Position numbers and translations under genes: made by a program. A stretch of 64,000 bases of DNA from Candidatus Gastranaerophilales bacterium. Its GTDB lineage: Bacteria > Cyanobacteriota > Vampirovibrionia > Gastranaerophilales > Gastranaerophilaceae. Below, in pieces: positions 1 through 64,000 of the stretch; positions within the stretch are counted from its first letter, which is position 1, and each line of letters begins with the position of its first letter. The stretch spans positions 1 through 64,000 of the forward strand of contig CALUQH010000032.1 of the NCBI GenBank assembly GCA_944322885.1, in the 5' to 3' direction. The notes beneath the pieces were generated by a model, which did no database searches, was not told where the DNA came from, and saw only the letters and a program-made list of their open reading frames with translations.

Positions 1-945
1 TATAACATGATTTCAAGTATTATAAGAGCATTAGGAGATAGCAAAACTCCTTTATACTTTCTAATCATAGCATCTTTGGCAAATATTATTCTGGCTTTAA
101 TTTTTATATTAATTTTTCATATGGGAGTTCCGGGTTCTGCAATTGCAGTTTTACTTTCACAGGGAATTTCCGTTTTATTATGTTTAATTTACATAAAATA
201 TAAAATGCCTATTCTCAAAATTAACAAAAATGAATGGCTAATAAAATTTGATAAAGATTTTTTTAATTCGGCTTATGAACATTTAAGAGTTGGTGTTCCT
301 ATGGCTGTTCAATTTTCGATAATAGGAATAAGCATTCTCGTTATACAAAGTGTTTGCAATTCTTTTGGCTCAAATGTTATTGCAGCATTCACAGCAGCTT
401 TAAGAATAGAGCAAATTGCAACATTACCTATGATGTCTTTTGGAGTGGCATTAGCTGCCTATGTTGCCCAAAATTTCGGAGCAATTAAATTTAAAAGAAT
501 AAGATTAGGCGTTATACAAACTTCAATAATAAACATTTTACTAAGTGTCGTTATGGCTTTTGTTATGAGGATTTGGGGAACAGATATTATAGGAGCATTT
601 ATCGGAACAAAATCTAAAGAAATCATTGATATTGCCCATAATTATTTGTTAATAAGTACAATATTTTACTTTTTCTTGGGGCAAATTTTCATATACAGAA
701 ACGCTTTACAAGGTATGGGAGAAACTTTATTCCCGCTTCTTGCCTGCATTGCAGAACTTGTTGTAAGAATATTTGCCGCAGTATATCTGGCAATAAAATT
801 CGGTTATGTCGGTATATTTTATGCGGGCCCGATTGCATGGGTAAGCGCTTCTGCTATCATGTTTTTCGGATATTTCGGAAGCATGAAACATATTATATAC
901 AAGGTTAAATGTAAATTACAAAGTGATACATTAAATATTGAATAA
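1..945 (+). CDS. MATE-family multidrug/cation exporter, 3' part (runs off the window start)
   Basis: This is the C-terminal part of a multi-pass membrane exporter. The frame is open to the window edge, and the first codons continue a segment (YNMISSIIRALGDSKTPL) typical of the middle of MATE proteins, so the true start lies upstream. About 312 residues are visible, with roughly seven hydrophobic segments separated by short polar loops, which matches the second six-helix half of the MATE fold plus part of the first. MATE proteins export drugs or metabolites across the inner membrane using a Na+ or H+ gradient. The substrate cannot be read from sequence. No operon partner follows, because eno has its own leader about 160 bp downstream. 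Confidence 0.85.
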   Translation, partial: YNMISSIIRALGDSKTPLYFLIIASLANIILALIFILIFHMGVPGSAIAVLLSQGISVLLCLIYIKYKMPILKINKNEWLIKFDKDFFNSAYEHLRVGVPMAVQFSIIGISILVIQSVCNSFGSNVIAAFTAALRIEQIATLPMMSFGVALAAYVAQNFGAIKFKRIRLGVIQTSIINILLSVVMAFVMRIWGTDIIGAFIGTKSKEIIDIAHNYLLISTIFYFFLGQIFIYRNALQGMGETLFPLLACIAELVVRIFAAVYLAIKFGYVGIFYAGPIAWVSASAIMFFGYFGSMKHIIYKVKCKLQSDTLNIE

Positions 946-1054
946 ATCATCATTAAAATACAACATTTCGCCACTTGCAAAGTTAAAAATTTTATGACAG
1001 AATTGCATAAAATATGAATAGAATTGTCATTGAGGTTTAACTTCACAACAATAG

Positions 1055-2398
<1,344 letters not shown>

Positions 2399-2420
2399 TT
2401 TTAACGATTATTTATTAATA

Positions 2421-2453
2421 AAAAACGGGATTAATTTAAAATCCCGTTTTTTT
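2421..2453 (+). terminator. Intrinsic terminator after eno
   Basis: Perfect stem ACGGGATT / AATCCCGT with a short AT loop, followed by a run of seven T. Confidence 0.9.
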
Positions 2454-2526
2454 AATATCAGCTTTTTCAATCAATATTAACCATTTAATTTTTCATGCTA
2501 TACTTTTTTATAAGGGGAGATAATTG

Positions 2527-4860
2527 ATGAAAGAGTGGATATTTAATAAATATGACGGGCAGGAAAAATCTCTTATAACAAGACTTTTACACTCAAGAGG
2601 AGTAAAGTCGGAAGAAGACGTTTATGAATTTTTGCACCCGCTTGAAATGAAATTAACTCACCCGAAAGTCTTTACGGATATGGAAAAATGCGTGGAAAGA
2701 CTTGTTTCTGCTATCGATAACGGAGAAAAAATTGTTATCCACGGTGACTTTGATGCAGACGGAGTAACATCAACATCCCTTTTATACAGAACTTTCAAAT
2801 TTTTAGGAGCTGATGTAAATTATTTTATTCCTGACAGAGAAAAAGAAGGACACGGATTTGATACAAAAGCCCTTGTAAAAATAATGACACAGGTAAAACC
2901 AAAAGTTATAATCTCTTGTGATTGCGGAATTTCAGATGTTGATGCAGTAAACTTTTTAAACAGTTTTAAAATTGATGTAATAATTACAGACCACCATGAA
3001 GCTCCTGAAATTTTGCCTAAAGCTTATGGAATTATTAACCCGAAAACTCCAAATGCATTAGATGAAAGTTTAAGTGCAAAACAAATAGAAAGTCTTACAT
3101 CACTTGCAGGTGTCGGAGTAGCCTTTAAAGTTGCTCATGGACTTTTGGAAAAATATAACAAACTTGAATTTATTTCGGAAATTTTACCTTATGTAGCCGT
3201 TGGTACAGTTGCAGATGTCGTTCCGCTTGTTGGAGAAAACAGATATTTTGTTACAAAGGGATTAGAATTAATTTCAAACGGCAAACATTACGGCCTTTCA
3301 AGGTTATTGGAAAGCGCAGGATATAAAGGTCAAATTACCTCAGAACAAATAGCCTTTGGAATTGCCCCGAGAATAAATGCATCAGGACGATTAGATACTG
3401 TTGAAGCAGCTTTGAAAGTTCTTATTTCAGATAACAAACAAGAAATTGAAATGGCAATTCAATCTCTAAATGAATTTAATAAAATTCGCCAAGAACTTTG
3501 CCAAAATATTTTTGCGGAAGCTGATGAAATGGTTAAGGCTGAAAATAACAGAAATTCTGCTATCGTATTATTCAATAAAGAATGGCATATAGGGATTATC
3601 GGGATTGTCGCATCAATGCTTGTTGAAAAATATTATAAACCAACATTTTTAATGACTTATTCCGATGAAACAAAACAGTTCAGATGTTCTGCAAGAAGCG
3701 TCGAAGGAATAAATCTTTATGACACAATATCTGCAAATACAGAGCTTTTTGACGGCTTTGGCGGACATGCTATGGCTGCAGGTCTTTCTTTTAGCGAAGA
3801 AAAAACTTCATTTGAACAAGTTAAATCAGCATTATGCAAAACCGTTAAAGAAATGTCACAAGGTAAGGATTTAAAACCATTTATCAATATTGATTTGGAG
3901 CTTAAACCTAATGATATTGATGTTGAGCTTGTAGAACAAATTTCACAATTGGAACCTTTCGGAGCATCAAATCCGAGCCCTGTTTTTGCAATAAAAAATC
4001 TAAAAATAAAAGAAAAACGTTTAATAGGAGAAAATAAAAACCACCTTAGACTTATATGCAATACAGGCACATCTGAGTTCACCTGTCTGAAATGGAAAGA
4101 GGGTGATATTTCTCTTGTTAAAGGTGATACGCTTGATATTGCTTTTCACCCGCAAATTAATGATTATAACGGAATTACAAGTGTACAATTAATTATTGAC
4201 GATATTCATTCGGAATATTTAAAAGAAGATGAAAATCTTCCGCAACAAAAACTATACGATCATCGTAAAAAAACTGATATTTTACCTCAAGTTAATGATT
4301 ATGTAAAAAATTCCAAACAAAATATTCTTATTTTTGCAGAAAGTAAAACAGTTTCTGATAAATTAAAACCATTTTCAGCTCTTTTTGCAAGGATAATAAA
4401 TCGTGATACACTTCGTCCTTGCGATTCTTTAATGTTTTTTGATTATCCTGCTGATAAAGAAACTTTTAACAGAATTTTAAACCAAACAAATCCTATATCA
4501 GTTCATTTTATGAATTATGATATTAAATATACAGATGAAGAAGAATTTTTAAAGACAGTTTGCGGAATGCTTAAATTTGCCTGCCATAACAATAACGGAA
4601 AAGTTGAATTGAGAAGATTTGCAAGCTTTTTAGGAAAATCGTATCAGGTATTTGAACTTTTATTTTCAATATTTGATGATATAGGCTTGATAAAAATAAA
4701 AGAACGAACAAAAGATTATTACATCGTGGATTATAACCCGCAAACAGATATTTCAAATGTTTTGCATTCCCCAAAATATATGATTTTAAACGATTTAATT
4801 GATGAATGCGAAGCATTCCAAAAATCATTACTTGAAGATGATATTTATACACTTGTATAA
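2527..4860 (+). CDS. recJ: Single-stranded-DNA-specific exonuclease RecJ
   Basis: A 5'-3' ssDNA exonuclease of recombination and mismatch repair. The DHH phosphoesterase core shows HGDFDADGVTST near residue 80, CDCGISD, ITDHHE (the DHH motif) near 155 and AVGTVADVVPL. The DHHA1 domain ends in GFGGHAMAAG near residue 415, and an OB-like domain follows (LEPFGASNPSPVF). About 200 further C-terminal residues make it 777 residues rather than about 570, similar to the long Bacillus-type RecJ. A TTG at 2524 is possible, but the ATG at 2527 sits 7 bases after AGGGGAG and is preferred. No terminator was seen at the 3' end. Confidence 0.95.
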   Translation: MKEWIFNKYDGQEKSLITRLLHSRGVKSEEDVYEFLHPLEMKLTHPKVFTDMEKCVERLVSAIDNGEKIVIHGDFDADGVTSTSLLYRTFKFLGADVNYFIPDREKEGHGFDTKALVKIMTQVKPKVIISCDCGISDVDAVNFLNSFKIDVIITDHHEAPEILPKAYGIINPKTPNALDESLSAKQIESLTSLAGVGVAFKVAHGLLEKYNKLEFISEILPYVAVGTVADVVPLVGENRYFVTKGLELISNGKHYGLSRLLESAGYKGQITSEQIAFGIAPRINASGRLDTVEAALKVLISDNKQEIEMAIQSLNEFNKIRQELCQNIFAEADEMVKAENNRNSAIVLFNKEWHIGIIGIVASMLVEKYYKPTFLMTYSDETKQFRCSARSVEGINLYDTISANTELFDGFGGHAMAAGLSFSEEKTSFEQVKSALCKTVKEMSQGKDLKPFINIDLELKPNDIDVELVEQISQLEPFGASNPSPVFAIKNLKIKEKRLIGENKNHLRLICNTGTSEFTCLKWKEGDISLVKGDTLDIAFHPQINDYNGITSVQLIIDDIHSEYLKEDENLPQQKLYDHRKKTDILPQVNDYVKNSKQNILIFAESKTVSDKLKPFSALFARIINRDTLRPCDSLMFFDYPADKETFNRILNQTNPISVHFMNYDIKYTDEEEFLKTVCGMLKFACHNNNGKVELRRFASFLGKSYQVFELLFSIFDDIGLIKIKERTKDYYIVDYNPQTDISNVLHSPKYMILNDLIDECEAFQKSLLEDDIYTLV

Positions 4861-4872
4861 TCGATTTTCCCG

Positions 4873-5241
4873 CTATTTTACAAGTTCTTCGGTTTCATTA
4901 AACATTACCATATAAAAATCAGGACTTGTCATATTCGGATTTTTTTTCATAAACTTTTTAACATCGAAACTTTCTATATATTTATCTAATTTTTTTTGAA
5001 TTTTTTCATTGTCTTCATGTTCAGATTTCAACTTTGAAATATATTGATTTACCATTGCAACTATTTCATCTTCTGTCAAAATAGGCTGCCCGCCGATTAA
5101 AACTTCATCAGGTTCATCTTCATCAATATATTTTTTTAATTCTTCTTTAGGATCTTCTTTTTGCCGTCTGCCATGACTGTCAGATGACGTAGAAGAAGAT
5201 ATAGCTCTGTTTCCGAATGGATTATTTACATTGTTAAACAT
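4873..5241 (-). CDS. Hypothetical acidic, charged protein
   Basis: A 122-residue protein of no family I recognise. It has a Ser/Asn-rich N-terminus (about residues 1-25), a charged middle (KEDPKEELKKYIDEDEPDEV) and a predicted helical C-terminal half with coiled-coil character (about 60-100). There is no signal peptide or membrane segment. The ATG is preceded by a weak GGA-containing stretch. It converges on recJ with only 12 bases between the stop codons and faces nothing upstream that suggests an operon. It is probably a lineage-restricted cytoplasmic protein. Confidence 0.6.
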   Translation of the reverse strand: MFNNVNNPFGNRAISSSTSSDSHGRRQKEDPKEELKKYIDEDEPDEVLIGGQPILTEDEIVAMVNQYISKLKSEHEDNEKIQKKLDKYIESFDVKKFMKKNPNMTSPDFYMVMFNETEELVK

Positions 5242-5344
5242 GTTTCCATGACCTTTTATTATTAAATTGATACAGAAATATTTATTTTCAAATATTACGT
5301 CAAATAATAAAAAAATCTTTAATTAATCATACAAATAAAGGAGA

Positions 5345-5644
5345 TTATTTAAGTAATCTCGTAATTTTTTCTAAATTAGATGCAATCACATTAGATGCAG
5401 TTATAATATTATCCATATATAAATATAGAGATTTGAATTTGTTTGAATATTTTTTTAATATATTCGGCTCTATGTCTGTTGCAATATCTTTTATAATTTG
5501 GAATTTTATTGCCATACGTGTATATAATACAAAAGAATCAAATACTATTTGATAAAAAATATCTTGAAAAGTAGATTGTTCATTATATTTATATTTTTTA
5601 ACAAATTTCTTATAAAGCTTATCTGGTAAAATTTTTGTTTGCAC
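5345..5644 (-). CDS. Hypothetical all-helical protein, divergent from an XRE regulator
   Basis: A 99-residue protein with no recognised family. It is lysine-rich at the N-terminus and then looks like a bundle of amphipathic helices (FQDIFYQIVFDSFVLYTR, IIKDIATDIE..., SLYLYMDNIITASNVIASNL). The longer reading frame reaches an ATG at 5692, inside the palindrome, and another at 5656. However, GGAG (5650-5653) lies 6 bases before a GTG at 5644, which makes GTG 5644 the best start and leaves the 40-bp palindrome entirely upstream of the gene. The XRE gene at 5747 runs the other way, so the pair may share control. A toxin-antitoxin role is possible but unsupported by any motif. Confidence 0.6.
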   Translation of the reverse strand: MQTKILPDKLYKKFVKKYKYNEQSTFQDIFYQIVFDSFVLYTRMAIKFQIIKDIATDIEPNILKKYSNKFKSLYLYMDNIITASNVIASNLEKITRLLK

Positions 5645-5664
5645 TTTTATCTCCATATAAACAT

Positions 5665-5704
5665 TATTTATAATATATGATTTATAAATCATATATTATA
5701 AATA
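5665..5704. promoter_or_regulatory. 40-bp perfect palindrome between divergent genes
   Basis: The 40 bases are exactly self-complementary with no loop. The centre is GATTTATAAATC and the arms read TATTTATAATATAT outward to inward. The sequence is almost pure AT. It lies 20 bases upstream of the GTG at 5644 and 42 bases upstream of the XRE ATG at 5747. It could be a dimeric operator for the XRE protein, a cruciform, or a bidirectional promoter/terminator signal. Only its self-complementarity is directly shown. Confidence 0.75.
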
Positions 5705-5734
5705 TAATACATAGAACAGTAATGTCAAGTAATT

Positions 5735-5740
5735 TATAAT
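5735..5740 (+). promoter_or_regulatory. -10 element of the XRE gene (leaderless arrangement)
   Basis: A perfect TATAAT ends 6 bases before the ATG at 5747, and there is no Shine-Dalgarno sequence. Transcription would start at or next to the A of the ATG. No convincing -35 was seen. Confidence 0.55.
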
Positions 5741-5746
5741 TACACT

Positions 5747-5968
5747 ATGTCAGATAAAGATATTTTACTTAAACTTGCATCTAAAATTAGTTATGAGAGA
5801 AAAAAACACGGACTCTCACAAGAAAAACTTGCTGAAATGGCAGGTGTTAATATGCGCTCAATTAGCATGATTGAAAACGGAACTACAAATGCTAAATTTT
5901 TAACACTTTATAGAATTGCACAAGCTTTAAATATCGAAGTTTGTGAGTTAGTGAATTTTCATCTGTAA
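5747..5968 (+). CDS. Small XRE-family HTH regulator
   Basis: A 73-residue single-domain Cro/CI-type DNA-binding protein. The five-helix fold is readable: ISYERKKHGLSQEKLAEMAG, then NMRSISMIENGTTNAKF (recognition helix and conserved IENG turn), then LYRIAQALNIEVCEL. There is no effector domain. It is divergent from the 99-residue unknown gene at 5345-5644, with the 40-bp palindrome between them. A -10 box 6 bases before the ATG and no ribosome-binding site suggest a leaderless mRNA. Autoregulation through the palindrome is inference. It is one of four small XRE genes in this window. Confidence 0.9.
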   Translation: MSDKDILLKLASKISYERKKHGLSQEKLAEMAGVNMRSISMIENGTTNAKFLTLYRIAQALNIEVCELVNFHL

Positions 5969-5970
5969 AT

Positions 5971-6813
5971 TTATAATGAATTATAGTAATCTTTCAAAAG
6001 TTTGCAATCGTCTTCGATGTTTGGACTTTCGCAAACCAATGCACCTTTAACTCCAAATTCTTTCAGCACTTTTATCAAATCCTTATAATTCATATCGGAT
6101 TCTTCCAAATTCAGATGTTGTCTTTCGCCTTTTGCAGTATATTCAATTCCTGCAAGATGACCATGAAAATTTTCCAGTGCGTATTGTCCCAATTCATTCC
6201 CGATTTTTTCCAAAACTTTAGAAAACTCATCATAAGTATTATACGCACCTGCCGATCTTGCGTGGAGATGTGAAAAATCAATACAAGGAAGAACTTGTTC
6301 AAATTCTTTTGAAAGCCTTATAATTTCATCTTCATCACCCCATTGAGTAGCTTTGCCTGTCGTTTCAGGTCGAACCCAAACTTTTATTTTCTCCCGCTCT
6401 AATACATCAATAATTCTTTTGGTTTGAGTTTTTACACGATTATATACAGTTTCTTTGTCAGCACCCATATAAAATGCAGCGTGATAAGTTATGCTAAAAG
6501 CCCCTGCTTGCGATGCTACTGATGCTGTATCGATTATTCTTTGAACACTTGCATCAATTTTTTCTTCTTCCTTAGAATTAAGATTTATATAAAATGGGCC
6601 ATGAGCTGTTATAACAAAATTTTTTGACTGTTCTTTAACAAATTTTCTATGTTCATCATTCATTCTTACGCCATGTACAAATTCAAGCTCCATACCGTCA
6701 AGATTCATATCATCTAAAACTCCAAATGCTGATGTATAACTGCCTTTACCGGTCCTTAACGGCATGCCTGCAGTTATAAAATTCAATTTACCAAAGTTAA
6801 ATAAGTTTTGCAA
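5971..6813 (-). CDS. Endonuclease IV-like AP endonuclease (TIM barrel)
   Basis: A 280-residue xylose-isomerase-like TIM barrel resembling deoxyribonuclease IV (Nfo), the Zn-dependent AP endonuclease of base-excision repair. Metal-ligand positions of the family can be followed: the His in ITAHGPFYINL, the His in TYHAAFYMG, the Glu in RPETTGK, Asp and His in CIDFSHLHAR, the His in HGHLAG and the Glu in ALVCESP. The start is a TTG with AGGAG 6 bases upstream. It overlaps the crcB stop by 17 bases, so the two are translationally coupled. Sequence details differ from classical Nfo (RPETTGK for LENTAG), so another sugar-phosphate isomerase/epimerase role is possible. Confidence 0.75.
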   Translation of the reverse strand: MQNLFNFGKLNFITAGMPLRTGKGSYTSAFGVLDDMNLDGMELEFVHGVRMNDEHRKFVKEQSKNFVITAHGPFYINLNSKEEEKIDASVQRIIDTASVASQAGAFSITYHAAFYMGADKETVYNRVKTQTKRIIDVLEREKIKVWVRPETTGKATQWGDEDEIIRLSKEFEQVLPCIDFSHLHARSAGAYNTYDEFSKVLEKIGNELGQYALENFHGHLAGIEYTAKGERQHLNLEESDMNYKDLIKVLKEFGVKGALVCESPNIEDDCKLLKDYYNSL

Positions 6814-7171
6814 AATACGCTCCTATCGCTGTCATTATTAAACAAATTGTAACACTTAAAATTACATACGCAAAAGCCTGAAAAAATTGCTGGTTCCCAA
6901 CCATTTCAAACAATTCCAGAGAAAATGTACTAAACGTTGTTAAACCACCGCAAAAACCAACTGTTAAAGCAAGTTTAACAACAGGGCTTATATCTGTTTT
7001 TTCTATAAACAAAAAATATAAAAAACCAATAATCAAACTCCCTAATACATTTACCAAAAAAGTTGATAAAGGAAGATTAACCTCAAAATGTTTGACAAGA
7101 TTAACACCGACTAAATATCTCAGTACAGCACCTAATCCTCCGCCTACAAATATTGCCAGAATATTATACAT
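6797..7171 (-). CDS. crcB: Fluoride channel Fluc/CrcB
   Basis: A 124-residue four-helix membrane protein that works as a dual-topology dimer and lets fluoride leave the cytoplasm. Family marks are GGGLGAVLRYL at the N-terminus, FLVNVLGSLIIGF and GFCGGLTTFSTFSLE. It sits in the middle of a three-gene leftward operon, overlapping the upstream gene by 8 bases and the downstream AP-endonuclease gene by 17 bases. I saw no fluoride riboswitch in the short leader of the operon. Confidence 0.93.
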   Translation of the reverse strand: MYNILAIFVGGGLGAVLRYLVGVNLVKHFEVNLPLSTFLVNVLGSLIIGFLYFLFIEKTDISPVVKLALTVGFCGGLTTFSTFSLELFEMVGNQQFFQAFAYVILSVTICLIMTAIGAYFAKLI

Positions 7172-7568
7172 TTACTTTCACTTTCAAAATATCTTCAATA
7201 ATTTCACAAACATCAGCAACATACTTAGAACAATTTTGTTTTCTTGCCGAACCTTCCAAACCTTTTGACAAAACTCTGCAACAAGTTACTTTGTTACGTT
7301 TTTTAAATTCTTCAACAATTTTTGCAGCATTTAAACGTGCTAAAACCTCATTACCTTTTTGATTTTCACGCCCGAAATTATATCCGTTAATAATCTGTGC
7401 AGCAGCAACAGCCCCGCAAACACATCCTGAAGCCATTCCACCGGAAAATGCAGTTGCGCAAGAGAAAAGTACTTCAGGGCATAAACCTTCATCAAAAGCT
7501 GCTTTTAATACACTCTCCGCACAAGAATAACCTTGATTTATATAATAATCTACAGCTTTTTCTTTCAT
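7164..7568 (-). CDS. C_GCAxxG_C_C family (putative redox/disulfide) protein
   Basis: A 134-residue protein of the family named after its cysteine pattern: YSCAESVL near the N-terminus, GGMASGCVCGAV in the middle, VTCCRVL and a last Cys in QNCSKYV. The family is widespread in anaerobes and has no proven role; redox or metal binding is usually assumed. The upstream GTG at 7577 lies too close to GGAG, so the ATG at 7568 (11 bases from GGAG) is preferred. It is the first gene of the operon with crcB and the AP-endonuclease gene. A TATAAT-like box in the 45 bases upstream is the probable promoter. Confidence 0.85.
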   Translation of the reverse strand: MKEKAVDYYINQGYSCAESVLKAAFDEGLCPEVLFSCATAFSGGMASGCVCGAVAAAQIINGYNFGRENQKGNEVLARLNAAKIVEEFKKRNKVTCCRVLSKGLEGSARKQNCSKYVADVCEIIEDILKVKVNV

Positions 7569-7622
7569 AATACGCACATCTCCTTTTTCAACAAAATTAT
7601 ACTATAAATATTCTGCTGAAAG

Positions 7623-9203
7623 CTAATCTTTTACTTTAACCGACACTTTTCTTTCACTTTTTAACAAAAACATTAGCGGGATAAGTATAAAACAAGCTAT
7701 TGAAAATACTTTAAATGTCGTCATATAAGCACACAAAGTAGATTGTTGAATTAACTGATTATAAAGCATTTTCCCTGCCATATAAGTAGCATTTACCATA
7801 TCACCTGCCTGATGAACAAAAGAACCTGCGTATGTACTCAATTTTTCCATAAAAACAGGATTTGAAATACTCAAATTTTTAACAAGACCGTTTTGGTGCA
7901 CCTGTGAAAATCTTGAAATCATCGTTGCCACAAGAGATGTTCCGATTGCACCGCCAATTGTTTTTAACAAATTTTGAAACCCTGAAGCATTTGTCATTTG
8001 GTCATTTCTCAATGTTATACAAGATAAAGTTGTGATAGGCATAAATGAAAAGACAAGTCCAATCCCAAAAATATAATTAGGAATAGCTATATTAAGAGGA
8101 TTAATTTCGAGATTTAAAAGACTTAACATCCATCCGCCTATGCCTAAAGCACACAATCCTATAATTCCGTACGTCTTATAACTGATTTTTCCGCCAAGAC
8201 CTCCGAAAATTAATAAAGCCGTAAGACATCCCAGACCTCTGGGCATAATAGCTAAACCGCTTAAAAAAGAATCATATCCGAGCATATATTGAAGCATTTG
8301 AGGTAATATTGCTAAAGATGCCAATAATACTGCATTAATTAAAATTAACATCACTGTACCGAACAAATAATTGGTATCTTTTAATACATCTAATTTTATA
8401 AGCGGATTTTTTCCCTTTATCTGCATATAGAAAAATAATACTGCTCCTGATACAGCAATTGCCGTCAACCAACAAATCCAAGATGCATTAAACCAATCTG
8501 CATCATTACCTTTATCAAAGACAATTTGTAAAGGAACAAGCCACACACAAAGCCACAAAAATCCCCATTTATCAAGATGAATATTTTTTTGTCTGGAAGC
8601 ATAAGGAGGATCTTCCATAAATTGTTTTGCTAAAGCAATACATAAAAAACCAAAAGGAACATTAATAAAGAAAATATAAGGCCAAGACCAATTTTCCGTA
8701 ATATACCCGCCCATTACAGGACCTAAAATAGGCGCAACAATAACAACTAACCCAAAAACAGCCATTGCCTTGTTTCTTGCCTCACCCGTAAAACTTTCCA
8801 TACAAACAGCCTGCGCCATAGGCATCAGGCAGCCACCGCCAAATCCTTGCATTGCTCGTGCAATTACAATCATGCCGATAGAATTTGCAATCCCGCACAG
8901 AAATGAAGCTACCGTAAATATAAATACACCTAGCATAAAGAAATTTTTTCTTCCCATAAATTTACAGAAAAAATCTATCATAGGAATTACAATACTGCTT
9001 GCCATTAAATAACTTGTTAAAACCCAGATGGATTCCTGATTACTAACAGAATACGATCCGGCAATATGAGGTAACGCTACATTGGCAACAGTTTCATCTA
9101 ATGCATACATGAAAGTTGCAAGCATTACAGGCATAATTATAAGCCAAGGATTTGTTTTAGGAGTCCATTCTTCTGCACTAACGATATTTGTATTTTCTGA
9201 CAT
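7623..9203 (-). CDS. emrB: EmrB/QacA-type MFS multidrug exporter (DHA2 family)
   Basis: A 526-residue, 14-helix proton-driven exporter of the inner membrane. It has the DHA2 marks: ALDETVANVALPHI in helix 1, the WVLTSYLMA segment, RAMQGFGGGCLMPMAQ and the motif C-like VAPILGPVMGGYI. It should form a three-part pump with the EmrA adaptor encoded upstream and the TolC-like channel encoded divergently at 10973. AGGA lies about 9 bases before the ATG. A terminator-like hairpin separates it from emrA, so its expression may be lower than that of emrA. Confidence 0.93.
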   Translation of the reverse strand: MSENTNIVSAEEWTPKTNPWLIIMPVMLATFMYALDETVANVALPHIAGSYSVSNQESIWVLTSYLMASSIVIPMIDFFCKFMGRKNFFMLGVFIFTVASFLCGIANSIGMIVIARAMQGFGGGCLMPMAQAVCMESFTGEARNKAMAVFGLVVIVAPILGPVMGGYITENWSWPYIFFINVPFGFLCIALAKQFMEDPPYASRQKNIHLDKWGFLWLCVWLVPLQIVFDKGNDADWFNASWICWLTAIAVSGAVLFFYMQIKGKNPLIKLDVLKDTNYLFGTVMLILINAVLLASLAILPQMLQYMLGYDSFLSGLAIMPRGLGCLTALLIFGGLGGKISYKTYGIIGLCALGIGGWMLSLLNLEINPLNIAIPNYIFGIGLVFSFMPITTLSCITLRNDQMTNASGFQNLLKTIGGAIGTSLVATMISRFSQVHQNGLVKNLSISNPVFMEKLSTYAGSFVHQAGDMVNATYMAGKMLYNQLIQQSTLCAYMTTFKVFSIACFILIPLMFLLKSERKVSVKVKD

Positions 9204-9244
9204 TTTTTATAAATCCTATTTGTTTCTTTAACTTATATTGTTTT

Positions 9245-9301
9245 AAAAAACAGAAGATAAGCTATATTTAAAATTTTATTAGGATATAAACTTATCTTCT
9301 G
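9245..9301 (-). terminator. Terminator-like hairpin between emrA and emrB
   Basis: On the minus strand a perfect 11-bp inverted repeat (CAGAAGATAAG at 9291-9301 and its complement at 9251-9261) encloses a 29-base AT-rich loop and is followed at once by six T. It lies inside the operon, 26 bases after the emrA stop. It could act as a partial terminator, an RNA-stability hairpin or an attenuator. Confidence 0.65.
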
Positions 9302-9327
9302 ATTTTCCAAGCTTACTCTTCTAAAAA

Positions 9328-10347
9328 TTATTTTACTTTTACCTTTGGAACAACTGACATTCCAGGAACAATATTATATACATTCGGATCAATTTTTTCC
9401 GTAAATACTATTTTAACAGGAATTCTCTGTACAATCTTTACAAATGAACCTACTGCATTTTCCGGCGGGAACATACTTGATTTTGCACCGGATGCTCTTT
9501 GGATACTATCAACTTTACCTTTAAATACATGATCAGGATAAGTATCTATTTTTATATTAACTTCTTGGCCCGGTTTCATATGACGAAGTTGATTTTCTTT
9601 ATAATTGGCTACTATCCAAACATTTTCAGGAACAATTACAAATAAAGGAGTCCCAACATTTACATACATCCCTTTTTCAACTCGCCTTGAAGATACAGTA
9701 CCTGTTTGAGGAGCATAAATATTTGTATATCCGAGGTTTAACTTTGCTTTATCCCTCAATGCTTTAACTTCCTTTAAATCAGCATCTGCAACTTTGCCAC
9801 CGCCATCAGATAGTAATGATTCTTCTGCTTTTGTTAAATTTGCCTGAGCTGAATCATATTTTGCTTGTGCCGCATCAAGAGTTTGTTTTGATACTGCACC
9901 TTTTTCATAAAGGTTTGTATAACGATCTAAATCTTTTTTAGCAACTTCTATGTTTGTTTGCATTGCTTTAAAATTAGCTTTTGCATTCTTTTGGTCCAAT
10001 AAAATTCGCTGATATTTTGCTTCTGCCTGTGCAAGAGCAACTTCATAATCTGCAGGATCTATTTTCGCAACCAGATCACCCTCTTTAACTTTCTGGTTAT
10101 CTGTTATATATGATGCTATAATTTGACCGCTAACCCTTGGTGCAACCTGAACTGTTGTTGTTTCTACATAAGCATCATCAGTTGTTTGATAAACAATTGC
10201 ATCATGAATTAAATAAGCTGCAGCAACAGCAAGAATAGCACCTAAACCAACAAAAATAAATCTCTTAAAAGGTTTATGTTTTACTACTTTTTCTTCCTCT
10301 TGTGATTGTGAATTTTGTTCTTCTGTATTTATATTTTTTTCTTCCAT
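9328..10347 (-). CDS. emrA: EmrA/HlyD-family membrane fusion protein
   Basis: A 339-residue periplasmic adaptor. A short charged cytoplasmic tail (1-28) is followed by one membrane helix (about 29-50). Next come TTDDAYVETTTVQVAPRVSG (start of the lipoyl/barrel-sandwich half), an alpha-helical hairpin (about 105-185), the second lipoyl half (YTNIYAPQTGTVSSR) and beta-barrel domains. It links EmrB to the outer-membrane channel. It is the second gene of the marR-emrA-emrB leftward operon, 22 bases after marR. Regulation by the MarR-type protein is inferred from position. Confidence 0.93.
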   Translation of the reverse strand: MEEKNINTEEQNSQSQEEEKVVKHKPFKRFIFVGLGAILAVAAAYLIHDAIVYQTTDDAYVETTTVQVAPRVSGQIIASYITDNQKVKEGDLVAKIDPADYEVALAQAEAKYQRILLDQKNAKANFKAMQTNIEVAKKDLDRYTNLYEKGAVSKQTLDAAQAKYDSAQANLTKAEESLLSDGGGKVADADLKEVKALRDKAKLNLGYTNIYAPQTGTVSSRRVEKGMYVNVGTPLFVIVPENVWIVANYKENQLRHMKPGQEVNIKIDTYPDHVFKGKVDSIQRASGAKSSMFPPENAVGSFVKIVQRIPVKIVFTEKIDPNVYNIVPGMSVVPKVKVK

Positions 10348-10369
10348 TTTTTACCTCTTATTAAATCTA

Positions 10370-10843
10370 TTATATATTTATCTCTACAACTTTTTCCAAT
10401 TCAATCCTGAAAGATTTAAGTGCTTCATGAACTCTCTCAACATCTTGAGGATTGATTTTACGCGTTAAACTTCTCAAATATCTGTCTATTTTTATATCAA
10501 TCATACTTAATTCTTTTAATCCAAGCTCTGTTATCCCCATTTTTTTTACTAACCTGTTATTTTTAGTATCAATAAAGCGTGTAATAAATCCTTTTTGCTC
10601 CAGAGTATCTAATATTCTGCCAGTATTTGCTCTGTCCTTTAATAATAATTTTGCCAAATCACGTTGACATATTCCGGCATTAAAAGAAACTGTATCAAGC
10701 GCAAAATATTCATCTAATGTTAAATCTATCTCCAATTTAACAAAAAGTTGACTGGTAGTTTTTTTCATTAACCTTGAAGTCTGTTCTAATTCATAATATA
10801 TACTATCTGTATAATGTATTTTACAATCTGATTTTGTACTCAT
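10370..10843 (-). CDS. MarR-family transcriptional regulator
   Basis: A 157-residue winged-helix repressor of the MarR type: an N-terminal dimerisation helix, GICQRDLAKLLLKDRANTGR as the helix-turn-helix with recognition helix, and LEQKGFITRFIDTKNNRLVKKMGITELG as the wing with the conserved D-x-x-x-x-R/K pattern. It heads the emrA-emrB operon and faces the TolC-like gene. The inverted and direct copies of TGTTG(T/C)A between the two start codons are the likely operator. MarR repressors of this kind are usually released by small phenolic or drug-like ligands. Confidence 0.92.
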   Translation of the reverse strand: MSTKSDCKIHYTDSIYYELEQTSRLMKKTTSQLFVKLEIDLTLDEYFALDTVSFNAGICQRDLAKLLLKDRANTGRILDTLEQKGFITRFIDTKNNRLVKKMGITELGLKELSMIDIKIDRYLRSLTRKINPQDVERVHEALKSFRIELEKVVEINI

Positions 10844-10876
10844 AATCCGTTTTTTTATTTATATTATTATTATATA

Positions 10877-10915
10877 TTATGTTGTAAAAAAAATATGTTG
10901 CATTTACAACAATAT
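10877..10915. promoter_or_regulatory. Probable MarR operator
   Basis: GTTGTAAA (10881-10888) and its complement TTTACAAC (10903-10910) form an inverted repeat. A second half-site, ATGTTGCA, begins at 10895. Three copies of a TGTTG-type half-site in about 40 bases, midway between divergent marR and the tolC-like gene, suit a dimeric MarR protein controlling both. Confidence 0.65.
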
Positions 10916-10972
10916 TATGCTAACATAGCATTAGTAAAAATGCAAGTAGTTTAAAAAAGGAAATTAAATACT

Positions 10973-12388
10973 GTGAAAAAAGTTATATCTATAACATTAT
11001 TAGCAAGTATATTGAGCATAAATATCATGCCTGTATTTGCAATAGAACAAAATTCAGAAACATCCACTGCTACCCCAAAACAATTTAAAAGCATGGTTTC
11101 TAAAAATAAAAAAACTTCTGATGATTATAAATTTGATTATATAAACATGAATTGGTGGGGTAATTTTAATGATGATATTTTAACATCATATATCCAAAAA
11201 GCCGTCATAAACAATTATGATTTGAAAATGGCAACTATTAACGTTGAAGAATATTACCAAAATGTTAAAGTTCAATTTGCAAGTGAGCTACCTTCCGCAG
11301 TAGCAGGCTTTGGACCGGCATGGTACAAAGCACCAGGCAGCACAAGCTCCGATATAGGTTTTGGAGTTCCGATAATAGTTCAATACGAAGCTGATATATT
11401 CTTAAAGAATCATAATAAAACTAAAGCAGTAAAAAAACTTTATGAAGGTTCAATTCAAGATGAACGTGCAGCATATATTTCAGTTGCATCTGCTGTAGGT
11501 TCAACATACTTTAATATAATTAATCTTGATAAAATGATTACTCTTCAAGAAAAAATCGTTAATATCAGACAAGAAATTTACGATTTAATGCTGGCAAGTA
11601 ATAAAGAAGGATTAACCTCAACTGCAGATACCATAAGAGCAAACAAATCACTCGTTCAAGGACAAACTGATTTAATAGAATTAAAAAAGAACAGAGAACA
11701 AATGTTACACCAATTATGCGTTCTAATTGGGGAAAGTCCTGAAAATGCAAATTCTTTAAAAAGAAATTCCCTTGATAATATAAATTACAACACTGCAGTA
11801 CCAGCACAAATTCCATCAGAAATAATCACAAACAGACCGGATTATTTGAAAGCTGAATTAATGGTTGAAAAAGCCGGTATTGATGTGAAAGTCGCTAAAA
11901 AAGAATTTTTACCGTCTATTAACATTTTAGGAGGTGCAATATTTAATGCAGGAGATTTAGGAAGCCTATTTACAACAAAAAATATGCTCTTAGGACTTGC
12001 AGGAGGTATAATGACCCCATTGTTCCAAGGCGGTTCATTAATAGCTAATTTAAAATTGAAAAAAGCTTCTTATGAAAGAATTTTGCAAAATTATTACAAA
12101 ACAAATCTAACAGCTATTCAAGAAGTAAATGATGCTTTGGTAGCATCAAAACTTGATAAAGATAAGATGCTTCAAACAGAAAAACAATTCAATCTTGAAA
12201 AAGCAGATTACAAATACAATGAACACAAATTTGATGAAGGTACAATTTCTAAACTGGATTTAATTCAATATCAAGAAAACCTTCTCACAATAGAAAAACT
12301 TGTTGCGCAACAAAAAATTGAATGTATGACAGATGCAATCAGTTTGTACAAGGCAACAGGAAGCAAACCTTATGACTATGTAAACTAA
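10973..12388 (+). CDS. TolC/OprM-like outer-membrane efflux channel
   Basis: A 471-residue outer-membrane factor. A cleavable signal peptide is visible (MKKVISITLLASILSIN...VFA, cleavage near residue 24). The two repeated helical halves typical of OEP proteins follow, with a conserved LGLAGGIMTPLFQGGSL stretch near residue 350 and paired long helices after it. No lipobox is present. It starts with GTG, preceded at 11 bases by AAGGA. Divergent from marR-emrA-emrB, it completes a trans-envelope pump for exporting toxic compounds. A strong terminator follows. Confidence 0.9.
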   Translation: MKKVISITLLASILSINIMPVFAIEQNSETSTATPKQFKSMVSKNKKTSDDYKFDYINMNWWGNFNDDILTSYIQKAVINNYDLKMATINVEEYYQNVKVQFASELPSAVAGFGPAWYKAPGSTSSDIGFGVPIIVQYEADIFLKNHNKTKAVKKLYEGSIQDERAAYISVASAVGSTYFNIINLDKMITLQEKIVNIRQEIYDLMLASNKEGLTSTADTIRANKSLVQGQTDLIELKKNREQMLHQLCVLIGESPENANSLKRNSLDNINYNTAVPAQIPSEIITNRPDYLKAELMVEKAGIDVKVAKKEFLPSINILGGAIFNAGDLGSLFTTKNMLLGLAGGIMTPLFQGGSLIANLKLKKASYERILQNYYKTNLTAIQEVNDALVASKLDKDKMLQTEKQFNLEKADYKYNEHKFDEGTISKLDLIQYQENLLTIEKLVAQQKIECMTDAISLYKATGSKPYDYVN

Positions 12389-12435
12389 ATTCACATATAA
12401 TCATCACCTCTTTACTTTAAGAAATTTAAAGTAAT

Positions 12436-12470
12436 GTGCCGGAAATCCTCACTGTTTCCGGCATTTTATT
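12436..12470 (+). terminator. Intrinsic terminator after the TolC-like gene
   Basis: Stem TGCCGGAAA / TTTCCGGCA followed by TTTTATTG. A smaller AT-rich hairpin (TACTTTAA / TTAAAGTA, 12413-12433) comes just before it. Confidence 0.88.
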
Positions 12471-12476
12471 GTTTCA

Positions 12477-12502
12477 AAATCTTAACCCTCGCATCTGTTT
12501 AC
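12477..12502. repeat. 26-bp direct repeat, copy 1
   Basis: Matches 12631-12656 at 25 of 26 positions (core CCCTCGCATCTGTTTAC). The second copy covers the prmC stop codon. The 130 bases between the copies hold no gene that I can see. Confidence 0.75.
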
Positions 12503-12630
12503 CACGCCTACGATTGTTCTACTAACCGCTTTTAATAAGTTATGCGAAAATCTTTTTCATAATTTTTGTCCAACCGCTTTGAAAAATTAACGCACTCGGG
12601 TATTTTCCTCTAAACTTGCCTAAACCTCTT

Positions 12631-12656
12631 AAATCTTATCCCTCGCATCTGTTTAC
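12631..12656. repeat. 26-bp direct repeat, copy 2 (covers the prmC 3' end)
   Basis: Partner of 12477-12502. The repeat includes the TAA stop of prmC, which suggests that a duplication moved the 3' end of prmC downstream. Confidence 0.75.
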
Positions 12657-13486
12657 AAATTCCCTGATATCACCCTATCTATACCTGCAAGATCTTTTAT
12701 TATTTCGATATTTTTAAAACCGTTTTTCTCCATAATGTTTTTAACGTCTTGCGACTGATTTATTCCGAGTTCAAACATCAAATATCCGTTTTTATTTAAT
12801 ATTTTTGGGGAGTCTTTACTAATTCTTTCATAAAATTCCAAGCCTTTTTCATCATGTGTAAAAAGCGCCTCTTGAGGATCAAATTTCACTTCAGACTGAA
12901 TTTTCTCTTTCTCGCTGGGCGGAATATAAGGCGGATTTGATACAATAATATCAAAAGTCTCGCCCGGTTTTACGTTAGAAAATACATCGGATTTTCTAAA
13001 AATAGCTTTATTGAAAAGATTTAATTTTGATGCATTATCAAGTGCGGTATTCAAGGCGTCTGATGAAATGTCCAACCCGATAATCTGGCAATCTGTATAT
13101 TTTGCAATCATACAAGCAATACAGCCTGAACCTGTCCCGACATCAAGTGCCATTTTAAAATTATTTTGATTAATTACATCAATAGCTTTTCTGACCAAAA
13201 TTTCTGTTTCATCTCGGGGAATTAAAACTGAAGGGTTCACAATAAATTTTTCGCCCATAAAGTCTGCAAATCCTATTATATGCTGAATAGGGCGTCTTGT
13301 TTCAGCTCTGAATTGTGCTTTTTCTTTAACAACTTCGAGTTTGTCGGCGGTAAGTTTATTTCCCATTACAATATCTTTTACGCCGTAATTGGCAAAATGT
13401 TCAAGCAGCATTTTTACTTCAACATTTGCTTCATTAGGTTCAATTCCGCTATCGGTTAATATTTTTACAATATCTTGAATACTCAT
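12653..13486 (-). CDS. prmC: Peptide chain release factor N5-glutamine methyltransferase
   Basis: PrmC methylates the GGQ glutamine of release factors using S-adenosylmethionine. The N-terminal helical domain (MSIQDIVKILTDSG...) is followed by RPIQHIIGFADFMG, ALDVGTGSGCIACMIA (SAM motif I) and the substrate-binding SNPPYIPPSEKE (NPPY) near residue 185. The frame extends to a GTG at 13522 inside the upstream gene, but residues from the ATG at 13486 match the usual PrmC start, giving 277 residues. It overlaps the stop of the preceding gene region and is the third gene of a coupled group with the small genes at 13503 and 14003. Confidence 0.93.
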   Translation of the reverse strand: MSIQDIVKILTDSGIEPNEANVEVKMLLEHFANYGVKDIVMGNKLTADKLEVVKEKAQFRAETRRPIQHIIGFADFMGEKFIVNPSVLIPRDETEILVRKAIDVINQNNFKMALDVGTGSGCIACMIAKYTDCQIIGLDISSDALNTALDNASKLNLFNKAIFRKSDVFSNVKPGETFDIIVSNPPYIPPSEKEKIQSEVKFDPQEALFTHDEKGLEFYERISKDSPKILNKNGYLMFELGINQSQDVKNIMEKNGFKNIEIIKDLAGIDRVISGNL

Positions 13487-13502
13487 AATTTTCAGTAATT
13501 TT

Positions 13503-14003
13503 CTATTGTTCACAAATTTCACGGCAATCGTGTTCTGTCAATATTTTATCAATTTCATCACGCGCCATCAATTTGGAAGTTAACTCTTTTTTCTCTATAT
13601 TATATTTTTTGCACAAACGCTCGTAATAATAAAGCTGTTTTTTTGTTGGTGTTTCTTTTGACATTTTTACTTCTCTCAAAAAAGCGCGCTTTTTTTTCTC
13701 ATATTCTTTTTGTGCCTGAATTATGGGTTCTTGTTTCTTCTTGTAATCATAATATTTCCGGCACTCTTTTAAATAAAGTATCGTTTCTTGTTGAAAATTA
13801 TCATCATCAAGATAATCCTGTAAAAATTCAAAATGCGGGTTGTTTATTTCTAAATAATATTTTTCATCTTCTACAAATTTATCGAAAATATCTTCAACAC
13901 TCATATCAGGCATTTTCTTGACCAATGCACGCAAAAAATTACACAGAGCTGATTTCTGTGTTTTTGTCATATCTAAATATATTTGATTTTTAATCTGGTA
14001 CAT
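13503..14003 (-). CDS. Hypothetical lysine-rich helical protein upstream of prmC
   Basis: A 166-residue, strongly charged protein, probably almost all helical. It has an N-terminal domain with LCNFLRALVKKMPD and FLQDYLDDDNFQQET, a long Lys/Glu-rich coiled coil (about 85-115) and a C-terminal segment TPTKKQLYYYERLCKKYN...LMARDEIDKIL. That last part resembles the short SAP-like/DUF3072-type helical motif found in DNA- or RNA-associated proteins, but I cannot assign it. Its ATG shares one base with the TAA of the 54-residue gene upstream (TAATG), so the two are translationally coupled. Confidence 0.7.
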   Translation of the reverse strand: MYQIKNQIYLDMTKTQKSALCNFLRALVKKMPDMSVEDIFDKFVEDEKYYLEINNPHFEFLQDYLDDDNFQQETILYLKECRKYYDYKKKQEPIIQAQKEYEKKKRAFLREVKMSKETPTKKQLYYYERLCKKYNIEKKELTSKLMARDEIDKILTEHDCREICEQ

Positions 14004-14167
14004 TATTTCCTGAACAAATCTTTAACACTGAATTTACCGATATTTTCTTTATGAAATTCAACAAACTTTTTAACAATAGGATTGGTACTGTGAAGAACAG
14101 TTTTTTTCTCAACTTTTTCTTCTGTCTTTGTTTTATTCTCAATTACGGTAAATTCTCTCTTATCCAT
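14003..14167 (-). CDS. Small basic protein, coupled to the next gene
   Basis: A 54-residue gene (begins MDKREFTVIENK, ends KFSVKDLFRK). The N-terminal half is Lys/Glu/Thr-rich; the C-terminal half reads NPIVKKFVEFHKENIGKF. It is believable because its TAA overlaps the following ATG by one base (TAATG), AGAGG stands about 12 bases before its ATG, and codon use is like the neighbours'. The opposite strand holds a 65-codon frame over the same bases that has no ribosome-binding site and looks random. Function unknown. Confidence 0.65.
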   Translation of the reverse strand: MDKREFTVIENKTKTEEKVEKKTVLHSTNPIVKKFVEFHKENIGKFSVKDLFRK

Positions 14168-14290
14168 AAAACAATTATACCTCTTTATATATTTATAAAA
14201 AAGTTTGTTAAGAAAAAATTGACTTATTTGTATATAAAAAATATATAATTTTACATTTTGTAATGTTTTTAAAAGGTTAATTTAAAATAA

Positions 14291-14509
14291 CTATTTAGCT
14301 TGCTTTACAACCTGACGAACAGTATTATTTATATTTTTAGGACCTAACAAACAGCCTAAACCGATTACTGCCAAACCTGACAAAGACGCAAGAATATAAG
14401 TTTGGGAATTATAAAGAATATTATTTTTATATTGAGGTGAAACAACATCATTTTTATATGGTTTTCTCATAGTGGGAATAACAGCTTCAAAGCTAACCTT
14501 TTCTATCAT
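14291..14509 (-). CDS. Small single-pass membrane protein
   Basis: A 72-residue protein starting MIEKVSFEAVIPTMRKPYKND. A polar N-terminal half is followed by one hydrophobic helix (ILASLSGLAVIGLGCLLG, about residues 39-57) and a short basic tail. AAGGG lies 9 bases upstream of the ATG at 14509; a GTG at 14518 lies too close to that site. The N-terminal pattern (short, then a hydrophobic strand, then a Pro-rich stretch) resembles other small unknown proteins in this window at 26792, 41789, 50011 and 50551. No family assigned. Confidence 0.7.
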   Translation of the reverse strand: MIEKVSFEAVIPTMRKPYKNDVVSPQYKNNILYNSQTYILASLSGLAVIGLGCLLGPKNINNTVRQVVKQAK

Positions 14510-14646
14510 AATAAACACCCTTTCTCAGTTAGAAAAATTGTTTAATTTGACCAAAAACAAAATTATAGACCTTAAAAAACACAAAAAATATAACTATATA
14601 TTATATCTAAAAACAGTAAATTTTTAAAGATATCAAGATTAAATCT

Positions 14647-15363
14647 TTACAATTGAAGTTTTGCAATTTTAATATTTACAACAGCTTCCAAATCAACACC
14701 GCTCAAGATTTCAGAAATTAAATCATTAGGATTCAAATCAGCCTTATTTAATCTCGGAAGAATCCCTAATATTTTAACATCAGTATATTCTTCAATAAGT
14801 CTCGGAAGCAATTTTACATCAGAATTTCCTGAATTTTCAGGATAATTTGTCAATATAATACCCCGCAAAGTTATCCCTTTTTCTTTAGCATGATTAATAG
14901 TCAATAAAATATTATTTATATCTGCATCAAAAGCTGAAATAACAAGTAAAAGAGGCAAATCAACAAGTTTTATCAAATCTTCTTCCAAAAAATTTTTACT
15001 CAACGGAGTTGCCAATCCTGATATTCCGTCCACAATAAGAAGTTCATAGACATCTTCAAGTTTTTGGTAATCAGCTAATATGTTATTTTTTTCAATAACA
15101 ATACCCTCTTTTGCCGCAGCTATAAGAGGATTTGACTTATCTTTAAACATATAAGTAAAATAAGTTTTAATATACGGATCAACAAATTTTACAAATGCTA
15201 AATCCGGAGATTGAACAAATCCGTTTTTTTCAATAACTCCTGTTTGTACAGGCTTATATACTGCTGTGGAATATCCTAAACTCTGCATAGTTGCCGTTAG
15301 TCCAGCAGTAACAAAAATTTTGTCCGAATTTTGATTAACACCTGTCACAAAAAGTTCTAGCAT
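14647..15363 (-). CDS. bioD: Dethiobiotin synthetase-like protein with altered P-loop
   Basis: A 238-residue BioD-like protein. BioD closes the ureido ring of dethiobiotin with ATP and CO2. Recognisable parts are LFVTGVNQNSDKI (P-loop position), FVTAGLTATMQSLGY, VYKPVQTG (residues 36-43), VDGISGLATPL and the C-terminal GILPRL. The canonical G-x-x-x-x-G-K-T is changed: residues 14-16 are D-K-I instead of G-K-T/S, so nucleotide binding may be impaired. No other biotin gene is present. An extended -10 (TGATAATAT) ends 6 bases before the ATG and there is no Shine-Dalgarno, which suggests a leaderless mRNA. Confidence 0.8.
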   Translation of the reverse strand: MLELFVTGVNQNSDKIFVTAGLTATMQSLGYSTAVYKPVQTGVIEKNGFVQSPDLAFVKFVDPYIKTYFTYMFKDKSNPLIAAAKEGIVIEKNNILADYQKLEDVYELLIVDGISGLATPLSKNFLEEDLIKLVDLPLLLVISAFDADINNILLTINHAKEKGITLRGIILTNYPENSGNSDVKLLPRLIEEYTDVKILGILPRLNKADLNPNDLISEILSGVDLEAVVNIKIAKLQL

Positions 15364-15369
15364 AAATTA

Positions 15370-15378
15370 ATATTATCA
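15370..15378 (-). promoter_or_regulatory. Extended -10 of the bioD-like gene
   Basis: TG-A-TAATAT on the minus strand, 6 bases before the ATG at 15363, with no ribosome-binding site between. This is the same arrangement as at 52602, 39248, 29901 and 23398. Confidence 0.5.
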
Positions 15379-15433
15379 CGCCAAAAACCTTATTGTAAAG
15401 TTTAATAAGTAAGGATAAAGTCTATATTTTTAA

Positions 15434-15463
15434 ATAAGAAAACCGGAATATTAAAATTCCGGT
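15434..15463 (-). terminator. Intrinsic terminator of the 15477-15839 gene
   Basis: Minus-strand stem ACCGGAAT / ATTCCGGT with a 6-base loop, followed by TTTTCTTATTT. Confidence 0.85.
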
Positions 15464-15476
15464 CTGATAAGTTTTG

Positions 15477-15839
15477 TTATTCCTGATTTTGTTGAGGAGC
15501 TTGTGTTTGTACAGGTGTATTTTCTTGCATTTCTTTTTGTAATTTTTCTTGTTTTTTAATAAGAGCCTGCATTTTTTTAACTGCTTTTACCTCACCAACA
15601 GGTTTGTTAAAAGGTTCGGGATTAAGAGTTACCATTTTTTCCCAGCATCCTGGAACATTTGATTTTTCTCCGCAAATACAATTTCTCCAAGTTTCACCTG
15701 TTTTTTTATCAACCAAAATAGTTAACATATTATTGCTTGTTACAACATCATATCTGTTTTTTGTATTTGAATTTGCAATTTGAAACCACATTGTTGCAAT
15801 TATTAATACCGCAAGTACAATTAAAATATTATCTTTCAT
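15477..15839 (-). CDS. Hypothetical membrane-anchored protein
   Basis: A 120-residue protein. An N-terminal hydrophobic helix (MKDNILIVLAVLIIATMWF) acts as an uncleaved anchor or signal. It is followed by a small domain with MLTILVDKKTGETWRNCICG (a repeated-strand pattern seen in many unknown bacterial envelope proteins), two further Cys, and a Gln/Pro-rich tail. GAGG sits 7 bases before the ATG at 15839; the longer frame to 15884 has no comparable site. Monocistronic, with its own terminator. No function can be assigned. Confidence 0.7.
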   Translation of the reverse strand: MKDNILIVLAVLIIATMWFQIANSNTKNRYDVVTSNNMLTILVDKKTGETWRNCICGEKSNVPGCWEKMVTLNPEPFNKPVGEVKAVKKMQALIKKQEKLQKEMQENTPVQTQAPQQNQE

Positions 15840-15979
15840 ATTATAACCTCTTTTCATTCTGATTTTACGTTTTTTATTATACATATAAAGTTTAGTATTA
15901 GCAAGTCAGATGTTATTCTTTTTGGCAATGAAAAATATATAGCAGATAATTTAAAATATTTAAGTAGAAAGGAAAGCTT

Positions 15980-16327
15980 ATGGTTTTAATTATAAGGTGG
16001 ATATTATTTACTCTTGCCATAATATTTGTAGCTTGGCTTGTTCCGGGAATTGAAGTTGAAAATTTCCAAAGTGCAATGCTTATAACAGTAATCATTGCCC
16101 TTATAAACATATTTATAAGACCATTAATTGTATTTATTACATTACCGATTAACATACTTACACTCGGACTTTTTACCCTTATTGTAAATGCTTTACTATT
16201 TATGCTTGCAGGATACATAGCACCCGGAGTTGAAGTTGACAGTTTTCTTGCTGCATTTCTCGGTTCTGTTGTTCTGGCATTTCTCGGTCTTATTATTAAT
16301 ATGGTTACAATACCCGGTGAAGATTAA
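15980..16327 (+). CDS. Phage holin family 4 / YvlD-like membrane protein
   Basis: A 115-residue protein with four hydrophobic helices. It matches the family annotated as 'phage holin family protein' (superfamily IV), whose members are mostly ordinary bacterial membrane proteins of unknown function. Family marks are LVPGIEVENFQSA after helix 1 and the internal repeat APGVEVDSFLAAFLGS after helix 3, plus the NIFIRPLIVFITLPINILTLG-type central stretch. AGAAAGGA lies just before the ATG. No phage genes are nearby, so a lysis role is unlikely. Confidence 0.85.
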   Translation: MVLIIRWILFTLAIIFVAWLVPGIEVENFQSAMLITVIIALINIFIRPLIVFITLPINILTLGLFTLIVNALLFMLAGYIAPGVEVDSFLAAFLGSVVLAFLGLIINMVTIPGED

Positions 16328-16357
16328 AAAAAGCTCCTTATAAAAAGGAGCTTTTTT
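16326..16357 (+). terminator. Intrinsic terminator
   Basis: AAAGCTCCTT / AAGGAGCTTTTTT stem-loop immediately after the stop of the 115-residue membrane protein. It also insulates the alcohol dehydrogenase gene that starts 17 bases later. Confidence 0.88.
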
Positions 16358-16373
16358 ATGTTAATATAATTTT

Positions 16374-17396
16374 ATGAAAGCTTTAATCTGCAAAAATGGT
16401 AAAATCGAAATGGTTGAAAAACCGTTTCCCGAAATTCAAAAAAATACAGATGCAATTGTAAAAGTAACTTTATCTTCTATATGTACAAGTGATTTACACA
16501 TAATAAGAGGTTGTGTTCCTGCTGCAAAAAACGGAATTGTTTTGGGACATGAATTTGTAGGAGAAGTTGTAGAAACAGGAGATAATGTCAAAAATTTTGT
16601 AAAAGGGGACAGAGTTGCAGTTAATTGTGAAACTTTTTGCGGAGAATGTGAATTTTGCAAAAGAGGATACATAAATAACTGCATAAACGGAGGTTGGGAA
16701 CTCGGATGCAAAATAGACGGCTGTCAGGCTGAATATGTCAGAGTGCCTTTTGCCGATAACGGATTAAGCAAATTACCTGATAATGTAAGTTTTGAAAATG
16801 CTTTATTTGTCGGAGATATTTTATCAAGCGGTTATTGGGGCGCTGAACTTTGTGAAATCAAAAAAGGCGATATTATTGCAGTAATAGGAGCTGGACCTGT
16901 CGGACTTTGTGCTATGCAGTGCGTAAAATATCTGGGTGCTAAAAAAGTTATCGCCATTGATATTGATGAAACAAGACTTGAACTTGCCAAAAAACTTGGA
17001 TTTGCCGATTTTATCTTGAAATTTAAAGACTGCGAAAAAGGAATTAAAGATTTAACAAAATACGGAGCAGATGCTGTAATCGAAGCTGCAGGTTCCGATG
17101 ACACATTTGAGCTTGCCTATAAAATTGCAAGACCTAACGCAATTGTCGCAATCGTTGCAATGTATGAAAAAAATCAAATTCTTCCGTTACCTCAAATGTA
17201 TGGAAAGAATTTGATTTTTAAAACAGGCGGTGTTGATGCCACTCATTGCAAAGATCTTATTAAATTGATTTCTGAAGGAAAAATTTCAACAGACTTTTTA
17301 ATTACGCATAAATTTTATTTTAATGATATAAAAAAAGCTTACGAAATTTTTGAGCACAAACAGGATAACTGTTTAAAAACAGCAATTAAATATTAG
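16374..17396 (+). CDS. Zinc-dependent medium-chain alcohol dehydrogenase
   Basis: A 340-residue MDR-family oxidoreductase. It shows the catalytic Zn ligands in SICTSDLH (Cys near 37) and LGHEFVGEV (His/Glu near 58), the four structural-Zn cysteines in CETFCGECEFCKRGYINNC (about 87-105) and the Rossmann motif VIGAGPVGLCAMQ near 173. The layout resembles secondary-alcohol or sorbitol/threonine-type dehydrogenases, and the substrate cannot be told. TATAAT at 16365-16370 ends 3 bases before the ATG and there is no Shine-Dalgarno. The 3' end overlaps the convergent esterase gene by 4 bases. Confidence 0.85.
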   Translation: MKALICKNGKIEMVEKPFPEIQKNTDAIVKVTLSSICTSDLHIIRGCVPAAKNGIVLGHEFVGEVVETGDNVKNFVKGDRVAVNCETFCGECEFCKRGYINNCINGGWELGCKIDGCQAEYVRVPFADNGLSKLPDNVSFENALFVGDILSSGYWGAELCEIKKGDIIAVIGAGPVGLCAMQCVKYLGAKKVIAIDIDETRLELAKKLGFADFILKFKDCEKGIKDLTKYGADAVIEAAGSDDTFELAYKIARPNAIVAIVAMYEKNQILPLPQMYGKNLIFKTGGVDATHCKDLIKLISEGKISTDFLITHKFYFNDIKKAYEIFEHKQDNCLKTAIKY

Positions 17397-18352
17397 CTGT
17401 AAAGTGCATTTTGTAAAAGCTCACATAAAAGTTTATAAGCGGTTTGTGTCGCTTTACTGTCTCTTAAAGCATTTAAAAGCATAAAATCATGACAAGTATT
17501 GTTAATTCTTACACAAGCAGTGTCAACACCAGCTTCAATAAGTTTTCTTGCATAAGCTTCACCTTCATCTCTCAAAACATCGTTTTCCGCAGTTATTATT
17601 AATGCGGGAGGAAGCCCGTATAACTCAGTTATATCAGCCTTTAGAGGAGAAATATAAATTTCTTTGCGTTTATTTTTATCAGGTACATAAGCATCAAAAA
17701 AATATTCCATAGCTTTTTTAGTAAGCCAAGGACCGTTTTTAAATTCCTTATAAGAATCCGAATTCATATCAGCATCAGTCACAGGATAAATTAAAGCTTG
17801 AAAATGTAATTTTGGACCTCCTTCTTTTTTCATTTTTATGACAGCTGCTGCAGCCATATTACCTCCTGCACTGTCACCTGCTATAGCAATACGCCCAGAA
17901 TTTATATTATAATCGCTTCCGTTATTTGCAAAATAATTTATAGTATCGCAAATTTGATTCAAAGCTTCAGGATATTGAAATTCAGGTGCACGATTATAAT
18001 TTACAAATGCAACAGCAGATTTTGTTTGATTTGCTATAGTTCTTATAGTCATGTCAAATGAACCGGAATCTCCCATAACCCAACCGCCGCCATGACAATA
18101 CACTATTAACGGTAATTTCTCATTACTTGTTCCCATAGGACGAACAAGGCGAACACTTATTTCTCCGTGTTCTGTATTGAAAATTGAAACATCATCAATT
18201 TGAGCTTCTATCTGAGAATAAAATTCTTTCTGTAAATCACTTAAAAATTGCCTTGCTTCTTCAGGCGTTATTTCATCAACGGTTTTTCCCCCTCTTGATT
18301 CAATGTTATCAATAAAAGTTTGTGTAATATTATCTAAATACGGTTTTGCCAT
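17393..18352 (-). CDS. Alpha/beta hydrolase of the HSL/esterase-lipase family
   Basis: A 319-residue carboxylesterase-like hydrolase. The hormone-sensitive-lipase motif HGGGW forms the oxyanion hole (near residue 87), the nucleophile elbow is GDSAGG (Ser near 160), and the rest of the triad is likely the Asp in TAENDVLRDEG and the His in NTCHDF. It is cytoplasmic, with no signal peptide. AAGGAGGAATC precedes the ATG. It converges with the alcohol dehydrogenase gene with a 4-base overlap of the ends. Natural substrate unknown; short-chain esters are usual for the family. Confidence 0.88.
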   Translation of the reverse strand: MAKPYLDNITQTFIDNIESRGGKTVDEITPEEARQFLSDLQKEFYSQIEAQIDDVSIFNTEHGEISVRLVRPMGTSNEKLPLIVYCHGGGWVMGDSGSFDMTIRTIANQTKSAVAFVNYNRAPEFQYPEALNQICDTINYFANNGSDYNINSGRIAIAGDSAGGNMAAAAVIKMKKEGGPKLHFQALIYPVTDADMNSDSYKEFKNGPWLTKKAMEYFFDAYVPDKNKRKEIYISPLKADITELYGLPPALIITAENDVLRDEGEAYARKLIEAGVDTACVRINNTCHDFMLLNALRDSKATQTAYKLLCELLQNALYS

Positions 18353-18487
18353 GATTCCTCCTTTTTGGGAATAGTTTAGGAAAATATTAATTTTTTGTAT
18401 TACCTGCAGGACTAATTTTTAATATACAAATTTCTGTTAACAAGACTAATAGAAATTTTTTATAAATTAATTAATCATAAATTTGCT

Positions 18488-19204
18488 ATGAGAAAATTAA
18501 TTATTTTATTTTTTATATTTTTAGTTGGAATGTCTTGCCAAGCCCAAAACTGTCCTGTTTGCGAAGAACAGATTATTGCACGGGAACACATGTTTTGCGA
18601 AAAAGGAGCATTGAACAATAACGTTACCATTACAAATTTGCGCAACATAATCTGTAAAGGAAATGTTTTTAAAGTTGCTTTTGATTGCAAATTTCAATCA
18701 GAATGTGCTAAAGCAGGAGAAAGAGTAAATTTTTCAGTGCCTAATGCAATATATACTCAAGAAGGAACATTGCTAATTCCGGCTTGTTCAAAAGTTGTCG
18801 GCACAATTATAAGAATAGAAAAACAAAGAATTCCAAATAAAAATGCTCGTGTATTTTTAAATTTTGAATATCTTATATTACCTGACGGAAGTGCAATTCA
18901 AATGTCAGCTAAACCTTTAACTAAGGATTCATCATTAAAAGAAGGACCATGGCATACAGCAGGAAAACTGGCAGCTTATACACTAGGTCTAGGCGTAGTA
19001 GGTGCAGGTGCCGGTACTGGCTTTGCGTTTATTCCTAACCCGGCAAAACTCGGAGTAGGTTTTGCAATAGGTATCCCTGTCGGTACAACTGTCGGATTAA
19101 TTACAGGATTGATTACCCCAGGACTTAAATATCATGCAAAACAAGGAGAAGAAATCCCTATAATATTGTGTGAAGATTTATGCATAAATAAACAATGCCA
19201 ATAA
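18488..19204 (+). CDS. Hypothetical exported protein with glycine-zipper segment
   Basis: A 238-residue protein with an N-terminal signal peptide (MRKLIILFFIFLVGMSCQAQ). The Cys at 17 could be lipidated, although the residues before it are not a good lipobox. A cysteine-rich N-terminal part follows (CPVCEEQ, several spaced Cys), then a beta-rich domain with LIPACSKVVGTIIRIEKQR and FEYLILPDGSAIQMSAKPL. That pattern recalls the VirB10/TrbI-type C-terminal fold, but too weakly to assign. The end carries a Gly-rich hydrophobic stretch (about 165-215) like glycine zippers of envelope proteins. It ends 46 bases before the tRNA gene. Confidence 0.65.
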   Translation: MRKLIILFFIFLVGMSCQAQNCPVCEEQIIAREHMFCEKGALNNNVTITNLRNIICKGNVFKVAFDCKFQSECAKAGERVNFSVPNAIYTQEGTLLIPACSKVVGTIIRIEKQRIPNKNARVFLNFEYLILPDGSAIQMSAKPLTKDSSLKEGPWHTAGKLAAYTLGLGVVGAGAGTGFAFIPNPAKLGVGFAIGIPVGTTVGLITGLITPGLKYHAKQGEEIPIILCEDLCINKQCQ

Positions 19205-19250
19205 ATTTTTTTGATGTAATATATAAGTATAAAAAGATAAAAAATACCAT

Positions 19251-19322
19251 AGCGGCATCGTCTAGGGGTTAGGATAGCAGATTCTCATTCTGTTGACACG
19301 GGTTCAATTCCCGTTGCCGCCG
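19251..19322 (+). tRNA. tRNA-Glu, anticodon CTC
   Basis: A full cloverleaf can be drawn. The acceptor strand is AGCGGCA paired with TGCCGCC, with an A1-C72 mismatch, then T8 C9, a D-arm GTCT...GGAT, anticodon stem GCAGA/TCTGT with loop TTCTCAT (anticodon CTC), and T-arm ACGGG-TTCAATT-CCCGT. The discriminator is G73 as in tRNA-Glu. The 3' CCA is not encoded. It reads GAG codons; a CTC isoacceptor normally accompanies a TTC one elsewhere. Confidence 0.93.
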
Positions 19323-19502
19323 GTAATATCAAACTGACTCTAAATAAGATACTATTTTATTAATATCAAAAATTTTTCATGTTTTAATCAATAATTTATT
19401 AGAAAATATAAAATTTCTTTTGCTCTGTTTTTTTTAATTATATTTTAAATTGTTTTTTATAAAAATAAGCTTATCCCTACAATAAATTATCTAATAAATC
19501 TT

Positions 19503-20273
19503 TTATAGTAGTTTTTGCAATTTAATACCATAATTATTTTCATAAAAATTAATTAATTTATCAGATAATGCTTTATTATATTTATCTTTTAACCATAAAT
19601 ATTTTTGTTTTATAGAGATATTATCGTTAATTAACCCTATCTCAATATTTCTTTTAATTTCTTGCATATAATATCCCCAATATTCTGGTTCATCCATTTC
19701 ACTAATTAAAACACCATAACTAAAATAATCTATATACCAATAGCCATCAGTATCTTGTTTGAGAATTTGTTTTATATCAGACTCTTCATTATAATTTTCA
19801 TGTATTGAATGTTTTGCGCACTCTTCAATAATTTTTTCAGATATAATAATTCTAGGATATATCGCACATTTTTCCTGTAACAAATAAGATTCATTTACTG
19901 CTTGTCCAAAACAATATTTGTCATCATGATAAGCGTCACCCAGACAACAAGCACCTCTTATTAAAATATTGTAACCGTGAAATATTTCAAATTGAAGATG
20001 TAATAAATCTAAAATTGCATAAAATAATCCTGATGGTTTATTATAATTAAATGATAATATTACAGAATCAGAAAATTGAGTTACTGCTTTACTGGTGTCT
20101 TTGCCAAATATATCGCTATCCACAAAATTATTTATTTTTTGTAAAATTACAGCAATTTCATTTGCTGTTTTTTTATTCTTACCTTGAACCATATCTTTAA
20201 ATGCGAGAATATCAATAAAAAATACAACTTGTTTTAAATATTCTATTTTATCATTATTTTGTTTATTTGCCAT
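19503..20273 (-). CDS. Class III nucleotidyl cyclase-like protein
   Basis: A 256-residue cytoplasmic protein with the plan of a class III cyclase catalytic domain. The first metal-binding Asp is in VVFFIDILAF (D21) and the second is in TQFSDSVILSF (D69). A strand RGACCLGDAYHDD is followed by FGQAVNESYLLQEKCA, which matches the G-x-x-V-N-x-A-x-R-L helix of cyclases (N127). The usual Arg is replaced. The C-terminal 100 residues are unknown. Proteins of this kind are mostly unannotated; some cyclases of similar size feed anti-phage signalling (Pycsar), but no effector gene is adjacent here. It lies 180 bases beyond tRNA-Glu on the opposite strand, with a leaderless-type start. Confidence 0.65.
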   Translation of the reverse strand: MANKQNNDKIEYLKQVVFFIDILAFKDMVQGKNKKTANEIAVILQKINNFVDSDIFGKDTSKAVTQFSDSVILSFNYNKPSGLFYAILDLLHLQFEIFHGYNILIRGACCLGDAYHDDKYCFGQAVNESYLLQEKCAIYPRIIISEKIIEECAKHSIHENYNEESDIKQILKQDTDGYWYIDYFSYGVLISEMDEPEYWGYYMQEIKRNIEIGLINDNISIKQKYLWLKDKYNKALSDKLINFYENNYGIKLQKLL

Positions 20274-20425
20274 AGGTTAAATATATAATAAAAGCATAAC
20301 AAAATTAATACTAAAATATAAAGTTTAAATAAGGATTAAATTATTAAGAATTTTATTACAAAAATTAACAAAGATTAAAGTTTTTACAATTAACTGCCGT
20401 TTACTATCTTAATAATAGGAGTATT

Positions 20426-21337
20426 ATGAGTTTAGTTATTGATTCAAATCTTGAATATTTACAAAATATTCTTCATATCAGCAACGTAACTTTTGAAGAA
20501 AAATATGCTGATATGTCTGTTGAAGATATCATAGAAGCCGAAGCCGCTGCGGGTAATCAATATGCCATTGAACTTGCACAAGAATTAACAAGTAACACAA
20601 GCCTTATTATGGAATTATTCGATTTAGCGGATACAGAAAATAAATATATGATTTTACGAGAATTAACTTCTCAACAACTACAAGTATTTTTGCCTGAAAT
20701 GGAAGAAAAAGATTTATTACAAGGACTTTTATTTTTCACTCAAGACAAACTTATGAAAATGCTTGAAGAATTACCACCGGAACAACTTGTAAACACTGTT
20801 TTTGAAATGTTTTCTCAAGAAGAAATTGTAAAATTTATGCCTGATGAACAATTAAATAAATTTTTAACCAGCAGTGAGATTGATAAAAATAAAATTTTAA
20901 AACACATGCAATCAATTCCGGAAGAATATGTAGCTCAAGTCTTGGAACAAATTACCGGAGAATCGCATGAAAATATGAATAGTTACGACTTGTCAAAAAA
21001 ATTCGGCGAACTAAACCCTCTTGAATATAAAGATGCATTAATGGCATTCCAACCGACTCAAAAACAACAACTTGTTCTTTCATTGGGCAAAGAACATGAA
21101 GAATGGTTTCAATTATTTGATGCAGATGCATATACAAAAATAATCAACAGAGAAAAACAACAACCAGAAGTTGTTAAAGCAATGTCTGTTATTGAACCTG
21201 AATATATTCAAAATATGATTAAAGAATTACCTAATGATTTACTGTCACTTGTAATAACTCAAATGGACACTGAACAATTTTCTGAAATTTTAATGAATGA
21301 ATTTCCGGAAGTAATTGCAGATATTATAATGAAATAA
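20426..21337 (+). CDS. MgtE N-terminal-like helical repeat protein
   Basis: A 303-residue soluble protein made of short helical repeats (LTSQQLQVFLPEMEEKDLLQGLLFF, LEELPPEQLVNTVFEMFSQE, MPDEQLNKFL). These resemble the intracellular N domain of MgtE Mg2+ channels and FliG-like armadillo units. No transmembrane segments and no CBS domains are present, so it is not a channel. The protein is acidic. GGAG lies 6 bases before the ATG. A scaffold or regulatory role is guesswork; I give only the fold resemblance. Confidence 0.65.
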   Translation: MSLVIDSNLEYLQNILHISNVTFEEKYADMSVEDIIEAEAAAGNQYAIELAQELTSNTSLIMELFDLADTENKYMILRELTSQQLQVFLPEMEEKDLLQGLLFFTQDKLMKMLEELPPEQLVNTVFEMFSQEEIVKFMPDEQLNKFLTSSEIDKNKILKHMQSIPEEYVAQVLEQITGESHENMNSYDLSKKFGELNPLEYKDALMAFQPTQKQQLVLSLGKEHEEWFQLFDADAYTKIINREKQQPEVVKAMSVIEPEYIQNMIKELPNDLLSLVITQMDTEQFSEILMNEFPEVIADIIMK

Positions 21338-21364
21338 TAATTTTTTATAATTGATAATATTCTG

Positions 21365-21883
21365 TTATTTTATTGTTTCAAGAACAAATTTTAAAGCTTC
21401 TTCAGAAAACATAAATTTCATATTACGTCTGGAATAACCGGAATTTAACTTAAATTCCCTGACCTGAATATTATCATTATAACCGCAGGCAGCATACATT
21501 AAGCCGACAGGTTTTTCTTCACTTCCTGTTGGTCCTGCAACTCCTGTTGTACAAATTACTATATCGCTGCCTGTAAGCTTAAAAAGTCCCTGAGCCATTT
21601 CAAAAGCGCATTCTTTGCTGACAGCTCCGTAATTTTTTATAGTATCTTGCGAAACATTTAAAATTTTATGTTTAGCTTCATTTGAATATGTAACAAAATT
21701 AGCCTTTATATATGCAGAACTTCCGGGGATATCGGTTAACCTTGAACTTATTAATCCTCCTGTACAAGATTCAGCACATGATATCTGTAAAGCTTCTCTC
21801 AATAGAATTTTACCTATATCGTGGGGGATTTGTGATTTAACACTTAAAATTGATGCCTTCAAATTTAAAATAAGATTACTCAT
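21365..21883 (-). CDS. CinA C-terminal domain protein (NMN amidohydrolase type)
   Basis: A 172-residue protein equal to the C-terminal domain of CinA, i.e. PncC, which deamidates nicotinamide mononucleotide in NAD recycling. Marks: SCAESCTGGLISSRLTDIPGSSAY near residue 50, SNEAKHKILNVSQDTIKNYGAVS, TTGVAGPTGSEEKPVGLMYAA. The N-terminal molybdopterin-binding domain of full CinA is absent, as in stand-alone PncC/YgaD. The ATG at 21883 is used because the longer frame (to 21934) runs into the divergent dnaB leader. No clear Shine-Dalgarno sequence. Confidence 0.88.
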   Translation of the reverse strand: MSNLILNLKASILSVKSQIPHDIGKILLREALQISCAESCTGGLISSRLTDIPGSSAYIKANFVTYSNEAKHKILNVSQDTIKNYGAVSKECAFEMAQGLFKLTGSDIVICTTGVAGPTGSEEKPVGLMYAACGYNDNIQVREFKLNSGYSRRNMKFMFSEEALKFVLETIK

Positions 21884-21980
21884 AACATTGATTTTTAATA
21901 ATAAAAAAAAATTGTCAACAATCTTAACATGCAATTTTTCTTTTTATGTAATATCATGGAGTAACAGGAGAATTTCAGGC

Positions 21981-23357
21981 ATGGCTGTTAAAGAAAAAGA
22001 AAATAATTTAGGGATGCTTCCGCAAAATATTGAAGCGGAAGAAGCTGTTTTGGGTGCAATTTTAGTTAATCCTAATGTTATAACAAAAGTTGTTGAAATA
22101 ATTAAACCGGAAAGCTTTTATAAACCAGCTCACAGATATATCTATGATGCCATGCTTCAATTATTCAACAGCAATGAAAGAATTGATATAGTATCTGTTT
22201 CAGATGTTTTAAATTACAATTCAAAGCTTGAAACAATCGGCGGTCGTGCTTTTGTCAACGATTTATGCTATAAAACAATCACAACCGCAAATATTGAATA
22301 TTATGCAAAAATTGTTCAGGAAAAAGCCATAAAAAGAGCTTTAATTAATGCAGGTTCTGAAATTGTATCTTTCGGATATGATGTAAATCCTATTGACCAA
22401 TCACTTGACAGTGCCGAAAAACTTATTTTTGATATAGCATCCAAAAAAGCAACATCAGATTTGGTTCACGTAAAAGATTTGGTATTAAATACTTATGAAA
22501 AAATTGAATATCGTTATGAACATAAAGATGAATTAACAGGAGTTCCTACAGATTTTTACGAACTTGATGCGATATTAAACGGTTTGCAAAAATCAGATTT
22601 GATAATCCTTGCAGCACGCCCTGCAATGGGAAAAACAGCTCTTGCATTGAATATTGCACAAAATGTAGCATTAAAAGCAAAAGTTCCTGTTGCGATATTT
22701 TCTCTTGAAATGTCAAAAGATCAATTAATGCAGCGTATGTTATGCTCAGAGGCAGAAATTGATTCTCAACGTGTTAAAACCGGTAATATGCAAAGTAAAG
22801 ATTGGGAAAAATTAGCAACGGCAATGAACGCATTTGCACAAGCTCCAATATATATTGATGATACTTCAGGTTGTACTATTACAGATATTCGTGCAAAATG
22901 CAGAAGATTAAAGATGGAAGAAAAAAATCTGGGTCTTGTATTAATTGATTACCTTCAATTAATGGAAAGTGCAGGAAGAGAAGACAGAATGCAACAGATT
23001 TCCGCAATATCAAGAGGATTAAAAATTCTTGCAAAAGAATTAGATGTTCCTGTTCTTGCACTTTCACAGCTATCACGTGCAGTTGAATCAAGAACTGACA
23101 AACGTCCTATGCTTTCGGATTTAAGAGAATCAGGTTCAATTGAACAGGACGCTGATATTGTAATGTTTATTTATCGTGATGAATACTACAAAAAAGCCGA
23201 AGACGGTGAAGAAGATGCGGCAGCAAAAGCTCAATCGAAAGGTGAATCTGAAATTATTATCGCAAAACACAGAAACGGTTCTGTAGGAACTGTCAAACTT
23301 CTATTCCAAGGCAATATCACTAAATTTAAAAATCCTATTAAAACTGATGTATTTTAA
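21981..23357 (+). CDS. dnaB: Replicative DNA helicase DnaB
   Basis: The hexameric replication-fork helicase, 458 residues. The N-terminal domain begins GMLPQNIEAEEAVLGAILV. The RecA-like C-terminal domain has the Walker A ARPAMGKTALAL near residue 211, FSLEMSKDQLMQRMLCSEA, the Walker B region LVLIDYLQLM and the DnaB signature SQLSRAVESRTDKRPMLSDLRESGSIEQDAD. No intein interrupts it. The frame continues upstream to 21888, but that stretch is not DnaB-like; the ATG at 21981 follows CAGGAG at 10 bases. mnmE follows 52 bases downstream with its own promoter. Confidence 0.95.
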   Translation: MAVKEKENNLGMLPQNIEAEEAVLGAILVNPNVITKVVEIIKPESFYKPAHRYIYDAMLQLFNSNERIDIVSVSDVLNYNSKLETIGGRAFVNDLCYKTITTANIEYYAKIVQEKAIKRALINAGSEIVSFGYDVNPIDQSLDSAEKLIFDIASKKATSDLVHVKDLVLNTYEKIEYRYEHKDELTGVPTDFYELDAILNGLQKSDLIILAARPAMGKTALALNIAQNVALKAKVPVAIFSLEMSKDQLMQRMLCSEAEIDSQRVKTGNMQSKDWEKLATAMNAFAQAPIYIDDTSGCTITDIRAKCRRLKMEEKNLGLVLIDYLQLMESAGREDRMQQISAISRGLKILAKELDVPVLALSQLSRAVESRTDKRPMLSDLRESGSIEQDADIVMFIYRDEYYKKAEDGEEDAAAKAQSKGESEIIIAKHRNGSVGTVKLLFQGNITKFKNPIKTDVF

Positions 23358-23397
23358 TTTTTAATCCTACTTTCAAATAAGTATTTCATTTTTGCGT

Positions 23398-23403
23398 TAT
23401 AAT
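23398..23403 (+). promoter_or_regulatory. -10 element of mnmE (leaderless arrangement)
   Basis: TATAAT ends 6 bases before the mnmE ATG at 23410, and no ribosome-binding site lies between them. A clear -35 is not visible. Confidence 0.55.
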
Positions 23404-23409
23404 CGAGTT

Positions 23410-24744
23410 ATGAATATTTTACAGGAATTTGACACAATAGCTGCAATTGCAACACCTATCGGGACAGGCGGTGTCGGAGTAATTAGAATTTCAGGTGACA
23501 AAAGTTTTGAAATCATTGATAAAATATATTCAAAACACAATTTGGAAGCAGGAAAAATTTCTCACGGCTGGATTTTAGACGGGGATAAAAAAATTGACGA
23601 AGTTATACTTCTTCCTTTCAAAAACCCTCACAGCTACACAGGAGAAGATGTAATTGAAATTCACTGCCACGGCGGTATTAATGTTGTGAGAAACATTCTT
23701 GACGTTGTTTTGAAAAACGGCGCAAGAATGGCTGAACGCGGAGAATTTACAAAACGTGCATTTTTGAATAAAAAAATGGATTTATCTCAAGCTGAAGCCG
23801 TTGCAGATTTAATCCATGCTAAAACAAGAGATTTTGCAAAACAATCAGCAAAAAATTTGTCAGGAGTTTTAAGCACAAAAATTAAAGAAATCAGAAAAGA
23901 TATATTTGATGTTTTATCAAAAATCATTGCAGGAATTGATTTTCCGGAAGACGTTGCAGAACCTGAATATGACTATATAATTTCTGAATTTGAAAAAGCT
24001 CTTGAAAAAATTAATAAAATTTTATCCTGTGCAAATTCCTCAAACATAATGCGTCAGGGAATAAAAATTGCGATTGTCGGCAAACCTAATGTCGGCAAAT
24101 CTTCACTTTTTAATACACTTTTAAATGTTGAACGTGCAATTGTTACAGATATTGCAGGAACAACCCGTGATGTATTAAAAGAAACTCTTGATTGGGATGT
24201 TGCAATTACTCTGATTGATACAGCAGGTATAAGAGATAACGACGAAGTCGGGAAAGTTGAAGAAATCGGGATTGAATACTCTAAACAATCCGCTGATGAA
24301 GCTGATTTAGTCTTATTTTTATATGATGTTTCCAAAGGAATGAATGCTGAAGACAAAGCTATTCTTGACTTGATAAAAGACAAAAATCACATAATTATCG
24401 CAAACAAATGTGACTTAGTAAAAGAAAGAAAAGACGGAATTTTTTATCTTTCAACAGAAACAAAAGAAGGGCTTGAAGAACTGAAAAATAAAATTAAAGA
24501 AATTTCTTATAACTTCTCATTAGATGATACAGAATTTATTACAAACAACCGTCAGCAAGATTGTCTTGTAAAATGCAAAGAGAGCTTAACTCAAGCTCTT
24601 GAAGCCGCAAAAATTCATCAACTTCAAGACTTGATTTCGATTGATTTGAAATCAGCATTGTTATTTTTAGATGAAATTACAGGGGAAGTAATCACTGATG
24701 ATATTTTAAATAACATCTTTGACCATTTTTGTATCGGAAAATAA
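23410..24744 (+). CDS. mnmE: tRNA modification GTPase MnmE
   Basis: A 444-residue GTPase that works with MnmG on the wobble uridine (cmnm5U/nm5U). The N-terminal folate-binding domain starts DTIAAIATPIGTGGVGVIRISG. The G domain shows GKPNVGKSS near residue 223, AGTTRDV, DTAGIR and NKCD. The protein ends in the conserved C-IGK (FCIGK), whose Cys is essential in the family. An upstream TTG at 23392 would place the -10 box inside the gene, so the ATG at 23410 is chosen. There is no Shine-Dalgarno, so the mRNA may be leaderless. Confidence 0.96.
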   Translation: MNILQEFDTIAAIATPIGTGGVGVIRISGDKSFEIIDKIYSKHNLEAGKISHGWILDGDKKIDEVILLPFKNPHSYTGEDVIEIHCHGGINVVRNILDVVLKNGARMAERGEFTKRAFLNKKMDLSQAEAVADLIHAKTRDFAKQSAKNLSGVLSTKIKEIRKDIFDVLSKIIAGIDFPEDVAEPEYDYIISEFEKALEKINKILSCANSSNIMRQGIKIAIVGKPNVGKSSLFNTLLNVERAIVTDIAGTTRDVLKETLDWDVAITLIDTAGIRDNDEVGKVEEIGIEYSKQSADEADLVLFLYDVSKGMNAEDKAILDLIKDKNHIIIANKCDLVKERKDGIFYLSTETKEGLEELKNKIKEISYNFSLDDTEFITNNRQQDCLVKCKESLTQALEAAKIHQLQDLISIDLKSALLFLDEITGEVITDDILNNIFDHFCIGK

Positions 24745-24759
24745 AGCATTATAATAAAT

Positions 24760-25077
24760 TTATAAAATAAAATCTTCAATAAATAATAATACTTTTTCCA
24801 ATTTATCATTATTTAATTTATTTAATTCAGAATTTATATTATCAATAATTTCACTATTTGTTTTATTTGAGTTATACCTAAATAAAATATTTAACTCAAT
24901 ATCAAGAGCTTTTGCTATTTTTTCAAGAGAATTTAATGTAGGGAAATTTCTGCCAGATTCAATAATACTTATTGAATTAGGTTCCATACCTACAAGCTCT
25001 GCAAGTTGTTCCTGCGTTAACTTTTTAGCCTTTCGGAAATATTTAATTTTTTGACCTAAAAGTTTTTTATGATCCAT
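24760..25077 (-). CDS. Small XRE-family regulator, divergent from a prepilin-like gene
   Basis: A 105-residue protein. Residues 1-65 form a Cro/CI-type HTH (IKYFRKAKKLTQEQLAELVG, EPNSISIIESGRNFPTLNSLEKIAKALDIEL), and a 40-residue charged helical tail follows (INSELNKLNNDKLEKVLLFIED), probably for dimerisation. TAAAAT ends 7 bases before the ATG with no Shine-Dalgarno. It faces the prepilin-like gene at 25225 across 147 bp containing a 7-bp-arm inverted repeat. This is one of three such divergent XRE/prepilin pairs here. Confidence 0.9.
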   Translation of the reverse strand: MDHKKLLGQKIKYFRKAKKLTQEQLAELVGMEPNSISIIESGRNFPTLNSLEKIAKALDIELNILFRYNSNKTNSEIIDNINSELNKLNNDKLEKVLLFIEDFIL

Positions 25078-25174
25078 AATAATAATTTTACAATTTATTA
25101 TGTTTGCTTCAACTAAAATTGATTTATATTTTTTATTAAAAAATATTAAATTATTTCAATATATATAAATTTAT

Positions 25175-25195
25175 TTTATACTTTTAGGGTATAAA
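25175..25195. promoter_or_regulatory. Operator-like inverted repeat before prepilin-like gene 1
   Basis: TTTATAC and GTATAAA enclose seven bases (TTTTAGG), directly upstream of a TATAAT at 25196-25201. A protein bound here would block RNA polymerase. It is a candidate site for the divergently encoded XRE protein. Confidence 0.55.
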
Positions 25196-25224
25196 TATAA
25201 TATGAATTTATTAAAGGGAATATT

Positions 25225-26289
25225 ATGAAAAATTTATCTGAAAACAAAAGTTATAAAATTACAAGACTTAAAAATGGATTTACTCTTTCAGAAGTACTTA
25301 TAACAATTGGGATTATAGGAGTAGTTGCGGTTATAACTATTCCAGCACTTATCTCTAATGTTCAAAATTACGTAAAATCAAAACGTGTAGAAAACATAGA
25401 ACAAAAGTTTAGTAAAGCTACAGATAAAATGCTTATAGCAAGTGGAATGGAAGATTATAACAGTACTCAATCTTTTGCAAATGAATTATCTAAACATTTA
25501 AACATTGCTCAAATTTGTGACAATAATAATCTTCGTTCTTGCTGGCCAACAGACACTGTAACTTTAAATAACGGTAAAGAATGGGATATTTCAAAAACAA
25601 CTAGCGGTAAGACTTTAAAAATGGTAAATGATGAAAATAATGAATGGGATAACACTATTGGTATAATTACCGCAGACGGTACAAGTTTTATAATGTCATA
25701 TAATAAAAAATGTTCTATGTCACAAACAACTTCACCAAGCTGGATTGGTAGTAAATCAAGTTCTACAAATTGTGTAGCAGCAATTTATGACTGGAACGGT
25801 TCAAGTAAACCAAACTCTTTTGGAATGACTACATCAGGTAAAAATGACATTATACCTCTTAATGCAAATGGTTTGGGAAATGCATGTTCTATAGAAGTTA
25901 ACGATAAATGCTTTGGAGCATTCTTTATACCTTCCGCTCCAACATTTAACGAATGCTTTAAATTAATAAATTCTGGTATAGTAAATAAATGTTCAGCAAA
26001 TGATGACTACTTTGCGGGAGCTGCAAAACAATGTGGAGGCAAAAATAATATGCCGACAATATCAGATCTAAAAGCTCTAAAAAATGAACTTAAGAAAGGA
26101 GATTGGGAAAATAATGCAAAAAATCTAGGTTTACCTTCACAATTTTCAGTTTGGAGTTCAGTTGAAGGAAATGTTGGATATTCTGCAGATTATCATTCAT
26201 TTACTCCAAATGGTAACAATGGTATAAATGTAACTACTATGAAAAGAACTAAACATCCTGAAATTTATGGAGTATGTATTATTGATTAA
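25225..26289 (+). CDS. Prepilin-like (type II/IV pseudopilin N-terminus) protein, pair 1
   Basis: A 354-residue secreted or surface protein. A 17-residue basic leader ends in NG, followed by FTLSEVLITIGIIGVVAVITIPALI, which is the prepilin-peptidase site (G-F with Glu at +5) and hydrophobic stalk. The long globular part is rich in Asn, Ser and Cys (about ten Cys, probably disulfide-bonded), and there is an aromatic-rich end (WSSVEGNVGYSADYHSFTPNG). AAAGGG precedes the ATG. No pilus assembly genes lie nearby. It is divergent from the XRE gene at 24760. Major or minor pilin, or secreted pseudopilin, cannot be told apart. Confidence 0.85.
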   Translation: MKNLSENKSYKITRLKNGFTLSEVLITIGIIGVVAVITIPALISNVQNYVKSKRVENIEQKFSKATDKMLIASGMEDYNSTQSFANELSKHLNIAQICDNNNLRSCWPTDTVTLNNGKEWDISKTTSGKTLKMVNDENNEWDNTIGIITADGTSFIMSYNKKCSMSQTTSPSWIGSKSSSTNCVAAIYDWNGSSKPNSFGMTTSGKNDIIPLNANGLGNACSIEVNDKCFGAFFIPSAPTFNECFKLINSGIVNKCSANDDYFAGAAKQCGGKNNMPTISDLKALKNELKKGDWENNAKNLGLPSQFSVWSSVEGNVGYSADYHSFTPNGNNGINVTTMKRTKHPEIYGVCIID

Positions 26290-26306
26290 TTAAAGAAATA
26301 ATTTAA

Positions 26307-26630
26307 TTAATAACTAAAATACCTGTCAAAATCTACATCGTCAAAACTGCACAAAAGTTTATAAACTTCATCATCTTCATCCATTCTTTGAAAACTGTAA
26401 TCATCAAATTTCCAATATTTCGGATTTATTCCCTTAACTCTGACAATTCCTGAATCACGCAAAATAACAAGTTTTTTCTTTACTGTTTCAACAGGCAAAT
26501 CAATCATTTTTGCAAGCTCTACAGCCGTAACCCAATTTTCTGCAGCCCCTTTTTCCGGTGTCATAAACATCAGCTCAAGACCGACTTTTTTTAATTCTTT
26601 GTCTTCAGTTTCGGGCATATAATCATACAT
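26307..26630 (-). CDS. Putative winged-helix regulatory protein
   Basis: A 107-residue protein. Residues 25-75 read as a winged helix-turn-helix: NWVTAVELAKMIDLPVETVKKKLVILRDSGIVRVKGINPKYW. Acidic segments lie at both ends. It resembles small MarR/ArsR-like or LexA-like DNA-binding domains but has no family signature I can name. There is no Shine-Dalgarno; a TA-rich box lies just before the ATG. It converges with the prepilin-like gene (18 bases between the stops), so it is not part of that pair. Confidence 0.65.
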   Translation of the reverse strand: MYDYMPETEDKELKKVGLELMFMTPEKGAAENWVTAVELAKMIDLPVETVKKKLVILRDSGIVRVKGINPKYWKFDDYSFQRMDEDDEVYKLLCSFDDVDFDRYFSY

Positions 26631-26791
26631 ATATATATATTAAACCCAAAAATAAAATTTTTTATCATTTTTTTAATGTAAAAAGAATACTACAAGTGTA
26701 ACGTTTTTTTAATATTTCTTTTTTTTATTTTTTTTTTTGATAATTTATATAATACGTTTTAAAAATGGTTTTTATTTTGGAGGTGTTTATT

Positions 26792-27232
26792 ATGAAAGTT
26801 AATTTAAATACGACACAAAATTATAATCAAAGTTTCACAATGCATCTTGTACAAGATGCAAGCCTTACAAAATATATTGACAGCTTGCACATCTCAAAAC
26901 AACAAGATAATTTAAAACAAGCTATTCAAATTATAAAAAAAAATATTGAAAAAATACCCCAAAATAATACTCTGACAATAGGTGCTTTGCATCCTTCAAA
27001 AGCAAATTTTGTTAAAACGGGAACCTATAATGAATTTTACGTAAACCTTAAAGGCAAAACTACAAAAAAAACATCAAATATTCTAAAACGTGAAAATATT
27101 TTCCTAAAACTTGATGGACACGATAAAATTCAGGGATTTTATATGAACCCTGACGAAAACCCAAAAACACTTGCCAAATGGTTTATGAACACTTATAAAC
27201 ATCTTAAGAATTCATTCCTTGAAAAATCTTAA
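26792..27232 (+). CDS. Hypothetical protein of a small lineage-specific type
   Basis: A 146-residue cytoplasmic protein beginning MKVNLNTTQNYNQSFTMHL, an N-terminal pattern echoed by other unknown proteins here (see findings). The middle is helical (YIDSLHISKQQDNLKQAIQIIKKNIEKIP). The C-terminal part reads NIFLKLDGHDKIQGFYMNPDENPKTLAKWF. Shine-Dalgarno GGAGG is 8 bases before the ATG at 26792; the longer frame from 26765 lacks one. Its 3' end overlaps hydF (opposite strand) by 29 bases. Function unknown. Confidence 0.7.
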   Translation: MKVNLNTTQNYNQSFTMHLVQDASLTKYIDSLHISKQQDNLKQAIQIIKKNIEKIPQNNTLTIGALHPSKANFVKTGTYNEFYVNLKGKTTKKTSNILKRENIFLKLDGHDKIQGFYMNPDENPKTLAKWFMNTYKHLKNSFLEKS

Positions 27233-28388
27233 TTGCTCTCGGTAAAATTCCCAAACAATATGAAATTACTATCCCATAATTAGTAATCGGGACATTTTTC
27301 TGATTTGCAATTAAAATCCTCGATAAAACTTCACGTCTGTTTGTCATACAAGCTCCGCAATGGATTACGAGTTTGTAATCAGATAAATCAGGAAAATCGT
27401 GACCTGCATAATTGTGAATAACCAAATTTTTACCTATTCTTTTTCTCAAAAGATTAGGAATTTTCACCCTGCCGATATCATCTTCTATTGCATGGTGCGT
27501 GCAACTTTCTAAAATTAAGACCATATCACCGTCTTTTAAATTTTCAATTGCTTCAGCACCCTTTATAAATTCTTCCAAATCTCCCTTCAATCTTGCAAAA
27601 AGAATTGAAAAAGATGTAAGAGGAATATTTTCAGGTACAATTTCGCTAACTTGTTTGAACGCCTGACTATCTGTTACAACTAATGCAGGAGGAGTTTTTA
27701 AGTTTTCAATAGCCTGCTTCAATTCTGTTTCTTTAACAACATAAGATAAACAATCACTATCAAGCAAATCTCTTATTGTTTGAACTTGAGGTAATATAAT
27801 TCTGCCTTTAGGTGCCTCTTTATCAATCGGAATTACAAGAATAACCGTACTTTTTGGCGGAACCAAATCCCCGACAATTTTTGGTGAATTTACAAAATCA
27901 TCGGGCAAAAGTTTGACAAGCGCATCTTTAAATTTGAATACAAGATTTTCATCATCCTTTACCGATGTATATAAAACATTTTTATAATCAGGGATTTTAA
28001 CCTTTTTAATATCGCATTTATTTTCTACAATTAAATAAGGGATTTTAAGTTCATCAAACTTTTTGATAAGCTCTTTTTCATAATCACCGAGCCCGTTATA
28101 ATCACAAACAACAACCGCAATATCAATACGATTAATAATCTTCATTGTTTTTTCAATACGCTTTTCACCCAATTGGGTTTCGTCATCTAATCCCGCAGTA
28201 TCAAGAAAAGTAACAGGCCCAACAGGTAAAAGCTCCATTGATTTTTCAACGACGTCTGTTGTTGTTCCGGCAATTTCCGACACAATAGAAATTTCTTGAT
28301 TTGTAATTCTATTTAATAATGAAGATTTACCAACATTTGTTCTGCCAAAAACTCCTATATGCAGACGCATTGATTTTAAAGTTTTCAA
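27204..28388 (-). CDS. hydF: [FeFe]-hydrogenase H-cluster maturation GTPase HydF
   Basis: A 394-residue scaffold GTPase that carries the precursor of the 2Fe subcluster into the hydrogenase apoprotein. The N-terminal Era-like G domain starts RLHIGVFGRTNVGKSSLLN and has IAGTTTDVV, DTAG and NKCD motifs. The C-terminal cluster-binding domain keeps the C-x-H...H-C-x-x-C set (CTHH near residue 297, HCGACM near 349). It starts at TTG with GAGGG upstream; an ATG seven codons later is an alternative. HydE and HydG are not in the window. Client enzymes are encoded about 4-8 kb away (31532 and 35021). Confidence 0.95.
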   Translation of the reverse strand: MKTLKSMRLHIGVFGRTNVGKSSLLNRITNQEISIVSEIAGTTTDVVEKSMELLPVGPVTFLDTAGLDDETQLGEKRIEKTMKIINRIDIAVVVCDYNGLGDYEKELIKKFDELKIPYLIVENKCDIKKVKIPDYKNVLYTSVKDDENLVFKFKDALVKLLPDDFVNSPKIVGDLVPPKSTVILVIPIDKEAPKGRIILPQVQTIRDLLDSDCLSYVVKETELKQAIENLKTPPALVVTDSQAFKQVSEIVPENIPLTSFSILFARLKGDLEEFIKGAEAIENLKDGDMVLILESCTHHAIEDDIGRVKIPNLLRKRIGKNLVIHNYAGHDFPDLSDYKLVIHCGACMTNRREVLSRILIANQKNVPITNYGIVISYCLGILPRAIKIFQGMNS

Positions 28389-28454
28389 ATTAAATTCCCT
28401 CTCTAAAATTTTTTATGAATACAAATACTTATTTTTACCTAAATAATTATACTA

Positions 28455-28484
28455 AAAAAAGGCTGCCAGATGACAGCCTTTTTA
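28455..28484 (-). terminator. Intrinsic terminator after rpsO
   Basis: AAAAAGGCTG / CAGCCTTTTT stem-loop between rpsO and hydF, reading leftward. Confidence 0.88.
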
Positions 28485-28507
28485 GAAATTTTTCAAAAGC
28501 TTTAAAA

Positions 28508-28771
28508 CTAGCCTCTGATTCCCAATTTCTTGATTAAATCTCTGTATTCATCAAGATTTTGAGATTTCAAATAAGAAAGTAGTCTTTTTCTTTTACCTAC
28601 CATCATCAAAAGACCTCTTTTTGTAGCGAAATCTTTTTGATTAGATTTAAGGTGTTCTGTAAGTTCGGTAATTTTCTGGCTCATCATAGCAACCTGAACG
28701 GCTGTAGAACCTGTATCTTTTTCATTTTTACCGTATTTTTTGACTATTTCCTGTTTGTTTTTTAAGTTCAT
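28508..28771 (-). CDS. rpsO: 30S ribosomal protein S15
   Basis: An 87-residue primary rRNA-binding protein of the small subunit. It has the family signature through TGSTAVQVAMMSQKITELTEHLK, the KDFATKRGLLMMVGKRKRLLSYL core and the C-terminal YRDLIKKLGIRG. AAAGGAAAATTGAT precedes the ATG. Monocistronic, with its own terminator; pnp, often its neighbour, is not here. Confidence 0.97.
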   Translation of the reverse strand: MNLKNKQEIVKKYGKNEKDTGSTAVQVAMMSQKITELTEHLKSNQKDFATKRGLLMMVGKRKRLLSYLKSQNLDEYRDLIKKLGIRG

Positions 28772-28867
28772 ATCAATTTTCCTTTACTTGTTGAGTGATT
28801 ATTGGCGTAAGCACTCTACAAGTTGCATGATAATATATAAAGGAAAAATTGCAAGCAAATTGTAACT

Positions 28868-29353
28868 TTACGTTAACTGTGTTGACAGATAAGCCTTAAA
28901 TGCCGATGTATTTGCAAAATTAAACTGGTCACGGGCAATACCTAAATTAACATCCGCTCCGAATAAAGATTTACTTGATAAATTATATTTTTTTAATGCA
29001 TCGCTATACCTTGAAGTACCTTCACCATAAATTGATGTTGCATACTGCAAATCTTTCAGAGCCGTAGTTTGGGCAGATTTCATCGCTTCATATTGAGCCA
29101 AAGCTGCATAATATTTTTCTTCTGCCTCATCTTTTTTAACTTCTTTTTCTACATAATAACCATTTACTGAATCTTCTATTTTATCATGAGTGTCCTCAGC
29201 ATTCTTCAAACTTATAGCGCGTGATATCGTAAATGCAGAGCCGAGCTTCAATGCTTTTGAAAAATAATCCTGATATGACATCATATTTTTAAGCGGACTT
29301 GTATTAAATTCCTGCTCTGTCATTATTCGTGTTGTTTGGTTTACTTTACTCAT
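28868..29353 (-). CDS. Hypothetical Ala/Lys-rich helical protein
   Basis: A 161-residue protein with no recognised family. It has a Thr/Ser-rich N-terminus, then a long amphipathic, coiled-coil-like stretch (about 55-115: VEKEVKKDEAEEKYYAALAQ, YEAMKSAQTTALKDLQYA) and a helical end. No signal peptide or membrane helix is visible. AGAGG lies 6 bases before the ATG. The heptad-like helical core is reminiscent of small structural or secretion-substrate proteins (EspA/WXG-like length), but no motif supports that. Confidence 0.6.
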   Translation of the reverse strand: MSKVNQTTRIMTEQEFNTSPLKNMMSYQDYFSKALKLGSAFTISRAISLKNAEDTHDKIEDSVNGYYVEKEVKKDEAEEKYYAALAQYEAMKSAQTTALKDLQYATSIYGEGTSRYSDALKKYNLSSKSLFGADVNLGIARDQFNFANTSAFKAYLSTQLT

Positions 29354-29453
29354 GGCAAGCCTCTAAATTTATACTCTTATATATATAAAGTATATACATT
29401 CAAAATAATTGCTTTTTTATTAAGATTTGTAAAAAATAATGTATATTATTAAA

Positions 29454-29880
29454 AGTATAATTTACCTCTCCAAAGGAGGTAGGGTTATTAATTATTCCCT
29501 CCCTTTTTAGGGAGGGCAGGGGTGGGTAACAAACTTTTAAGTTTATGCGATTGCGTGTCAAGCACGCAATGACGAAAATGATTGGTGGAGGATTTATTTT
29601 ATGTGCGGGAACTCTGCGTCCCCGCGCCCCGCACCAAATATTCTTGTCATTGCGCACCTGTTGCGCAATCTAATATTTGTTATAATACAGATCGCGGAAT
29701 AAATCCGCGATGACATAATTATTTAGTGTCATTGTGTACTTGATCCACAATCTCTTTACCACTCAAACAGCATCCGCTTTGACACTGTTTCATTAAGTGC
29801 AGATTATTTAAAATTTTATGTACGCAAAGCGTACCATAACGACTTAGCGACTTAGTGACTTAACGTCTTATCGACTTCTA
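29454..29880. repeat. Cluster of palindromic intergenic repeats (gene-free region)
   Basis: The 559 bases between 29354 and 29912 hold no believable gene but at least seven repeat modules. They are CCCTCCC-TTTTT-AGGGAGGG (29497-29515), ATTGCGTG/CACGCAAT ending in GAC (29550-29573), GTCATTGCGCA/TTGCGCAATC (29645-29670), ATCGCGGA/TCCGCGAT ending in GAC (29691-29714), GTCATTGTG/CACAATCTC (29728-29753), GTACGC/GCGTAC (29820-29834), and an 8-bp tandem repeat of CGACTTAG type, five copies (29840-29879). Four modules begin or end with GTCAT/ATGAC, the boundary also seen at 38790 and 53700. A minus-strand frame here (29400-29657) is made of these repeats and is not a gene. Confidence 0.8.
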
Positions 29881-29897
29881 ATAATATTATGTTTTTG

Positions 29898-29906
29898 TGC
29901 TAAAAT
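29898..29906 (+). promoter_or_regulatory. Extended -10 of purB (leaderless arrangement)
   Basis: TGCTAAAAT ends 6 bases before the purB ATG with no Shine-Dalgarno. The same nine bases occur at 53839-53847. Confidence 0.55.
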
Positions 29907-29912
29907 AAACTT

Positions 29913-31208
29913 ATGATTGACAGATATTCACGAAATGAAATGGCTGAAATTTGGACTCTGGAATCTAAATTTCAATATTACCTTAATGTAGAAGTTGCAG
30001 TTGCCGAAGCTTATGCAGAACTCGGAACTTTTCCAAAAGACGACATTGAAGAATTAAAAAAGAGAGCAAAATTTGACGTTCAAAGAATTGACGAAATTGA
30101 GGCAGAAGTTAAACACGATGTCATAGCTTTTCTAACCTGCGTTAACGAAAGTTTAGGTGACTTAGCAAAGTACATGCATGTCGGAATGACAAGCTCGGAT
30201 GTAATTGATACTGCATTTGCACTTCAAATTCAAGACAGCGGGAAAATTATTATCAAAGATCTTGATGAAACTATCCAATCAATGAAAAATTTGGCTGACA
30301 AGCACCGTAACACTATCTGTATCGGACGCTCACACGGAGTTCATGCAGAAGTTATGACCTTCGGCGTAAAAATTTGTAACTGGATTGATATTCTTGAACG
30401 GCAGAGAGCAAACTTTATCCACGCGCTTGATGAAATAAGAGTAGGACAAATTTCAGGCCCTGTCGGAACTTACAGCAACATTCCGCCCGAAGTCGAAGAA
30501 ATTACATGTAAAAATCTCGGGTTGAAACCTGCAAGAATTTCCACACAAATTATTGCCAGAGATTACCACGCTTATTTTATGCAGTCCTTAGCACTTATTG
30601 CAAGCGTCATTGAACAGTTTGCAACCGAAATAAGACACCTCCAGCGGACAGAAGTTTTGGAAGTTGAAGAAGGTTTCGGTAAAAATCAAAAGGGATCATC
30701 TGCCATGCCGCATAAGAAAAACCCTGTTCTTTCAGAAAACTTATGCGGACTTGCACGTGTTGTCCGAGCAAATTCTATAGTTGCACTTGAAAATATTCCG
30801 CTCTGGCACGAACGCGACATTTCTCACAGCTCTGCCGAAAGAATAATTTTCCCTGACAGCTTAACTCTTGTTGATTTTATGCTAAACAGATTTAAAGGAA
30901 TTGTCGAAAATCTTGTTGTACATGAAAAAAATATGCTGAAAAATACCGAAAAATTCGGCGGAATAATTTTCTCCCAAAAAGTTCTTTTAAAACTTATTGA
31001 AAAAGGAATGACAAGAGAGGAAGCATACCGGCTTGTTCAACGCAACGCGATTGATGCTTTTGAAAATGACGGAGATTTCAGGGTTAACCTTTTGAATGAC
31101 AAAGACGTAATTAAATTACTTACTCCTTTAGAAATTGACGAAATTTTCAACAAAGAGGAATTCTTGAGAAACATCAATACAATTTATAAAAGAATACTTG
31201 ATTTATAA
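29913..31208 (+). CDS. purB: Adenylosuccinate lyase
   Basis: A 431-residue fumarase/aspartase-superfamily enzyme. It splits SAICAR to AICAR and adenylosuccinate to AMP in purine synthesis. Marks: MIDRYSRNEMAEIW at the N-terminus, the HVGMTSSDVIDTA segment, IGRSHGVHAE, and the superfamily signature GSSAMPHKKNPVLSENLCGLAR near residue 262. The first ATG follows an extended -10 by 6 bases, so the mRNA is probably leaderless. A ferredoxin-like gene follows 42 bases downstream with a Shine-Dalgarno, and the two may be co-transcribed. Confidence 0.95.
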   Translation: MIDRYSRNEMAEIWTLESKFQYYLNVEVAVAEAYAELGTFPKDDIEELKKRAKFDVQRIDEIEAEVKHDVIAFLTCVNESLGDLAKYMHVGMTSSDVIDTAFALQIQDSGKIIIKDLDETIQSMKNLADKHRNTICIGRSHGVHAEVMTFGVKICNWIDILERQRANFIHALDEIRVGQISGPVGTYSNIPPEVEEITCKNLGLKPARISTQIIARDYHAYFMQSLALIASVIEQFATEIRHLQRTEVLEVEEGFGKNQKGSSAMPHKKNPVLSENLCGLARVVRANSIVALENIPLWHERDISHSSAERIIFPDSLTLVDFMLNRFKGIVENLVVHEKNMLKNTEKFGGIIFSQKVLLKLIEKGMTREEAYRLVQRNAIDAFENDGDFRVNLLNDKDVIKLLTPLEIDEIFNKEEFLRNINTIYKRILDL

Positions 31209-31250
31209 GCCGGCATACTGTAAAATATAAATCATACGAGGAATTTATTA

Positions 31251-31496
31251 ATGGCAAAAATCAAAATTACTGTTTGTATGGGAAGTTCTTGTTTTGCGCG
31301 CGGTAATCAGCAAAATCTCGCGTTTATTGAAGCTTTTATGAAAACACATGATCTGGAAGCAGATATTGATCTTGCAGGCTCGCGCTGCGAAAATAAATGT
31401 GCAACAGGACCGAATATTACTATCAACGGGGTTGAATACCACGGAGTTGATGAAAGAAAACTTGAAGAAATTTTGACCAGATTAACAAAATCATAA
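31251..31496 (+). CDS. Thioredoxin-like [2Fe-2S] ferredoxin (NuoE C-terminal type)
   Basis: An 81-residue stand-alone thioredoxin-fold ferredoxin. The cluster ligands are CMGSSC (C-x4-C near 9-14) and CENKC (C-x3-C near 46-50), as in the C-terminal half of NuoE/HndA. GAGG lies 9 bases before the ATG. It is the first gene of a run with the PAS-bearing hydrogenase homologue (35 bases downstream) and the PP2C phosphatase. A similar protein is encoded at 34629. It probably transfers electrons to or from the hydrogenase-like protein; the partner is inferred from position. Confidence 0.88.
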   Translation: MAKIKITVCMGSSCFARGNQQNLAFIEAFMKTHDLEADIDLAGSRCENKCATGPNITINGVEYHGVDERKLEEILTRLTKS

Positions 31497-31531
31497 ATTT
31501 CCGAACGCATCTTTATAATGGAGTTACAATA

Positions 31532-33259
31532 ATGAATAAACAATATCCGGTATATACACTGGTTAATGAATGCCACGACTGTTACAAATGCATCAGAGAA
31601 TGCCCTGTTAAAGCTATCAAAATCGAAGACGGCCATGCATCTGTCATTCCGGAAAGGTGTATAGCCTGCGGAAACTGTGTTAAGGCATGTCCTTCAAACG
31701 CAAAACGCGTCAGAAATGATATTGATAAAGCAAAAAACTTAATTCTTGCACAAAAAGATGTTTATGTTTCACTTGCACCTTCATGGCGTGCTTCTTTTGA
31801 AAATTCCGCAGAAAAAATGATTGCCGTTTTAAAACGCCTCGGATTTAAAGATGTTTCGGAAACTGCTTTAGGCGCTCAGGAAGTTTCTATTAAAACCACT
31901 CAAATGCTTAATAATACGGAGCGCGGACTTTTTATTTCAAGTGCATGTCCTGTTATTGTTGACTATATAAGGCTTTATATGCCGGAATTCACAAAATACA
32001 TAACTCCTATCGGCTCACCATTAATGACTCATTCCAAATTATTAAAAAAAACTTACGGGGATGATATTTCAATAGTATTTATAGGGCCTTGTATAGGTAA
32101 GAAAAATGAAGTTACATATTCAGGTTTGTTTGATGTTGCCCTGACGTTTGATGAACTCAGGATGTGGATTAATGATGAAATTATCGACATATCTAAAATT
32201 GCAAAAGACAAAAGATACCAGTTTGTACCCGAATCCGCTTATGAAGGGACATTATATCCGATTGACGGCGGAATGAATGAAACCATTAAAAAATCAGGAG
32301 TAAATGATAACGTACAGCTTCTGGAAGTGTGCGGCCTTCATGCCCTGCAGCGTGCGTTAAAAAATCTTGACGTTGAAAAGCTTGATAAAACAATATTTAT
32401 AGAAGCTTTAGCCTGCGAAGGCGGATGTGTCGGCGGTCCCTGTATTTCTTCCGAAAAAGCAGGTATTGTAATGGTGTCCGATATTTTAACAAAAGAAAAG
32501 AAGCGCGACAAAATTCCTGAAGAACCAAAAGTTGTTGTAAATTATGATATTCAGCCGAAAAAAGTTGTTCATTCGGATTATCCTCTGGAAGATATTCTTG
32601 CAACACTTAAAAAAATCGGCAAACATACAGTCGATGATGAGCTGAACTGCGGAGGCTGCGGTTATGCTACATGCCGCGACTTAGCCAAAGCTTTGTTGGA
32701 CGGAGATGCAGAACCCTCAATGTGCGTGTCATACATGAGAAAAATCGCCGTCAGAAAAGCTGCGGCAATGATACGCTGCATGCCAGCTGCCGTCGTTATG
32801 GTTGACAATAATATGAATATTATTGAGGCAAACGACAGTTTTATGAAAATGTTTACAGGCGATATGTATGATGTGTTTAAAAGCCGTCCGGACGGACTTA
32901 AAGGTGCGGCGATAGACCGAATTATAGATTTTGCAGACATTTTCAGAACGATTTTGAAAACCGGAAAAGATCTTCATAAAGAACGCTACCATGTTAAAAA
33001 CCGCCTTTACGATATTTCGGCCTTTACTATTGAAGAAAATGAAATTGTAGGGGCAGTAATTACTGACGTTACCTCCGCGGAAACAAATAGGGAAAAAATT
33101 TCTCAAAAAGCGCATGAAGTTATTTCTAAAAATATCTCTATTGTACAGGAAATTGCCTGTCTGCTTGGTGAGCACATGGTAGAAACAGAAACCCTGTTGA
33201 GTTCGATTGCCGAAGACTACGACGATAAAGACGAAGCAGGCAATGAGGGTAACAGTTAG
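31532..33259 (+). CDS. Group C (sensory-type) [FeFe]-hydrogenase homologue with PAS domain
   Basis: A 575-residue protein. Two [4Fe-4S] ferredoxin motifs (CHDCYKCIRECPVKAI, CIACGNCVKACPSNAK) precede an [FeFe]-hydrogenase domain (about 70-310) whose H-cluster motifs are of group C type: SSACP (L1), FIGPCIGKK (L2) and ALACEGGCVGGP (L3). An Fe-S domain (CGGCGYATC near 372) and a PAS domain (about 415-505) follow, and a helical tail of about 60 residues ends it. Such proteins (HydS/HfsB-like) are thought to sense redox or H2 and pass a signal rather than mainly make H2. The stop shares one base with the start of the PP2C gene (TAGTG), so the two are coupled. Confidence 0.88.
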   Translation: MNKQYPVYTLVNECHDCYKCIRECPVKAIKIEDGHASVIPERCIACGNCVKACPSNAKRVRNDIDKAKNLILAQKDVYVSLAPSWRASFENSAEKMIAVLKRLGFKDVSETALGAQEVSIKTTQMLNNTERGLFISSACPVIVDYIRLYMPEFTKYITPIGSPLMTHSKLLKKTYGDDISIVFIGPCIGKKNEVTYSGLFDVALTFDELRMWINDEIIDISKIAKDKRYQFVPESAYEGTLYPIDGGMNETIKKSGVNDNVQLLEVCGLHALQRALKNLDVEKLDKTIFIEALACEGGCVGGPCISSEKAGIVMVSDILTKEKKRDKIPEEPKVVVNYDIQPKKVVHSDYPLEDILATLKKIGKHTVDDELNCGGCGYATCRDLAKALLDGDAEPSMCVSYMRKIAVRKAAAMIRCMPAAVVMVDNNMNIIEANDSFMKMFTGDMYDVFKSRPDGLKGAAIDRIIDFADIFRTILKTGKDLHKERYHVKNRLYDISAFTIEENEIVGAVITDVTSAETNREKISQKAHEVISKNISIVQEIACLLGEHMVETETLLSSIAEDYDDKDEAGNEGNS

Positions 33260-34422
33260 TGTTTATTGATATTGATTGCAGCCAGATGAAAAAATATAAC
33301 CAGAATGCTTACGGGGATTATTTTATTTCCAAAAGATACCCCGATGAAGCGAAACTGATTGCTGTTCTTTCCGACGGTTTAGGCAGCGGAATTAAAGCAA
33401 ATATTTTATCCTGCATGACTGCAACAATGCTTTTAAAATTCATAGAAGGCGACCAGATACCAATCAGCAAGGCTGCCGAAATTATTATGAACTCGCTTCC
33501 CGTATGTCAGGTTAGAAAAATAAGTTACTCGACATTTTCAGCTATTGAGGTGGATGACGAAGGGAATGCAAAAATTGTTGAAGAAGGAAACCCACGGTTT
33601 ATATGGCTTAGAAACAATGAAGTTATGGATCCTGAATATAAATCAATTCCTTCAAAAACCTTTAAAAACCGTTGTTTAAAAATTTATAAAATTAAATTGC
33701 AGTTAGGTGACAGATTGATTTTCTGTTCTGACGGCGTCACACAATCCGGGCTCGGCGGCGGGCGGTTGAAGCTTGGGCTAAGACGTGAAGGCTTAATTGT
33801 CCTTTTACAGGATAAGCTGAAAGAACATCCCGATATTTCAAGTACCGAACTTGCCCAGTATATAGTAAATCAGGCAAGAAATATTGAAACTGACAGGCTT
33901 CCCAAAGATGATATTTCTGCATGCGCAATTTATTTCAGAGAACCCAGAGAAGCACTGGTATTCACAGGGCCGCCTTATCATCAGGAAAAAGATGCCGAAT
34001 ATGCAAAAATGTTTGCTAATTTCAAAGGGAAAAAAGCAATCTGCGGGGGTACAACCGCAAATTTAATATCAAGAGAACTTAACAGGCCTATTACAATGGA
34101 TACAACAATAAGTATAGGCAAACTCCCTGCCTGCTCATATATGGAAGGGGTTGATCTGGTAACTGAAGGGATACTTACTCTTACTAAAGCCATGGAATAT
34201 CTGGAGGCAAATACTCCTGAGATTGATAATGCCGCAGGGAAACTGGTGAGATTTTTATTAGACAGCGACTGCATATATTTTATGGTAGGGGCAAAACTAA
34301 ATCAGGCGCATTATGACCCAGCCCTTCCCATAGAAATCGAAATCAGAAAAAATATTATCAAAAAAATGTCGAATTTGCTTCAAGAAAAATATTTTAAAAA
34401 AGTTAATATACAATACATGTAA
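33259..34422 (+). CDS. PP2C/SpoIIE-type serine phosphatase of the hydrogenase locus
   Basis: A 387-residue protein. The N-terminal part is a SpoIIE/PP2C-like phosphatase domain: LIAVLSDGLGSGIKANILSCMTA (metal-binding Asp in SDGLGSG), LGDRLIFCSDGVTQSG and LPKDDISACAIYF (metal-binding DD). An additional C-terminal domain follows (KGKKAICGGTTANLISRELNR...). It starts with GTG overlapping the stop of the group C hydrogenase gene by one base. This coupling suggests that the PAS/hydrogenase protein controls the phosphatase, which would dephosphorylate an unknown Ser/Thr protein, e.g. an anti-sigma-antagonist. No kinase or STAS gene is adjacent. Comparable hydrogenase-phosphatase neighbours occur in clostridial hfs-type clusters. 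Confidence 0.87.
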   Translation: MFIDIDCSQMKKYNQNAYGDYFISKRYPDEAKLIAVLSDGLGSGIKANILSCMTATMLLKFIEGDQIPISKAAEIIMNSLPVCQVRKISYSTFSAIEVDDEGNAKIVEEGNPRFIWLRNNEVMDPEYKSIPSKTFKNRCLKIYKIKLQLGDRLIFCSDGVTQSGLGGGRLKLGLRREGLIVLLQDKLKEHPDISSTELAQYIVNQARNIETDRLPKDDISACAIYFREPREALVFTGPPYHQEKDAEYAKMFANFKGKKAICGGTTANLISRELNRPITMDTTISIGKLPACSYMEGVDLVTEGILTLTKAMEYLEANTPEIDNAAGKLVRFLLDSDCIYFMVGAKLNQAHYDPALPIEIEIRKNIIKKMSNLLQEKYFKKVNIQYM

Positions 34423-34463
34423 AAAAGATTGAAAAAATAAATTTATAATTGTAAAATTACAAT

Positions 34464-34628
34464 AAAGTATAATGAAGGTTAATAGAAAGGGTTAAAAAGG
34501 AGGCGAAGCCTCTGGCAAAAATATAACAAAGTATAACTAAAATTGACGGAATGGATAAAAAGGAGGCAAAGCCTCTGACGAAAATATCAGAAGTATAACG
34601 AATATTAATAGAAAGGGTAAAAAGAAAA
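34464..34628 (+). repeat. 62-64 bp tandem leader repeat before the second ferredoxin gene
   Basis: Two full units (34464-34527, 34528-34589) and a third partial unit (34590-34628) that runs directly into the ATG. Each unit starts (A/G)AAGTATAA, has an AAAGGG- or GGAT-type purine run, then AAAAAG. In full units this is followed by GGAGGC-G/AAA-GCCTCT, a hairpin that hides a perfect GGAGG, and a GGC/GAC-AAAATAT tail. The third unit replaces the hairpin with AAAAATG. The units are homologous to the 65-bp repeat upstream of lpxA (44716-44862). Confidence 0.85.
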
Positions 34629-34886
34629 ATGAGCGAAAAAGTTAGTGTTAAAGTATGTTTGGGAACAACATGTTTCGTAATGGGGTCGTCTAATTTACAG
34701 GAATTAATCGAAATGGTTCCTAAAAAATACGGTGACAAAGTAGAAGTTGCAGGAGTTCCTTGTTTAGGCTTATGTTCAATTGACTGGGAATTTTCAAAAG
34801 CACCTTATGTAAAAGTTGACGATGAGGTGATTAAAGAAGCAACTGTTGAAAAGGTTTTAAAAGCTATTGATGAAAAATTGAAATAG
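34629..34886 (+). CDS. Thioredoxin-like [2Fe-2S] ferredoxin of the hydrogenase locus
   Basis: An 85-residue thioredoxin-fold ferredoxin with ligands CLGTTC (C-x4-C) and CLGLC (C-x3-C), paralogous to the protein at 31251. The AAAGGG of the last tandem unit lies 11 bases before the ATG, so the repeat supplies its ribosome-binding site. An intrinsic terminator separates it from the group B-like hydrogenase gene at 35021. It may deliver electrons to either hydrogenase. It is likely the end of the purB-ferredoxin-hydS-phosphatase run or a separate unit with the repeat as leader. Confidence 0.87.
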   Translation: MSEKVSVKVCLGTTCFVMGSSNLQELIEMVPKKYGDKVEVAGVPCLGLCSIDWEFSKAPYVKVDDEVIKEATVEKVLKAIDEKLK

Positions 34887-34914
34887 TATTTAAATTAAAA
34901 ATGATATAATTAGT

Positions 34915-34946
34915 TAAAAGCTCCCATACTTAATAGGAGCTTTTAT
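34915..34946 (+). terminator. Intrinsic terminator before the group B-like hydrogenase gene
   Basis: AAAAGCTCC / GGAGCTTTTA stem-loop with a 12-base loop followed by TTATTATAT. It makes the downstream hydrogenase a separate transcription unit. Confidence 0.82.
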
Positions 34947-35020
34947 TATATATATTTGGAAAAATTTTATGTTCATGCCATAATATAAAATATATGGAAT
35001 AGTAAAGAGGAAAAAGATAT

Positions 35021-36496
35021 ATGGCAATGAATACCAGCACTCCAAAAGAAACATCACATTTAAAAAGAGAGATTTTAGTAAGGCTGATAAAAGCATATTT
35101 GAGTGGTAACTTTGAAGAAAATACAAGACTTATACCTTATGCTATGCGTCCGAAAAACAGCGATGTTCCCAATTACAGGTGCTGTATTTTTAAAGAACGT
35201 GCAATTTTAAGGGACAGAGCTATTGCCGGTTTGGGATTTTCTATTGAAGATACGGATGACAGTGTTCTTCTCTCAGACTTAGCCCAAAAAGCAGAAAAAA
35301 GAGAAGTTCCAGATGAACACCCTCTTACGGTTCTTACAACCGCATGCAAAGGCTGCGTTCCTTCAAGAATTTATGTAACGGATTTATGTCAGGGCTGTGT
35401 TGCAAGGCCTTGCGTAAATACATGTAAATTCGGCGCAATTTCAATACAGAATGGTAAATCAGTTATAGATCCAGCAAAATGTAAAAATTGCGGAATGTGC
35501 GTTCAGGTTTGTCCTTATCAAGCAATTCAGAAAATTATTGTTCCGTGTGAAAGTGCATGCCCTGTCGGTGCAATTGCCAAAGATGAAAACGGACATGCAA
35601 AAATAGATTTTGACAAATGTATTTCCTGCGGTAAATGTGCATCAGCCTGCCCGTTTGGTGCGGTTCATGAAAAAAGCCAGATTATTGATGTACTTAAACA
35701 AATTAAAGCGGGGAAAAAGGTAATTGCAATGGTTGCTCCTGCAATGTTCGGCCAGCTTCCGTGTAAACCGCAGCAGCTTAAAGAAGCTATAATGGAGCTT
35801 GGTTTTGCGGATGTTTACGAGGTTGCTCAAGGTGCAGATGTTACAACAAAAACCGAAGCTGCCGAATTTGAGGAAAGACTTGTAAAAGGCGCTGAATTTA
35901 TGACAACTTCGTGCTGTGCAGGATATAACGAACTTGTTGATAAGCATATCCCTGAAATGAAGCCTTTCCGTTCAGACACAAAAACTCCAATGTATTACAC
36001 AGCAGAGATTGTAAAGAGAGAAAATCCGGATGCCGTAACCGTATTTTTCAGCCCCTGCGTTGCAAAAAAACGTGAAGCTCTTCAAAATCCTAACGTTGAT
36101 TACGTTTTGAATTATGAAGAAATAGGAGCCTGGATGGTTGCTCTGGGTATACAGGTTGCTGAATGCTCCGAAAGCGAGTTTAAACATGAGGCTTCCGCAG
36201 AAGGAAGAAATTACTGTGTATCCGGCGGAGTTGCAAAAGCAGTCGAAACGTTATTACCTGAAGAAATTCCGGCTCATGTAGTTTTAGTAGACGGACTTAC
36301 GAAACAGTCAGTTCGAGATTTGAAAAAATATGCCAAAAACGGAATGTGCGATTTAGGAAATCTGATTGAAGTAATGGCCTGCACAGGCGGATGTCTCGGC
36401 GGAAATTCAACTGTTAACGCATTCAAACCTGCATTAAAACAAGTTACATCATACGTAAATGAAAGCAAGTCAATAAAAGAACAGGTTGAAAATTAA
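35021..36496 (+). CDS. Group B-like [FeFe]-hydrogenase
   Basis: A 491-residue soluble hydrogenase. An N-terminal region of about 100 residues without known motif is followed by a Cys-rich ferredoxin-type part (CKGC, CQGCVARPCVNTC, CKNCGMCVQVCPYQA, CISCGKCASACPFGA; about 108-210), enough for three or more Fe-S clusters. The H-cluster domain then shows TTSCCAGY (L1, near 295), SPCVAKK (L2, near 344) and EVMACTGGCLGGNSTVN (L3, near 450), so all cluster cysteines are kept. The L1 and L3 variants fit group B rather than group A. It should reduce protons with ferredoxin during fermentation. AGAGG lies 11 bases before the ATG. Its own promoter follows the terminator at 34915. Confidence 0.9.
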   Translation: MAMNTSTPKETSHLKREILVRLIKAYLSGNFEENTRLIPYAMRPKNSDVPNYRCCIFKERAILRDRAIAGLGFSIEDTDDSVLLSDLAQKAEKREVPDEHPLTVLTTACKGCVPSRIYVTDLCQGCVARPCVNTCKFGAISIQNGKSVIDPAKCKNCGMCVQVCPYQAIQKIIVPCESACPVGAIAKDENGHAKIDFDKCISCGKCASACPFGAVHEKSQIIDVLKQIKAGKKVIAMVAPAMFGQLPCKPQQLKEAIMELGFADVYEVAQGADVTTKTEAAEFEERLVKGAEFMTTSCCAGYNELVDKHIPEMKPFRSDTKTPMYYTAEIVKRENPDAVTVFFSPCVAKKREALQNPNVDYVLNYEEIGAWMVALGIQVAECSESEFKHEASAEGRNYCVSGGVAKAVETLLPEEIPAHVVLVDGLTKQSVRDLKKYAKNGMCDLGNLIEVMACTGGCLGGNSTVNAFKPALKQVTSYVNESKSIKEQVEN

Positions 36497-36507
36497 TAAC
36501 ATTGAAA

Positions 36508-36541
36508 TAAAAAAGGCGGAAATTAAAAAACCGCTTTTTTT
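36508..36541 (+). terminator. Intrinsic terminator after the hydrogenase gene
   Basis: AAAAGGCGG and CCGCTTTTTTT pair around an A-rich loop, 12 bases after the stop. Confidence 0.75.
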
Positions 36542-36560
36542 ATAATATAATAAAACAGTT

Positions 36561-37733
36561 ATGGAAACTAAGAAGAGAAAAATAAGCATTATAGGCTCAA
36601 CAGGCTCTATCGGCCGTCAGGCACTCGAAGTTATTGAAAAATTAGAAGATAAGTTTGAAATTATAGCCCTTGCAGGCGGTAACAACGTTGAACTTTTAAA
36701 AAAACAGGCAGAAAAATTTAAACCTAAATATATCTGTTCAAATGCTCCCTCGCCCTGTCGGATTGACCTCGAGGCGGGAGAGGGTTGGGGTGAGGGGTTA
36801 ACAATCCTCCATGGCTCAGAAGGCCTTGAACAAATTTGTTCAAATAAAGAAAACGATATTATACTTGTTGCATGCTCGGGAAAAATTGGACTCAAACCGA
36901 CATTAACCGCAATAAAAAACGGAATTGATATCGCCCTTGCTAACAAAGAAACTCTTGTTATGGCAGGCGATATAGTTATGAAGGAAGCTAAAAAATACGG
37001 AGTAAATATTATTCCTGTTGACAGCGAACACTGCGCAATTCACCAATGTATAAAAGATATTAAACAGGTTGATAAACTGATTATCACAGCATCCGGCGGC
37101 CCTTTTCTTCATAAATCAATTGAGGATATGAAAAACGCAACGGTTGAACAGGCGCTTGCTCACCCCAGATGGAATATGGGTAAAAAAATTACCGTTGACA
37201 GTGCAACTTTAATGAATAAAGGGTTGGAAATTATTGAAGCTCATCATCTTTTCGGTTTTGATTATAACAAAATAGAAGTTGTAGTTCATCCGCAAAGTAT
37301 TGTCCATTCAGCAATAGAATATGTTGACGGAAGCGTTATTGCACAATTGGGTTTGCCGAGTATGCATATTCCGATACAATACGCAATAACTTATCCCGAG
37401 AGATTTGAAGGTATTAAATCAAAAAGTTTCAGTTTCTCTGAAATTGCAAGACTGGATTTTGAAAAGCCTGATTTCGAAAAGTTCCCGACAGTAAAACTTG
37501 CTTATGCAATGGGAAGATTAGGCGGGACGGCAACAGTTTGTATGAATGCTGCAAATGAAGAAGCTGTTTTTGCATTTCTTGACGGGAAAATAAAGCTTTA
37601 TAATATATACGAAATAACCAAAAAAATGTGCGATGAACATGCTGTTATAAAAAATCCTTCAATAGATGAGATTTTTGCGGTTGATGCGGAAATTCGTGAA
37701 AAAACAAAAGAATACATATCAAAATTATTATAA
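36561..37733 (+). CDS. dxr: 1-deoxy-D-xylulose 5-phosphate reductoisomerase
   Basis: A 390-residue NADPH enzyme making MEP, the second step of the non-mevalonate isoprenoid route. Marks: IIGSTGSIGRQALEV (NADPH site), metal-binding VDSEHCAIHQ, TASGGPF, the flexible loop HPRWNMGKKITVDSATLMNKGLE and HPQSIVHS. Residues about 62-80 (APSPCRIDLEAGEGWGEGL) do not look like DXR. They are encoded by a GC-rich palindromic repeat (36744-36800) read in frame, in or replacing a variable segment before the conserved GLKPTL. TATAAT ends 9 bases before the ATG and there is no Shine-Dalgarno. Confidence 0.94.
   Translation: METKKRKISIIGSTGSIGRQALEVIEKLEDKFEIIALAGGNNVELLKKQAEKFKPKYICSNAPSPCRIDLEAGEGWGEGLTILHGSEGLEQICSNKENDIILVACSGKIGLKPTLTAIKNGIDIALANKETLVMAGDIVMKEAKKYGVNIIPVDSEHCAIHQCIKDIKQVDKLIITASGGPFLHKSIEDMKNATVEQALAHPRWNMGKKITVDSATLMNKGLEIIEAHHLFGFDYNKIEVVVHPQSIVHSAIEYVDGSVIAQLGLPSMHIPIQYAITYPERFEGIKSKSFSFSEIARLDFEKPDFEKFPTVKLAYAMGRLGGTATVCMNAANEEAVFAFLDGKIKLYNIYEITKKMCDEHAVIKNPSIDEIFAVDAEIREKTKEYISKLL
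36744..36800. repeat. Palindromic repeat inside dxr
   Basis: CTCCCTCGCC and GGCGGGAG form an imperfect stem around CTGTCGGATTGACCTCGA, followed by AGGGTTGGGGTGAGGGG. This is the look of intergenic repeats of the CCCTC...GAGAGGGTTGGGGTGAGGG kind found in many bacteria. It is far more GC-rich than its surroundings, stays in frame and adds no stop. The core GTCGGATTGA also occurs in the repeat at 53700-53771. Confidence 0.8.
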
Positions 37734-37801
37734 TAAATATCATTGTATTTTTTGTAATATAATATTTACAGCCAATACAGCCAGAGAAAGGGAGAAAATA
37801 T

Positions 37802-38755
37802 ATGGGAAAAAATAGAATCGGTATAGATGTAGGCGGAACTAACGTTAAAATTGCACTCGTTAACGACAAAGGTGAAATTAAGTATTCAAATTCAGTTCCG
37901 ACACGTGCGGAAATGGGGTATGAATATACTGTTAACAATATTAAACAGGCAATTCATGACTTGCTTACAGAAACTAAGTTAACAACAAAAGACATAGAAG
38001 GTATCGGATTTGGATTTCCCGGACAGGTTGATTATAAAGCAGGTGTTGTAAGAAATGCCCCGAATATTCCCGGCTGGGTTGAAGTTCCTATTGCAAAACT
38101 TATTGAAGATGAATTTCATATTCCGACGCGAGTTGATAATGACGTAAGATGTGCCGCTCTTGGCGAACTCAATTACGGCGCCGGTAAGGGCTGTGAAAAT
38201 TTAATCTGTATTACTGTAGGTACAGGTATCGGTTCTGGACTGATTGTAAACGGGAAGCTTGTACGCGGAGCCTCAAATGCAGCAGGTGAAATCGGTCATA
38301 TTAAACTCCAAATGAATGACGGCCCGATATGCGGCTGCGGCGACACAGGATGTTTGGAAGCTTTTGCCTCAGGCCCTTCAATTGTAGCAATGGCAAACGA
38401 TTATATCAGAGGCGGAAAATCCGCTAAATTCCGCGAAATGGCTGAAGGCGGAGCAATAACTCCGTATATCGTATGCGAAGCTGCAAAAGCAGGCGACCCT
38501 GTTGCCCAAAGAATTTTTACAATAATGGGTGAATACATTGGAATAGGTATGGCAAGTGTTGTTAACCTTTTGAATCCTGAAAGAATTATTGTGGGCGGCG
38601 GGGTTGCCGATGCAGGCGATTTATTGCTTAATCCTTTAAAAGAAACTCTTTACAAGCGTGCAATGAGGGTTGCAGGTTCTGCCGTCGAAGTTGTTCCGGC
38701 ACAACTGGGCAACACTGCAGGCGTTATCGGCGCAAGCTTGCTGATAGAAAGTTAG
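37802..38755 (+). CDS. glk: ROK-family glucokinase
   Basis: A 317-residue sugar kinase. IGIDVGGTNVKIALV is the ATP-binding phosphate-1 motif; GFGFPGQVD and VDNDVRCAALGE (catalytic Asp) follow; then TVGTGIGSGLIVNGKL and the ROK Zn site CGCGDTGCLEAFASG. It most likely phosphorylates glucose at the entry of glycolysis; N-acetylmannosamine or other hexoses are possible for ROK kinases. AAAGGGAG is 7 bases before the ATG. A hairpin repeat follows 34 bases after the stop. Confidence 0.9.
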   Translation: MGKNRIGIDVGGTNVKIALVNDKGEIKYSNSVPTRAEMGYEYTVNNIKQAIHDLLTETKLTTKDIEGIGFGFPGQVDYKAGVVRNAPNIPGWVEVPIAKLIEDEFHIPTRVDNDVRCAALGELNYGAGKGCENLICITVGTGIGSGLIVNGKLVRGASNAAGEIGHIKLQMNDGPICGCGDTGCLEAFASGPSIVAMANDYIRGGKSAKFREMAEGGAITPYIVCEAAKAGDPVAQRIFTIMGEYIGIGMASVVNLLNPERIIVGGGVADAGDLLLNPLKETLYKRAMRVAGSAVEVVPAQLGNTAGVIGASLLIES

Positions 38756-38789
38756 AAAGAGGAATAATTTTTTTGTTTTTGTCAACAAC

Positions 38790-38846
38790 GTCATTCTGAA
38801 CTCGGTTCAGAATCTATGTAAGATCCTGAAATAAATTCAGGATGAC
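38790..38846. repeat. Two-hairpin GTCAT...ATGAC repeat, copy 1
   Basis: GTCAT, then hairpin TTCTGAA/TTCAGAA, a short linker, hairpin ATCCTGAA/TTCAGGAT, and a closing GAC. The same element, inverted and with a longer first loop, is at 53700-53771. It lies between the ends of glk and an XRE gene that converge on it. Confidence 0.85.
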
Positions 38847-38859
38847 AAAAATAAAAAAA

Positions 38860-39165
38860 TTAAAAAAGCATTTTATAAATCAATCGGACAAGCTTTTCGT
38901 CACTGTTAAGCTTGTCTATTATTTTATTTTTCAAAAAATCAATATCTCTCAAATGCTCTGTTTTTAAAATTTCATCAGGTGTAATTTGAAAAGCCTTAAT
39001 TAGTTTGTCAAGAGTATTTACACGCGGGAAGGTCTGTCCGTTTTCAATCTTAATTAAATTTCTTGTTTCAATTCCGATAATCTCTGCAAGTTGCTCCTGC
39101 GTAAGAGAGCGTTCTTTTCTCAATTCTTTAACTCTTTTTCCGAATAAATTTTTAACACTTTCCAT
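38860..39165 (-). CDS. Small XRE-family regulator, divergent from prepilin-like gene 2
   Basis: A 101-residue protein. The HTH covers residues 1-66 (VKELRKERSLTQEQLAEIIG, ETRNLIKIENGQTFPRVNTLDKLIKAFQI), and a 35-residue charged tail follows (LKNKIIDKLNSDEKLVRLIYKMLF). The length and layout match the XRE protein at 24760. TATAAT on the minus strand ends 4 bases before the ATG and there is no Shine-Dalgarno. The prepilin-like gene at 39260 is transcribed the other way from 94 bp upstream. Its likely target is the inverted repeat around the prepilin -35 box. Confidence 0.9.
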   Translation of the reverse strand: MESVKNLFGKRVKELRKERSLTQEQLAEIIGIETRNLIKIENGQTFPRVNTLDKLIKAFQITPDEILKTEHLRDIDFLKNKIIDKLNSDEKLVRLIYKMLF

Positions 39166-39209
39166 AATAATTATATATACACTGTTTAAACAAATAACGT
39201 GATGATAAA

Positions 39210-39259
39210 TTATATCACTTTATATTGACTAAAATGATATAAATATGTATAATAATGAT
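39210..39259 (+). promoter_or_regulatory. Promoter and operator-like repeat of prepilin-like gene 2
   Basis: TTGACT (39225-39230), a 17-base spacer and TATAAT (39248-39253) form a near-consensus promoter, with the ATG 6 bases after the -10. TTATATCA (39210-39217) and TGATATAA (39235-39242) are exact inverted copies flanking the -35, well placed for a repressor. Confidence 0.75.
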
Positions 39260-39949
39260 ATGATACATCAGTTTAAGAATAAAAATATGAAAAATTCTGC
39301 ATTTACGCTTGCCGAAGTATTGATAACCCTGGGAATAATAGGTGTAGTAGCTGCAATGACTTTGCCGGCTTTAATCACCAATTATCAAAAACAGGTAACT
39401 GTAACAAGATTAAAAAAAGCTTATTCCCAGCTTGCCCAGACTGTAAAACTCTCCGAGAATGAAAACGGTGAAATAGAATATTGGGACTTAACTTTGCCTT
39501 CAGATACTTTTATGGAAAAATATATAACTCCGTTTCTGAAAAATATAGGTAAAACATCTGGCAGAGACATTAACACATTAATCAATTATAAATATCTCAA
39601 CGGTCAAACAATTACGGAATTTAGTGCAAATGGAACGGATACTTCTGTGAGAAAATTAGCGGACGGAACTATAATATTTGTTGATTCTTGGACACCGGAT
39701 GACGGGAGTTATCGAACGGTTATGGTTGATATTAACGGTTATAGAAGACCAAATATGTTAGGTAAAGATTTATTCTCATTTTGGATTAATAGTACAAATG
39801 GTTTATCTCCATCTGGTTCTTGTGTAGATGACGAATGTTTGGAACCAACTTTACACATGTGTAATAAAAATGCGGCCAATGGCGGTTATGCCTGTACAAA
39901 GGTTATTATTCAAAACGGCTGGCAGATAAGTGATGATTATCCTTGGTAA
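39260..39949 (+). CDS. Prepilin-like protein, pair 2
   Basis: A 229-residue secreted or surface protein with a class III prepilin N-terminus: a basic leader (MIHQFKNKNMKNSA), then FTLAEVLITLGIIGVVAAMTLPALI with Glu at +5; the residue before the cut is Ala instead of Gly. The globular part includes ITNYQKQVTVTRLKKAYSQLAQTVKLSENENG, VMVDINGYRRPNMLGKDLF (D-x-N-G pattern shared with the protein at 51864) and four Cys near the end. The ATG at 39260 lies 6 bases after TATAAT; a second ATG at 39287 would give a shorter leader. No assembly genes are adjacent. Confidence 0.87.
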   Translation: MIHQFKNKNMKNSAFTLAEVLITLGIIGVVAAMTLPALITNYQKQVTVTRLKKAYSQLAQTVKLSENENGEIEYWDLTLPSDTFMEKYITPFLKNIGKTSGRDINTLINYKYLNGQTITEFSANGTDTSVRKLADGTIIFVDSWTPDDGSYRTVMVDINGYRRPNMLGKDLFSFWINSTNGLSPSGSCVDDECLEPTLHMCNKNAANGGYACTKVIIQNGWQISDDYPW

Positions 39950-39987
39950 TTTGAATATTAAATTTGTTTTTGCTAATAATTTATATT

Positions 39988-40944
39988 ATGGCAGTATATT
40001 TTTTCTACGGCGAAGAAGATTTTAATATTGAACAGGAAATCGGGAAATTGAAAAAAGGACTCGATAAGAATTTTCTTGAAATGTCTTTCAAAACTTACGA
40101 TAATCCGAAATTTCCCGATTTAATTTCAATTTTGCGTTCACAACCGATGATGTTCGGGAAAATGCTTATTGTTATAAACTGTCTTGACTATTTTTCCAAA
40201 ACTTTTGAAGATAAAGAGATTAAAGAAATCGAAAGTGCGCTTGAAAATAATAACGAAAACCTTGATATAGTCTTTGTGGCACAACTCCCGAGAAACGAGG
40301 GTAAAAAACTCGACAGCCGTAAAAAATTCTTTAAACTTCTAAAAAAATATAATTCTCTTGAATGTCCGCTTATCCCGACATATAAAACAGCCGAGCTTGA
40401 AAGCTGGATTATTAAGCAGGGAAAAGCTAAAGGGATAAAACTTGATAAAAATGCGCTTACTGCAATAATTTCACAAATAGGGAACAACCTTCGCCAGATA
40501 GACGGCGAACTTGATAAACTAAAGCTTTTTGCCTACCCGGCTGATACAGTAACTGCAGATATGGTGAGAGAAATCTGTATTTCAAATGAGGACTTGTTTG
40601 CTTTTTCAGATTTTTTGATGGAAAACGAGAAAGACAGAGCGCTTCTTGAATACAGAAAACTGCTTGATACACGATATCCGCTTGAAATTTTATCAACCTT
40701 ACAGACCATGCTCAGACGCTGGATAATTCTTAAAGCAAAATCGCAGAGTGCAACGCCGATGGAGCTTTCAAGAATGACAGGAATGCATGAATATGTTGTC
40801 AAACTAACATTGCAAAAACTGAAAAAAAATAATTTAAAAGATTTAGTCAAACTAAAAGAAAATTTGACAGATGCTGAATACAGGATTAAATCTGGACTTG
40901 CGCTAGATGTTGAAAAAGAGGTGGAAAATGCACTCTTTAGATGA
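39988..40944 (+). CDS. holA: DNA polymerase III delta subunit
   Basis: A 318-residue clamp-loader subunit that opens the sliding clamp. It begins MAVYFFYGEEDFNIEQEI, the family's first strand and P-loop remnant. Typical segments are LRSQPMMFGKMLIVINCLDYF, QIGNNLRQIDGELDKLKLFA and LLDTRYPLEILSTLQTMLRRW. A TAATAAT box stands 7 bases before the ATG and there is no Shine-Dalgarno; an earlier ATG at 39964 is not needed. The holB start overlaps its 3' end by 17 bases, so two clamp-loader subunits are made from one message. Confidence 0.9.
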   Translation: MAVYFFYGEEDFNIEQEIGKLKKGLDKNFLEMSFKTYDNPKFPDLISILRSQPMMFGKMLIVINCLDYFSKTFEDKEIKEIESALENNNENLDIVFVAQLPRNEGKKLDSRKKFFKLLKKYNSLECPLIPTYKTAELESWIIKQGKAKGIKLDKNALTAIISQIGNNLRQIDGELDKLKLFAYPADTVTADMVREICISNEDLFAFSDFLMENEKDRALLEYRKLLDTRYPLEILSTLQTMLRRWIILKAKSQSATPMELSRMTGMHEYVVKLTLQKLKKNNLKDLVKLKENLTDAEYRIKSGLALDVEKEVENALFR

Positions 40945-41788
40945 AAAATATCCATTTTTAATGAAGTATTTTAACAGCGGGATATCTTCACAAGACCGCA
41001 AAATTTCGCATTGTATTCTCTTCTACGGCTCAGATATTCAGGCGCAATATGAGCTGGCACTCGAGATTGCAAGAATGTTAAATTGCACCGGAGACCATAC
41101 TAAAACCTGCCAGTGCCTTAATTGCAAATGGATAAGAGAAAACAATCATCCTGCAGTTTTGACCATTTCTAAAGTTGACAACAAACCTTCTGATGATACA
41201 TCAAAAACGGTTATTTCAATTGATCAGGCAAGGATGATAAAAAATGATTTGCTTGTAACATCTGACTACCATAGGGTCCTAATCTTCTGTGACAGAGATA
41301 AAGAAGGTAATATTCAAGGACTTAATCAGCTTAATTTTCAGGCGGATGCGGCAAATGCCCTATTAAAAACTTTTGAAGAACCGCCGTCAAACACAACTTT
41401 TTTCTTTTTGACAAAGGATAAATCAGATATGATTACGACTGTTGTGTCACGCGCCCAGTGTTTTTATGTTCCTTCAATGAAAGATGAGGATAGAGATTTT
41501 TCATTAGTAAAAGATGCAATGGACGGATATCTGGAACTTGAACGCGGAGAAGTTCTCGATTTTAACGAAAAAATTCTGGAGCTTGCAAGAGAAAATGAAC
41601 CTGACATTGTATTTACCCAAATGCAAAATTATATTGAGGCTCTTTTAAAATCTAATCTTGATAATTTACCGTTGAAGGTAAAATTGATTTCTGACATAAA
41701 AGCTGTAGAAACAGCAAAACAAGAACACCGTCTGAATATAAATATTCAAACAATAGTAGAAACATTGAGTTTCAAGTTAATACGCTAA
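40928..41788 (+). CDS. holB: DNA polymerase III delta' subunit
   Basis: A 286-residue clamp-loader stator. It lacks a working P-loop (FYGSDIQAQYELAL), as delta' proteins do. It has a Zn-binding set (CTGDHTKTCQCLNC), ADAANALLKTFEEPP (sensor and Walker B region) and the SRC motif as VVSRAQC. AGAGGTGGAAA precedes the ATG at 40928, inside the end of holA; the frame itself extends further upstream but without such a site. Confidence 0.92.
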   Translation: MHSLDEKYPFLMKYFNSGISSQDRKISHCILFYGSDIQAQYELALEIARMLNCTGDHTKTCQCLNCKWIRENNHPAVLTISKVDNKPSDDTSKTVISIDQARMIKNDLLVTSDYHRVLIFCDRDKEGNIQGLNQLNFQADAANALLKTFEEPPSNTTFFFLTKDKSDMITTVVSRAQCFYVPSMKDEDRDFSLVKDAMDGYLELERGEVLDFNEKILELARENEPDIVFTQMQNYIEALLKSNLDNLPLKVKLISDIKAVETAKQEHRLNINIQTIVETLSFKLIR

Positions 41789-42127
41789 CTAAACATTGCT
41801 CATATATTTTTGAGCTTGCTGTTTCAATTTTTCCTGTTTTGCCATTTTTTTCAGGAGTTTTTCTTCAGGTGTTTTTATTCTAAACAGATTTAAAAACCAT
41901 ACTTTTGCCATTCGCAGGCCTGCTTTAGAAAACAAAGGAGCCTTAACAGACGGCGCTGATATATTTTTTGATAGTTCAAAATTATCCACAGCTAATTTAG
42001 CGTATTCTTTTATTGCATGTTTAAATCCCTTGTAATCGCCGGTTACTGCAGAAAAAACGCTGTCGGATTTTAATTGTGCAATTCTTTTTGCAACAGGTGA
42101 TGTAATATCAGGCGAAACTTTTATCAT
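41789..42127 (-). CDS. Hypothetical small basic protein
   Basis: A 112-residue protein beginning MIKVSPDITSPVAKRIAQ. It is helical and lysine-rich, with a hydrophobic short segment (AKVWFLNLFRI) and a Lys/Gln coiled-coil tail. AAGGAG lies 5 bases before the ATG. It lies 12 bases after the GNAT gene, so it ends the lpxA-aminopeptidase-GNAT run. Its N-terminal pattern resembles the small proteins at 50011 (MKLSPDFSG) and 26792. Function unknown. Confidence 0.65.
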   Translation of the reverse strand: MIKVSPDITSPVAKRIAQLKSDSVFSAVTGDYKGFKHAIKEYAKLAVDNFELSKNISAPSVKAPLFSKAGLRMAKVWFLNLFRIKTPEEKLLKKMAKQEKLKQQAQKYMSNV

Positions 42128-42138
42128 AATTACTCCTT

Positions 42139-42714
42139 TTAAATTTCTTTTTTAAAGATTAATGTATTTATATTTTTGTTATTTACATTACATTCAATTT
42201 CTTTAACAAGCGTGAATTTATTTTTTTGATAGTAGTCAAAATCACAGGTTGTATCAGTCCAGAGATAAATATTTTTTATATCTCTTTCTTTTGCGGTTTC
42301 AATGAGTTTAGACAGAAGCATTCTACCTCCGCCTTTTTGTGTGCTGATAAAAAGCCCCATCATCAAATCATCATCACCCATCGCGTTTTTAACTTCTCTA
42401 CCCGTATTTTCAACATAGTCAAGCAGATTGAGAGCAATTATTCTGTCATTATCTGACAGGTCTTTAATTTTTGTTTTAAAATTTTCAACACTACCGTTTT
42501 TATCAGTTTTTAATGAGGCAAAAACAAGCCCTTTAAGCCCGTTTTCATCAAGAGCAAAAGAAAATGTATTATTCAAATAATAGTATTCAAGCGTAAAATC
42601 ATAGATAAGTTTTTGAAGCTCGCAGCTTTCTTTTTCATACAAATCCCCCCAGACAAGATGAGAAATTTTAGAAGCTCCTTCAACATCATTATCAGTAAAA
42701 TTTCTGACTATCAT
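42139..42714 (-). CDS. GNAT-family N-acetyltransferase
   Basis: A 191-residue acetyltransferase. The acetyl-CoA-binding motif A is in GLFISTQKGGGRMLLSKLIETAKERDIKNIYLWTD (Q/R-x-x-G-x-G/A region slightly altered), and motif B is in CDFDYYQKNKFTLVKEIE. It is cytosolic. The ATG overlaps the stop of the M29 aminopeptidase gene by 4 bases (ATGA), giving coupling. Acceptor substrate unknown; amines, peptides or antibiotics are all possible. Confidence 0.85.
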   Translation of the reverse strand: MIVRNFTDNDVEGASKISHLVWGDLYEKESCELQKLIYDFTLEYYYLNNTFSFALDENGLKGLVFASLKTDKNGSVENFKTKIKDLSDNDRIIALNLLDYVENTGREVKNAMGDDDLMMGLFISTQKGGGRMLLSKLIETAKERDIKNIYLWTDTTCDFDYYQKNKFTLVKEIECNVNNKNINTLIFKKEI

Positions 42715-43832
42715 ATGATAAACTTCCCGTTTTCATAGATAAGTTTGTCATCGGCATAAATTTTTCCGCCGGCATTTTCATCAGACGGCTTCATATTTTT
42801 AATCATATCCCAGTGGACGCCAGAAACGTTCTTACCGCCTGTTTCCGGATAAGAAGCCCCGACTGCCATATGAATTGCTCCGCCGATTTTTTCATCAAAA
42901 AGAATATTGCCTGTAATCTCCTGAATTTCGTCATTTGTACCGATTGCAATTTCACCGATACCTTTTGAACCTTCATCAGTATTCAGCATTGCTTCAAGAA
43001 AATCACGTCCGGTTTCTGCGTCAAATTTTACTATCTGTCCCTTTTCAATCCACAGATGAACTCCTGTTGCGGAATTTCCGCGGTAGTTTTGAGGGAAATC
43101 AAAATATATTTCACCGTTAATATCATCTTCAACTGGTGATGTGAAAACTTCACCGTCAGGATAGTTATTAAGGCCTGAGCAGCTAATCCATTTTCTACCC
43201 TCAACACCAAAAGTTATATCCGTTTTCTCGCCGACAATGCGTAATTTTTTCACACCGTTTAAATAATCTGCCCATTTTGTCTGTTTTTCATCAAGTTCTT
43301 TAAGTTTGGCAACAGGATCGTCCAAATTCAGGTAGCAGGAATTAAATAAAAATTCCGAATATTCATCAAAAGACATTTTTGCTTCCTGTGCAAGCGCATG
43401 TGTCGGAACATCCGCTATAACCCATTTTGCTTCTCCTTTTGCAGATCTGTCCATAAGAAGTTTTGATAATCCTTGAGATGCTTTTGAACGTCTTGCAAGC
43501 TTTGATAAATCTGCACGCGCCATATTTTTTGTATTCATAGGTGCACCGATTGAAATAAATTTGTCTATTTTTTCGTATTCAAGCTCAATAATGGGGTCGA
43601 TATAATCTAGCTGTTCATCAGATGCATATTTTATAAAAATATCAGACATATCTTCAAACGAAGTTCTCAAAATCGGATGCGCTCCTTTTTGAATAACACG
43701 CTTATAAACAGCCTTAACAAGATCTTTTGCATAAATACTTGTTGCCCTAATTTGAACAAGGTCGCCTTTTTGAACATTTGTCGAATAATCAACAAGAACT
43801 TCTGCGTATTTTTCCCAGATTGTTTTTTGCAT
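42711..43832 (-). CDS. M29-family aminopeptidase
   Basis: A 373-residue metallopeptidase of the thermophilic-aminopeptidase (M29/AmpS/PepS) family, which removes N-terminal residues from peptides with two metal ions. Family segments: VDYSTNVQKGDLVQIRA, VFTSPVEDDINGEIYFDFP, DEGSKGIGEIAIGTN (metal-binding Glu), HMAVGASYPETGG and SGVHWDMI (His and Asp). AGGAGAAACC lies before the ATG at 43832, so the longer frame from 43877 is not used. It stands between lpxA (72 bases upstream) and the GNAT gene. Confidence 0.9.
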   Translation of the reverse strand: MQKTIWEKYAEVLVDYSTNVQKGDLVQIRATSIYAKDLVKAVYKRVIQKGAHPILRTSFEDMSDIFIKYASDEQLDYIDPIIELEYEKIDKFISIGAPMNTKNMARADLSKLARRSKASQGLSKLLMDRSAKGEAKWVIADVPTHALAQEAKMSFDEYSEFLFNSCYLNLDDPVAKLKELDEKQTKWADYLNGVKKLRIVGEKTDITFGVEGRKWISCSGLNNYPDGEVFTSPVEDDINGEIYFDFPQNYRGNSATGVHLWIEKGQIVKFDAETGRDFLEAMLNTDEGSKGIGEIAIGTNDEIQEITGNILFDEKIGGAIHMAVGASYPETGGKNVSGVHWDMIKNMKPSDENAGGKIYADDKLIYENGKFII

Positions 43833-43904
43833 GGTTTCTCCTATAAACAGATTTATCCGTAATGGTGCATCTAGCAAAACGATGCGAGGGCAAAGAATTT
43901 TTTG

Positions 43905-44708
43905 CTACGCTTCTAATGATTCATGACCTGACTTATGGGTTTTTAAAAGCACCCCGCGTTTAGACGTCTGGATAAATTCAATCATTTTTTCAATATACTC
44001 ATTCATCGGAATTTCAGCTTTAATTTTTTCGATAGCCTGAGTTGTGTTATATTCATCTGAAATCAAAAGTTTAAATGCTTCATTAGTAGCAGTTCTGATT
44101 TCCTGAGAAACGCCGCGTCTTTTCATAGCAATAACATTCAAGCCGCGCGGAACGGGCGGTCTGCCTTCGCCCTTTGAATACGGCAAAATATCCTGACGGG
44201 AAGCAGAGAAACCGCTTATAATTGCCATATCACCTATTCTTATATTTTGATGGAATACACTCATACCGCCGACAAATGCGCCGAAGCCTACATGAACATG
44301 CCCGCCTAAAGTTACGAGATTTGCTAAGATTACCTCATCTGCAAGAACACAGTTATGAGCGACATGAGAGCCAACCATGAGCAAGCATTTTTTACCTATT
44401 CTTGTTGTAAAATCTCCGCAAGCAGCACCTCTGTGAACAGTTACATTTTCTTTTATAATTGTTCCGTCACCGATAACAACTTTTGTAGGTTCACCCTTGT
44501 AGCCCAAATCCTGAGGTTCGGACCCTATTGTTGCAAATGGAGAAATCGTACAGTCATCCCCGATTTCTGCAAATTCAATATGAGCATTTGAAATTACTCT
44601 TGTTCTGTGCCCTATTGTAACATTTTCACCTATAACAACATATGGTCCTATTATTGCGTCATCTGCGATTTTTGCTGACGGATGAATAATTGCGGTTTTG
44701 TCTATCAT
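43905..44708 (-). CDS. lpxA: UDP-N-acetylglucosamine O-acyltransferase
   Basis: A 267-residue left-handed beta-helix enzyme for the first step of lipid A synthesis (acyl-ACP to UDP-GlcNAc). Hexapeptide repeats run from IHPSAKIADDAIIGPYVVIG to about residue 185. HVAHNCVL holds the catalytic His, and the C-terminal helical domain ends it. The 65-bp tandem leader repeat runs up to the ATG and supplies the AAAGAGGG ribosome-binding site. Unusually, it is separated from fabZ-lpxC-lpxD by a 1.6-kb unknown gene and the repeats; lpxB is not in the window. Confidence 0.96.
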   Translation of the reverse strand: MIDKTAIIHPSAKIADDAIIGPYVVIGENVTIGHRTRVISNAHIEFAEIGDDCTISPFATIGSEPQDLGYKGEPTKVVIGDGTIIKENVTVHRGAACGDFTTRIGKKCLLMVGSHVAHNCVLADEVILANLVTLGGHVHVGFGAFVGGMSVFHQNIRIGDMAIISGFSASRQDILPYSKGEGRPPVPRGLNVIAMKRRGVSQEIRTATNEAFKLLISDEYNTTQAIEKIKAEIPMNEYIEKMIEFIQTSKRGVLLKTHKSGHESLEA

Positions 44709-44715
44709 CTTTTTT

Positions 44716-44862
44716 GCCCTCTTTGTCGATTTTTGTGATACTTATTATTTTTTTGTCAGAGGCTTCGCCTCCGCTTTTTTGCCCTCTTTGTCGATTTTTG
44801 TATTACTTGTTATTATATTGTCAGCGGCTTTGCCTCCGCTTTTTTGCCCTCTTTATCGATTT
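44716..44862 (-). repeat. 65-bp tandem leader repeat upstream of lpxA
   Basis: Units start at 44716, 44781 and 44846, a period of exactly 65. The first two are full; the third keeps only about 17 bases before it diverges. Read on the coding strand, each unit has GGAGGCGAAGCCTC (a hairpin covering a perfect GGAGG), a GAC-AAAA stretch and then CGACAAAGAGGGCAAAAAAG, which in the last unit is the ribosome-binding site of lpxA. The units are homologous to the repeat at 34464-34628. Confidence 0.87.
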
Positions 44863-44977
44863 TGTTGGTTTTTTAGAGTTTTTGCCGGTCGTTCACGGAG
44901 GTTAGCTCCCGTTTTTCCTCTCTTTTACCATTAAATCAATTATAGTACAAATCCGCGTTGGTCACAAAATTTTTATA

Positions 44978-46576
44978 TTATTTTAATATGAAATCATGAT
45001 GAACACTGCTTGCGAGTTCAAAAGCATCATCAAGAGCTTTATTTACTATATTTACAAGTTCTGCGCATCTGCTCTGGGCAGCATAAGCCGCTAAACTTAC
45101 AAAATCCTGCTGTGCTTCTTCTGTGTATTGAACTTTGTAACTTTTTCCGTCTTTTGCAATATTATTTTTAACGGTATATGCTGCAAGGGATAACAGTTCA
45201 TCAAAAGCTTTATTTTTCTTTTGAGGTTTGTAATCTTTCAAAGTCCCGACAATATTCAATACCGCAATCTGGTATGTATCTGCCATTACATTATTTATAC
45301 CGTTAATATCTGTATATTTTGTACATATTTCATTAGCAGTTTCGTCTATTGAACTTTCATGTGTATAGGGATTAAATACAGTATCATTATTTAAAGTTCC
45401 AGGTTTCATTCCTGCTTTTTGTTCAATAAATCTTGTTAGCTGCGTCGGTGTTGATCTTAAGGTGAAAAATGTTTCATTTTCTTCTTTAACTTTTCTCCAC
45501 GCATATTTCATGTTTTTTGAAAAAGCTTTACGTGCCCAATCATTCAAGCCCCAGAATGCCTTCATAGCGTCAGATTGCTCTTTTTTGAGTGTTTCAGGAG
45601 ATAATTCCGGATCAAATACCTCGACTTTACGTCCTTTTAAAAATTTTGACAAAGCACCTTTGATTCTGTCTGAGGGAGGAAGATTCCAGGCTTTCTTTAA
45701 AACACGAGATAATTCATCTGATTTTTCAGGGTTTTGTCTATAAAACTCTTTCTGTCTTTCAGACATTTCATAAATTCTTTCAGGATTTTCCTGATAGTAT
45801 CTTTTTAAAGCCTCTGATATTCTCCGTTTGTGCTCTTCAGAGAGAGGTCCGCGTTTAATATATACGGGTTCACCCTGTTCTAATTGAGCTTTTCTATCCA
45901 AAGAGGCAAGACGTTTTTCTGTCATCTCTTTCATTAAGCGTTCATTATATTCAGGATCAGAAATCTTTAAAATATGGCCGTAATCTCTGCTTGCAGTCGG
46001 AATGTTGAGTTTTTTCATTGTATGGTACAAATCTTGCCCGTCAGCGTATCTTTTAAGGTCGTTTGTTGAAAAACCTTCACCCCAGTATAATTTTATTAAC
46101 TGAACAGTTAAATCTTCATCATTGTCAAAATATTCAAGTTCTCCTTTACGGAATTTATCTATAACTGAACCGGCGCTTGTTTTTACTTCTTTTGAGACAA
46201 TCGCAGCGTTAAACTCCGGAAATCTTTTTTTTATTTCATTTAAACTAAAACATTCTTTCAGACCGGCAAAATATTTTTTGTGAATACCTATCAGAGTTTC
46301 TTTTGCTTTATTACCCTCTTCAAGAACCATTCCAGCCCATTCTCTTATATTCGGCGGGTATATAGAAGAATTTTTTTCAGCAAGTTTGTCAAGCTGTTTA
46401 ACAGTTTGGGTCAAATCAAGGCTGTAACCGCCTGTAAATGCCAAATACTGTGCGGTTGTCGGGAGTTGTGTATTTGTCATTTCAGCTGGCTGTCCTGATT
46501 GAACGGGTTGGGATGTATATTTATAAGTATTTAATTTAGGGGTAATATTATAATTTTGTAAACTATTTATTCTCAT
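44978..46576 (-). CDS. Large unknown protein with NUMOD3-like helical motifs
   Basis: A 532-residue cytoplasmic protein. The N-terminus (MRINSLQNYNITPKLNTYKYTS...) is disordered and leads to LAFTGGYSLDLTQTVKQLDKLAEK. In the middle, GPLSEEHKRRISEALKRYYQENPERIYEMSERQKEFYRQNPEKSDELSRVLKKAW reads as tandem NUMOD3-like DNA-binding helices, found otherwise next to homing-endonuclease domains. No nuclease domain is visible. The C-terminal third is helical. GGAG lies 7 bases before the ATG. It separates fabZ from lpxA. I infer a nucleic-acid-binding role from the helices only. Confidence 0.65.
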   Translation of the reverse strand: MRINSLQNYNITPKLNTYKYTSQPVQSGQPAEMTNTQLPTTAQYLAFTGGYSLDLTQTVKQLDKLAEKNSSIYPPNIREWAGMVLEEGNKAKETLIGIHKKYFAGLKECFSLNEIKKRFPEFNAAIVSKEVKTSAGSVIDKFRKGELEYFDNDEDLTVQLIKLYWGEGFSTNDLKRYADGQDLYHTMKKLNIPTASRDYGHILKISDPEYNERLMKEMTEKRLASLDRKAQLEQGEPVYIKRGPLSEEHKRRISEALKRYYQENPERIYEMSERQKEFYRQNPEKSDELSRVLKKAWNLPPSDRIKGALSKFLKGRKVEVFDPELSPETLKKEQSDAMKAFWGLNDWARKAFSKNMKYAWRKVKEENETFFTLRSTPTQLTRFIEQKAGMKPGTLNNDTVFNPYTHESSIDETANEICTKYTDINGINNVMADTYQIAVLNIVGTLKDYKPQKKNKAFDELLSLAAYTVKNNIAKDGKSYKVQYTEEAQQDFVSLAAYAAQSRCAELVNIVNKALDDAFELASSVHHDFILK

Positions 46577-46625
46577 TTTTTGATCTCCGAACTATATAAA
46601 TCTTGTAAAAAATTTTTTTGACAAT

Positions 46626-46660
46626 AAAAAAGTAAATCGTTACATTCGATTTACTTTTTT
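46626..46660 (-). terminator. Intrinsic terminator after fabZ
   Basis: AAAAAGTAAATCG / CGATTTACTTTTTT stem-loop, symmetrical enough to work in both directions. It ends the lpxD-lpxC-fabZ message before the 532-residue gene. Confidence 0.85.
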
Positions 46661-46680
46661 ATATAAAAATTAAAATAAAT

Positions 46681-47133
46681 TTATTTTAAAGCAAAAGTCA
46701 TATCTGCTTCTACGCAGACTTTGCCGTCAACTTTACCGACACCGTGAGCTTTGCATACAGGGCCTTTAACTTTTGTAAGTTCTACTTCCATTTCAAACTT
46801 GTCGCCGGGTCTTACGATATTTTTAAATCTTACGCCGTCAACTCCTGCATATAAAGTCAATTTACCTGCGAATTCCGGCATTGTCATCAAGATAGGAGCC
46901 GAGCACTGTGCCATAGCTTCTAATTGCAATACACCGGGCATAATCGGGTTGTTTGGGAAGTGCCCCTGGAAAAATTCTTCATTCATTGTTAAATTTTTGT
47001 ATCCTTTGGCACTTTTTCCGGGGATACATTCAGTAATTCTGTCAACTAATAAAAACGGATATCTGTGAGGAATCATTTTCATAATATCCATAATGTCAAA
47101 GCTTAATACTTCTGTTTTAGTTTCTTCTGTCAT
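46681..47133 (-). CDS. fabZ: 3-hydroxyacyl-ACP dehydratase FabZ
   Basis: A 150-residue hot-dog-fold enzyme of fatty acid elongation. Marks: MKMIPHRYPFLLVDRI (catalytic His), KNLTMNEEFFQGHFPNNPIMPGVLQLEAMAQ (catalytic Glu region). AAGGAGAGAAAA precedes the ATG. It follows lpxC by 10 bases, the usual lipid A/fatty acid operon arrangement, which balances use of 3-hydroxyacyl-ACP. Confidence 0.97.
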   Translation of the reverse strand: MTEETKTEVLSFDIMDIMKMIPHRYPFLLVDRITECIPGKSAKGYKNLTMNEEFFQGHFPNNPIMPGVLQLEAMAQCSAPILMTMPEFAGKLTLYAGVDGVRFKNIVRPGDKFEMEVELTKVKGPVCKAHGVGKVDGKVCVEADMTFALK

Positions 47134-47143
47134 TTTTCTCTCC

Positions 47144-47962
47144 TTATTTACATTCTATTAATTTATCTTTTAAAATTTTCGCAGTTTTTAAGTGAACTGC
47201 ATGACCAGCCTCTTTTACTAAAATCTGGCATTTTAAATTCAGAGGGTTAACACCTGTCAGATATAAATCTCCGATTAAATCTAAAATTTTATGTTTTATA
47301 GGTTCATTTTCAGAGCGAAGCTCAGATGTGTAACCTTTATCCTGAAGCCCTAATGTATTTTCTATATTTACTCCCTGAGCAAAACCGAGCATCTGAAATT
47401 TTCTCAAATCCTTATAAAAACCGAAGGTTCTTGCCTCAATAATTTCCTGCTTGTTTTTAGGATTATAAGCAACCCAGCGTCTGGTCAGGTCGGGATGATC
47501 GTAATTTACCGCATAAGAAATATACAATTCTTTATCGGGTAAGATGACAAGGCTTGTTTTTCCGTTCAGGTAATAAACAGGCTCCGATACTGTATAATAT
47601 TTAGGTTTTTCAAACAAATGTTTTTCAATTCCTGCTTTTTCAAAAAGCTCAACCCATTTTTTTGAACTTCCGTCAAGTGCAGGAACTTCCATTTCATCCA
47701 TGCAGATATCAATACTGTCAATTCCGCAAAAAGCCAGAGCAGCTGTCAAATGTTCCGTAAGCATTGCTTTTGATTTTTTATTTCCTAAAACAACGCAATG
47801 GTCTGTGGATAATACATTATCAACAGATGCCTCAAACGCCTCTCCGCCATTTACAAAGTACCGTATTTTCCCTGTTTTGGATGGGAAAAAATTAACAGTA
47901 CACGGTTTATTTTTCATCAGACCGTTTCCGGATATTGATATTTCTTTAAGAATTGTGGTCAT
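47144..47962 (-). CDS. lpxC: UDP-3-O-acyl-N-acetylglucosamine deacetylase
   Basis: A 272-residue Zn-dependent deacetylase, the committed step of lipid A synthesis. Marks: ISISGNGLM at the start, TEHLTAALAFCGIDSIDI (Zn His), EVPALDGSSKKWVE, KHKILDLIGDLYLTG (Zn His and Asp) and the catalytic-His region GHAVHLK. The ATG at 47962 overlaps the lpxD stop by 17 bases; a TTG at 47980 is possible but less likely. It is somewhat shorter than the 300-residue proteobacterial enzyme. Confidence 0.94.
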   Translation of the reverse strand: MTTILKEISISGNGLMKNKPCTVNFFPSKTGKIRYFVNGGEAFEASVDNVLSTDHCVVLGNKKSKAMLTEHLTAALAFCGIDSIDICMDEMEVPALDGSSKKWVELFEKAGIEKHLFEKPKYYTVSEPVYYLNGKTSLVILPDKELYISYAVNYDHPDLTRRWVAYNPKNKQEIIEARTFGFYKDLRKFQMLGFAQGVNIENTLGLQDKGYTSELRSENEPIKHKILDLIGDLYLTGVNPLNLKCQILVKEAGHAVHLKTAKILKDKLIECK

Positions 47963-49049
47963 GATTAATGTTGTCCTCAAATTCTTTCAAAAGCGGTTCG
48001 TATTTTCTGAATTTTGCAAAGATTTCCTGAGCATCTTTCATAGTTTTTAATTGTTTTATGAAATCTTTTCTCGGCATAGCAGGTATACCTACTACAATTG
48101 ATTTTTCGGGGAAGGATTTTGTAACCCCTGCTTTTGCCGTAATAATTGTATCCGAGCCGATTTCGATATGATCTGCCAGACCTGCTTGACCTGCAATTGT
48201 GACTCTGTCACCGATTACGCAGCTTCCGGCAATCCCAACCTGTGATACAATGAAACATCCCTTTCCGACTTTACAATTATGACCTATCATAACAAGGTCG
48301 TCAATTTTTGTGTCATCGCCGATTGTTGTATTTTCGATTGTCCCTCTGTCAATTGTTGTATTTGCTCCGATTTCAACATTGTTGCCTATTTCAACTGAAC
48401 CGATTGAAGGGATTTTAAAAATAACCTGTTTTGTAGAAGCTTCTTTAATTTCTCCTTCTTTTCTGGCCTGTTCAATGTTATCGGGATTTTCTGTTACAAA
48501 ACTGAAACCGTCAGCGCCGAGAGAAACGCCGTGATGAAGAATAACATCATTTCCGACTTTTACTCTGTCGCCGATATTAACACCGGGGTGGAAGAAACAA
48601 TTTTTACCAATCACAGCTCCGCCGCCGATATAAGAATTTGCAAGAATTTTTGTATTATCACCGATTACGGCATCATGTGATATTACAACATTCGGACCGA
48701 TTTGAACATTTTCGCCTAATTTAGCAGTTTCATGAACAACAGCTGTCGGATGAACCCCCTTATTTACTTCAGGAGCAGTATAGAACATATTAAGAAGTTT
48801 CATCATAGCAAGTCTTGGTCTTTCAACCTCAATTGTTGTAAGCCCGTCAATTTGAACCCCTAAAGGAACAAGAGCTGCTTTAGCTTTTGATTTTGCAAGG
48901 TTTGCAATTTCTTCTTCCCCGAGCGCAAGTGCAAGGGTATTTTCATCAGAAAGCAAGGGCGGAGCGATTTGAGTAATTTTTACGTCCTGAACTTTTGTCA
49001 GCATACCGCCTGTAATTTGCGTAATTTCTTCTAATGTAAAGGTTTTCAT
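47946..49049 (-). CDS. lpxD: UDP-3-O-acylglucosamine N-acyltransferase
   Basis: A 367-residue third-step enzyme of lipid A synthesis. An N-terminal uridine-binding domain (MKTFTLEEITQITGG...) is followed by about ten hexapeptide coils (GVHPTAVVHETAKLGENVQIGP onward), the catalytic His in LVMIGHNCKVGKG and a C-terminal helix. GAAGGAG precedes the ATG. It overlaps lpxC and follows the small GIY-YIG-like gene by 32 bases. Confidence 0.95.
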   Translation of the reverse strand: MKTFTLEEITQITGGMLTKVQDVKITQIAPPLLSDENTLALALGEEEIANLAKSKAKAALVPLGVQIDGLTTIEVERPRLAMMKLLNMFYTAPEVNKGVHPTAVVHETAKLGENVQIGPNVVISHDAVIGDNTKILANSYIGGGAVIGKNCFFHPGVNIGDRVKVGNDVILHHGVSLGADGFSFVTENPDNIEQARKEGEIKEASTKQVIFKIPSIGSVEIGNNVEIGANTTIDRGTIENTTIGDDTKIDDLVMIGHNCKVGKGCFIVSQVGIAGSCVIGDRVTIAGQAGLADHIEIGSDTIITAKAGVTKSFPEKSIVVGIPAMPRKDFIKQLKTMKDAQEIFAKFRKYEPLLKEFEDNINHDHNS

Positions 49050-49081
49050 ATATCTTCTCCTTCGTATTAAATAAGTTTAAT

Positions 49082-49414
49082 CTATGTTGTCTGATCTATG
49101 TTATTTGATTTTAATGAATCATCCCAGATTTTTAAAATTTCATCATGTAAATCATTCCAATCAGGGTTATTCGAATTTACTACAGATATTAAATCCGCTT
49201 TGTTCATCTGTTCAAGTTCTTTTTTACGAATAATCGCCTCATCGAGTTCTTTATATTTTTCATAATATGCAAGTTTATTTGTGGAAAATTCGTTTTCGTA
49301 AATCTTGCTGATTTGATTTTTAATTTCGTGCATGTGCATTAAAAGATTTGAGGTTACACCTATTATGAAATTTTCATCCGGTTTATTAAACAATATATAA
49401 ACATAAGCGCTCAT
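49082..49414 (-). CDS. Degenerate GIY-YIG domain protein
   Basis: A 110-residue protein. The N-terminal half matches the UPF0213-type GIY-YIG fold (SAYVYILFNKPDENFIIGVTSN, LAYYEKYKELDEAIIRKKEL), but the second motif is IIG instead of YIG, and the catalytic Arg after GVTSNL is replaced (LLMHMHE). Nuclease activity is therefore doubtful. AAAGGAG precedes the ATG. It sits between rfaE2 and lpxD within the leftward run, 21 and 32 bases from its neighbours. Confidence 0.75.
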   Translation of the reverse strand: MSAYVYILFNKPDENFIIGVTSNLLMHMHEIKNQISKIYENEFSTNKLAYYEKYKELDEAIIRKKELEQMNKADLISVVNSNNPDWNDLHDEILKIWDDSLKSNNIDQTT

Positions 49415-49435
49415 AACCCGTTCTCCTTTTAAAAA

Positions 49436-49900
49436 CTATGCATTTTGCATTTTTTCAATAGTTTTTGTCGTCGACTTGCCCTGTACAAATTCTATGAATT
49501 CGACCCTTGTGCCGTTTTTTTTCATAATATCCGCTTCAGGCAGAGTTTCCATGGTGTAATCTGCACCTTTTGTATAAACATCAGGTTTAATTTCATCCAA
49601 GAGATCTTTAGGACTGTCCTCATCAAATAATACCACATAATCAACATATCTCAAAGCACTTAATATTTCGGCACGGTCATTTTCATTATTAACCGGACGT
49701 GAAGGACCTTTTATACTTCTCACGGATTTATCCGAATTTAGTAAAACTATTGAATAGTCGGCAAAAGATTTTGTCTTTTCAAGGTATCTTATATGACCGA
49801 CATGCAAAATATCAAAACAACCGTTTGTAGTAACAACCGTTTTACCCGAGTGATGAATTACATCTATTAAGGCTCTGATATCTTCTCTTTTTACTAACAT
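49436..49900 (-). CDS. rfaE2: D-glycero-beta-D-manno-heptose 1-phosphate adenylyltransferase (RfaE2/HldE C domain)
   Basis: A 154-residue nucleotidyltransferase making ADP-heptose for the LPS inner core. It has TTNGCFDILHVGHIRYLEKTKS (HxGH motif), LLNSDKSVRSIKGPSRPVNNENDRAEIL and DVYTKGADYTMETLPEA, which fit RfaE2 rather than glycerol-3-phosphate or phosphopantetheine transferases. The kinase domain (RfaE1) is not fused or adjacent. AAGGAAACAGGGAT precedes the ATG. It is the first gene of the lpxD-lpxC-fabZ run. Confidence 0.9.
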   Translation of the reverse strand: MLVKREDIRALIDVIHHSGKTVVTTNGCFDILHVGHIRYLEKTKSFADYSIVLLNSDKSVRSIKGPSRPVNNENDRAEILSALRYVDYVVLFDEDSPKDLLDEIKPDVYTKGADYTMETLPEADIMKKNGTRVEFIEFVQGKSTTKTIEKMQNA

Positions 49901-50010
49901 ATCCCTGTTTCCTTAAAATATATTGTACCAAAAACAGGTCAGAAAGTAGAAGGGTTTTAACAAAAAGTAATATATAAAATTATTTTAATATCTAAATAAG
50001 ATTTAATAAT

Positions 50011-50193
50011 TTAAACAGTTTTGTCCAAAACCTTCCCTAAAACATCACCGAAAACATCACCTAGTTTGTAGGTGCCTTCTTTTACTACAGGTGCTTTTTG
50101 ATTGTAATATTGCTTTAATTTGGCTTCGCGTATTTCTTTCAAAATATCATCATAACGTGTCGGGATGCCGCTGAAATCGGGGCTGAGTTTCAT
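50011..50193 (-). CDS. Small hypothetical protein
   Basis: A 60-residue protein starting MKLSPDFSGIPTRYDD. The middle is a Lys/Glu helix (ILKEIREAKLKQYYNQKAP) and the end is amphipathic (GDVFGDVLGKVLDKTV). GGAG lies 10 bases before the ATG at 50193; the longer frame from 50238 lacks a start signal. It belongs to a set of very small unknown genes here (50317, 50551) with similar N-termini. It may be a lineage-specific family; function unknown. Confidence 0.65.
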   Translation of the reverse strand: MKLSPDFSGIPTRYDDILKEIREAKLKQYYNQKAPVVKEGTYKLGDVFGDVLGKVLDKTV

Positions 50194-50264
50194 AATAATT
50201 TTTCTCCTTTTAACTGTATAAATTAAAAACATATACAAAATTGCTTATTTGTTAAGTTTTTATA

Positions 50265-50297
50265 CAAAAAAACACTCTTTAAAAAGAGTGTTTTTTT
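50265..50297 (-). terminator. Intrinsic terminator (bidirectional)
   Basis: ACACTCTTT / AAGAGTGT stem flanked by A and T runs, between the 60- and 45-residue genes. It can serve either strand; on the minus strand it ends the 45-residue gene. Confidence 0.85.
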
Positions 50298-50316
50298 ACG
50301 AATTAAAAATACAGTT

Positions 50317-50454
50317 TTACGCAATCTGTAATGTTTCATCAAGATAGTCAAAAGTTAACCTTGGAAAATCAACGTCTTTTTGTTCCTGTTTGTCCAAATT
50401 TTTTGACTCTTTAAGTAATGTTTCCCGTTTTTTCTGATTTACTAATTTTTCCAT
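50317..50454 (-). CDS. Very small hypothetical protein
   Basis: A 45-residue gene (MEKLVNQKKRETLLKESKNL..., ending in LTFDYLDETLQIA). It is charged and helical, with a more hydrophobic tail. It is supported by GGGGGAT about 8 bases before the ATG and by the terminator 20 bases after its stop. No relative is recognised. It lies between two other small genes on the same strand. Confidence 0.6.
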   Translation of the reverse strand: MEKLVNQKKRETLLKESKNLDKQEQKDVDFPRLTFDYLDETLQIA

Positions 50455-50550
50455 GTTTAATAATCCCCCAATTTTATCCCTGTTATTATAAAAACTTTTT
50501 GGAGAATTAAATTGCCTTATTAATAAGAACTATTACGAAATATTAAATTC

Positions 50551-50769
50551 TTAGTATTTTTTATCAACAACTTTCGCTGCAGGATTTACAAAACCTTTTA
50601 AAAATTTAGGAATTCTTCTTAAAATTCTCGGCGGTCTTGAATTATCCTGATAACCGGAAACTAATCTTTCTTTAATCAATCTTCCTGCCCTTGAAGCTGA
50701 CGGGGTTTCTATAACTGCTCCGGGCCATCCCTTTGCAAGCGGGGTAAGTGTTAATTTTGTAATTTGCAT
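50551..50769 (-). CDS. Small basic hypothetical protein downstream of asd
   Basis: A 72-residue, Arg/Pro-rich protein starting MQITKLTLTPLAKGWPGAV and containing NSRPPRILRRIPKFLKGF. The strong positive charge suggests nucleic acid or membrane contact, but there is no known motif. GGAG (inside the last codons of asd) lies 10 bases before its ATG, and only two bases separate it from the asd stop, so it is co-translated with asd. It shares the M-x-I/V/L N-terminal pattern of several unknown proteins in the window. Confidence 0.7.
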   Translation of the reverse strand: MQITKLTLTPLAKGWPGAVIETPSASRAGRLIKERLVSGYQDNSRPPRILRRIPKFLKGFVNPAAKVVDKKY

Positions 50770-50771
50770 TA

Positions 50772-51788
50772 TTAGTATAGCTCCATTTCTATTAATTTTT
50801 TACATATTCTGACTGTATTTAAAGCAGCGCCTATTCGAAGGTTATCTGCAACACACCAGAGTGAAATTCCGTTCTTAAAAGCAAGATTTTTTCTGATACG
50901 TCCGACAAACACTGGATCAACTCCTGATGCATCATACGTTGTCGGATACTCAAAGTTATCCGGATTATCAATAACTTTTACTCCGAATGAATTTTCTAAA
51001 ATCTCACGCACTTCATCGGGGGTAATTTCATTTTCAAATTCTATATCAACCGCCTCTGAATGTCCGTTGTAAACGGGAACTCTTGCCGCAGTACAGGAAA
51101 TAGGTAAATCAGCGGGGAGATGAAGAATTTTCTTTGTTTCATTTACAACCTTCATTTCCTCTTTTGTGTATCCGTTTTCTGTAAAAACGTCAATCTGAGG
51201 AATTACATTAAAAGCAATCGGTTTTTTAAAACATTTATTTTCAAATTTTTCACCTGCAAGACGCGCTTTTGTATTTTCCGTAAGTTCGTTAATTGCGGCT
51301 AAGCCTGCACCTGAAACAGCCTGATAAGTTGAAACTATTAATCTTTTCATAGGATTTTTGTCAATTAACGGTTTTAAAACAAGCATTAATTGAGAAGTTG
51401 AGCAATTAGGATTTGCCACAATTCCCTTGTGGTGTCTTAAATCCTCATCGTTAACATAAGCAATAACTAATGGAACATCGGCTTCCATTCTGAAAGCAGA
51501 GGAATTGTCAACCAGAACACCACCGCGTTTAACAATTTCGGGTGCAAACAGCTTTGACGTTGAGGCACCGGCTGATGCAAGAACTATATTAACCCCGTCA
51601 AAACTTTCAGGTTTTGCTTCTTCAACAGTGTAAGTTTTACCCTGAAATTCAAGTTTTGTACCAGCCGATCTTGCACTTGAAAGGAATTTAATCTCATTAA
51701 ATTCAATCTTTAATTCGTCAACTATTTTGGTAATCTCTCTTCCTACAACGCCCGTAGCACCTAAAATAGCTATGTTTGGGTTTCTCAT
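50772..51788 (-). CDS. asd: Aspartate-semialdehyde dehydrogenase
   Basis: A 338-residue NADPH enzyme at the branch point to lysine/diaminopimelate, threonine and methionine. Marks: NIAILGATGVVGREI, NSSAFRMEADVPLVI, the active-site Cys in ANPNCSTSQL, STYQAVSGAG and the catalytic His in RVPVYNGHSEAVDIEFE. AAAGGTGGCAG precedes the ATG at 51788, not the longer frame from 51821. dapB, which uses its product after DapA, lies 1.1 kb upstream on the same strand beyond the prepilin/XRE pair. Confidence 0.95.
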   Translation of the reverse strand: MRNPNIAILGATGVVGREITKIVDELKIEFNEIKFLSSARSAGTKLEFQGKTYTVEEAKPESFDGVNIVLASAGASTSKLFAPEIVKRGGVLVDNSSAFRMEADVPLVIAYVNDEDLRHHKGIVANPNCSTSQLMLVLKPLIDKNPMKRLIVSTYQAVSGAGLAAINELTENTKARLAGEKFENKCFKKPIAFNVIPQIDVFTENGYTKEEMKVVNETKKILHLPADLPISCTAARVPVYNGHSEAVDIEFENEITPDEVREILENSFGVKVIDNPDNFEYPTTYDASGVDPVFVGRIRKNLAFKNGISLWCVADNLRIGAALNTVRICKKLIEMELY

Positions 51789-51863
51789 TCTGCCACCTTT
51801 CAAAATTCTAAAAATAGCCAAATTTATATTGACTTATTATGATTATAGCACAATGAATTTATA

Positions 51864-52595
51864 TTACCATAAATTTTCTTTATCAATTTGCCAGCTGTTT
51901 CTCATTATTTTTTCAAAGCAGTAATATCCCCGCCCGCTCTTACTACAGTCCGCATCAACTTCATCATCGGACTTAATATGCCCTGCAGGTACAAAGCCTT
52001 TATTAGAAAATACAAATGTATAAGTATCTTTGCCTAAAATATTTGGACCTTTTTTCCCATTAATATCTACATAAATGGCAATAAAGTTGCCGGTGTCAAT
52101 CCCTGCTCCCCAGAATTCTCCGTCAGAGGAGGCTCTATAACTGTCTATATTCACAGAATATCCGTCCACAGTATTGAATACAACAATACCATAGCCGAGT
52201 CCAACATCCCCAGCATCCCAATATGGGCTTTGACCATTAAGAGTTTTGGTACCGCTGTCAGCCCAGCATCCCGCTTCATTAAAACATTCATTAGTTATTT
52301 TTAAATAAGGTTTTAACGCAGAATTATACCATTCTTTGACAGATGCCAAATTGTCCTCCGGTAAACTCAAAGATGAATAATCGCCGTCTTTTTGTACAGT
52401 ATATAATAACGCCTGGGACATAACAGAATACATCTTTTTTAACTGATTTACAGCAACTATACTTCTGTATTTTGCAACTAGAGATGGTATTGTCATGGCA
52501 GCGACAACTCCGATAATCCCGAGAGTAATTAAAACTTCCGCCAATGTAAAACCTTTTGTTGTGTATATTTTATTTTTGTTAAATATATTAATCAT
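51864..52595 (-). CDS. Prepilin-like protein, pair 3
   Basis: A 243-residue surface or secreted protein. A 15-residue basic leader ending in KG precedes FTLAEVLITLGIIGVVAAMTIPSLV (prepilin peptidase site, Glu at +5). Following parts resemble the protein at 39260: VNQLKKMYSVMSQALLYTVQ, IYVDINGKKGPNILGKDTYTF, and a Cys pair near the end (DCSKSGRGYYC). It has a consensus promoter with the ATG 6 bases after TATAAT and no Shine-Dalgarno. It is divergent from the XRE gene at 52650 (54 bases between starts). Confidence 0.88.
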   Translation of the reverse strand: MINIFNKNKIYTTKGFTLAEVLITLGIIGVVAAMTIPSLVAKYRSIVAVNQLKKMYSVMSQALLYTVQKDGDYSSLSLPEDNLASVKEWYNSALKPYLKITNECFNEAGCWADSGTKTLNGQSPYWDAGDVGLGYGIVVFNTVDGYSVNIDSYRASSDGEFWGAGIDTGNFIAIYVDINGKKGPNILGKDTYTFVFSNKGFVPAGHIKSDDEVDADCSKSGRGYYCFEKIMRNSWQIDKENLW

Positions 52596-52630
52596 ATTTT
52601 AATTATATCTAATAGTTTAATTATTGTCAA
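52596..52630 (-). promoter_or_regulatory. Consensus promoter of prepilin-like gene 3 (leaderless)
   Basis: On the minus strand TTGACA (52625-52630), a 17-base spacer and TATAAT (52602-52607), all perfect, are followed by 6 bases and the ATG at 52595. Transcription should start at or within a base of the start codon. Confidence 0.85.
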
Positions 52631-52649
52631 TTCTTTAAAATAATAGATT

Positions 52650-52865
52650 ATGACTAATGAACGTTTAAAAACACTGGGCTTAAATATTAAATTTGCAAGA
52701 ATGAAAAAGGGTATTTCTCAGGAAGAGCTTGCCGAACTTGTTGACACTTCAAGAATAACTATAAGCTTTATTGAAACAGCAAGGCAAAATCCGACCATCC
52801 TTAAAATTATTGATATAGCCAAAGCTTTGGATGTTGATATTAATGAATTAACAAAATCCGTATAA
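52650..52865 (+). CDS. Small XRE-family regulator, divergent from prepilin-like gene 3
   Basis: A 71-residue single-domain Cro/CI-type protein: LNIKFARMKKGISQEELAELVD, TSRITISFIETARQNPTILKIIDIAKALDVDINEL. It lacks the tail of the XRE proteins at 24760 and 38860. TAAAAT ends 8 bases before the ATG and there is no Shine-Dalgarno. Its transcript would start within 54 bases of the divergent prepilin-like gene, so binding in between would touch both. A terminator follows at once. Confidence 0.9.
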   Translation: MTNERLKTLGLNIKFARMKKGISQEELAELVDTSRITISFIETARQNPTILKIIDIAKALDVDINELTKSV

Positions 52866-52866
52866 A

Positions 52867-52893
52867 AAAAGAGGATTTTGTAAATCCTCTTTT
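52867..52893 (+). terminator. Bidirectional intrinsic terminator between the XRE gene and dapB
   Basis: AAAAGAGGATT / AATCCTCTTTT with a 5-base loop. It serves the XRE gene (plus) and probably dapB (minus, whose stop is 26 bases away). Confidence 0.87.
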
Positions 52894-52918
52894 ATAAAAA
52901 TGCAATTATTTTTATATA

Positions 52919-53665
52919 TTACATTATATTGTCTAAACCGTATACAAAGTCATTCTTTTCGGCAACATGTTTAACCGCAAGCAGCACGCCCTGCATATAG
53001 CATTTTCTGTCCATCGAGTCATGTCTGATTGTCATAATCTGGCCTGATGAACCAAAAATGACTTCCTGCGAAGCTATATAACCCGGCATTCTGACAGAAT
53101 GGATATGAATATTTGAGTAAGAATTGCCGCCTCTGGCGCCTTCAATAGTTTCAGTTTCAGGACAGTTGCCTTTTGTAAAATCATCTTTAACTTCTGCCAT
53201 CATAGAAGCTGTTTTGATTGAAGTTCCTGAGGGAGCATCCTTTTTCTGGTTGTGGTGAAGTTCAATAATTTCAGCATTATCAAAATATTTTGAAGCCTGA
53301 CGGGCAAACATCATCATTAATACAGCACCTGTTGAAAAATTCGGAGCAATCAGACAGCCTGTATTTTTTTCTTTTGATAATGTTTTTAGTTCATCAATCT
53401 GCTCATCTGACAAACCTGTAGTTCCGATAACAATTTTTATTCCGTTATTAAGGCAGTATTTTGCATTTTCAAAAATGGATTTTGGCTGTGTAAAGTCAAT
53501 TAAAACATCAATTTCACAAATCTTATGAGCTTCCTCAATTGATTTAAACTCAGCTCCTGCTATATCAATTTTGGCAATAAGCTCTGTATCATGGCAATCC
53601 GTGACAGCCTGAACAACTTCTTTTCCCATTTTCCCTAAAGCACCGCATACTGCAACTTTTATCAT
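52919..53665 (-). CDS. dapB: 4-hydroxy-tetrahydrodipicolinate reductase
   Basis: A 248-residue NAD(P)H enzyme of lysine/diaminopimelate synthesis. Marks: KVAVCGALGKMGKEVVQAV, LIDFTQPKSIFENAKYC, GTTGLSDEQ, IAPNFSTGAVLMM, the DapB signature ELHHNQKKDAPSGTSIK and HSVRMPGYIASQEVIFGSSGQ. AAGGAGAAAATCT precedes the ATG at 53665; the longer frame from 53704 would include repeat sequence. It faces the repeat at 53700-53771. Confidence 0.96.
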   Translation of the reverse strand: MIKVAVCGALGKMGKEVVQAVTDCHDTELIAKIDIAGAEFKSIEEAHKICEIDVLIDFTQPKSIFENAKYCLNNGIKIVIGTTGLSDEQIDELKTLSKEKNTGCLIAPNFSTGAVLMMMFARQASKYFDNAEIIELHHNQKKDAPSGTSIKTASMMAEVKDDFTKGNCPETETIEGARGGNSYSNIHIHSVRMPGYIASQEVIFGSSGQIMTIRHDSMDRKCYMQGVLLAVKHVAEKNDFVYGLDNIM

Positions 53666-53699
53666 AGATTTTCTCCTTAGTTTTGTTTCGTTGTTCTCT

Positions 53700-53771
53700 G
53701 TCATCCTGAATTTATTTCAGGATCTCAATCAGATTCTGAAACACGGAGTTCAATCCGACGTTCAGAATGAC
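53700..53771. repeat. Two-hairpin GTCAT...ATGAC repeat, copy 2 (inverted)
   Basis: Same element as 38790-38846 in the other orientation: GTCAT, hairpin CCTGAA/TTCAGG, linker, then TTCTGAA...TTCAGAA with a 20-base insert in its loop. That insert carries GTCGGATTGA (read on the minus strand), shared with the repeat inside dxr. Confidence 0.85.
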
Positions 53772-53838
53772 AATTACAGACATAAAATTTCAAAATACAT
53801 AAAATATATTTTAACTCTATCATAAAAAAAATTTTCTG

Positions 53839-53847
53839 TGCTAAAAT
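53839..53847 (+). promoter_or_regulatory. Extended -10 of the PC4-like gene
   Basis: TGCTAAAAT, identical to the purB -10. It is followed by a leader of about 85 bases that contains the GTGAAG-type hairpin repeat. Confidence 0.5.
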
Positions 53848-53852
53848 AAAAA

Positions 53853-53915
53853 GTGAAGCGTGAAACGTGAAGAGTGAAAATTATTACTTTTACGCTTCAC
53901 TTTTTCACTCTTCAC
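53853..53915. repeat. GTGAAGAGTGAAA-type hairpin repeat
   Basis: Copies of GTGAAGCGTGAAA and GTGAAGAGTGAAAA (53853-53881) are followed by their complements TTTTACGCTTCAC and TTTTTCACTCTTCAC (to 53915), forming a hairpin in the leader of the PC4-like gene. Related GTGAA-rich sequence lies at 54178-54210, and its complement lies inside priA at 54268-54293. Confidence 0.8.
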
Positions 53916-53938
53916 ATAACAATAAGGAGAGAAAAATA

Positions 53939-54175
53939 ATGGCAGATGCAAAACTTTTAGCAGCTATTGAAAGAAGCGACACAGAACAATTACAAATTTC
54001 TATAAGCGAATATAAAGGCAAAAGTTATTTAAATATGAGAATATTTTATACAACTGATGACGGTGCTACATGGCTTCCGACTAAAAAAGGTGTAACCTTC
54101 ACTCCGGAACAGCTTGATTTGCTGGAAGAAGCAATTCAGGAAGCACGCAAAGAGTTTATGTCTGAAGAAGTCTAG
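53939..54175 (+). CDS. PC4/YdbC-like ssDNA-binding protein
   Basis: A 78-residue protein with the PC4 domain pattern: QLQISISEYKGKSYLNMRIFYTTDDG, W-LPTKKGVTFTPEQLDLLEEAIQEA. These bacterial PC4/YdbC proteins are dimeric single-stranded nucleic-acid binders of uncertain role, perhaps in transcription or repair. AAGGAGAGAAAAATA lies before the ATG at 53939. Flanked on both sides by GTGAAGAG-type repeats and followed 58 bases later by priA. Confidence 0.85.
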   Translation: MADAKLLAAIERSDTEQLQISISEYKGKSYLNMRIFYTTDDGATWLPTKKGVTFTPEQLDLLEEAIQEARKEFMSEEV

Positions 54176-54233
54176 AAGTGAAATGTGAAAAAGTGAACGG
54201 TGAAGTGAAAAAAATTTTTAAGGGAATTTAAAT

Positions 54234-56561
54234 ATGGTTAAAAATTTAACGGATAATGAACAAAATCCACTCCTCACTCTTCACTCTTCACACAAATACG
54301 CATCAGCTCTTGTTAATATTAAAGGTCTCGGGGTTAAGACATTCAGCTATTTAATTCCTGATGATATGAAAGATAAAATTCAAATCGGACAGGCTTTGCT
54401 TGTCCCTTTTGGCAGGCAAGGGCTGATTAATGCTTTTTGTGTCGGGTTTTCCGATTATCTTCCGGGCGATTTCAAGGTAAAAAAAATCAGCAAAATCCTT
54501 GATGAAACCCCGCTTTTTTCAATTGATTATTTAAAACTGCTTGAATGGGTTGCAAACTATTACTGCTGTGATTTGGTTACCGTATTGAATGCTGCAATAC
54601 CTATGAAATTAATTGAAAAAGCATCAAAAACAGAACAGCTTGTAGAGTTTGTAAAATTTGAAGGTGCGACAAAACGTCAGCTTCAAGTTCTTGAATTACT
54701 GCAAAAATCAGGCAAAATGCCTTTAATCTTATTTGAAAAATACGCAAAAACAACACGTGCGACAATAAAAAAACTTGAACAGGCGGGATGTGTAAAGCTT
54801 ATTCAGGAGGAATTGTACAGAAATCCGCTTGATATTTTAAACATAACAGAACGTGAACCTCTTTTTGAATTGTCTGGCGACCAGAAAAAAGTTTATGAAG
54901 GGATAAAAAGTATTATAGAAGATAAGAAGATAGGAAGGTATGAAGGTAAGCTATTATCTGAAAAAAGTTTATCCTCCTATCCTCCGCCCCTCTTATCTTC
55001 CGAGCTGCTCCTTCATGGTGTTACTGCGTCCGGAAAAACTGAAGTATATTTCAAACTTATCGACGATACAATAAAAGCAGGGAAAAATGTTCTGTTTCTT
55101 GCACCGGAAATTGCACTTGCATCACAGTTAACAAAGCGTCTTGCAAAAAAATTCGGCACACAAGATGTCGCAATCTGGCACAGCAGCATATCAGACGGCG
55201 AAAGATACGACGTATGGCAAAAACTTTATAAAGATGAGATAAAAATTCTCGCCGGAGCACGTTCTGCAGTTTTTGCCCCTCTAAAAAATATAGGTTTGAT
55301 AATAATTGATGAAGAGCATGAGAGCGCGTATAAACAGACAACCCCTGCCCCGCGGTATGACGCACGTGTTGTGGCTCGCAAACTTGCAGAATTTCACAAT
55401 TGCCCTTTATTGCTCGGATCAGCAACACCTGATATTTCAACTTATTACCGTGCGGTAAATTCAGGAAATCTCTTTGAACTTAAAAAACGTTACAACGATG
55501 CAAAAGTCCCACCTGTTACGGTTATAAACATGCAGGAACACGGACGTGCTTCATATAGAAATATTATCTCAATACCTTTGCAGACAGAGATTAAAGAAAC
55601 ACTTGCAAAAGGACAGCAGGTAATCCTGCTGATAAACAGACGAGGATTTTCTACATTTACTCAATGTCAGGCGTGCGGACACGTTATTCAATGTCCTAAT
55701 TGCGCAATCCCAATGATATGGCATTCAAAAGATCAAATGCTTAAATGCCACTATTGCAACCATGCGGAATATTTCCCTGATGTTTGTCCGGAATGCGGGT
55801 CAGATGCTTTTAAAAACAGCGGCACAGGAACACAAAAAATTGAACAGTATGTAAAAGAGCTTTTCCCTGAAAACAATGTTGAACGTATTGACAGCGATAT
55901 TCTTGTAAGAAAAGGCGAACACATAAGACTGCTGGAAAAATTTCAGCGTGGCGATATTGATATCTTAGTCGGCACGCAGATGATTGCAAAGGGTTTGGAT
56001 AACCCGAATGTAACACTTGTAGGCGTAATCTCGGCCGATGCTAGTTTTAATCTGCCGGATTTCAGAGCATCCGAACGCGGGTTTCAGCTTCTCACACAGG
56101 TTGCAGGACGCGCGGGACGCGGAGAATTTGCAGGAAAAGTTTTTTTCCAGACGTACAATCCCGATTTCTACGCCCTTGAAAGTGCTAAATCACAAAATTA
56201 CAGTGAATTTTATGAAACAGAAATTACAGCACGCGAGGAATTTGACTACCCGCCGTTCAGCCAGATAATAAGACTTGTATTAAGCTCGGCCAATAATTTC
56301 CGTGCCGAAAAATCCGCGCAGGAAATAGCCTTAAGACTTTGTACAATGATTGAAAAATTCGGAACATCAGAACGTTTGGAGGTTTTAGGCCCGACTCCGT
56401 GTGTAATTGAGAGAATTAACGGCCAATATCGTTTCCAGATTATTATAAAAAACAAACTTGATAAAAAAGGACATCAATTTATATCAAGTTTCCTAAACAA
56501 AATAACTTTGCCAAAAGATATTAAAATGGTTGTTGATGTTGACCCGCTGGATATTCTTTAA
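54234..56561 (+). CDS. priA: Primosomal replication restart helicase PriA
   Basis: A 775-residue helicase that reloads the replisome at stalled forks. 3' DNA-binding domain: YASALVNIKGLGVKTFSYLIPDD. Helicase: GVTASGKTEVYF (Walker A near 262), LAPEIALASQL, IIIDEEHESAYK (DEEH), LLGSATPDI, then eight Zn cysteines (CQACGHVIQCPNC ... CHYCNHAEYFPDVCPECG), GTQMIAKGLDNPNVTLVGVI and QVAGRAGRG. Two stretches look foreign and repeat-encoded: residues about 12-21 (PLLTLHSSHK) before the usual start, and about 229-256 (EDKKIGRYEGKLL...SYPPPLLSSE) just before Walker A, where other PriA proteins are about 20-25 residues shorter. Confidence 0.94.
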   Translation: MVKNLTDNEQNPLLTLHSSHKYASALVNIKGLGVKTFSYLIPDDMKDKIQIGQALLVPFGRQGLINAFCVGFSDYLPGDFKVKKISKILDETPLFSIDYLKLLEWVANYYCCDLVTVLNAAIPMKLIEKASKTEQLVEFVKFEGATKRQLQVLELLQKSGKMPLILFEKYAKTTRATIKKLEQAGCVKLIQEELYRNPLDILNITEREPLFELSGDQKKVYEGIKSIIEDKKIGRYEGKLLSEKSLSSYPPPLLSSELLLHGVTASGKTEVYFKLIDDTIKAGKNVLFLAPEIALASQLTKRLAKKFGTQDVAIWHSSISDGERYDVWQKLYKDEIKILAGARSAVFAPLKNIGLIIIDEEHESAYKQTTPAPRYDARVVARKLAEFHNCPLLLGSATPDISTYYRAVNSGNLFELKKRYNDAKVPPVTVINMQEHGRASYRNIISIPLQTEIKETLAKGQQVILLINRRGFSTFTQCQACGHVIQCPNCAIPMIWHSKDQMLKCHYCNHAEYFPDVCPECGSDAFKNSGTGTQKIEQYVKELFPENNVERIDSDILVRKGEHIRLLEKFQRGDIDILVGTQMIAKGLDNPNVTLVGVISADASFNLPDFRASERGFQLLTQVAGRAGRGEFAGKVFFQTYNPDFYALESAKSQNYSEFYETEITAREEFDYPPFSQIIRLVLSSANNFRAEKSAQEIALRLCTMIEKFGTSERLEVLGPTPCVIERINGQYRFQIIIKNKLDKKGHQFISSFLNKITLPKDIKMVVDVDPLDIL
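54268..54293. repeat. Repeat-derived insertion in the priA N-terminus
   Basis: CACTCCTCACTCTTCACTCTTCACAC, a complement of the GTGAAGAGTGAA repeat found just upstream (53853-53915 and 54178-54210), is read in frame as part of PLLTLHSSHK, ahead of the conserved PriA start region. Confidence 0.7.
54918..55000. repeat. Inverted-repeat insertion in priA before Walker A
   Basis: GAAGATAAGA (54918-54927) and TCTTATCTTC (54991-55000) are exact inverted copies. The sequence between them continues the symmetry imperfectly (AGATAGGAAGG...CCTCCTATCCTCC). The block is read in frame and accounts for the extra residues of this PriA. Confidence 0.7.
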
Positions 56562-56671
56562 CACAAAACGATACAGGAGCAGCCTTTAAAATAAATTGTA
56601 TTATGAAAAATATATTTTTTATTGTAAAATATTTATTGTAAATAGTATTACTCAAGAAAAGGAAGAGAAAT

Positions 56672-58354
56672 ATGGAAAAACTTTCACCATTGCAAATCGA
56701 AAGATTAAAGTATCAGCCGAAACTTCCGTCAAGCCTTGCTAACGGAATTAATAACCTTGAAATGGCTGAAGGTTCCGCAACTCAATCAGTAAGAGATCAG
56801 GAACAAATTCAAAACCTGTTTAAAAACACATACGGCAAACCCGTTGTAACTTTCAAAACATCTTCTTCTTCAAAAGCATCAGAAGTAAGGAATGTGGGCG
56901 TAATTCTGTCAGGCGGTCAGGCTCCCGGCGGACACAACGTAATTGCCGGTTTATATGACGCTTTAAAACAGGCTAACCCTTCAAATAAATTATACGGTTT
57001 CTTAGGCGGTCCGTCAGGTATTATCGACGGCAAATACGTTGAATTTGATGACAAATTTATTGGCGCTTACAGAAATACTGGCGGATTTGATATTATCGGT
57101 TCAGGAAGAACTAAATTAGAAACAGAAGAACAATTCCAAAAATCTCTGGAAGTTTGTAAAAAATTAAACATCTCTGCTGTTGTAATTATCGGCGGTGATG
57201 ATTCAAACACAAACGCAGCACTTTTAGCAGAATGGTTTGTTAAAAATAATACAGGCATTCAGGTAATCGGCTGTCCGAAAACTATTGATGGAGATTTGAA
57301 AAACGACCAGATTGAAATTTCGTTCGGTTTCGATACAGCTACAAAAACTTATGCAGAACTTATCGGAAACATTGAACGTGATGCAAACTCCGCTAAAAAA
57401 TACTGGCACTTTGTAAAAATTATGGGCAGAAGCGCATCTCACGTTGCATTGGAAGCTGCTTTACAGACTCAGCCAAATATTACTTTGATTTCGGAAGAAG
57501 TTGAAGAAAAGAAAATGTCTCTGGAAAGCATCATAAATTACATGTGCGATATTATCGTAAGACGTGCCGATATGGGTAAAAACTTCGGTATTGCCGTAAT
57601 TCCTGAAGGTTTAATTGAGTTCATTCCTGAAATGAAATCAATGATTTCAAACCTCAACGATATTATGGCATCATTAGAAAATGACCCTTCTTTTGTAAAT
57701 GCAACAACAATCCGCGATAAATTTGAAATCGTTGAAAACAGATTGGACCCTGCAAATGCAAAAGTTTACAACTCATTACCTGCTCTAATCAAAGGTCAGT
57801 TATTAGCAGACCGCGATCCGCACGGCAATGTTCAGGTTTCTAAAATCGAAACTGAAAAATTGTTAATCGAAATGATTTCAACAAGATTAGACGAATTAAA
57901 ATCACAGGGCGAATACATTGGTAAATTCAATGCACAGTCACACTTCTTCGGCTATGAAGGAAGATGTGCATTCCCGTCAAACTTTGATGCAGATTACTGC
58001 TATTCATTAGGCTTTAACGCTTTTGCATTAATTAACTTTGGTTTGACAGGTTATTTATCATCAGTAAGAAACTTAACAGCACCTGCATCAGAATGGGTTG
58101 CAGGCGGTGTTCCTCTTACAATGATGATGAATATGGAAAAACGCCACGGTGAAATGAAACCTGTAATTCAAAAAGCTCTTGTCAGACTTGACGGACCTGT
58201 TTTCAAACAGCTTGAACAAAACAGAGAAGACTGGGCTATGAATGACAGATATTTATTCCCGGGTGCAATCCAGTATTTCGGACCATCATGCGTTTGCGAC
58301 GTTACAACATGCACACTTCAATTGGAAAAATCTAAACAACTCGCAAGCGTATAG
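56672..58354 (+). CDS. pfp: Diphosphate-fructose-6-phosphate 1-phosphotransferase
   Basis: A 560-residue PPi-dependent phosphofructokinase of the long clade. Marks: [25 protein letters not shown] at the nucleotide/PPi site, [14 protein letters not shown], and [18 protein letters not shown] near 173, where the second Asp of GGDD excludes ATP and marks PPi use. [11 protein letters not shown] (catalytic TIDGD), [19 protein letters not shown] and [21 protein letters not shown] follow. It makes the committed glycolytic step reversible and saves ATP, typical of fermenting anaerobes. AAAGGAAGAG precedes the ATG; a strong terminator follows. With glk and eno it covers glycolysis in the window. Confidence 0.95.
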
Positions 58355-58374
58355 TTACAAACTATAACTTAATA

Positions 58375-58406
58375 AAAAGCAGCCCTTGAAGGGCTGCTTT
58401 TTTTAT
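58375..58406 (+). terminator. Intrinsic terminator after pfp
   Basis: AAAAAGCAGCCC / GGGCTGCTTTTTTT stem-loop with a 4-base loop. Confidence 0.92.
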
Positions 58407-58441
58407 ATTTTCCATTCCTACTTAGGAAAAGAAAGACAATA

Positions 58442-60337
58442 TCAAGAAAAATCATCCTGCTTAAGTTTGCCATTATTACCATACCAAAGTGTTCTTGTAT
58501 GTTTTCCGTCACTGCTGTATTTTAATTCAAAATGAGTACCTAATTTGAATCTGCCGTTATTATTGTCAAACCTGTCATAACTTACACATCTGTCCTTATC
58601 ATCGTATACATAGTTCTCAAATAAATATTCAGCAGTTCCGTCAGGAGAATATCTTATCTGACGGGCATATTGACCTGTTTCAGGATTGATACCTTCATTT
58701 ACGACAAAGTATGACAATTTTCCGTCTTTACCATAGACCTTAGCACCAACAAAATGTCCGTTTGTGTCATAGTCATTCAATTGATACTCTGAGAAATTCC
58801 CTGAATCATCATATTCTAACCAAATAGCATTATTTTCATCCGCTTTTGAATCAGCTTCCGAATTATAAACACAACCGACTCTGCCTTTATTATCATATTC
58901 AAATACTTTGCCGTCAGATTGGGTTATCTTTTTACCCGCATTTTCAGGTTTTACTTCCAGATATTCATTTGGAACAGTTACCTTCTTGGCCGGTAATTTG
59001 TCCTGAGGATATGCGGAAGGCAAATCTTTCGGAACTTTTATTTTTGAAACATCATATCTTGCGGCAGCCGAATTTATTTCATCAAACTGTGTATCAATAT
59101 TTTTTAAAGAAACCGTTTTACCGTTTTTCAATTGAATTGTCGGCGGAAGCTCTATCTCCGAAGGCATACGGGTAGAATTTCTGCTTACTCCCGCATTCTT
59201 TTTAAGCTGATGAACTATTTCCATTACGGTTTTATAGCCCGATACTCCGTATTTGGCCTCAACAATACCGTACCAGTTTTCACCGTCATTGACTTTATGC
59301 TTGTAAGCAACAGGATTTCCGTTTTCATCAACATTGACTTTACCCGTTACATTGCCCTCTTTGTCTTTTTGAACCCGCACTCGCTGAATATTGTCGCCTT
59401 CTCCGCTCGTTGTAATTTCTGTTGTTGAGCCGTCTTCCGCAACCGTGACAGTAGATTTGGCCAGTTCTTTTCCGTCTTTTTTGGTGACCGTTGAAACAGG
59501 CCTGTTTTCGGAATCGACTAACGTTTCCGTAATACTGCCGTCCTCATTATATGTAAAATTAACAGCTTCCGTAACACCGTTGCCTTTATCAGTCACGCGC
59601 GTTTTTACACGGTCACCGTTTTCCGGATCTAAAATTTCCGTAACAGTACCTGTTTGCCTGTATTTAGTTGTGACAGTCTTTCCGTCCTCGCCGAATTTGG
59701 AAGTCGTAGCCACGTTACCGTCCTCTTCAACCATAACCATTGGCTTGCGGGATTCGTCATATTGCAGGCGAATTCTTTTACCCTCCGACACTTCATCATA
59801 TAAGACCGTTCCGTCATGATTATAAGTAAATGTTTTAGTAAAACCTTCACCCTGCGCCTGTTCCATCACAGGTTTGCGGGTTCCGTCAGACTCATTTGAA
59901 TATGCTACTCTTTTAACTATATTGTTTTCATCGGGTTTGAATTCTACAACAGTTACATTAACACCGCTTTCTCCGGTACTTGTTACTGCTTTTGATACCG
60001 AATCTTTATCCGCTTGAATTGTCTGCAGAAAATTATATAAATCTTCACGTTTTAAATCATGTCCCTTTTCAAGCCCCAAACTTGAATAAAATTTCTTTGC
60101 CTCGCGCTTGCTGAGTTTATCGTTTTTGGCAAAAGAGTTTACATCACTTTCCAGAGCCTGTAATTCACCTTCATCCAATATATTATCTTTGTTTTTATCG
60201 TACTTCTCAAATAACGAATTTGTAAGAGTTGTGTCGCAGGTATTCGCAAAATCCGACTTTTGAATACCGTTAAAATTTTGAAAATTTATTTTCTGATTTT
60301 TGCCAAATGACATTCCGTTGTTGTCCACACCGCCCAT
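58442..60337 (-). CDS. Modular protein: EF-hand, YD-like repeats, LysM-like domain
   Basis: A 631-residue protein. Near the N-terminus is a canonical EF-hand loop (residues 47-58, with D47 N49 D51 I53 D55 E58), followed by a second degenerate hand. About 110-330 is a run of beta repeats of YD/RHS style (FTYNHDGTVLYDEV, FTYNEDGSITETLVDSENRP). A LysM-like segment comes next (HKVNDGENWYGIVEAKYGVSGY, about 345-400), and another set of YD-like repeats ends it. No signal peptide is seen: it starts MGGVDNNGMSFGKNQ, so export, if any, is unconventional. AAAAGGAG lies 8 bases before the ATG at 60337. A surface or cell-wall role is inferred from the modules. Confidence 0.75.
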   Translation of the reverse strand: MGGVDNNGMSFGKNQKINFQNFNGIQKSDFANTCDTTLTNSLFEKYDKNKDNILDEGELQALESDVNSFAKNDKLSKREAKKFYSSLGLEKGHDLKREDLYNFLQTIQADKDSVSKAVTSTGESGVNVTVVEFKPDENNIVKRVAYSNESDGTRKPVMEQAQGEGFTKTFTYNHDGTVLYDEVSEGKRIRLQYDESRKPMVMVEEDGNVATTSKFGEDGKTVTTKYRQTGTVTEILDPENGDRVKTRVTDKGNGVTEAVNFTYNEDGSITETLVDSENRPVSTVTKKDGKELAKSTVTVAEDGSTTEITTSGEGDNIQRVRVQKDKEGNVTGKVNVDENGNPVAYKHKVNDGENWYGIVEAKYGVSGYKTVMEIVHQLKKNAGVSRNSTRMPSEIELPPTIQLKNGKTVSLKNIDTQFDEINSAAARYDVSKIKVPKDLPSAYPQDKLPAKKVTVPNEYLEVKPENAGKKITQSDGKVFEYDNKGRVGCVYNSEADSKADENNAIWLEYDDSGNFSEYQLNDYDTNGHFVGAKVYGKDGKLSYFVVNEGINPETGQYARQIRYSPDGTAEYLFENYVYDDKDRCVSYDRFDNNNGRFKLGTHFELKYSSDGKHTRTLWYGNNGKLKQDDFS

Positions 60338-60484
60338 GAATTTTCTCCTTTTTAATCGTAAACTTTTTACCTGCATGGTTATAACGGATATTTTTTTTGT
60401 AACTTTAATAATATCAAACTTCCAGTTTACATTCTGTTACAAATTCCACGCAAAACCGCTTAAAAAAAGAAATGTCCGGCGCTC

Positions 60485-60512
60485 TTTACTACAATATATA
60501 ATGTAATATAAT
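60485..60512 (+). promoter_or_regulatory. Promoter of the histidine kinase gene (leaderless)
   Basis: TTTACT (60485-60490), a 16-base spacer and TATAAT (60507-60512); the ATG follows 7 bases later. No Shine-Dalgarno. Confidence 0.55.
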
Positions 60513-60519
60513 ATATATC

Positions 60520-62178
60520 ATGAGGAAGTTTGATTTTTTCAGACAGTTTAGGGATGCTGTTTTAATTTTAAACAAAAAACAGGAAGTAGTTTACAGAAAC
60601 CACACTTTCAAACGGTGGTTTAAAGATTTTACAAACCTGAAAAAACTTTCACACAATACAGGCTTTGACATCTGCCCGCTGGATTCAGAAAATATTGAAA
60701 TTTATTCCCCTGTTTATCACGCAATTATCTCTAAAGAAAATTTCTTTGCAAGAATTTCTTATCAATCTGAACTTAACAGAATTTTTTACTATGACCTGCA
60801 GGCAATAAAAAAAGGTAATTACACAATAATATTTTTTACCGACGTCAGCGCACAGAATAAACTCAAAGATGTTTATAACGAAAATGAAAAGTTAAAAGAA
60901 AAGTACGAAAAACTCCTTGAAGAAAATGAAGACTTGCAAAAAATTAAACAAAAAGCTCAAAGTCAGGCTATCCGAATTGCGCTCATAAACAAAGTTTCAA
61001 ACAACATTAGAGAAAGTATTGATATATCTCAAATTCTTCAATCCGCTTTAAAAGAACTTTCAACCATGTTCGGAGCTTATAAAGCTTATTATGCAAAAAG
61101 TCAAGACAATTCATTTGTTATTGAAGAAGTTTACGGAGAAAAAAAATCCAAAATTCCCCAAAAAATTAAATTCGATGAAAAAACAATGGAAAGTATTGAC
61201 GGACGGGAGATTTCGGTATGTAATTCTTTGACGGAATATCTTGATGCCAAACCTTTTAAACAACCTGTTTTAAGAATAGTTATACCGGTTCATCATATGC
61301 AAAACCTTATGGGAGTCATAGTTTTACTGAGTTATCAAAAAAGAGAACTGTCAGAAGAAATTGAAATCCTTGAGGCAATTTCGTCTCAATTATCAAACGC
61401 AATAACCCGCGCAGAACTCTATCAAAAAAATATTCAAACCGTAAAAGAATTGCAAAATACCCTGAAAGAATTGAAGGAAACTCAAATTCAACTGATAAAT
61501 TCCGAAAAAATGGCCTCTTTAGGGCAACTGGTTGCAGGTGTTGCACATGAAATTAACACACCCGTTGCCTCAATAAAATCAAACAATGCAATAGCCGCAA
61601 AACTTCTCGGCTCAATAGAAGACACCGAATTAAAAGAAATGCTGACGGAATTGAACAACATTGATAAAGAAGCCGTAAGCCGAATAAGTAATATTGTAAC
61701 TTCACTGAAAAAATTTGTCCGTCTTGATGAAGCAGAACTTCAGGAAGCAGATATCAATAAAGAGCTGGATTTAACTCTTGAGCTTATCAGACATGAAACA
61801 AAAAACAGAATAAAAATCATTAAAAATTACGGCGAAATCCCCGTCATTAAATGCTTTCCGAACATGCTCAATCAGGTCTTTACAAACATTTTAATCAACG
61901 CATGTCAGGCGATTGAAGGTGAAGGAACCATTACAATCACAACAGAATTTAAAGATAAAAATCTTATTGTAAAGATAAAAGACAACGGATGCGGAATACC
62001 CGAAGAACAGCTTAACAAGATATTTTCAGCAGGATTTACAACAAAAGGAGCGGGTATCGGAACAGGACTCGGGCTTGCAATTTGTTCAAAGATTATTGAA
62101 AAGCATAACGGTAAAATTATTGTAAACAGTGAGGTTGGCAAGGGCAGCGAGTTTATTATTACTATCTGTAGTGAGTAA
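60520..62178 (+). CDS. Soluble hybrid-sensor histidine kinase (PAS-like, GAF, HisKA, HATPase)
   Basis: A 552-residue kinase without membrane segments. Residues 1-115 are PAS-like, followed by a coiled coil (about 118-158), a GAF-type sensor domain (about 160-305) and a second coiled coil. The H box is LVAGVAHEINTPVASIKSN (His near 343). The N box FTNILINACQAIEGEG, G1 DNGCGIPEEQ and G2 GAGIGTGLGLAICSKI complete it. It is an orphan: no response regulator is adjacent. The signal is unknown; a cytosolic ligand or redox cue is likely given the PAS and GAF domains. The start is of leaderless type. Confidence 0.9.
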   Translation: MRKFDFFRQFRDAVLILNKKQEVVYRNHTFKRWFKDFTNLKKLSHNTGFDICPLDSENIEIYSPVYHAIISKENFFARISYQSELNRIFYYDLQAIKKGNYTIIFFTDVSAQNKLKDVYNENEKLKEKYEKLLEENEDLQKIKQKAQSQAIRIALINKVSNNIRESIDISQILQSALKELSTMFGAYKAYYAKSQDNSFVIEEVYGEKKSKIPQKIKFDEKTMESIDGREISVCNSLTEYLDAKPFKQPVLRIVIPVHHMQNLMGVIVLLSYQKRELSEEIEILEAISSQLSNAITRAELYQKNIQTVKELQNTLKELKETQIQLINSEKMASLGQLVAGVAHEINTPVASIKSNNAIAAKLLGSIEDTELKEMLTELNNIDKEAVSRISNIVTSLKKFVRLDEAELQEADINKELDLTLELIRHETKNRIKIIKNYGEIPVIKCFPNMLNQVFTNILINACQAIEGEGTITITTEFKDKNLIVKIKDNGCGIPEEQLNKIFSAGFTTKGAGIGTGLGLAICSKIIEKHNGKIIVNSEVGKGSEFIITICSE

Positions 62179-62508
62179 TAAGTATTAAGAATTATTACAA
62201 ATTTGATTAACTTATACTTGAAAGACACCTTTTATTAAAAAAACAAATACAGCGATTTTTTAAAATATTAATCCAACCCGAGCAATTATTTAAAAAATAT
62301 GTTATATTGTTAATATAAAGTGTTAGTTTTACCCTTAAAAAATTTTTAACCCGTAACTGCACTTCATGACAGTAAAAGACAACCACCAAAATAATATGTT
62401 AACAAAAATTAATACAAGTAGGTAAAAAAGGCAATATTTTATTCGCAAAATTTTTTATAAATGCATAAGGTGTAGTAGAATTTAATATTGTGCGTCGGAG
62501 GAAAGTGA
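62179..62508. other. Gene-free stretch between the histidine kinase and HEAT-repeat genes
   Basis: 330 AT-rich bases. I see no gene, RNA or repeat. The last 35 bases hold a possible -10 (TAGAAT, 62476-62481) and the Shine-Dalgarno GGAGG (62497-62501) of the HEAT-repeat gene. Confidence 0.6.
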
Positions 62509-63369
62509 ATGACAATTAGTGTGAACAGCAAGAAAAAACAAGTGAAAAAATCTTTTGAAGAATTATTAACTGATTTGAAAACAAGTAATTCTGAAAAAGT
62601 AAGATATAACGCTGCACGTGTTTTAGGCGAAATGGGCGATTCTAAAGCTGTTGAACCGCTTATTGATGTATTGAAACATGATAAAAACGGTTCGGTAAGA
62701 CTTTATGCAGCCCGTGCTTTAGGTGAACTCGGCGATTCTAAAGCTACAATTCACTTAATTGAATCTTTGCGCGAAGACAGAAATGTTGATGTTCGAGTTC
62801 GTGCAGCCCGTGCTTTAGGACGTTTGGGCGGTGAAATCGTTGTTGAACCGCTTGTTGAAGCTTTGAATGATGAAAACCCGCAGGTTTGCATTACTGCAAC
62901 TGATGCTTTAATTGAAATCGGCGATGTTGCAACTGATGCTTTAATCGCTTCATTAGATCACGAAAAAGTTAACGTAAGATGCGATGCAACAAGAGCATTA
63001 GGTGAAATCGGAAACAAAAAGGCTGTTGATAAGGTAATCAATATGTTGTATGACGAATGGGTTAACGTAAGAATTTATGCGGTAACTTCACTCGGTAAAT
63101 TAAACGATACAAAAGCAGTTCCGGCATTGATTGATGTTATGAAAAACCGTAATGAAAACGAACTTGTAAGAGCAGGTGCTGCTGCTGCACTCGGCGTACT
63201 TCGCGATCAGCGTGCATTGCTTCCGTTGAGAGAATTGATTATGGAAGCTGAAGAACTCGGTGAACTTGAAGATACAGCATTGAAATCATTCAAGAAAATT
63301 ATGGCAGCTAACTGGCAGTCAATCCCGGGTGCTACTGCACAGAAAAAACCTGCAAATACTTTTGCTTAA
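62509..63369 (+). CDS. HEAT-repeat (PBS-lyase-type) protein
   Basis: A 286-residue solenoid protein of about eight 31-residue HEAT-like units, e.g. RYNAARVLGEMGDSKAVEPL, RLYAARALGELGDSKATIHL, RVRAARALGRLGGEIVVEPL, RCDATRALGEIGNKKAVDKV. The sequence type is that of phycobilisome-lyase HEAT repeats, but there are no pigment genes here and the family mainly mediates protein-protein contacts. GGAGG lies 7 bases before the ATG. Monocistronic with a good terminator; relatively high-GC codons suggest solid expression. Partner unknown. Confidence 0.88.
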   Translation: MTISVNSKKKQVKKSFEELLTDLKTSNSEKVRYNAARVLGEMGDSKAVEPLIDVLKHDKNGSVRLYAARALGELGDSKATIHLIESLREDRNVDVRVRAARALGRLGGEIVVEPLVEALNDENPQVCITATDALIEIGDVATDALIASLDHEKVNVRCDATRALGEIGNKKAVDKVINMLYDEWVNVRIYAVTSLGKLNDTKAVPALIDVMKNRNENELVRAGAAAALGVLRDQRALLPLRELIMEAEELGELEDTALKSFKKIMAANWQSIPGATAQKKPANTFA

Positions 63370-63403
63370 TCTTTAATCTTTTCATAAATAAAACAAAAAG
63401 GAT

Positions 63404-63440
63404 AAAACCGGCCTTTAAATCAAGAGCCGGTTTTGTTTTT
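63404..63440 (+). terminator. Intrinsic terminator after the HEAT-repeat gene
   Basis: AAAACCGGC / GCCGGTTTT stem with a 13-base loop, followed by GTTTTT. Confidence 0.85.
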
Positions 63441-63460
63441 CACTCATATTACTACCTGCC

Positions 63461-63536
63461 CCTTCCCTCACTGACTAGGGAAGGATAAAGAAAAATGGCC
63501 CGATACCCATCCAAACCTTCCCTAAACAGGGAAGGC
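63461..63536. repeat. Two CCTTCCCT/AGGGAAGG hairpins
   Basis: CCTTCCCT-CACTGACT-AGGGAAGG (63461-63484) and CCTTCCCT-AAAC-AGGGAAGG (63517-63536). They resemble the CCCTCCC/AGGGAGGG hairpin at 29497 and fill the space between the HEAT-repeat gene and the convergent glycosyltransferase gene. Confidence 0.8.
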
Positions 63537-63562
63537 ATAATATAATACCAATAACAAAATGC

Positions 63563-64000
63563 TTATTTGAAATAGTATTCAATTTCTGTATCAAGATCAA
63601 GTTTTTTCGCACCTGCGCGGAAAATTCTTGACTTCAAGCCCATTTTAGCGAGCCTGTATTTTAAACTTACTGCCAGAACTCCAAGCCCGTATTTACATGA
63701 ACGGACAAAGTTTATTGAGGACGCTTCCTTAAAGTATTTTGTCGGGCAGGAAACTTCTCCGATTTTAAAATTGTTATAAAACAAAAGAGCAATCATTTCA
63801 TTATCAAAAATGAAATCATCATCACATTCACCAAGAGGCAATGTTTCAAGCACCTCTTTTGTAAAACCCCTGAAGCCAGTATGGTATTCAGTTAAATTTT
63901 CGCCCGTAAAAAGATTTTCAAACCAGGTTAAAAATTTATTTGCAACGAATTTGTAAAGCGGCATACCGCCTTTTAATGCTGAGTTACCTAACATTCTGGA
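63563..64000 (-). CDS. GT2-family glycosyltransferase, C-terminal part (runs off the window end)
   Basis: The frame is open to the window end, and the codons before the first ATG (S-R) continue the SRMLG...ALKGGMPLYK segment typical of the middle of dolichyl-phosphate-mannose-synthase-like GT2 enzymes. Visible parts: NLFTGENLTEYHTGFRGFTKEVLE (the acceptor-site region), DDDFIFDNEMIALLF, and IGEVSCPTKYFKEASSINF before a short hydrophobic stretch and a basic tail. It transfers a sugar from a nucleotide donor, probably to a lipid carrier. About 145 residues are visible, without the N-terminal donor-binding domain. Confidence 0.85.
   Translation of the reverse strand, partial: SRMLGNSALKGGMPLYKFVANKFLTWFENLFTGENLTEYHTGFRGFTKEVLETLPLGECDDDFIFDNEMIALLFYNNFKIGEVSCPTKYFKEASSINFVRSCKYGLGVLAVSLKYRLAKMGLKSRIFRAGAKKLDLDTEIEYYFK

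Follow-up and report, generated by a model that had tools for sequence, protein, structure and literature searches.

The window, that is, the whole stretch of 64,000 nucleotides that was analysed, is part of the 1.86 Mb draft genome (G000, contig C32) of a Candidatus Gastranaerophilales bacterium. It contains two arrays of short tandem repeats, located immediately upstream of two genes on opposite strands. Tandem Repeats Finder, run on the window, placed one array at 34464-34624 (period 63, 2.6 copies), ahead of a gene for a thioredoxin-like [2Fe-2S] ferredoxin that adjoins an [FeFe]-hydrogenase gene, and the other at 44709-44863 (period 65, 2.4 copies), ahead of lpxA. The final ferredoxin unit stops 5 nt short of the ATG at 34629, and the final lpxA unit stops 2 nt before the ATG at 44708, on the minus strand. 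The features of the two leaders are the following:

34429-34457, plus strand: promoter-like site TTGAAA-17-TAAAAT, a match to the consensus only, upstream of the ferredoxin array
34453-34497, plus strand: half-unit without the hairpin, with the SD AGTATAATGAAGGTTAATAGAAAGGGTTAAAAA; it matches the single leader of G047 and is a weak model match (E 0.86)
34498-34561, plus strand: ferredoxin unit A, with the hairpin GGAGGCGAAGCCTC, CTGGC, an A-rich spacer, a degraded SD GGAATGG and TAAAAA
34562-34623, plus strand: ferredoxin unit B, with the hairpin GGAGGCAAAGCCTC, CTGAC, a spacer, the SD GAAAGGG and TAAAAA
34629-34886, plus strand: thioredoxin-like [2Fe-2S] ferredoxin gene (PF01257), downstream of the leader
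44939-44967, minus strand: lpxA promoter-like site TTGTGA-17-TATAAT
44841-44911, minus strand: diverged first lpxA unit (CGGGAGCTAACCTCCGTGAACGACCGGC ... AAAGAGGGCAAAAA), a weak match (E 0.15)
44776-44839, minus strand: lpxA unit 1, with the hairpin block GGAGGCAAAGCCGC, a spacer, the SD AAAGAGGG and CAAAAA
44711-44774, minus strand: lpxA unit 2, with the hairpin GGAGGCGAAGCCTC, a spacer, the SD AAAGAGGG and CAAAAA
43905-44708, minus strand: lpxA (PF00132, PF13720)

The original prediction, made from the letters of the window, had placed homologous leader repeats ahead of these two unrelated genes, and in this it was right: the arrays lie where it had put them, with periods of 63 and 65, they match each other in a whole-genome search (blastn E = 1.2e-15), and the downstream genes encode unrelated proteins, the ferredoxin and LpxA. 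When up to two mismatches were allowed, the hairpin GGAGGCRAAGCCTC occurred five times in the window, against 0.25 expected, and none of 100 shuffled sequences reached five; four of the five matches fall within the two arrays. The prediction had also counted two full and one partial unit before the ferredoxin gene. The full units stand, and the partial one is probably the native leader with its first SD rather than an incomplete copy of the repeat, because it matches the single leader, devoid of hairpin, that the ferredoxin gene has kept in G047. Since the promoter-like site lies upstream of the ferredoxin array, the units would fall within the transcribed leader. Promoter-like sites precede both arrays of the window, and no promoter was found within the unit on the sense strand.

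Other features of the window lie close to these genes. Upstream of the ferredoxin and hydrogenase genes, in a locus that spans 31532-36496, there is a gene (31532-33259) for a second protein with an [FeFe]-hydrogenase domain, in this case together with a PAS domain, and a gene for a SpoIIE-type phosphatase (33259-34422) abuts it; the arrangement looks like a sensory hydrogenase pair. A different tandem repeat, the octamer CGACTTAG in 4.8 copies, occupies 29840-29877, a short way before the adenylosuccinate lyase gene (29913).

Repeat units are mostly 62-67 bp long, and as tandem units they span 53-67 bp, with one exception of 79. Each is built, in order, of a hairpin block, CTGAC, an A-rich spacer, often a second hairpin and then GAAAGGGTAAAAA, the end that stands 0-6 nt before the start codon. 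Eight units of the window genome align as a single family, in which GGAGGCRAAGCCTC or a related block is followed by CTGAC, the spacer AAAATATAAAAAGT, a variable stretch, GAAAGGG/AAAGAGG and TAAAAA. Among the 130 units listed in the genus, the 5′ block comes in three types: the 14-nt hairpin (type I), CGGGAGCGAACGTAAGTGAGCGACTGAC (type II), and CGGGAGCAAGCG separated by 25-60 nt of other DNA from AAAGCGAAGCGACTGAC (type III); the 3′ part is common to all three. In some type III units the interposed DNA holds a further palindrome, AGATCCTGAAACAAGTTCAGGATGACA, as if another repeat had inserted into the repeat, and the palindrome was also seen within certain units or immediately before them (L230, L233, L224, L212).

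All 81 terminal units and 43 of 44 internal ones have an intact SD, and SDs of the AAAGG and AGAGG types are ordinary in the window genome. Just upstream of the unit's SD, the second small hairpin is frequent: 105 distinct sequences gave a mean folding z of -0.87 against dinucleotide shuffles, with 36% below -1 and 2% above +1. When halves were swapped between sequences, the mean fold became weaker in all 300 permutations of the full set and in 298 of 300 after thinning at 85% identity. The signal was absent at 75% thinning (only sequences under 75% identity), and therefore covariation gives the second hairpin moderate support. On the opposite strand, a scan showed each type I hairpin to be followed by T-runs, in the manner of a terminator. 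Searches of the Rfam leader and riboswitch families at gathering score returned no credible match to the leader and a single tRNA in the window.

The family was followed in other genomes with two models. R1, built from sequence alone, gave about 19 significant matches in the window genome and matches, some of them weak, in all 23 sampled relatives of the same genus. A broader model, R2, was applied at E <= 1e-4 to 146 genomes of the order: this genus accounted for 17 of the genomes with matches and the genus g23 for five, two other genera gave one match each, and the remaining 122 genomes had none. In two g23 genomes units also precede the ferredoxin gene. The repeat family fills one genus of the Gastranaerophilales and is sparse in a neighbouring one, and the named database records that bear the same pattern are Candidatus Gastranaerophilales MAGs. 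A phage or plasmid origin was considered and rejected at the sensitivities used, as the hairpin and SD pattern had no match in IMG/VR and blastn had none in phage and plasmid collections. A Cloacimonadota hairpin match outside the order looks like chance. Two contigs of a Defluviitaleaceae MAG, the termite-gut Firmicute Emb289P1bin132, were likewise set aside, their likeness being limited to roughly the first 20 nt and their flanks being different. In that MAG the hairpin GGAGGCGAAGCCTCTG, preceded by TTTTTGGAGGTGTC or TTTTTGGAGGTGCC, stands just upstream of start codons (L281 742-790, L283 3423-3465), and it is perhaps another, independent leader repeat. A search confined largely to open-access papers found no description of repeats in Gastranaerophilales/Melainabacteria or of repeats linked to start codons.

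When the 130 units were read in their context, 77 lay 0-6 nt before an ATG or GTG that opens a long reading frame, and the others were internal tandem units, units cut by contig ends or units within ispD; this count is biased, as it rests on R1, a model trained on these very units, SD included. Because R1 contains the SD, two position tests that ignore it were made in 33 genomes of the genus. Exact copies of the hairpin GGAGGCRAAGCCTC number 48 and come from 14 of the 33 (a reversed-pattern control gave 0): 19 copies at lpxA, of which three, in G041, were assigned through the shared flank as the contig ends inside the array, 15 at the ferredoxin gene, six in ispD, three at a tolC-like gene, two each at frr and at a cbiM-like gene and one at secF (names other than lpxA, ispD and ferredoxin come from reading the N-terminal sequence). 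All 48 lie in sense-oriented leader arrays or in ispD and none is scattered. The exact type III block GCGAAGCGACTGAC behaves in the same way, since 17 of 17 copies are sense-oriented in leaders, a few of them cut by contig ends. Random scatter with respect to start codons, which would have made this an ordinary intergenic repeat, was thus not seen. The broader statement that the element always ends at a start codon is true of the leader arrays and fails in two places: in ispD, whose reading frame runs through the unit, and at L056 (C32:114670), a decayed intergenic unit with a different hairpin, in non-coding DNA without a start codon. Besides ispD, the latter is the only clear exception. What the sites seem to have in common is a sequence that resembles an SD, and not the start codon as such.

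Two observations concern the surroundings of the units. A second palindromic repeat, GGCGGGTGGAGCGGCTACGCTCC (with variants such as GGGTGGAGCAGCACGCTCC), is found beside some units and in intergenic clusters, at L056 1420-1600 (G000:C32, about 114590-114770), L031, L189 and L228. At G047:C15:76318-76442 (L257/L266), the 3′ end of a larC-like gene runs into the first unit, which has altered the last residues of that protein; the next gene, cbiM-like, is the one served by the unit.

The units in ispD bear on how units may arrive. The site could be read in 30 genomes of the genus and is empty in 27 of them, including G021, the sister of the window genome. The three filled sites hold full units, hairpin included, each of exactly 63 bp and in frame: one in G000, two in G023 and three in G008. 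In G000 the result is one insert of 21 residues, GKEVI-NGGEASDADIENRANI-GKEVI, flanked undisturbed by the residues of IspD that are invariant in the genus; an AlphaFold model of IspD with the insert, built on a shallow alignment, gives this segment a low confidence, with a pLDDT of about 32-48, consistent with a loop. At the nucleotide level, AAAGAGGTTATAAA is present on both sides of the insert and has the look of an SD followed by its A-rich spacer; the end of the unit itself is similar to it. The ispD data are explained equally well by a single gain with later losses and by separate gains.

Filled and empty sites were also found at the leaders. The TTTGTACTATAAT context of the lpxA promoter-like site is kept, exactly or nearly, both in species without units (G001, G019, G022, G043) and in species with one to four of them (G004, G007, G023, G021, G047, G020). 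The ferredoxin leader carries two units in G000, three in G021, four in G041 and five in G008. All copy numbers are lower bounds, as arrays often end contigs in these draft genomes. Copy number thus differs between species. On a three-gene tree, sister species differ at the same gene: four ferredoxin units in G041 versus none in G018, one lpxA unit in G004 versus none in G042, and ispD filled in G000 versus empty in G021. These pairs of filled and empty sites agree with the suggestion that the module is copied and pasted, with the caveat that units cluster by locus and not by genome: type I units of the same locus in different genomes have a mean identity of 0.87, compared with 0.73 for different loci within one genome, which points to arrays that are mostly old and change locally. 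From these identities, most arrays look old, with little recent dispersal, and some empty sites, for instance lpxA in G042, seem to have arisen by deletion, with the last SD retained. The lpxA leader of G001, without a trace of the unit's TAAAAA end, looks as though it was never filled.

Taken together, the units probably represent a small, non-autonomous interspersed repeat of one genus, which inserts at SD-like tracts and duplicates them, brings its own SD and amplifies locally. A unit, consisting of the 5′ hairpin GGAGGCGAAGCCTC or a related module, CTGAC, a spacer, often a second hairpin, the SD AAAGGG/AAAGAGG and TAAAAA, would insert in sense orientation only, at a purine tract that resembles an SD (AAAGRGG-N-TAAAA), and this tract would end up duplicated on both sides of the unit. 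The original SD would remain upstream, and the 3′ end of the last unit would give the gene a full ribosome-binding site at the normal distance from the start codon. The last unit does supply the SD that adjoins the start codon, and this SD is presumably the one used. Recombination between the duplicated ends would generate further tandem units, and units would be lost in the same manner. The copies in ispD may reflect the same type of event at an SD look-alike within the coding sequence, tolerated because the unit is 63 bp long and open in that frame.

The differences in presence and absence would then be explained by insertion rather than by loss, and the SD tract would be the target. If selection acted alone, copies would remain in neutral places, as is the case for BOX, RUP and SPRITE, and practically none was seen there; this argues that tracts resembling an SD are preferred as sites, and so does the copy in ispD, which lies at an SD look-alike inside a gene. 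A leader copy in antisense orientation would tend to be lost, given that the opposite strand resembles a terminator and offers no SD. As to copying, no enzyme that mobilises the units was found. Because the SD-like ends of an array unit match the target, the simplest proposal is copying driven by homology (template switching or gene conversion), which would also account for the gain and loss of tandem units. The apparent duplication of the target could instead arise because the end of the unit is itself homologous to ordinary SDs. Copying by a reverse transcriptase was rejected, as no such gene is present in G000 or in several unit-rich genomes.

Sense orientation beside start codons and an SD preserved in nearly every unit are also what would be expected of a functional 5′-UTR element (a translation enhancer, a standby site or an mRNA stabiliser) that is kept by selection and multiplied in tandem where higher expression is of use, its mobility being incidental or ancient. 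The second hairpin before the SD, for which none of the 300 half-swaps of the full set folded as well, and the promoter-like sites upstream of both window arrays would suit such a role. We nevertheless consider this reading unlikely, since sister species differ in the presence of units at the same gene, the genes concerned are housekeeping genes with no relation to one another, the copies in ispD form part of the protein rather than a leader, and the covariation signal is lost in the set thinned to sequences under 75% identity. The clustering of units by locus and the ferredoxin leader units of g23 could alternatively be read as orthologous leaders that descend from a non-mobile ancestral motif, expanded and contracted by slippage and lost in some species, with ispD as a single accident. 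This is improbable: ispD is empty in most of the genus and its filled sites hold the full unit, the lpxA leader of G001 shows no remnant of one, and the units of different genes have in common a hairpin, CTGAC and a spacer that are missing from empty leaders. It is more improbable still that the units are REP-type palindromes moved in trans by a RAYT/Y1 transposase. Six of the 33 genomes have Y1 transposase genes, and five of these six have exact hairpin units, yet the gene (PF01797) is absent from G000 and from most unit-bearing genomes, no unit lies near it in the relatives that carry it, no GTAG tag was seen and the flanking duplication is long.

The interpretation of the units as an interspersed repeat admits a bolder form, which we advance tentatively as a possibility falling a little short of probable: a selfish repeat that targets the SD itself and carries a replacement, so that insertion before an essential gene would be nearly harmless and the ispD copies would be off-target events. 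Among the genes with units, lpxA, secF, frr and mraY are usually essential. We know of no bacterial repeat family that targets the SD and brings a replacement for it. Most small bacterial repeats survive in harmless places, such as between convergent genes, and this family does the reverse, occupying the most sensitive spot of a gene, a few bases before the start codon, seemingly by virtue of its own ribosome-binding site. If this is right, it would be a route by which a repeat evades purifying selection and a source of natural leader variation in an uncultured gut lineage, and it would offer an allele series of 0 to 5 units per gene for studying the effects of leader units on expression.

Several known families share part of these properties. 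In their behaviour, the nearest analogues are the Rickettsia palindromic elements (RPEs), for in-frame insertion, and BOX, for a modular structure with a tandem core. RPEs are small palindromic repeats of about 150 bp that insert in frame into protein genes, nearly half of them lying within genes (PMC10969869), and for the CGTC-tagged class, which includes RPE-4 and RPE-6, no dedicated transposase has been reported (PMC3733652). The exact 63-bp, in-frame units of ispD in G000, G023 and G008 recall them; in contrast, compared by description, the units studied here are mostly 62-67 bp, end in an SD, are arranged in tandem and lie nearly all in leaders, having entered a single gene, ispD. In Streptococcus pneumoniae, BOX, RUP and SPRITE are modular small hairpin repeats, over-represented between convergent genes; the number of tandem boxB modules inside BOX varies, and BOX and RUP make target duplications (PMC3049150). 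Contrary to this location, the leader units are always upstream, in sense and joined by their SD to the start codon. REPs and other GTAG- and CGTC-tagged palindromes are short hairpin repeats that are sometimes clustered or found inside genes (PMC3733652). GTAG REPs are linked to RAYTs and tagged at one end, whereas the genome studied here has no RAYT and its units have no such tag, the foot of the hairpin in the aligned units being CTGAC (GTCAG on the other strand) and not an unpaired GTAG; the conserved part is also longer and includes the SD. With regard to MITEs, no terminal inverted repeats are evident by eye, the ends of the unit being a hairpin and a purine tract, and AAAGAGGTTATAAA on both sides of the ispD insert may be a target duplication of their kind or may reflect the likeness of the unit's own end to it.

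Follow-up and report, generated by a model that had tools for sequence, protein, structure and literature searches.

A dispersed hairpin repeat at ribosome-binding sites in a genus of gut Melainabacteria, with a tandem array before lpxA

We analysed a 64,000-nucleotide stretch of Candidatus Gastranaerophilales DNA (contig CALUQH010000032.1, positions 1 to 64,000; hereafter the window), in which a tandem repeat precedes the gene lpxA. This repeat is probably a tandem array belonging to a dispersed hairpin element of the genus that is non-autonomous and would integrate at sequences resembling a Shine-Dalgarno (SD) site, duplicate them and expand in tandem. The element, ~63 bp long, is a previously unlisted family that is patchily distributed in a genus of gut Melainabacteria.

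The first-pass annotation had described a 65-bp tandem array directly before lpxA, and Tandem Repeats Finder recovered it at 44709–44863 (period 65, 2.4 copies, 91% matches). The whole array lies on the minus strand at 44709–44910 and consists of two 65-bp units and an older, diverged third (44840–44910), which has a long-loop hairpin and extends beyond the earlier description. On the coding strand, the hairpin GGAGGCGAAGCCTC comes first, then TGAC, then an AT-rich linker (~30 nt, with ATCGAC at its end), and lastly the purine run AAAGAGGGCAAAAAAG. The proximal unit (44710–44772) carries this hairpin at 44759–44772, followed by the linker and SD run, and scores 85.3 bits (E 6.7e-19) against our model of the unit, while the second (44775–44837) has an imperfect hairpin, GGAGGCAAAGCCGC, at 44824–44837 and scores 72.2 bits, and the long-loop third (GGGAGCTAACCTCCGTGAACGACC...ATCGATAAAGAGGGCAAAAAA) scores 29.9 bits (E about 3e-5 to 3e-4). 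Units 2 and 3 end in copies identical to the SD run AAAGAGGGCAAAAAAG, and the last run (44709–44724), which also flanks unit 1 as its 3' direct repeat, is, as first annotated, the ribosome-binding site of lpxA, standing directly before the ATG at 44708 (lpxA, 43905–44708, minus strand, 267 aa, Hexapep and Acetyltransf_11). The GGAGG within the hairpin lies ~50 nt upstream of this ATG and is not the ribosome-binding site. Further upstream, the minus strand carries a promoter-like, sigma-70-like TTGTGA-17-TATAAT (44967–44939), a consensus match only and not proof, which would place all three units within the transcribed 5' leader of lpxA. The predicted leader is ~80–350 nt long with the array, compared with ~20–30 nt without. 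Between fabZ and lpxA lies an ORF of 532 aa (44978–46576) with no Pfam match and with repeated motifs such as EEHKRRISEALKRYYQENPE / SERQKEFYRQNPE, which we take to resemble NUMOD-type repeats; related ORFs stand before lpxA in many congeners.

The window contains a second array of the same hairpin family, missed in the earlier description, on the plus strand at 34499–34624. Its first unit (34499–34561; 76.3 bits) has the GGAGGCGAAGCCTC hairpin, a linker and an SD-like run, and its second (34562–34624; 76.2 bits) has GAAAGGGTAAAAAG at its end, close before the start codon (ATG) of a gene for an 85-aa thioredoxin-like [2Fe-2S] ferredoxin (34629–34886, plus strand; hereafter the 2Fe-2S gene). 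To the left of the array, the SD run recurs as a 5' flank copy (ATAGAAAGGGTTAAAAA, 34482–34498, plus strand); over the array region as a whole (34464–34624), congeners have 0 to 5 units. With one mismatch allowed, the hairpin motif occurs four times in the window against 0.06 expected. A DNA search of the source genome (G000, 1.86 Mb) placed the unit at three further locations, namely the second array, ispD (one copy) and before flgC. The genome-wide search for the unit that had been proposed at the outset found, besides lpxA, the 2Fe-2S site and 12 others, and the covariance model of the unit gave 21 units at 14 sites, these genome-wide statistics being derived from search matches.

The units are placed with high regularity. 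At 12 of the 14 sites in the source genome, the SD end of the unit abuts a start codon in sense orientation, the other two being an in-frame copy in ispD and one intergenic copy; by a rough binomial estimate, the chance of 12 of 14 sites falling at start codons is ~1e-27. The genes concerned are lpxA, the 2Fe-2S gene, mraY, a nucleotidyltransferase gene, rdgB, panD, pth, secF, flgC, cbiM and two unknown genes, with frr and others also among the unrelated genes preceded by a unit (apart from lpxA, ispD and the 2Fe-2S protein, genes were named by reading their first residues). Because the covariance model itself contains the SD, which could bias this result, we repeated the search with a hairpin-only pattern. 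Across 33 genomes this pattern gave 49 exact matches, whereas its reversed control gave 2. Of the 49, 39 immediately precede start codons, six are in frame in ispD, and four sit at a contig end behind the gene preceding lpxA and are probably also lpxA sites. None of the 49 is an antisense copy. An identical 14-nt hairpin is found at seven unrelated orthologous sites, and always adjoins an SD.

Among relatives, covariance-model matches occur in 29 of 33 congeners, with 1–38 units each; G009 and G010 are rich in units, whereas G028 and G030 have none. Across 241 sampled genomes of the order, matches are confined to the same family, mostly to the genus itself (a Candidatus Gastranaerophilales genus that includes 'Fusobacterium sp. 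CAG:439'), and are sporadic outside it. Rfam 15 covariance models, at default and lenient settings, returned only tRNAs and sub-threshold noise, leaving the hairpin unit without a match, and searches of phages, plasmids and distant sequences by blastn gave no match to the unit either. Two viral-contig matches comprise the hairpin alone, without SD or linker, and look like chance. We found no description of the family in the open-access PMC literature.

Comparison of orthologous genes revealed sites that are filled in some species and empty in others. In ispD, inserts of 63, 126 and 189 bp (one, two or three units), all in frame, are present in G000, G023 and G008, and the site is empty in 27 other species, among them the sister species G021. 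A 63-bp in-frame unit interrupts priA in G021 and G032, the corresponding site in the window (KNKLDKKGHQ, plus strand, approximately 56450–56470) being empty, and a carbonic-anhydrase-like gene has an in-frame unit in G010 and G029 and is empty elsewhere. Such filled and empty sites among close species indicate that units are gained and lost over short evolutionary times. The priA 3' region (window ~56166–56763), when aligned with contig C17 of G021, rises from 85% to 99% identity at the unit site of G021, suggesting a recombination breakpoint.

At lpxA and ispD, direct repeats of 12–17 bp flank the unit, and those at ispD are two copies of ispD's own SD-like GG.AAAGAGGTTATAAA rather than of the lpxA SD. 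In priA and in the carbonic-anhydrase-like gene, no flanking direct repeats can be recognised. The flank similarity at the 2Fe-2S gene runs beyond the SD, over about 33 bp. Taken across sites, this pattern makes duplication of the target at insertion likely, although it is not proven for all sites.

The number of units before lpxA was supposed to vary, and between species it does, from 0 to at least 5. In this comparison, made with one genome per species, G027 has no unit and its sister G004 has one, G000 and G021 have three, and G020 has five; G031 has at least four, its contig ending inside the array. More distant species have a short lpxA leader with an SD and zero units. Several contigs (C47 of G031, C21 of G021, C31 and C37 of G025, and C51 and C54 of G022) end inside or within ~20–100 bp of arrays, as would be expected of arrays that are longer, or that vary within the population.

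This variation agrees with the earlier proposal of a repeat specific to lpxA, whose copy number would tune lipid A synthesis or make it phase-variable, with ribosome sites serving as decoys or standby sites or being masked. Folding predictions also agree with parts of it: in most leaders the hairpin GGAGG should be paired (probability unpaired ≤0.08, except 0.47 in one unit of the source genome), and the internal SD runs are mostly open. The masked GGAGG is, however, not conserved across the family, in which stems vary or are missing altogether, and in the predictions a change in unit number does not systematically mask the true lpxA SD, its unpaired probability being 0.16–0.73 with units and 0.28–0.90 without, ranges that overlap. 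Moreover, the same unit precedes numerous unrelated genes and interrupts ispD, priA and the carbonic-anhydrase-like gene in frame, and is therefore a dispersed element rather than a feature of lpxA. We thus regard tuning or phase variation specific to lipid A as highly improbable.

In the ~48-bp core of the element, a short GC stem-loop, typically CGGAGGC-GAA-GCCTCTG but also present in variant forms, leads into an AT-rich linker. An SD-like run, AAAGAGGGTAAAAA or GGAAAGGGTAAAAA, comes next, which gives a period of 61–66 bp. The hairpin region folds better than shuffled sequences (p about 3e-6). Paired stem variants include GGAGGC/GCCTC, GGAGGT/ACCTC, GGGCAC/GTGCC, GAGCC/GGCTC and GGAA/TTCC, and in a large GGGAGC/GCGACT group, with loops of 3 to about 50 nt, the alignment suggests tandem sheared G.A pairs. 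Since the stem sequence varies while pairing is largely kept, the GGAGG, a match to the anti-SD, is not the conserved feature of the family. A candidate second hairpin just before the SD (mean energy −1.40 versus −0.64 in shuffles, p 0.005) was rejected, as it beat its own shuffles in only 40% of units and column covariation did not show it. In G009, some units have no hairpin. The same species has, 330 bp before lpxA (locus L271), a different tandem array with a 51-bp period, five SD runs and no hairpin (CCTTAGACCAAAATCTAAAAGTTTAACCAAAGTTTACAGAGAGGATAAAAA); at loci L243 (G009, contig C61), L245 and L219, the period is ~90–110 bp, with tens of nucleotides between the stem arms.

These structural features could also be those of a conserved cis-regulatory RNA leader, in which hairpin and SD are bound by an RNA-binding protein, a ribosomal factor or an sRNA, and tandem units strengthen the response. 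Such a leader would account for the exact sense placement before start codons, for a stem kept through several sequence variants, including the possible tandem G.A form, and for the depletion of start trinucleotides within units (129, compared with 230 in mononucleotide shuffles). Yet at any one gene the unit is present patchily, even between close species, and three ORFs contain it in frame. In addition, no common pathway unites the genes behind it, some units lack the hairpin, and Rfam has no match. On balance, a regulatory leader appears unlikely as the explanation of the family.

How the arrays evolved can be read from identities between units. Units of one array share a mean identity of 0.90, units at the same locus in other species 0.85 and units of different loci 0.70–0.72, and for the linker alone the values are 0.88 within arrays, 0.79 between species at one locus and 0.59 between loci. 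Linker and SD are thus locus-specific and the hairpin is common to loci, which is partly a selection effect, as units were picked by their hairpin. This pattern fits an older spread followed by local tandem duplication and homogenisation, and not very recent movement. Leader periods (61–66 bp) are not multiples of 3 in 11 of 22 cases, whereas all measured ORF inserts are, as expected if selection keeps the frame within genes. Locus-specific linkers and SDs in internally homogenised arrays, together with the duplicated leader segments at the 2Fe-2S gene, could also be produced if each leader had simply duplicated itself by slippage and acquired its hairpin by convergence or drift. Local duplication of this kind is nevertheless quite unlikely to be the whole account, given that the 14-nt hairpin is shared by its seven unrelated sites, in each case beside an SD, and that the linker of the ispD inserts is not derived from ispD.

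The dispersed element that we favour would thus integrate at an SD-like purine sequence, and with such a target it would usually land in sense orientation immediately ahead of a start codon. Insertion would leave an SD-like copy of 12–17 bp on each side, as in the clear cases, so that the gene would keep a working ribosome-binding site, and units could then multiply or vanish through recombination or slippage between the direct repeats. From the empty and filled sites we infer movement of the element; its spread would be transposition-like, with SD-like sequence as the target and tandem growth by way of the direct repeats. No mobilising enzyme was identified: the Y1 transposase domain (PF01797) had no match in the source genome and is present in 6 of 33 congeners, and a RAYT/IS200 transposase was rejected as mobiliser, being absent from the source genome. 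A bolder version, in which a mobile element uses the translation start region as its integration site, recognising the SD, restoring the ribosome-binding site by duplication and so entering the leaders of essential genes harmlessly, seems doubtful. Such an element might perhaps enter the SD as a small circle, by site-specific recombination, or use an intermediate made of RNA or single-stranded DNA.

Several known repeat families resemble the element in part. The small dispersed repeats of cyanobacteria, reportedly described by Elhai et al. in 2008, are very small, mobile-looking hairpin repeats; set side by side by description, they share small size and a hairpin with the units and come from a related lineage, and we know of no SD targeting among them. 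A CRISPR array was considered in view of the 65-bp period, palindrome and repeat duplication, and this reading was rejected because the would-be spacers are conserved, the whole 63–65 bp unit, linker included, being conserved within arrays (mean identity 0.90). Nor did the units look like a classical MITE, with no terminal inverted repeats visible in the alignments, a single 5' hairpin and an SD run at the 3' end. Rickettsia palindromic elements are small palindromic repeats of ~150 bp found in frame inside unrelated metabolic genes (PMC10969869); by description, the in-frame units in ispD, priA and the carbonic-anhydrase-like gene, with their empty orthologues, are similar, but the unit here is ~63 bp and has an SD, is arrayed in tandem and is found chiefly at start codons, and the lineage also differs. 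BOX elements of Streptococcus pneumoniae are likewise small and non-autonomous with strong predicted RNA structure, contain boxB in variable tandem number, and have been proposed to affect neighbouring genes (PMC3049150). Small size, predicted RNA structure and variable tandem number are shared with our unit, whereas BOX has separate boxA and boxC ends, carries terminal inverted repeats and has not been reported to be fixed on start codons; our unit lacks such ends and itself terminates in the SD at the start codon. REP sequences and REPINs are short, non-autonomous hairpin repeats dispersed in one lineage (PMC3116915); the same paper also mentions the small dispersed repeats of cyanobacteria. 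REPINs, however, are inverted REP pairs tied to a Y1-type RAYT, while the units here are single or direct repeats in one orientation in a genome without Y1.

The lpxA array may have an effect on lpxA translation, and it also carries a caution: phase variation should not be assumed for every tandem repeat that precedes a surface gene. With 0 to at least 5 units before lpxA, the genus offers natural leader variants for measuring how leader length and standby sites affect translation. If our reading is correct, this would be a selfish repeat that lives inside essential genes in an unusual way, almost only on the ribosome-binding sites of housekeeping genes, leaving the SD intact, growing in tandem and entering ORFs in frame.
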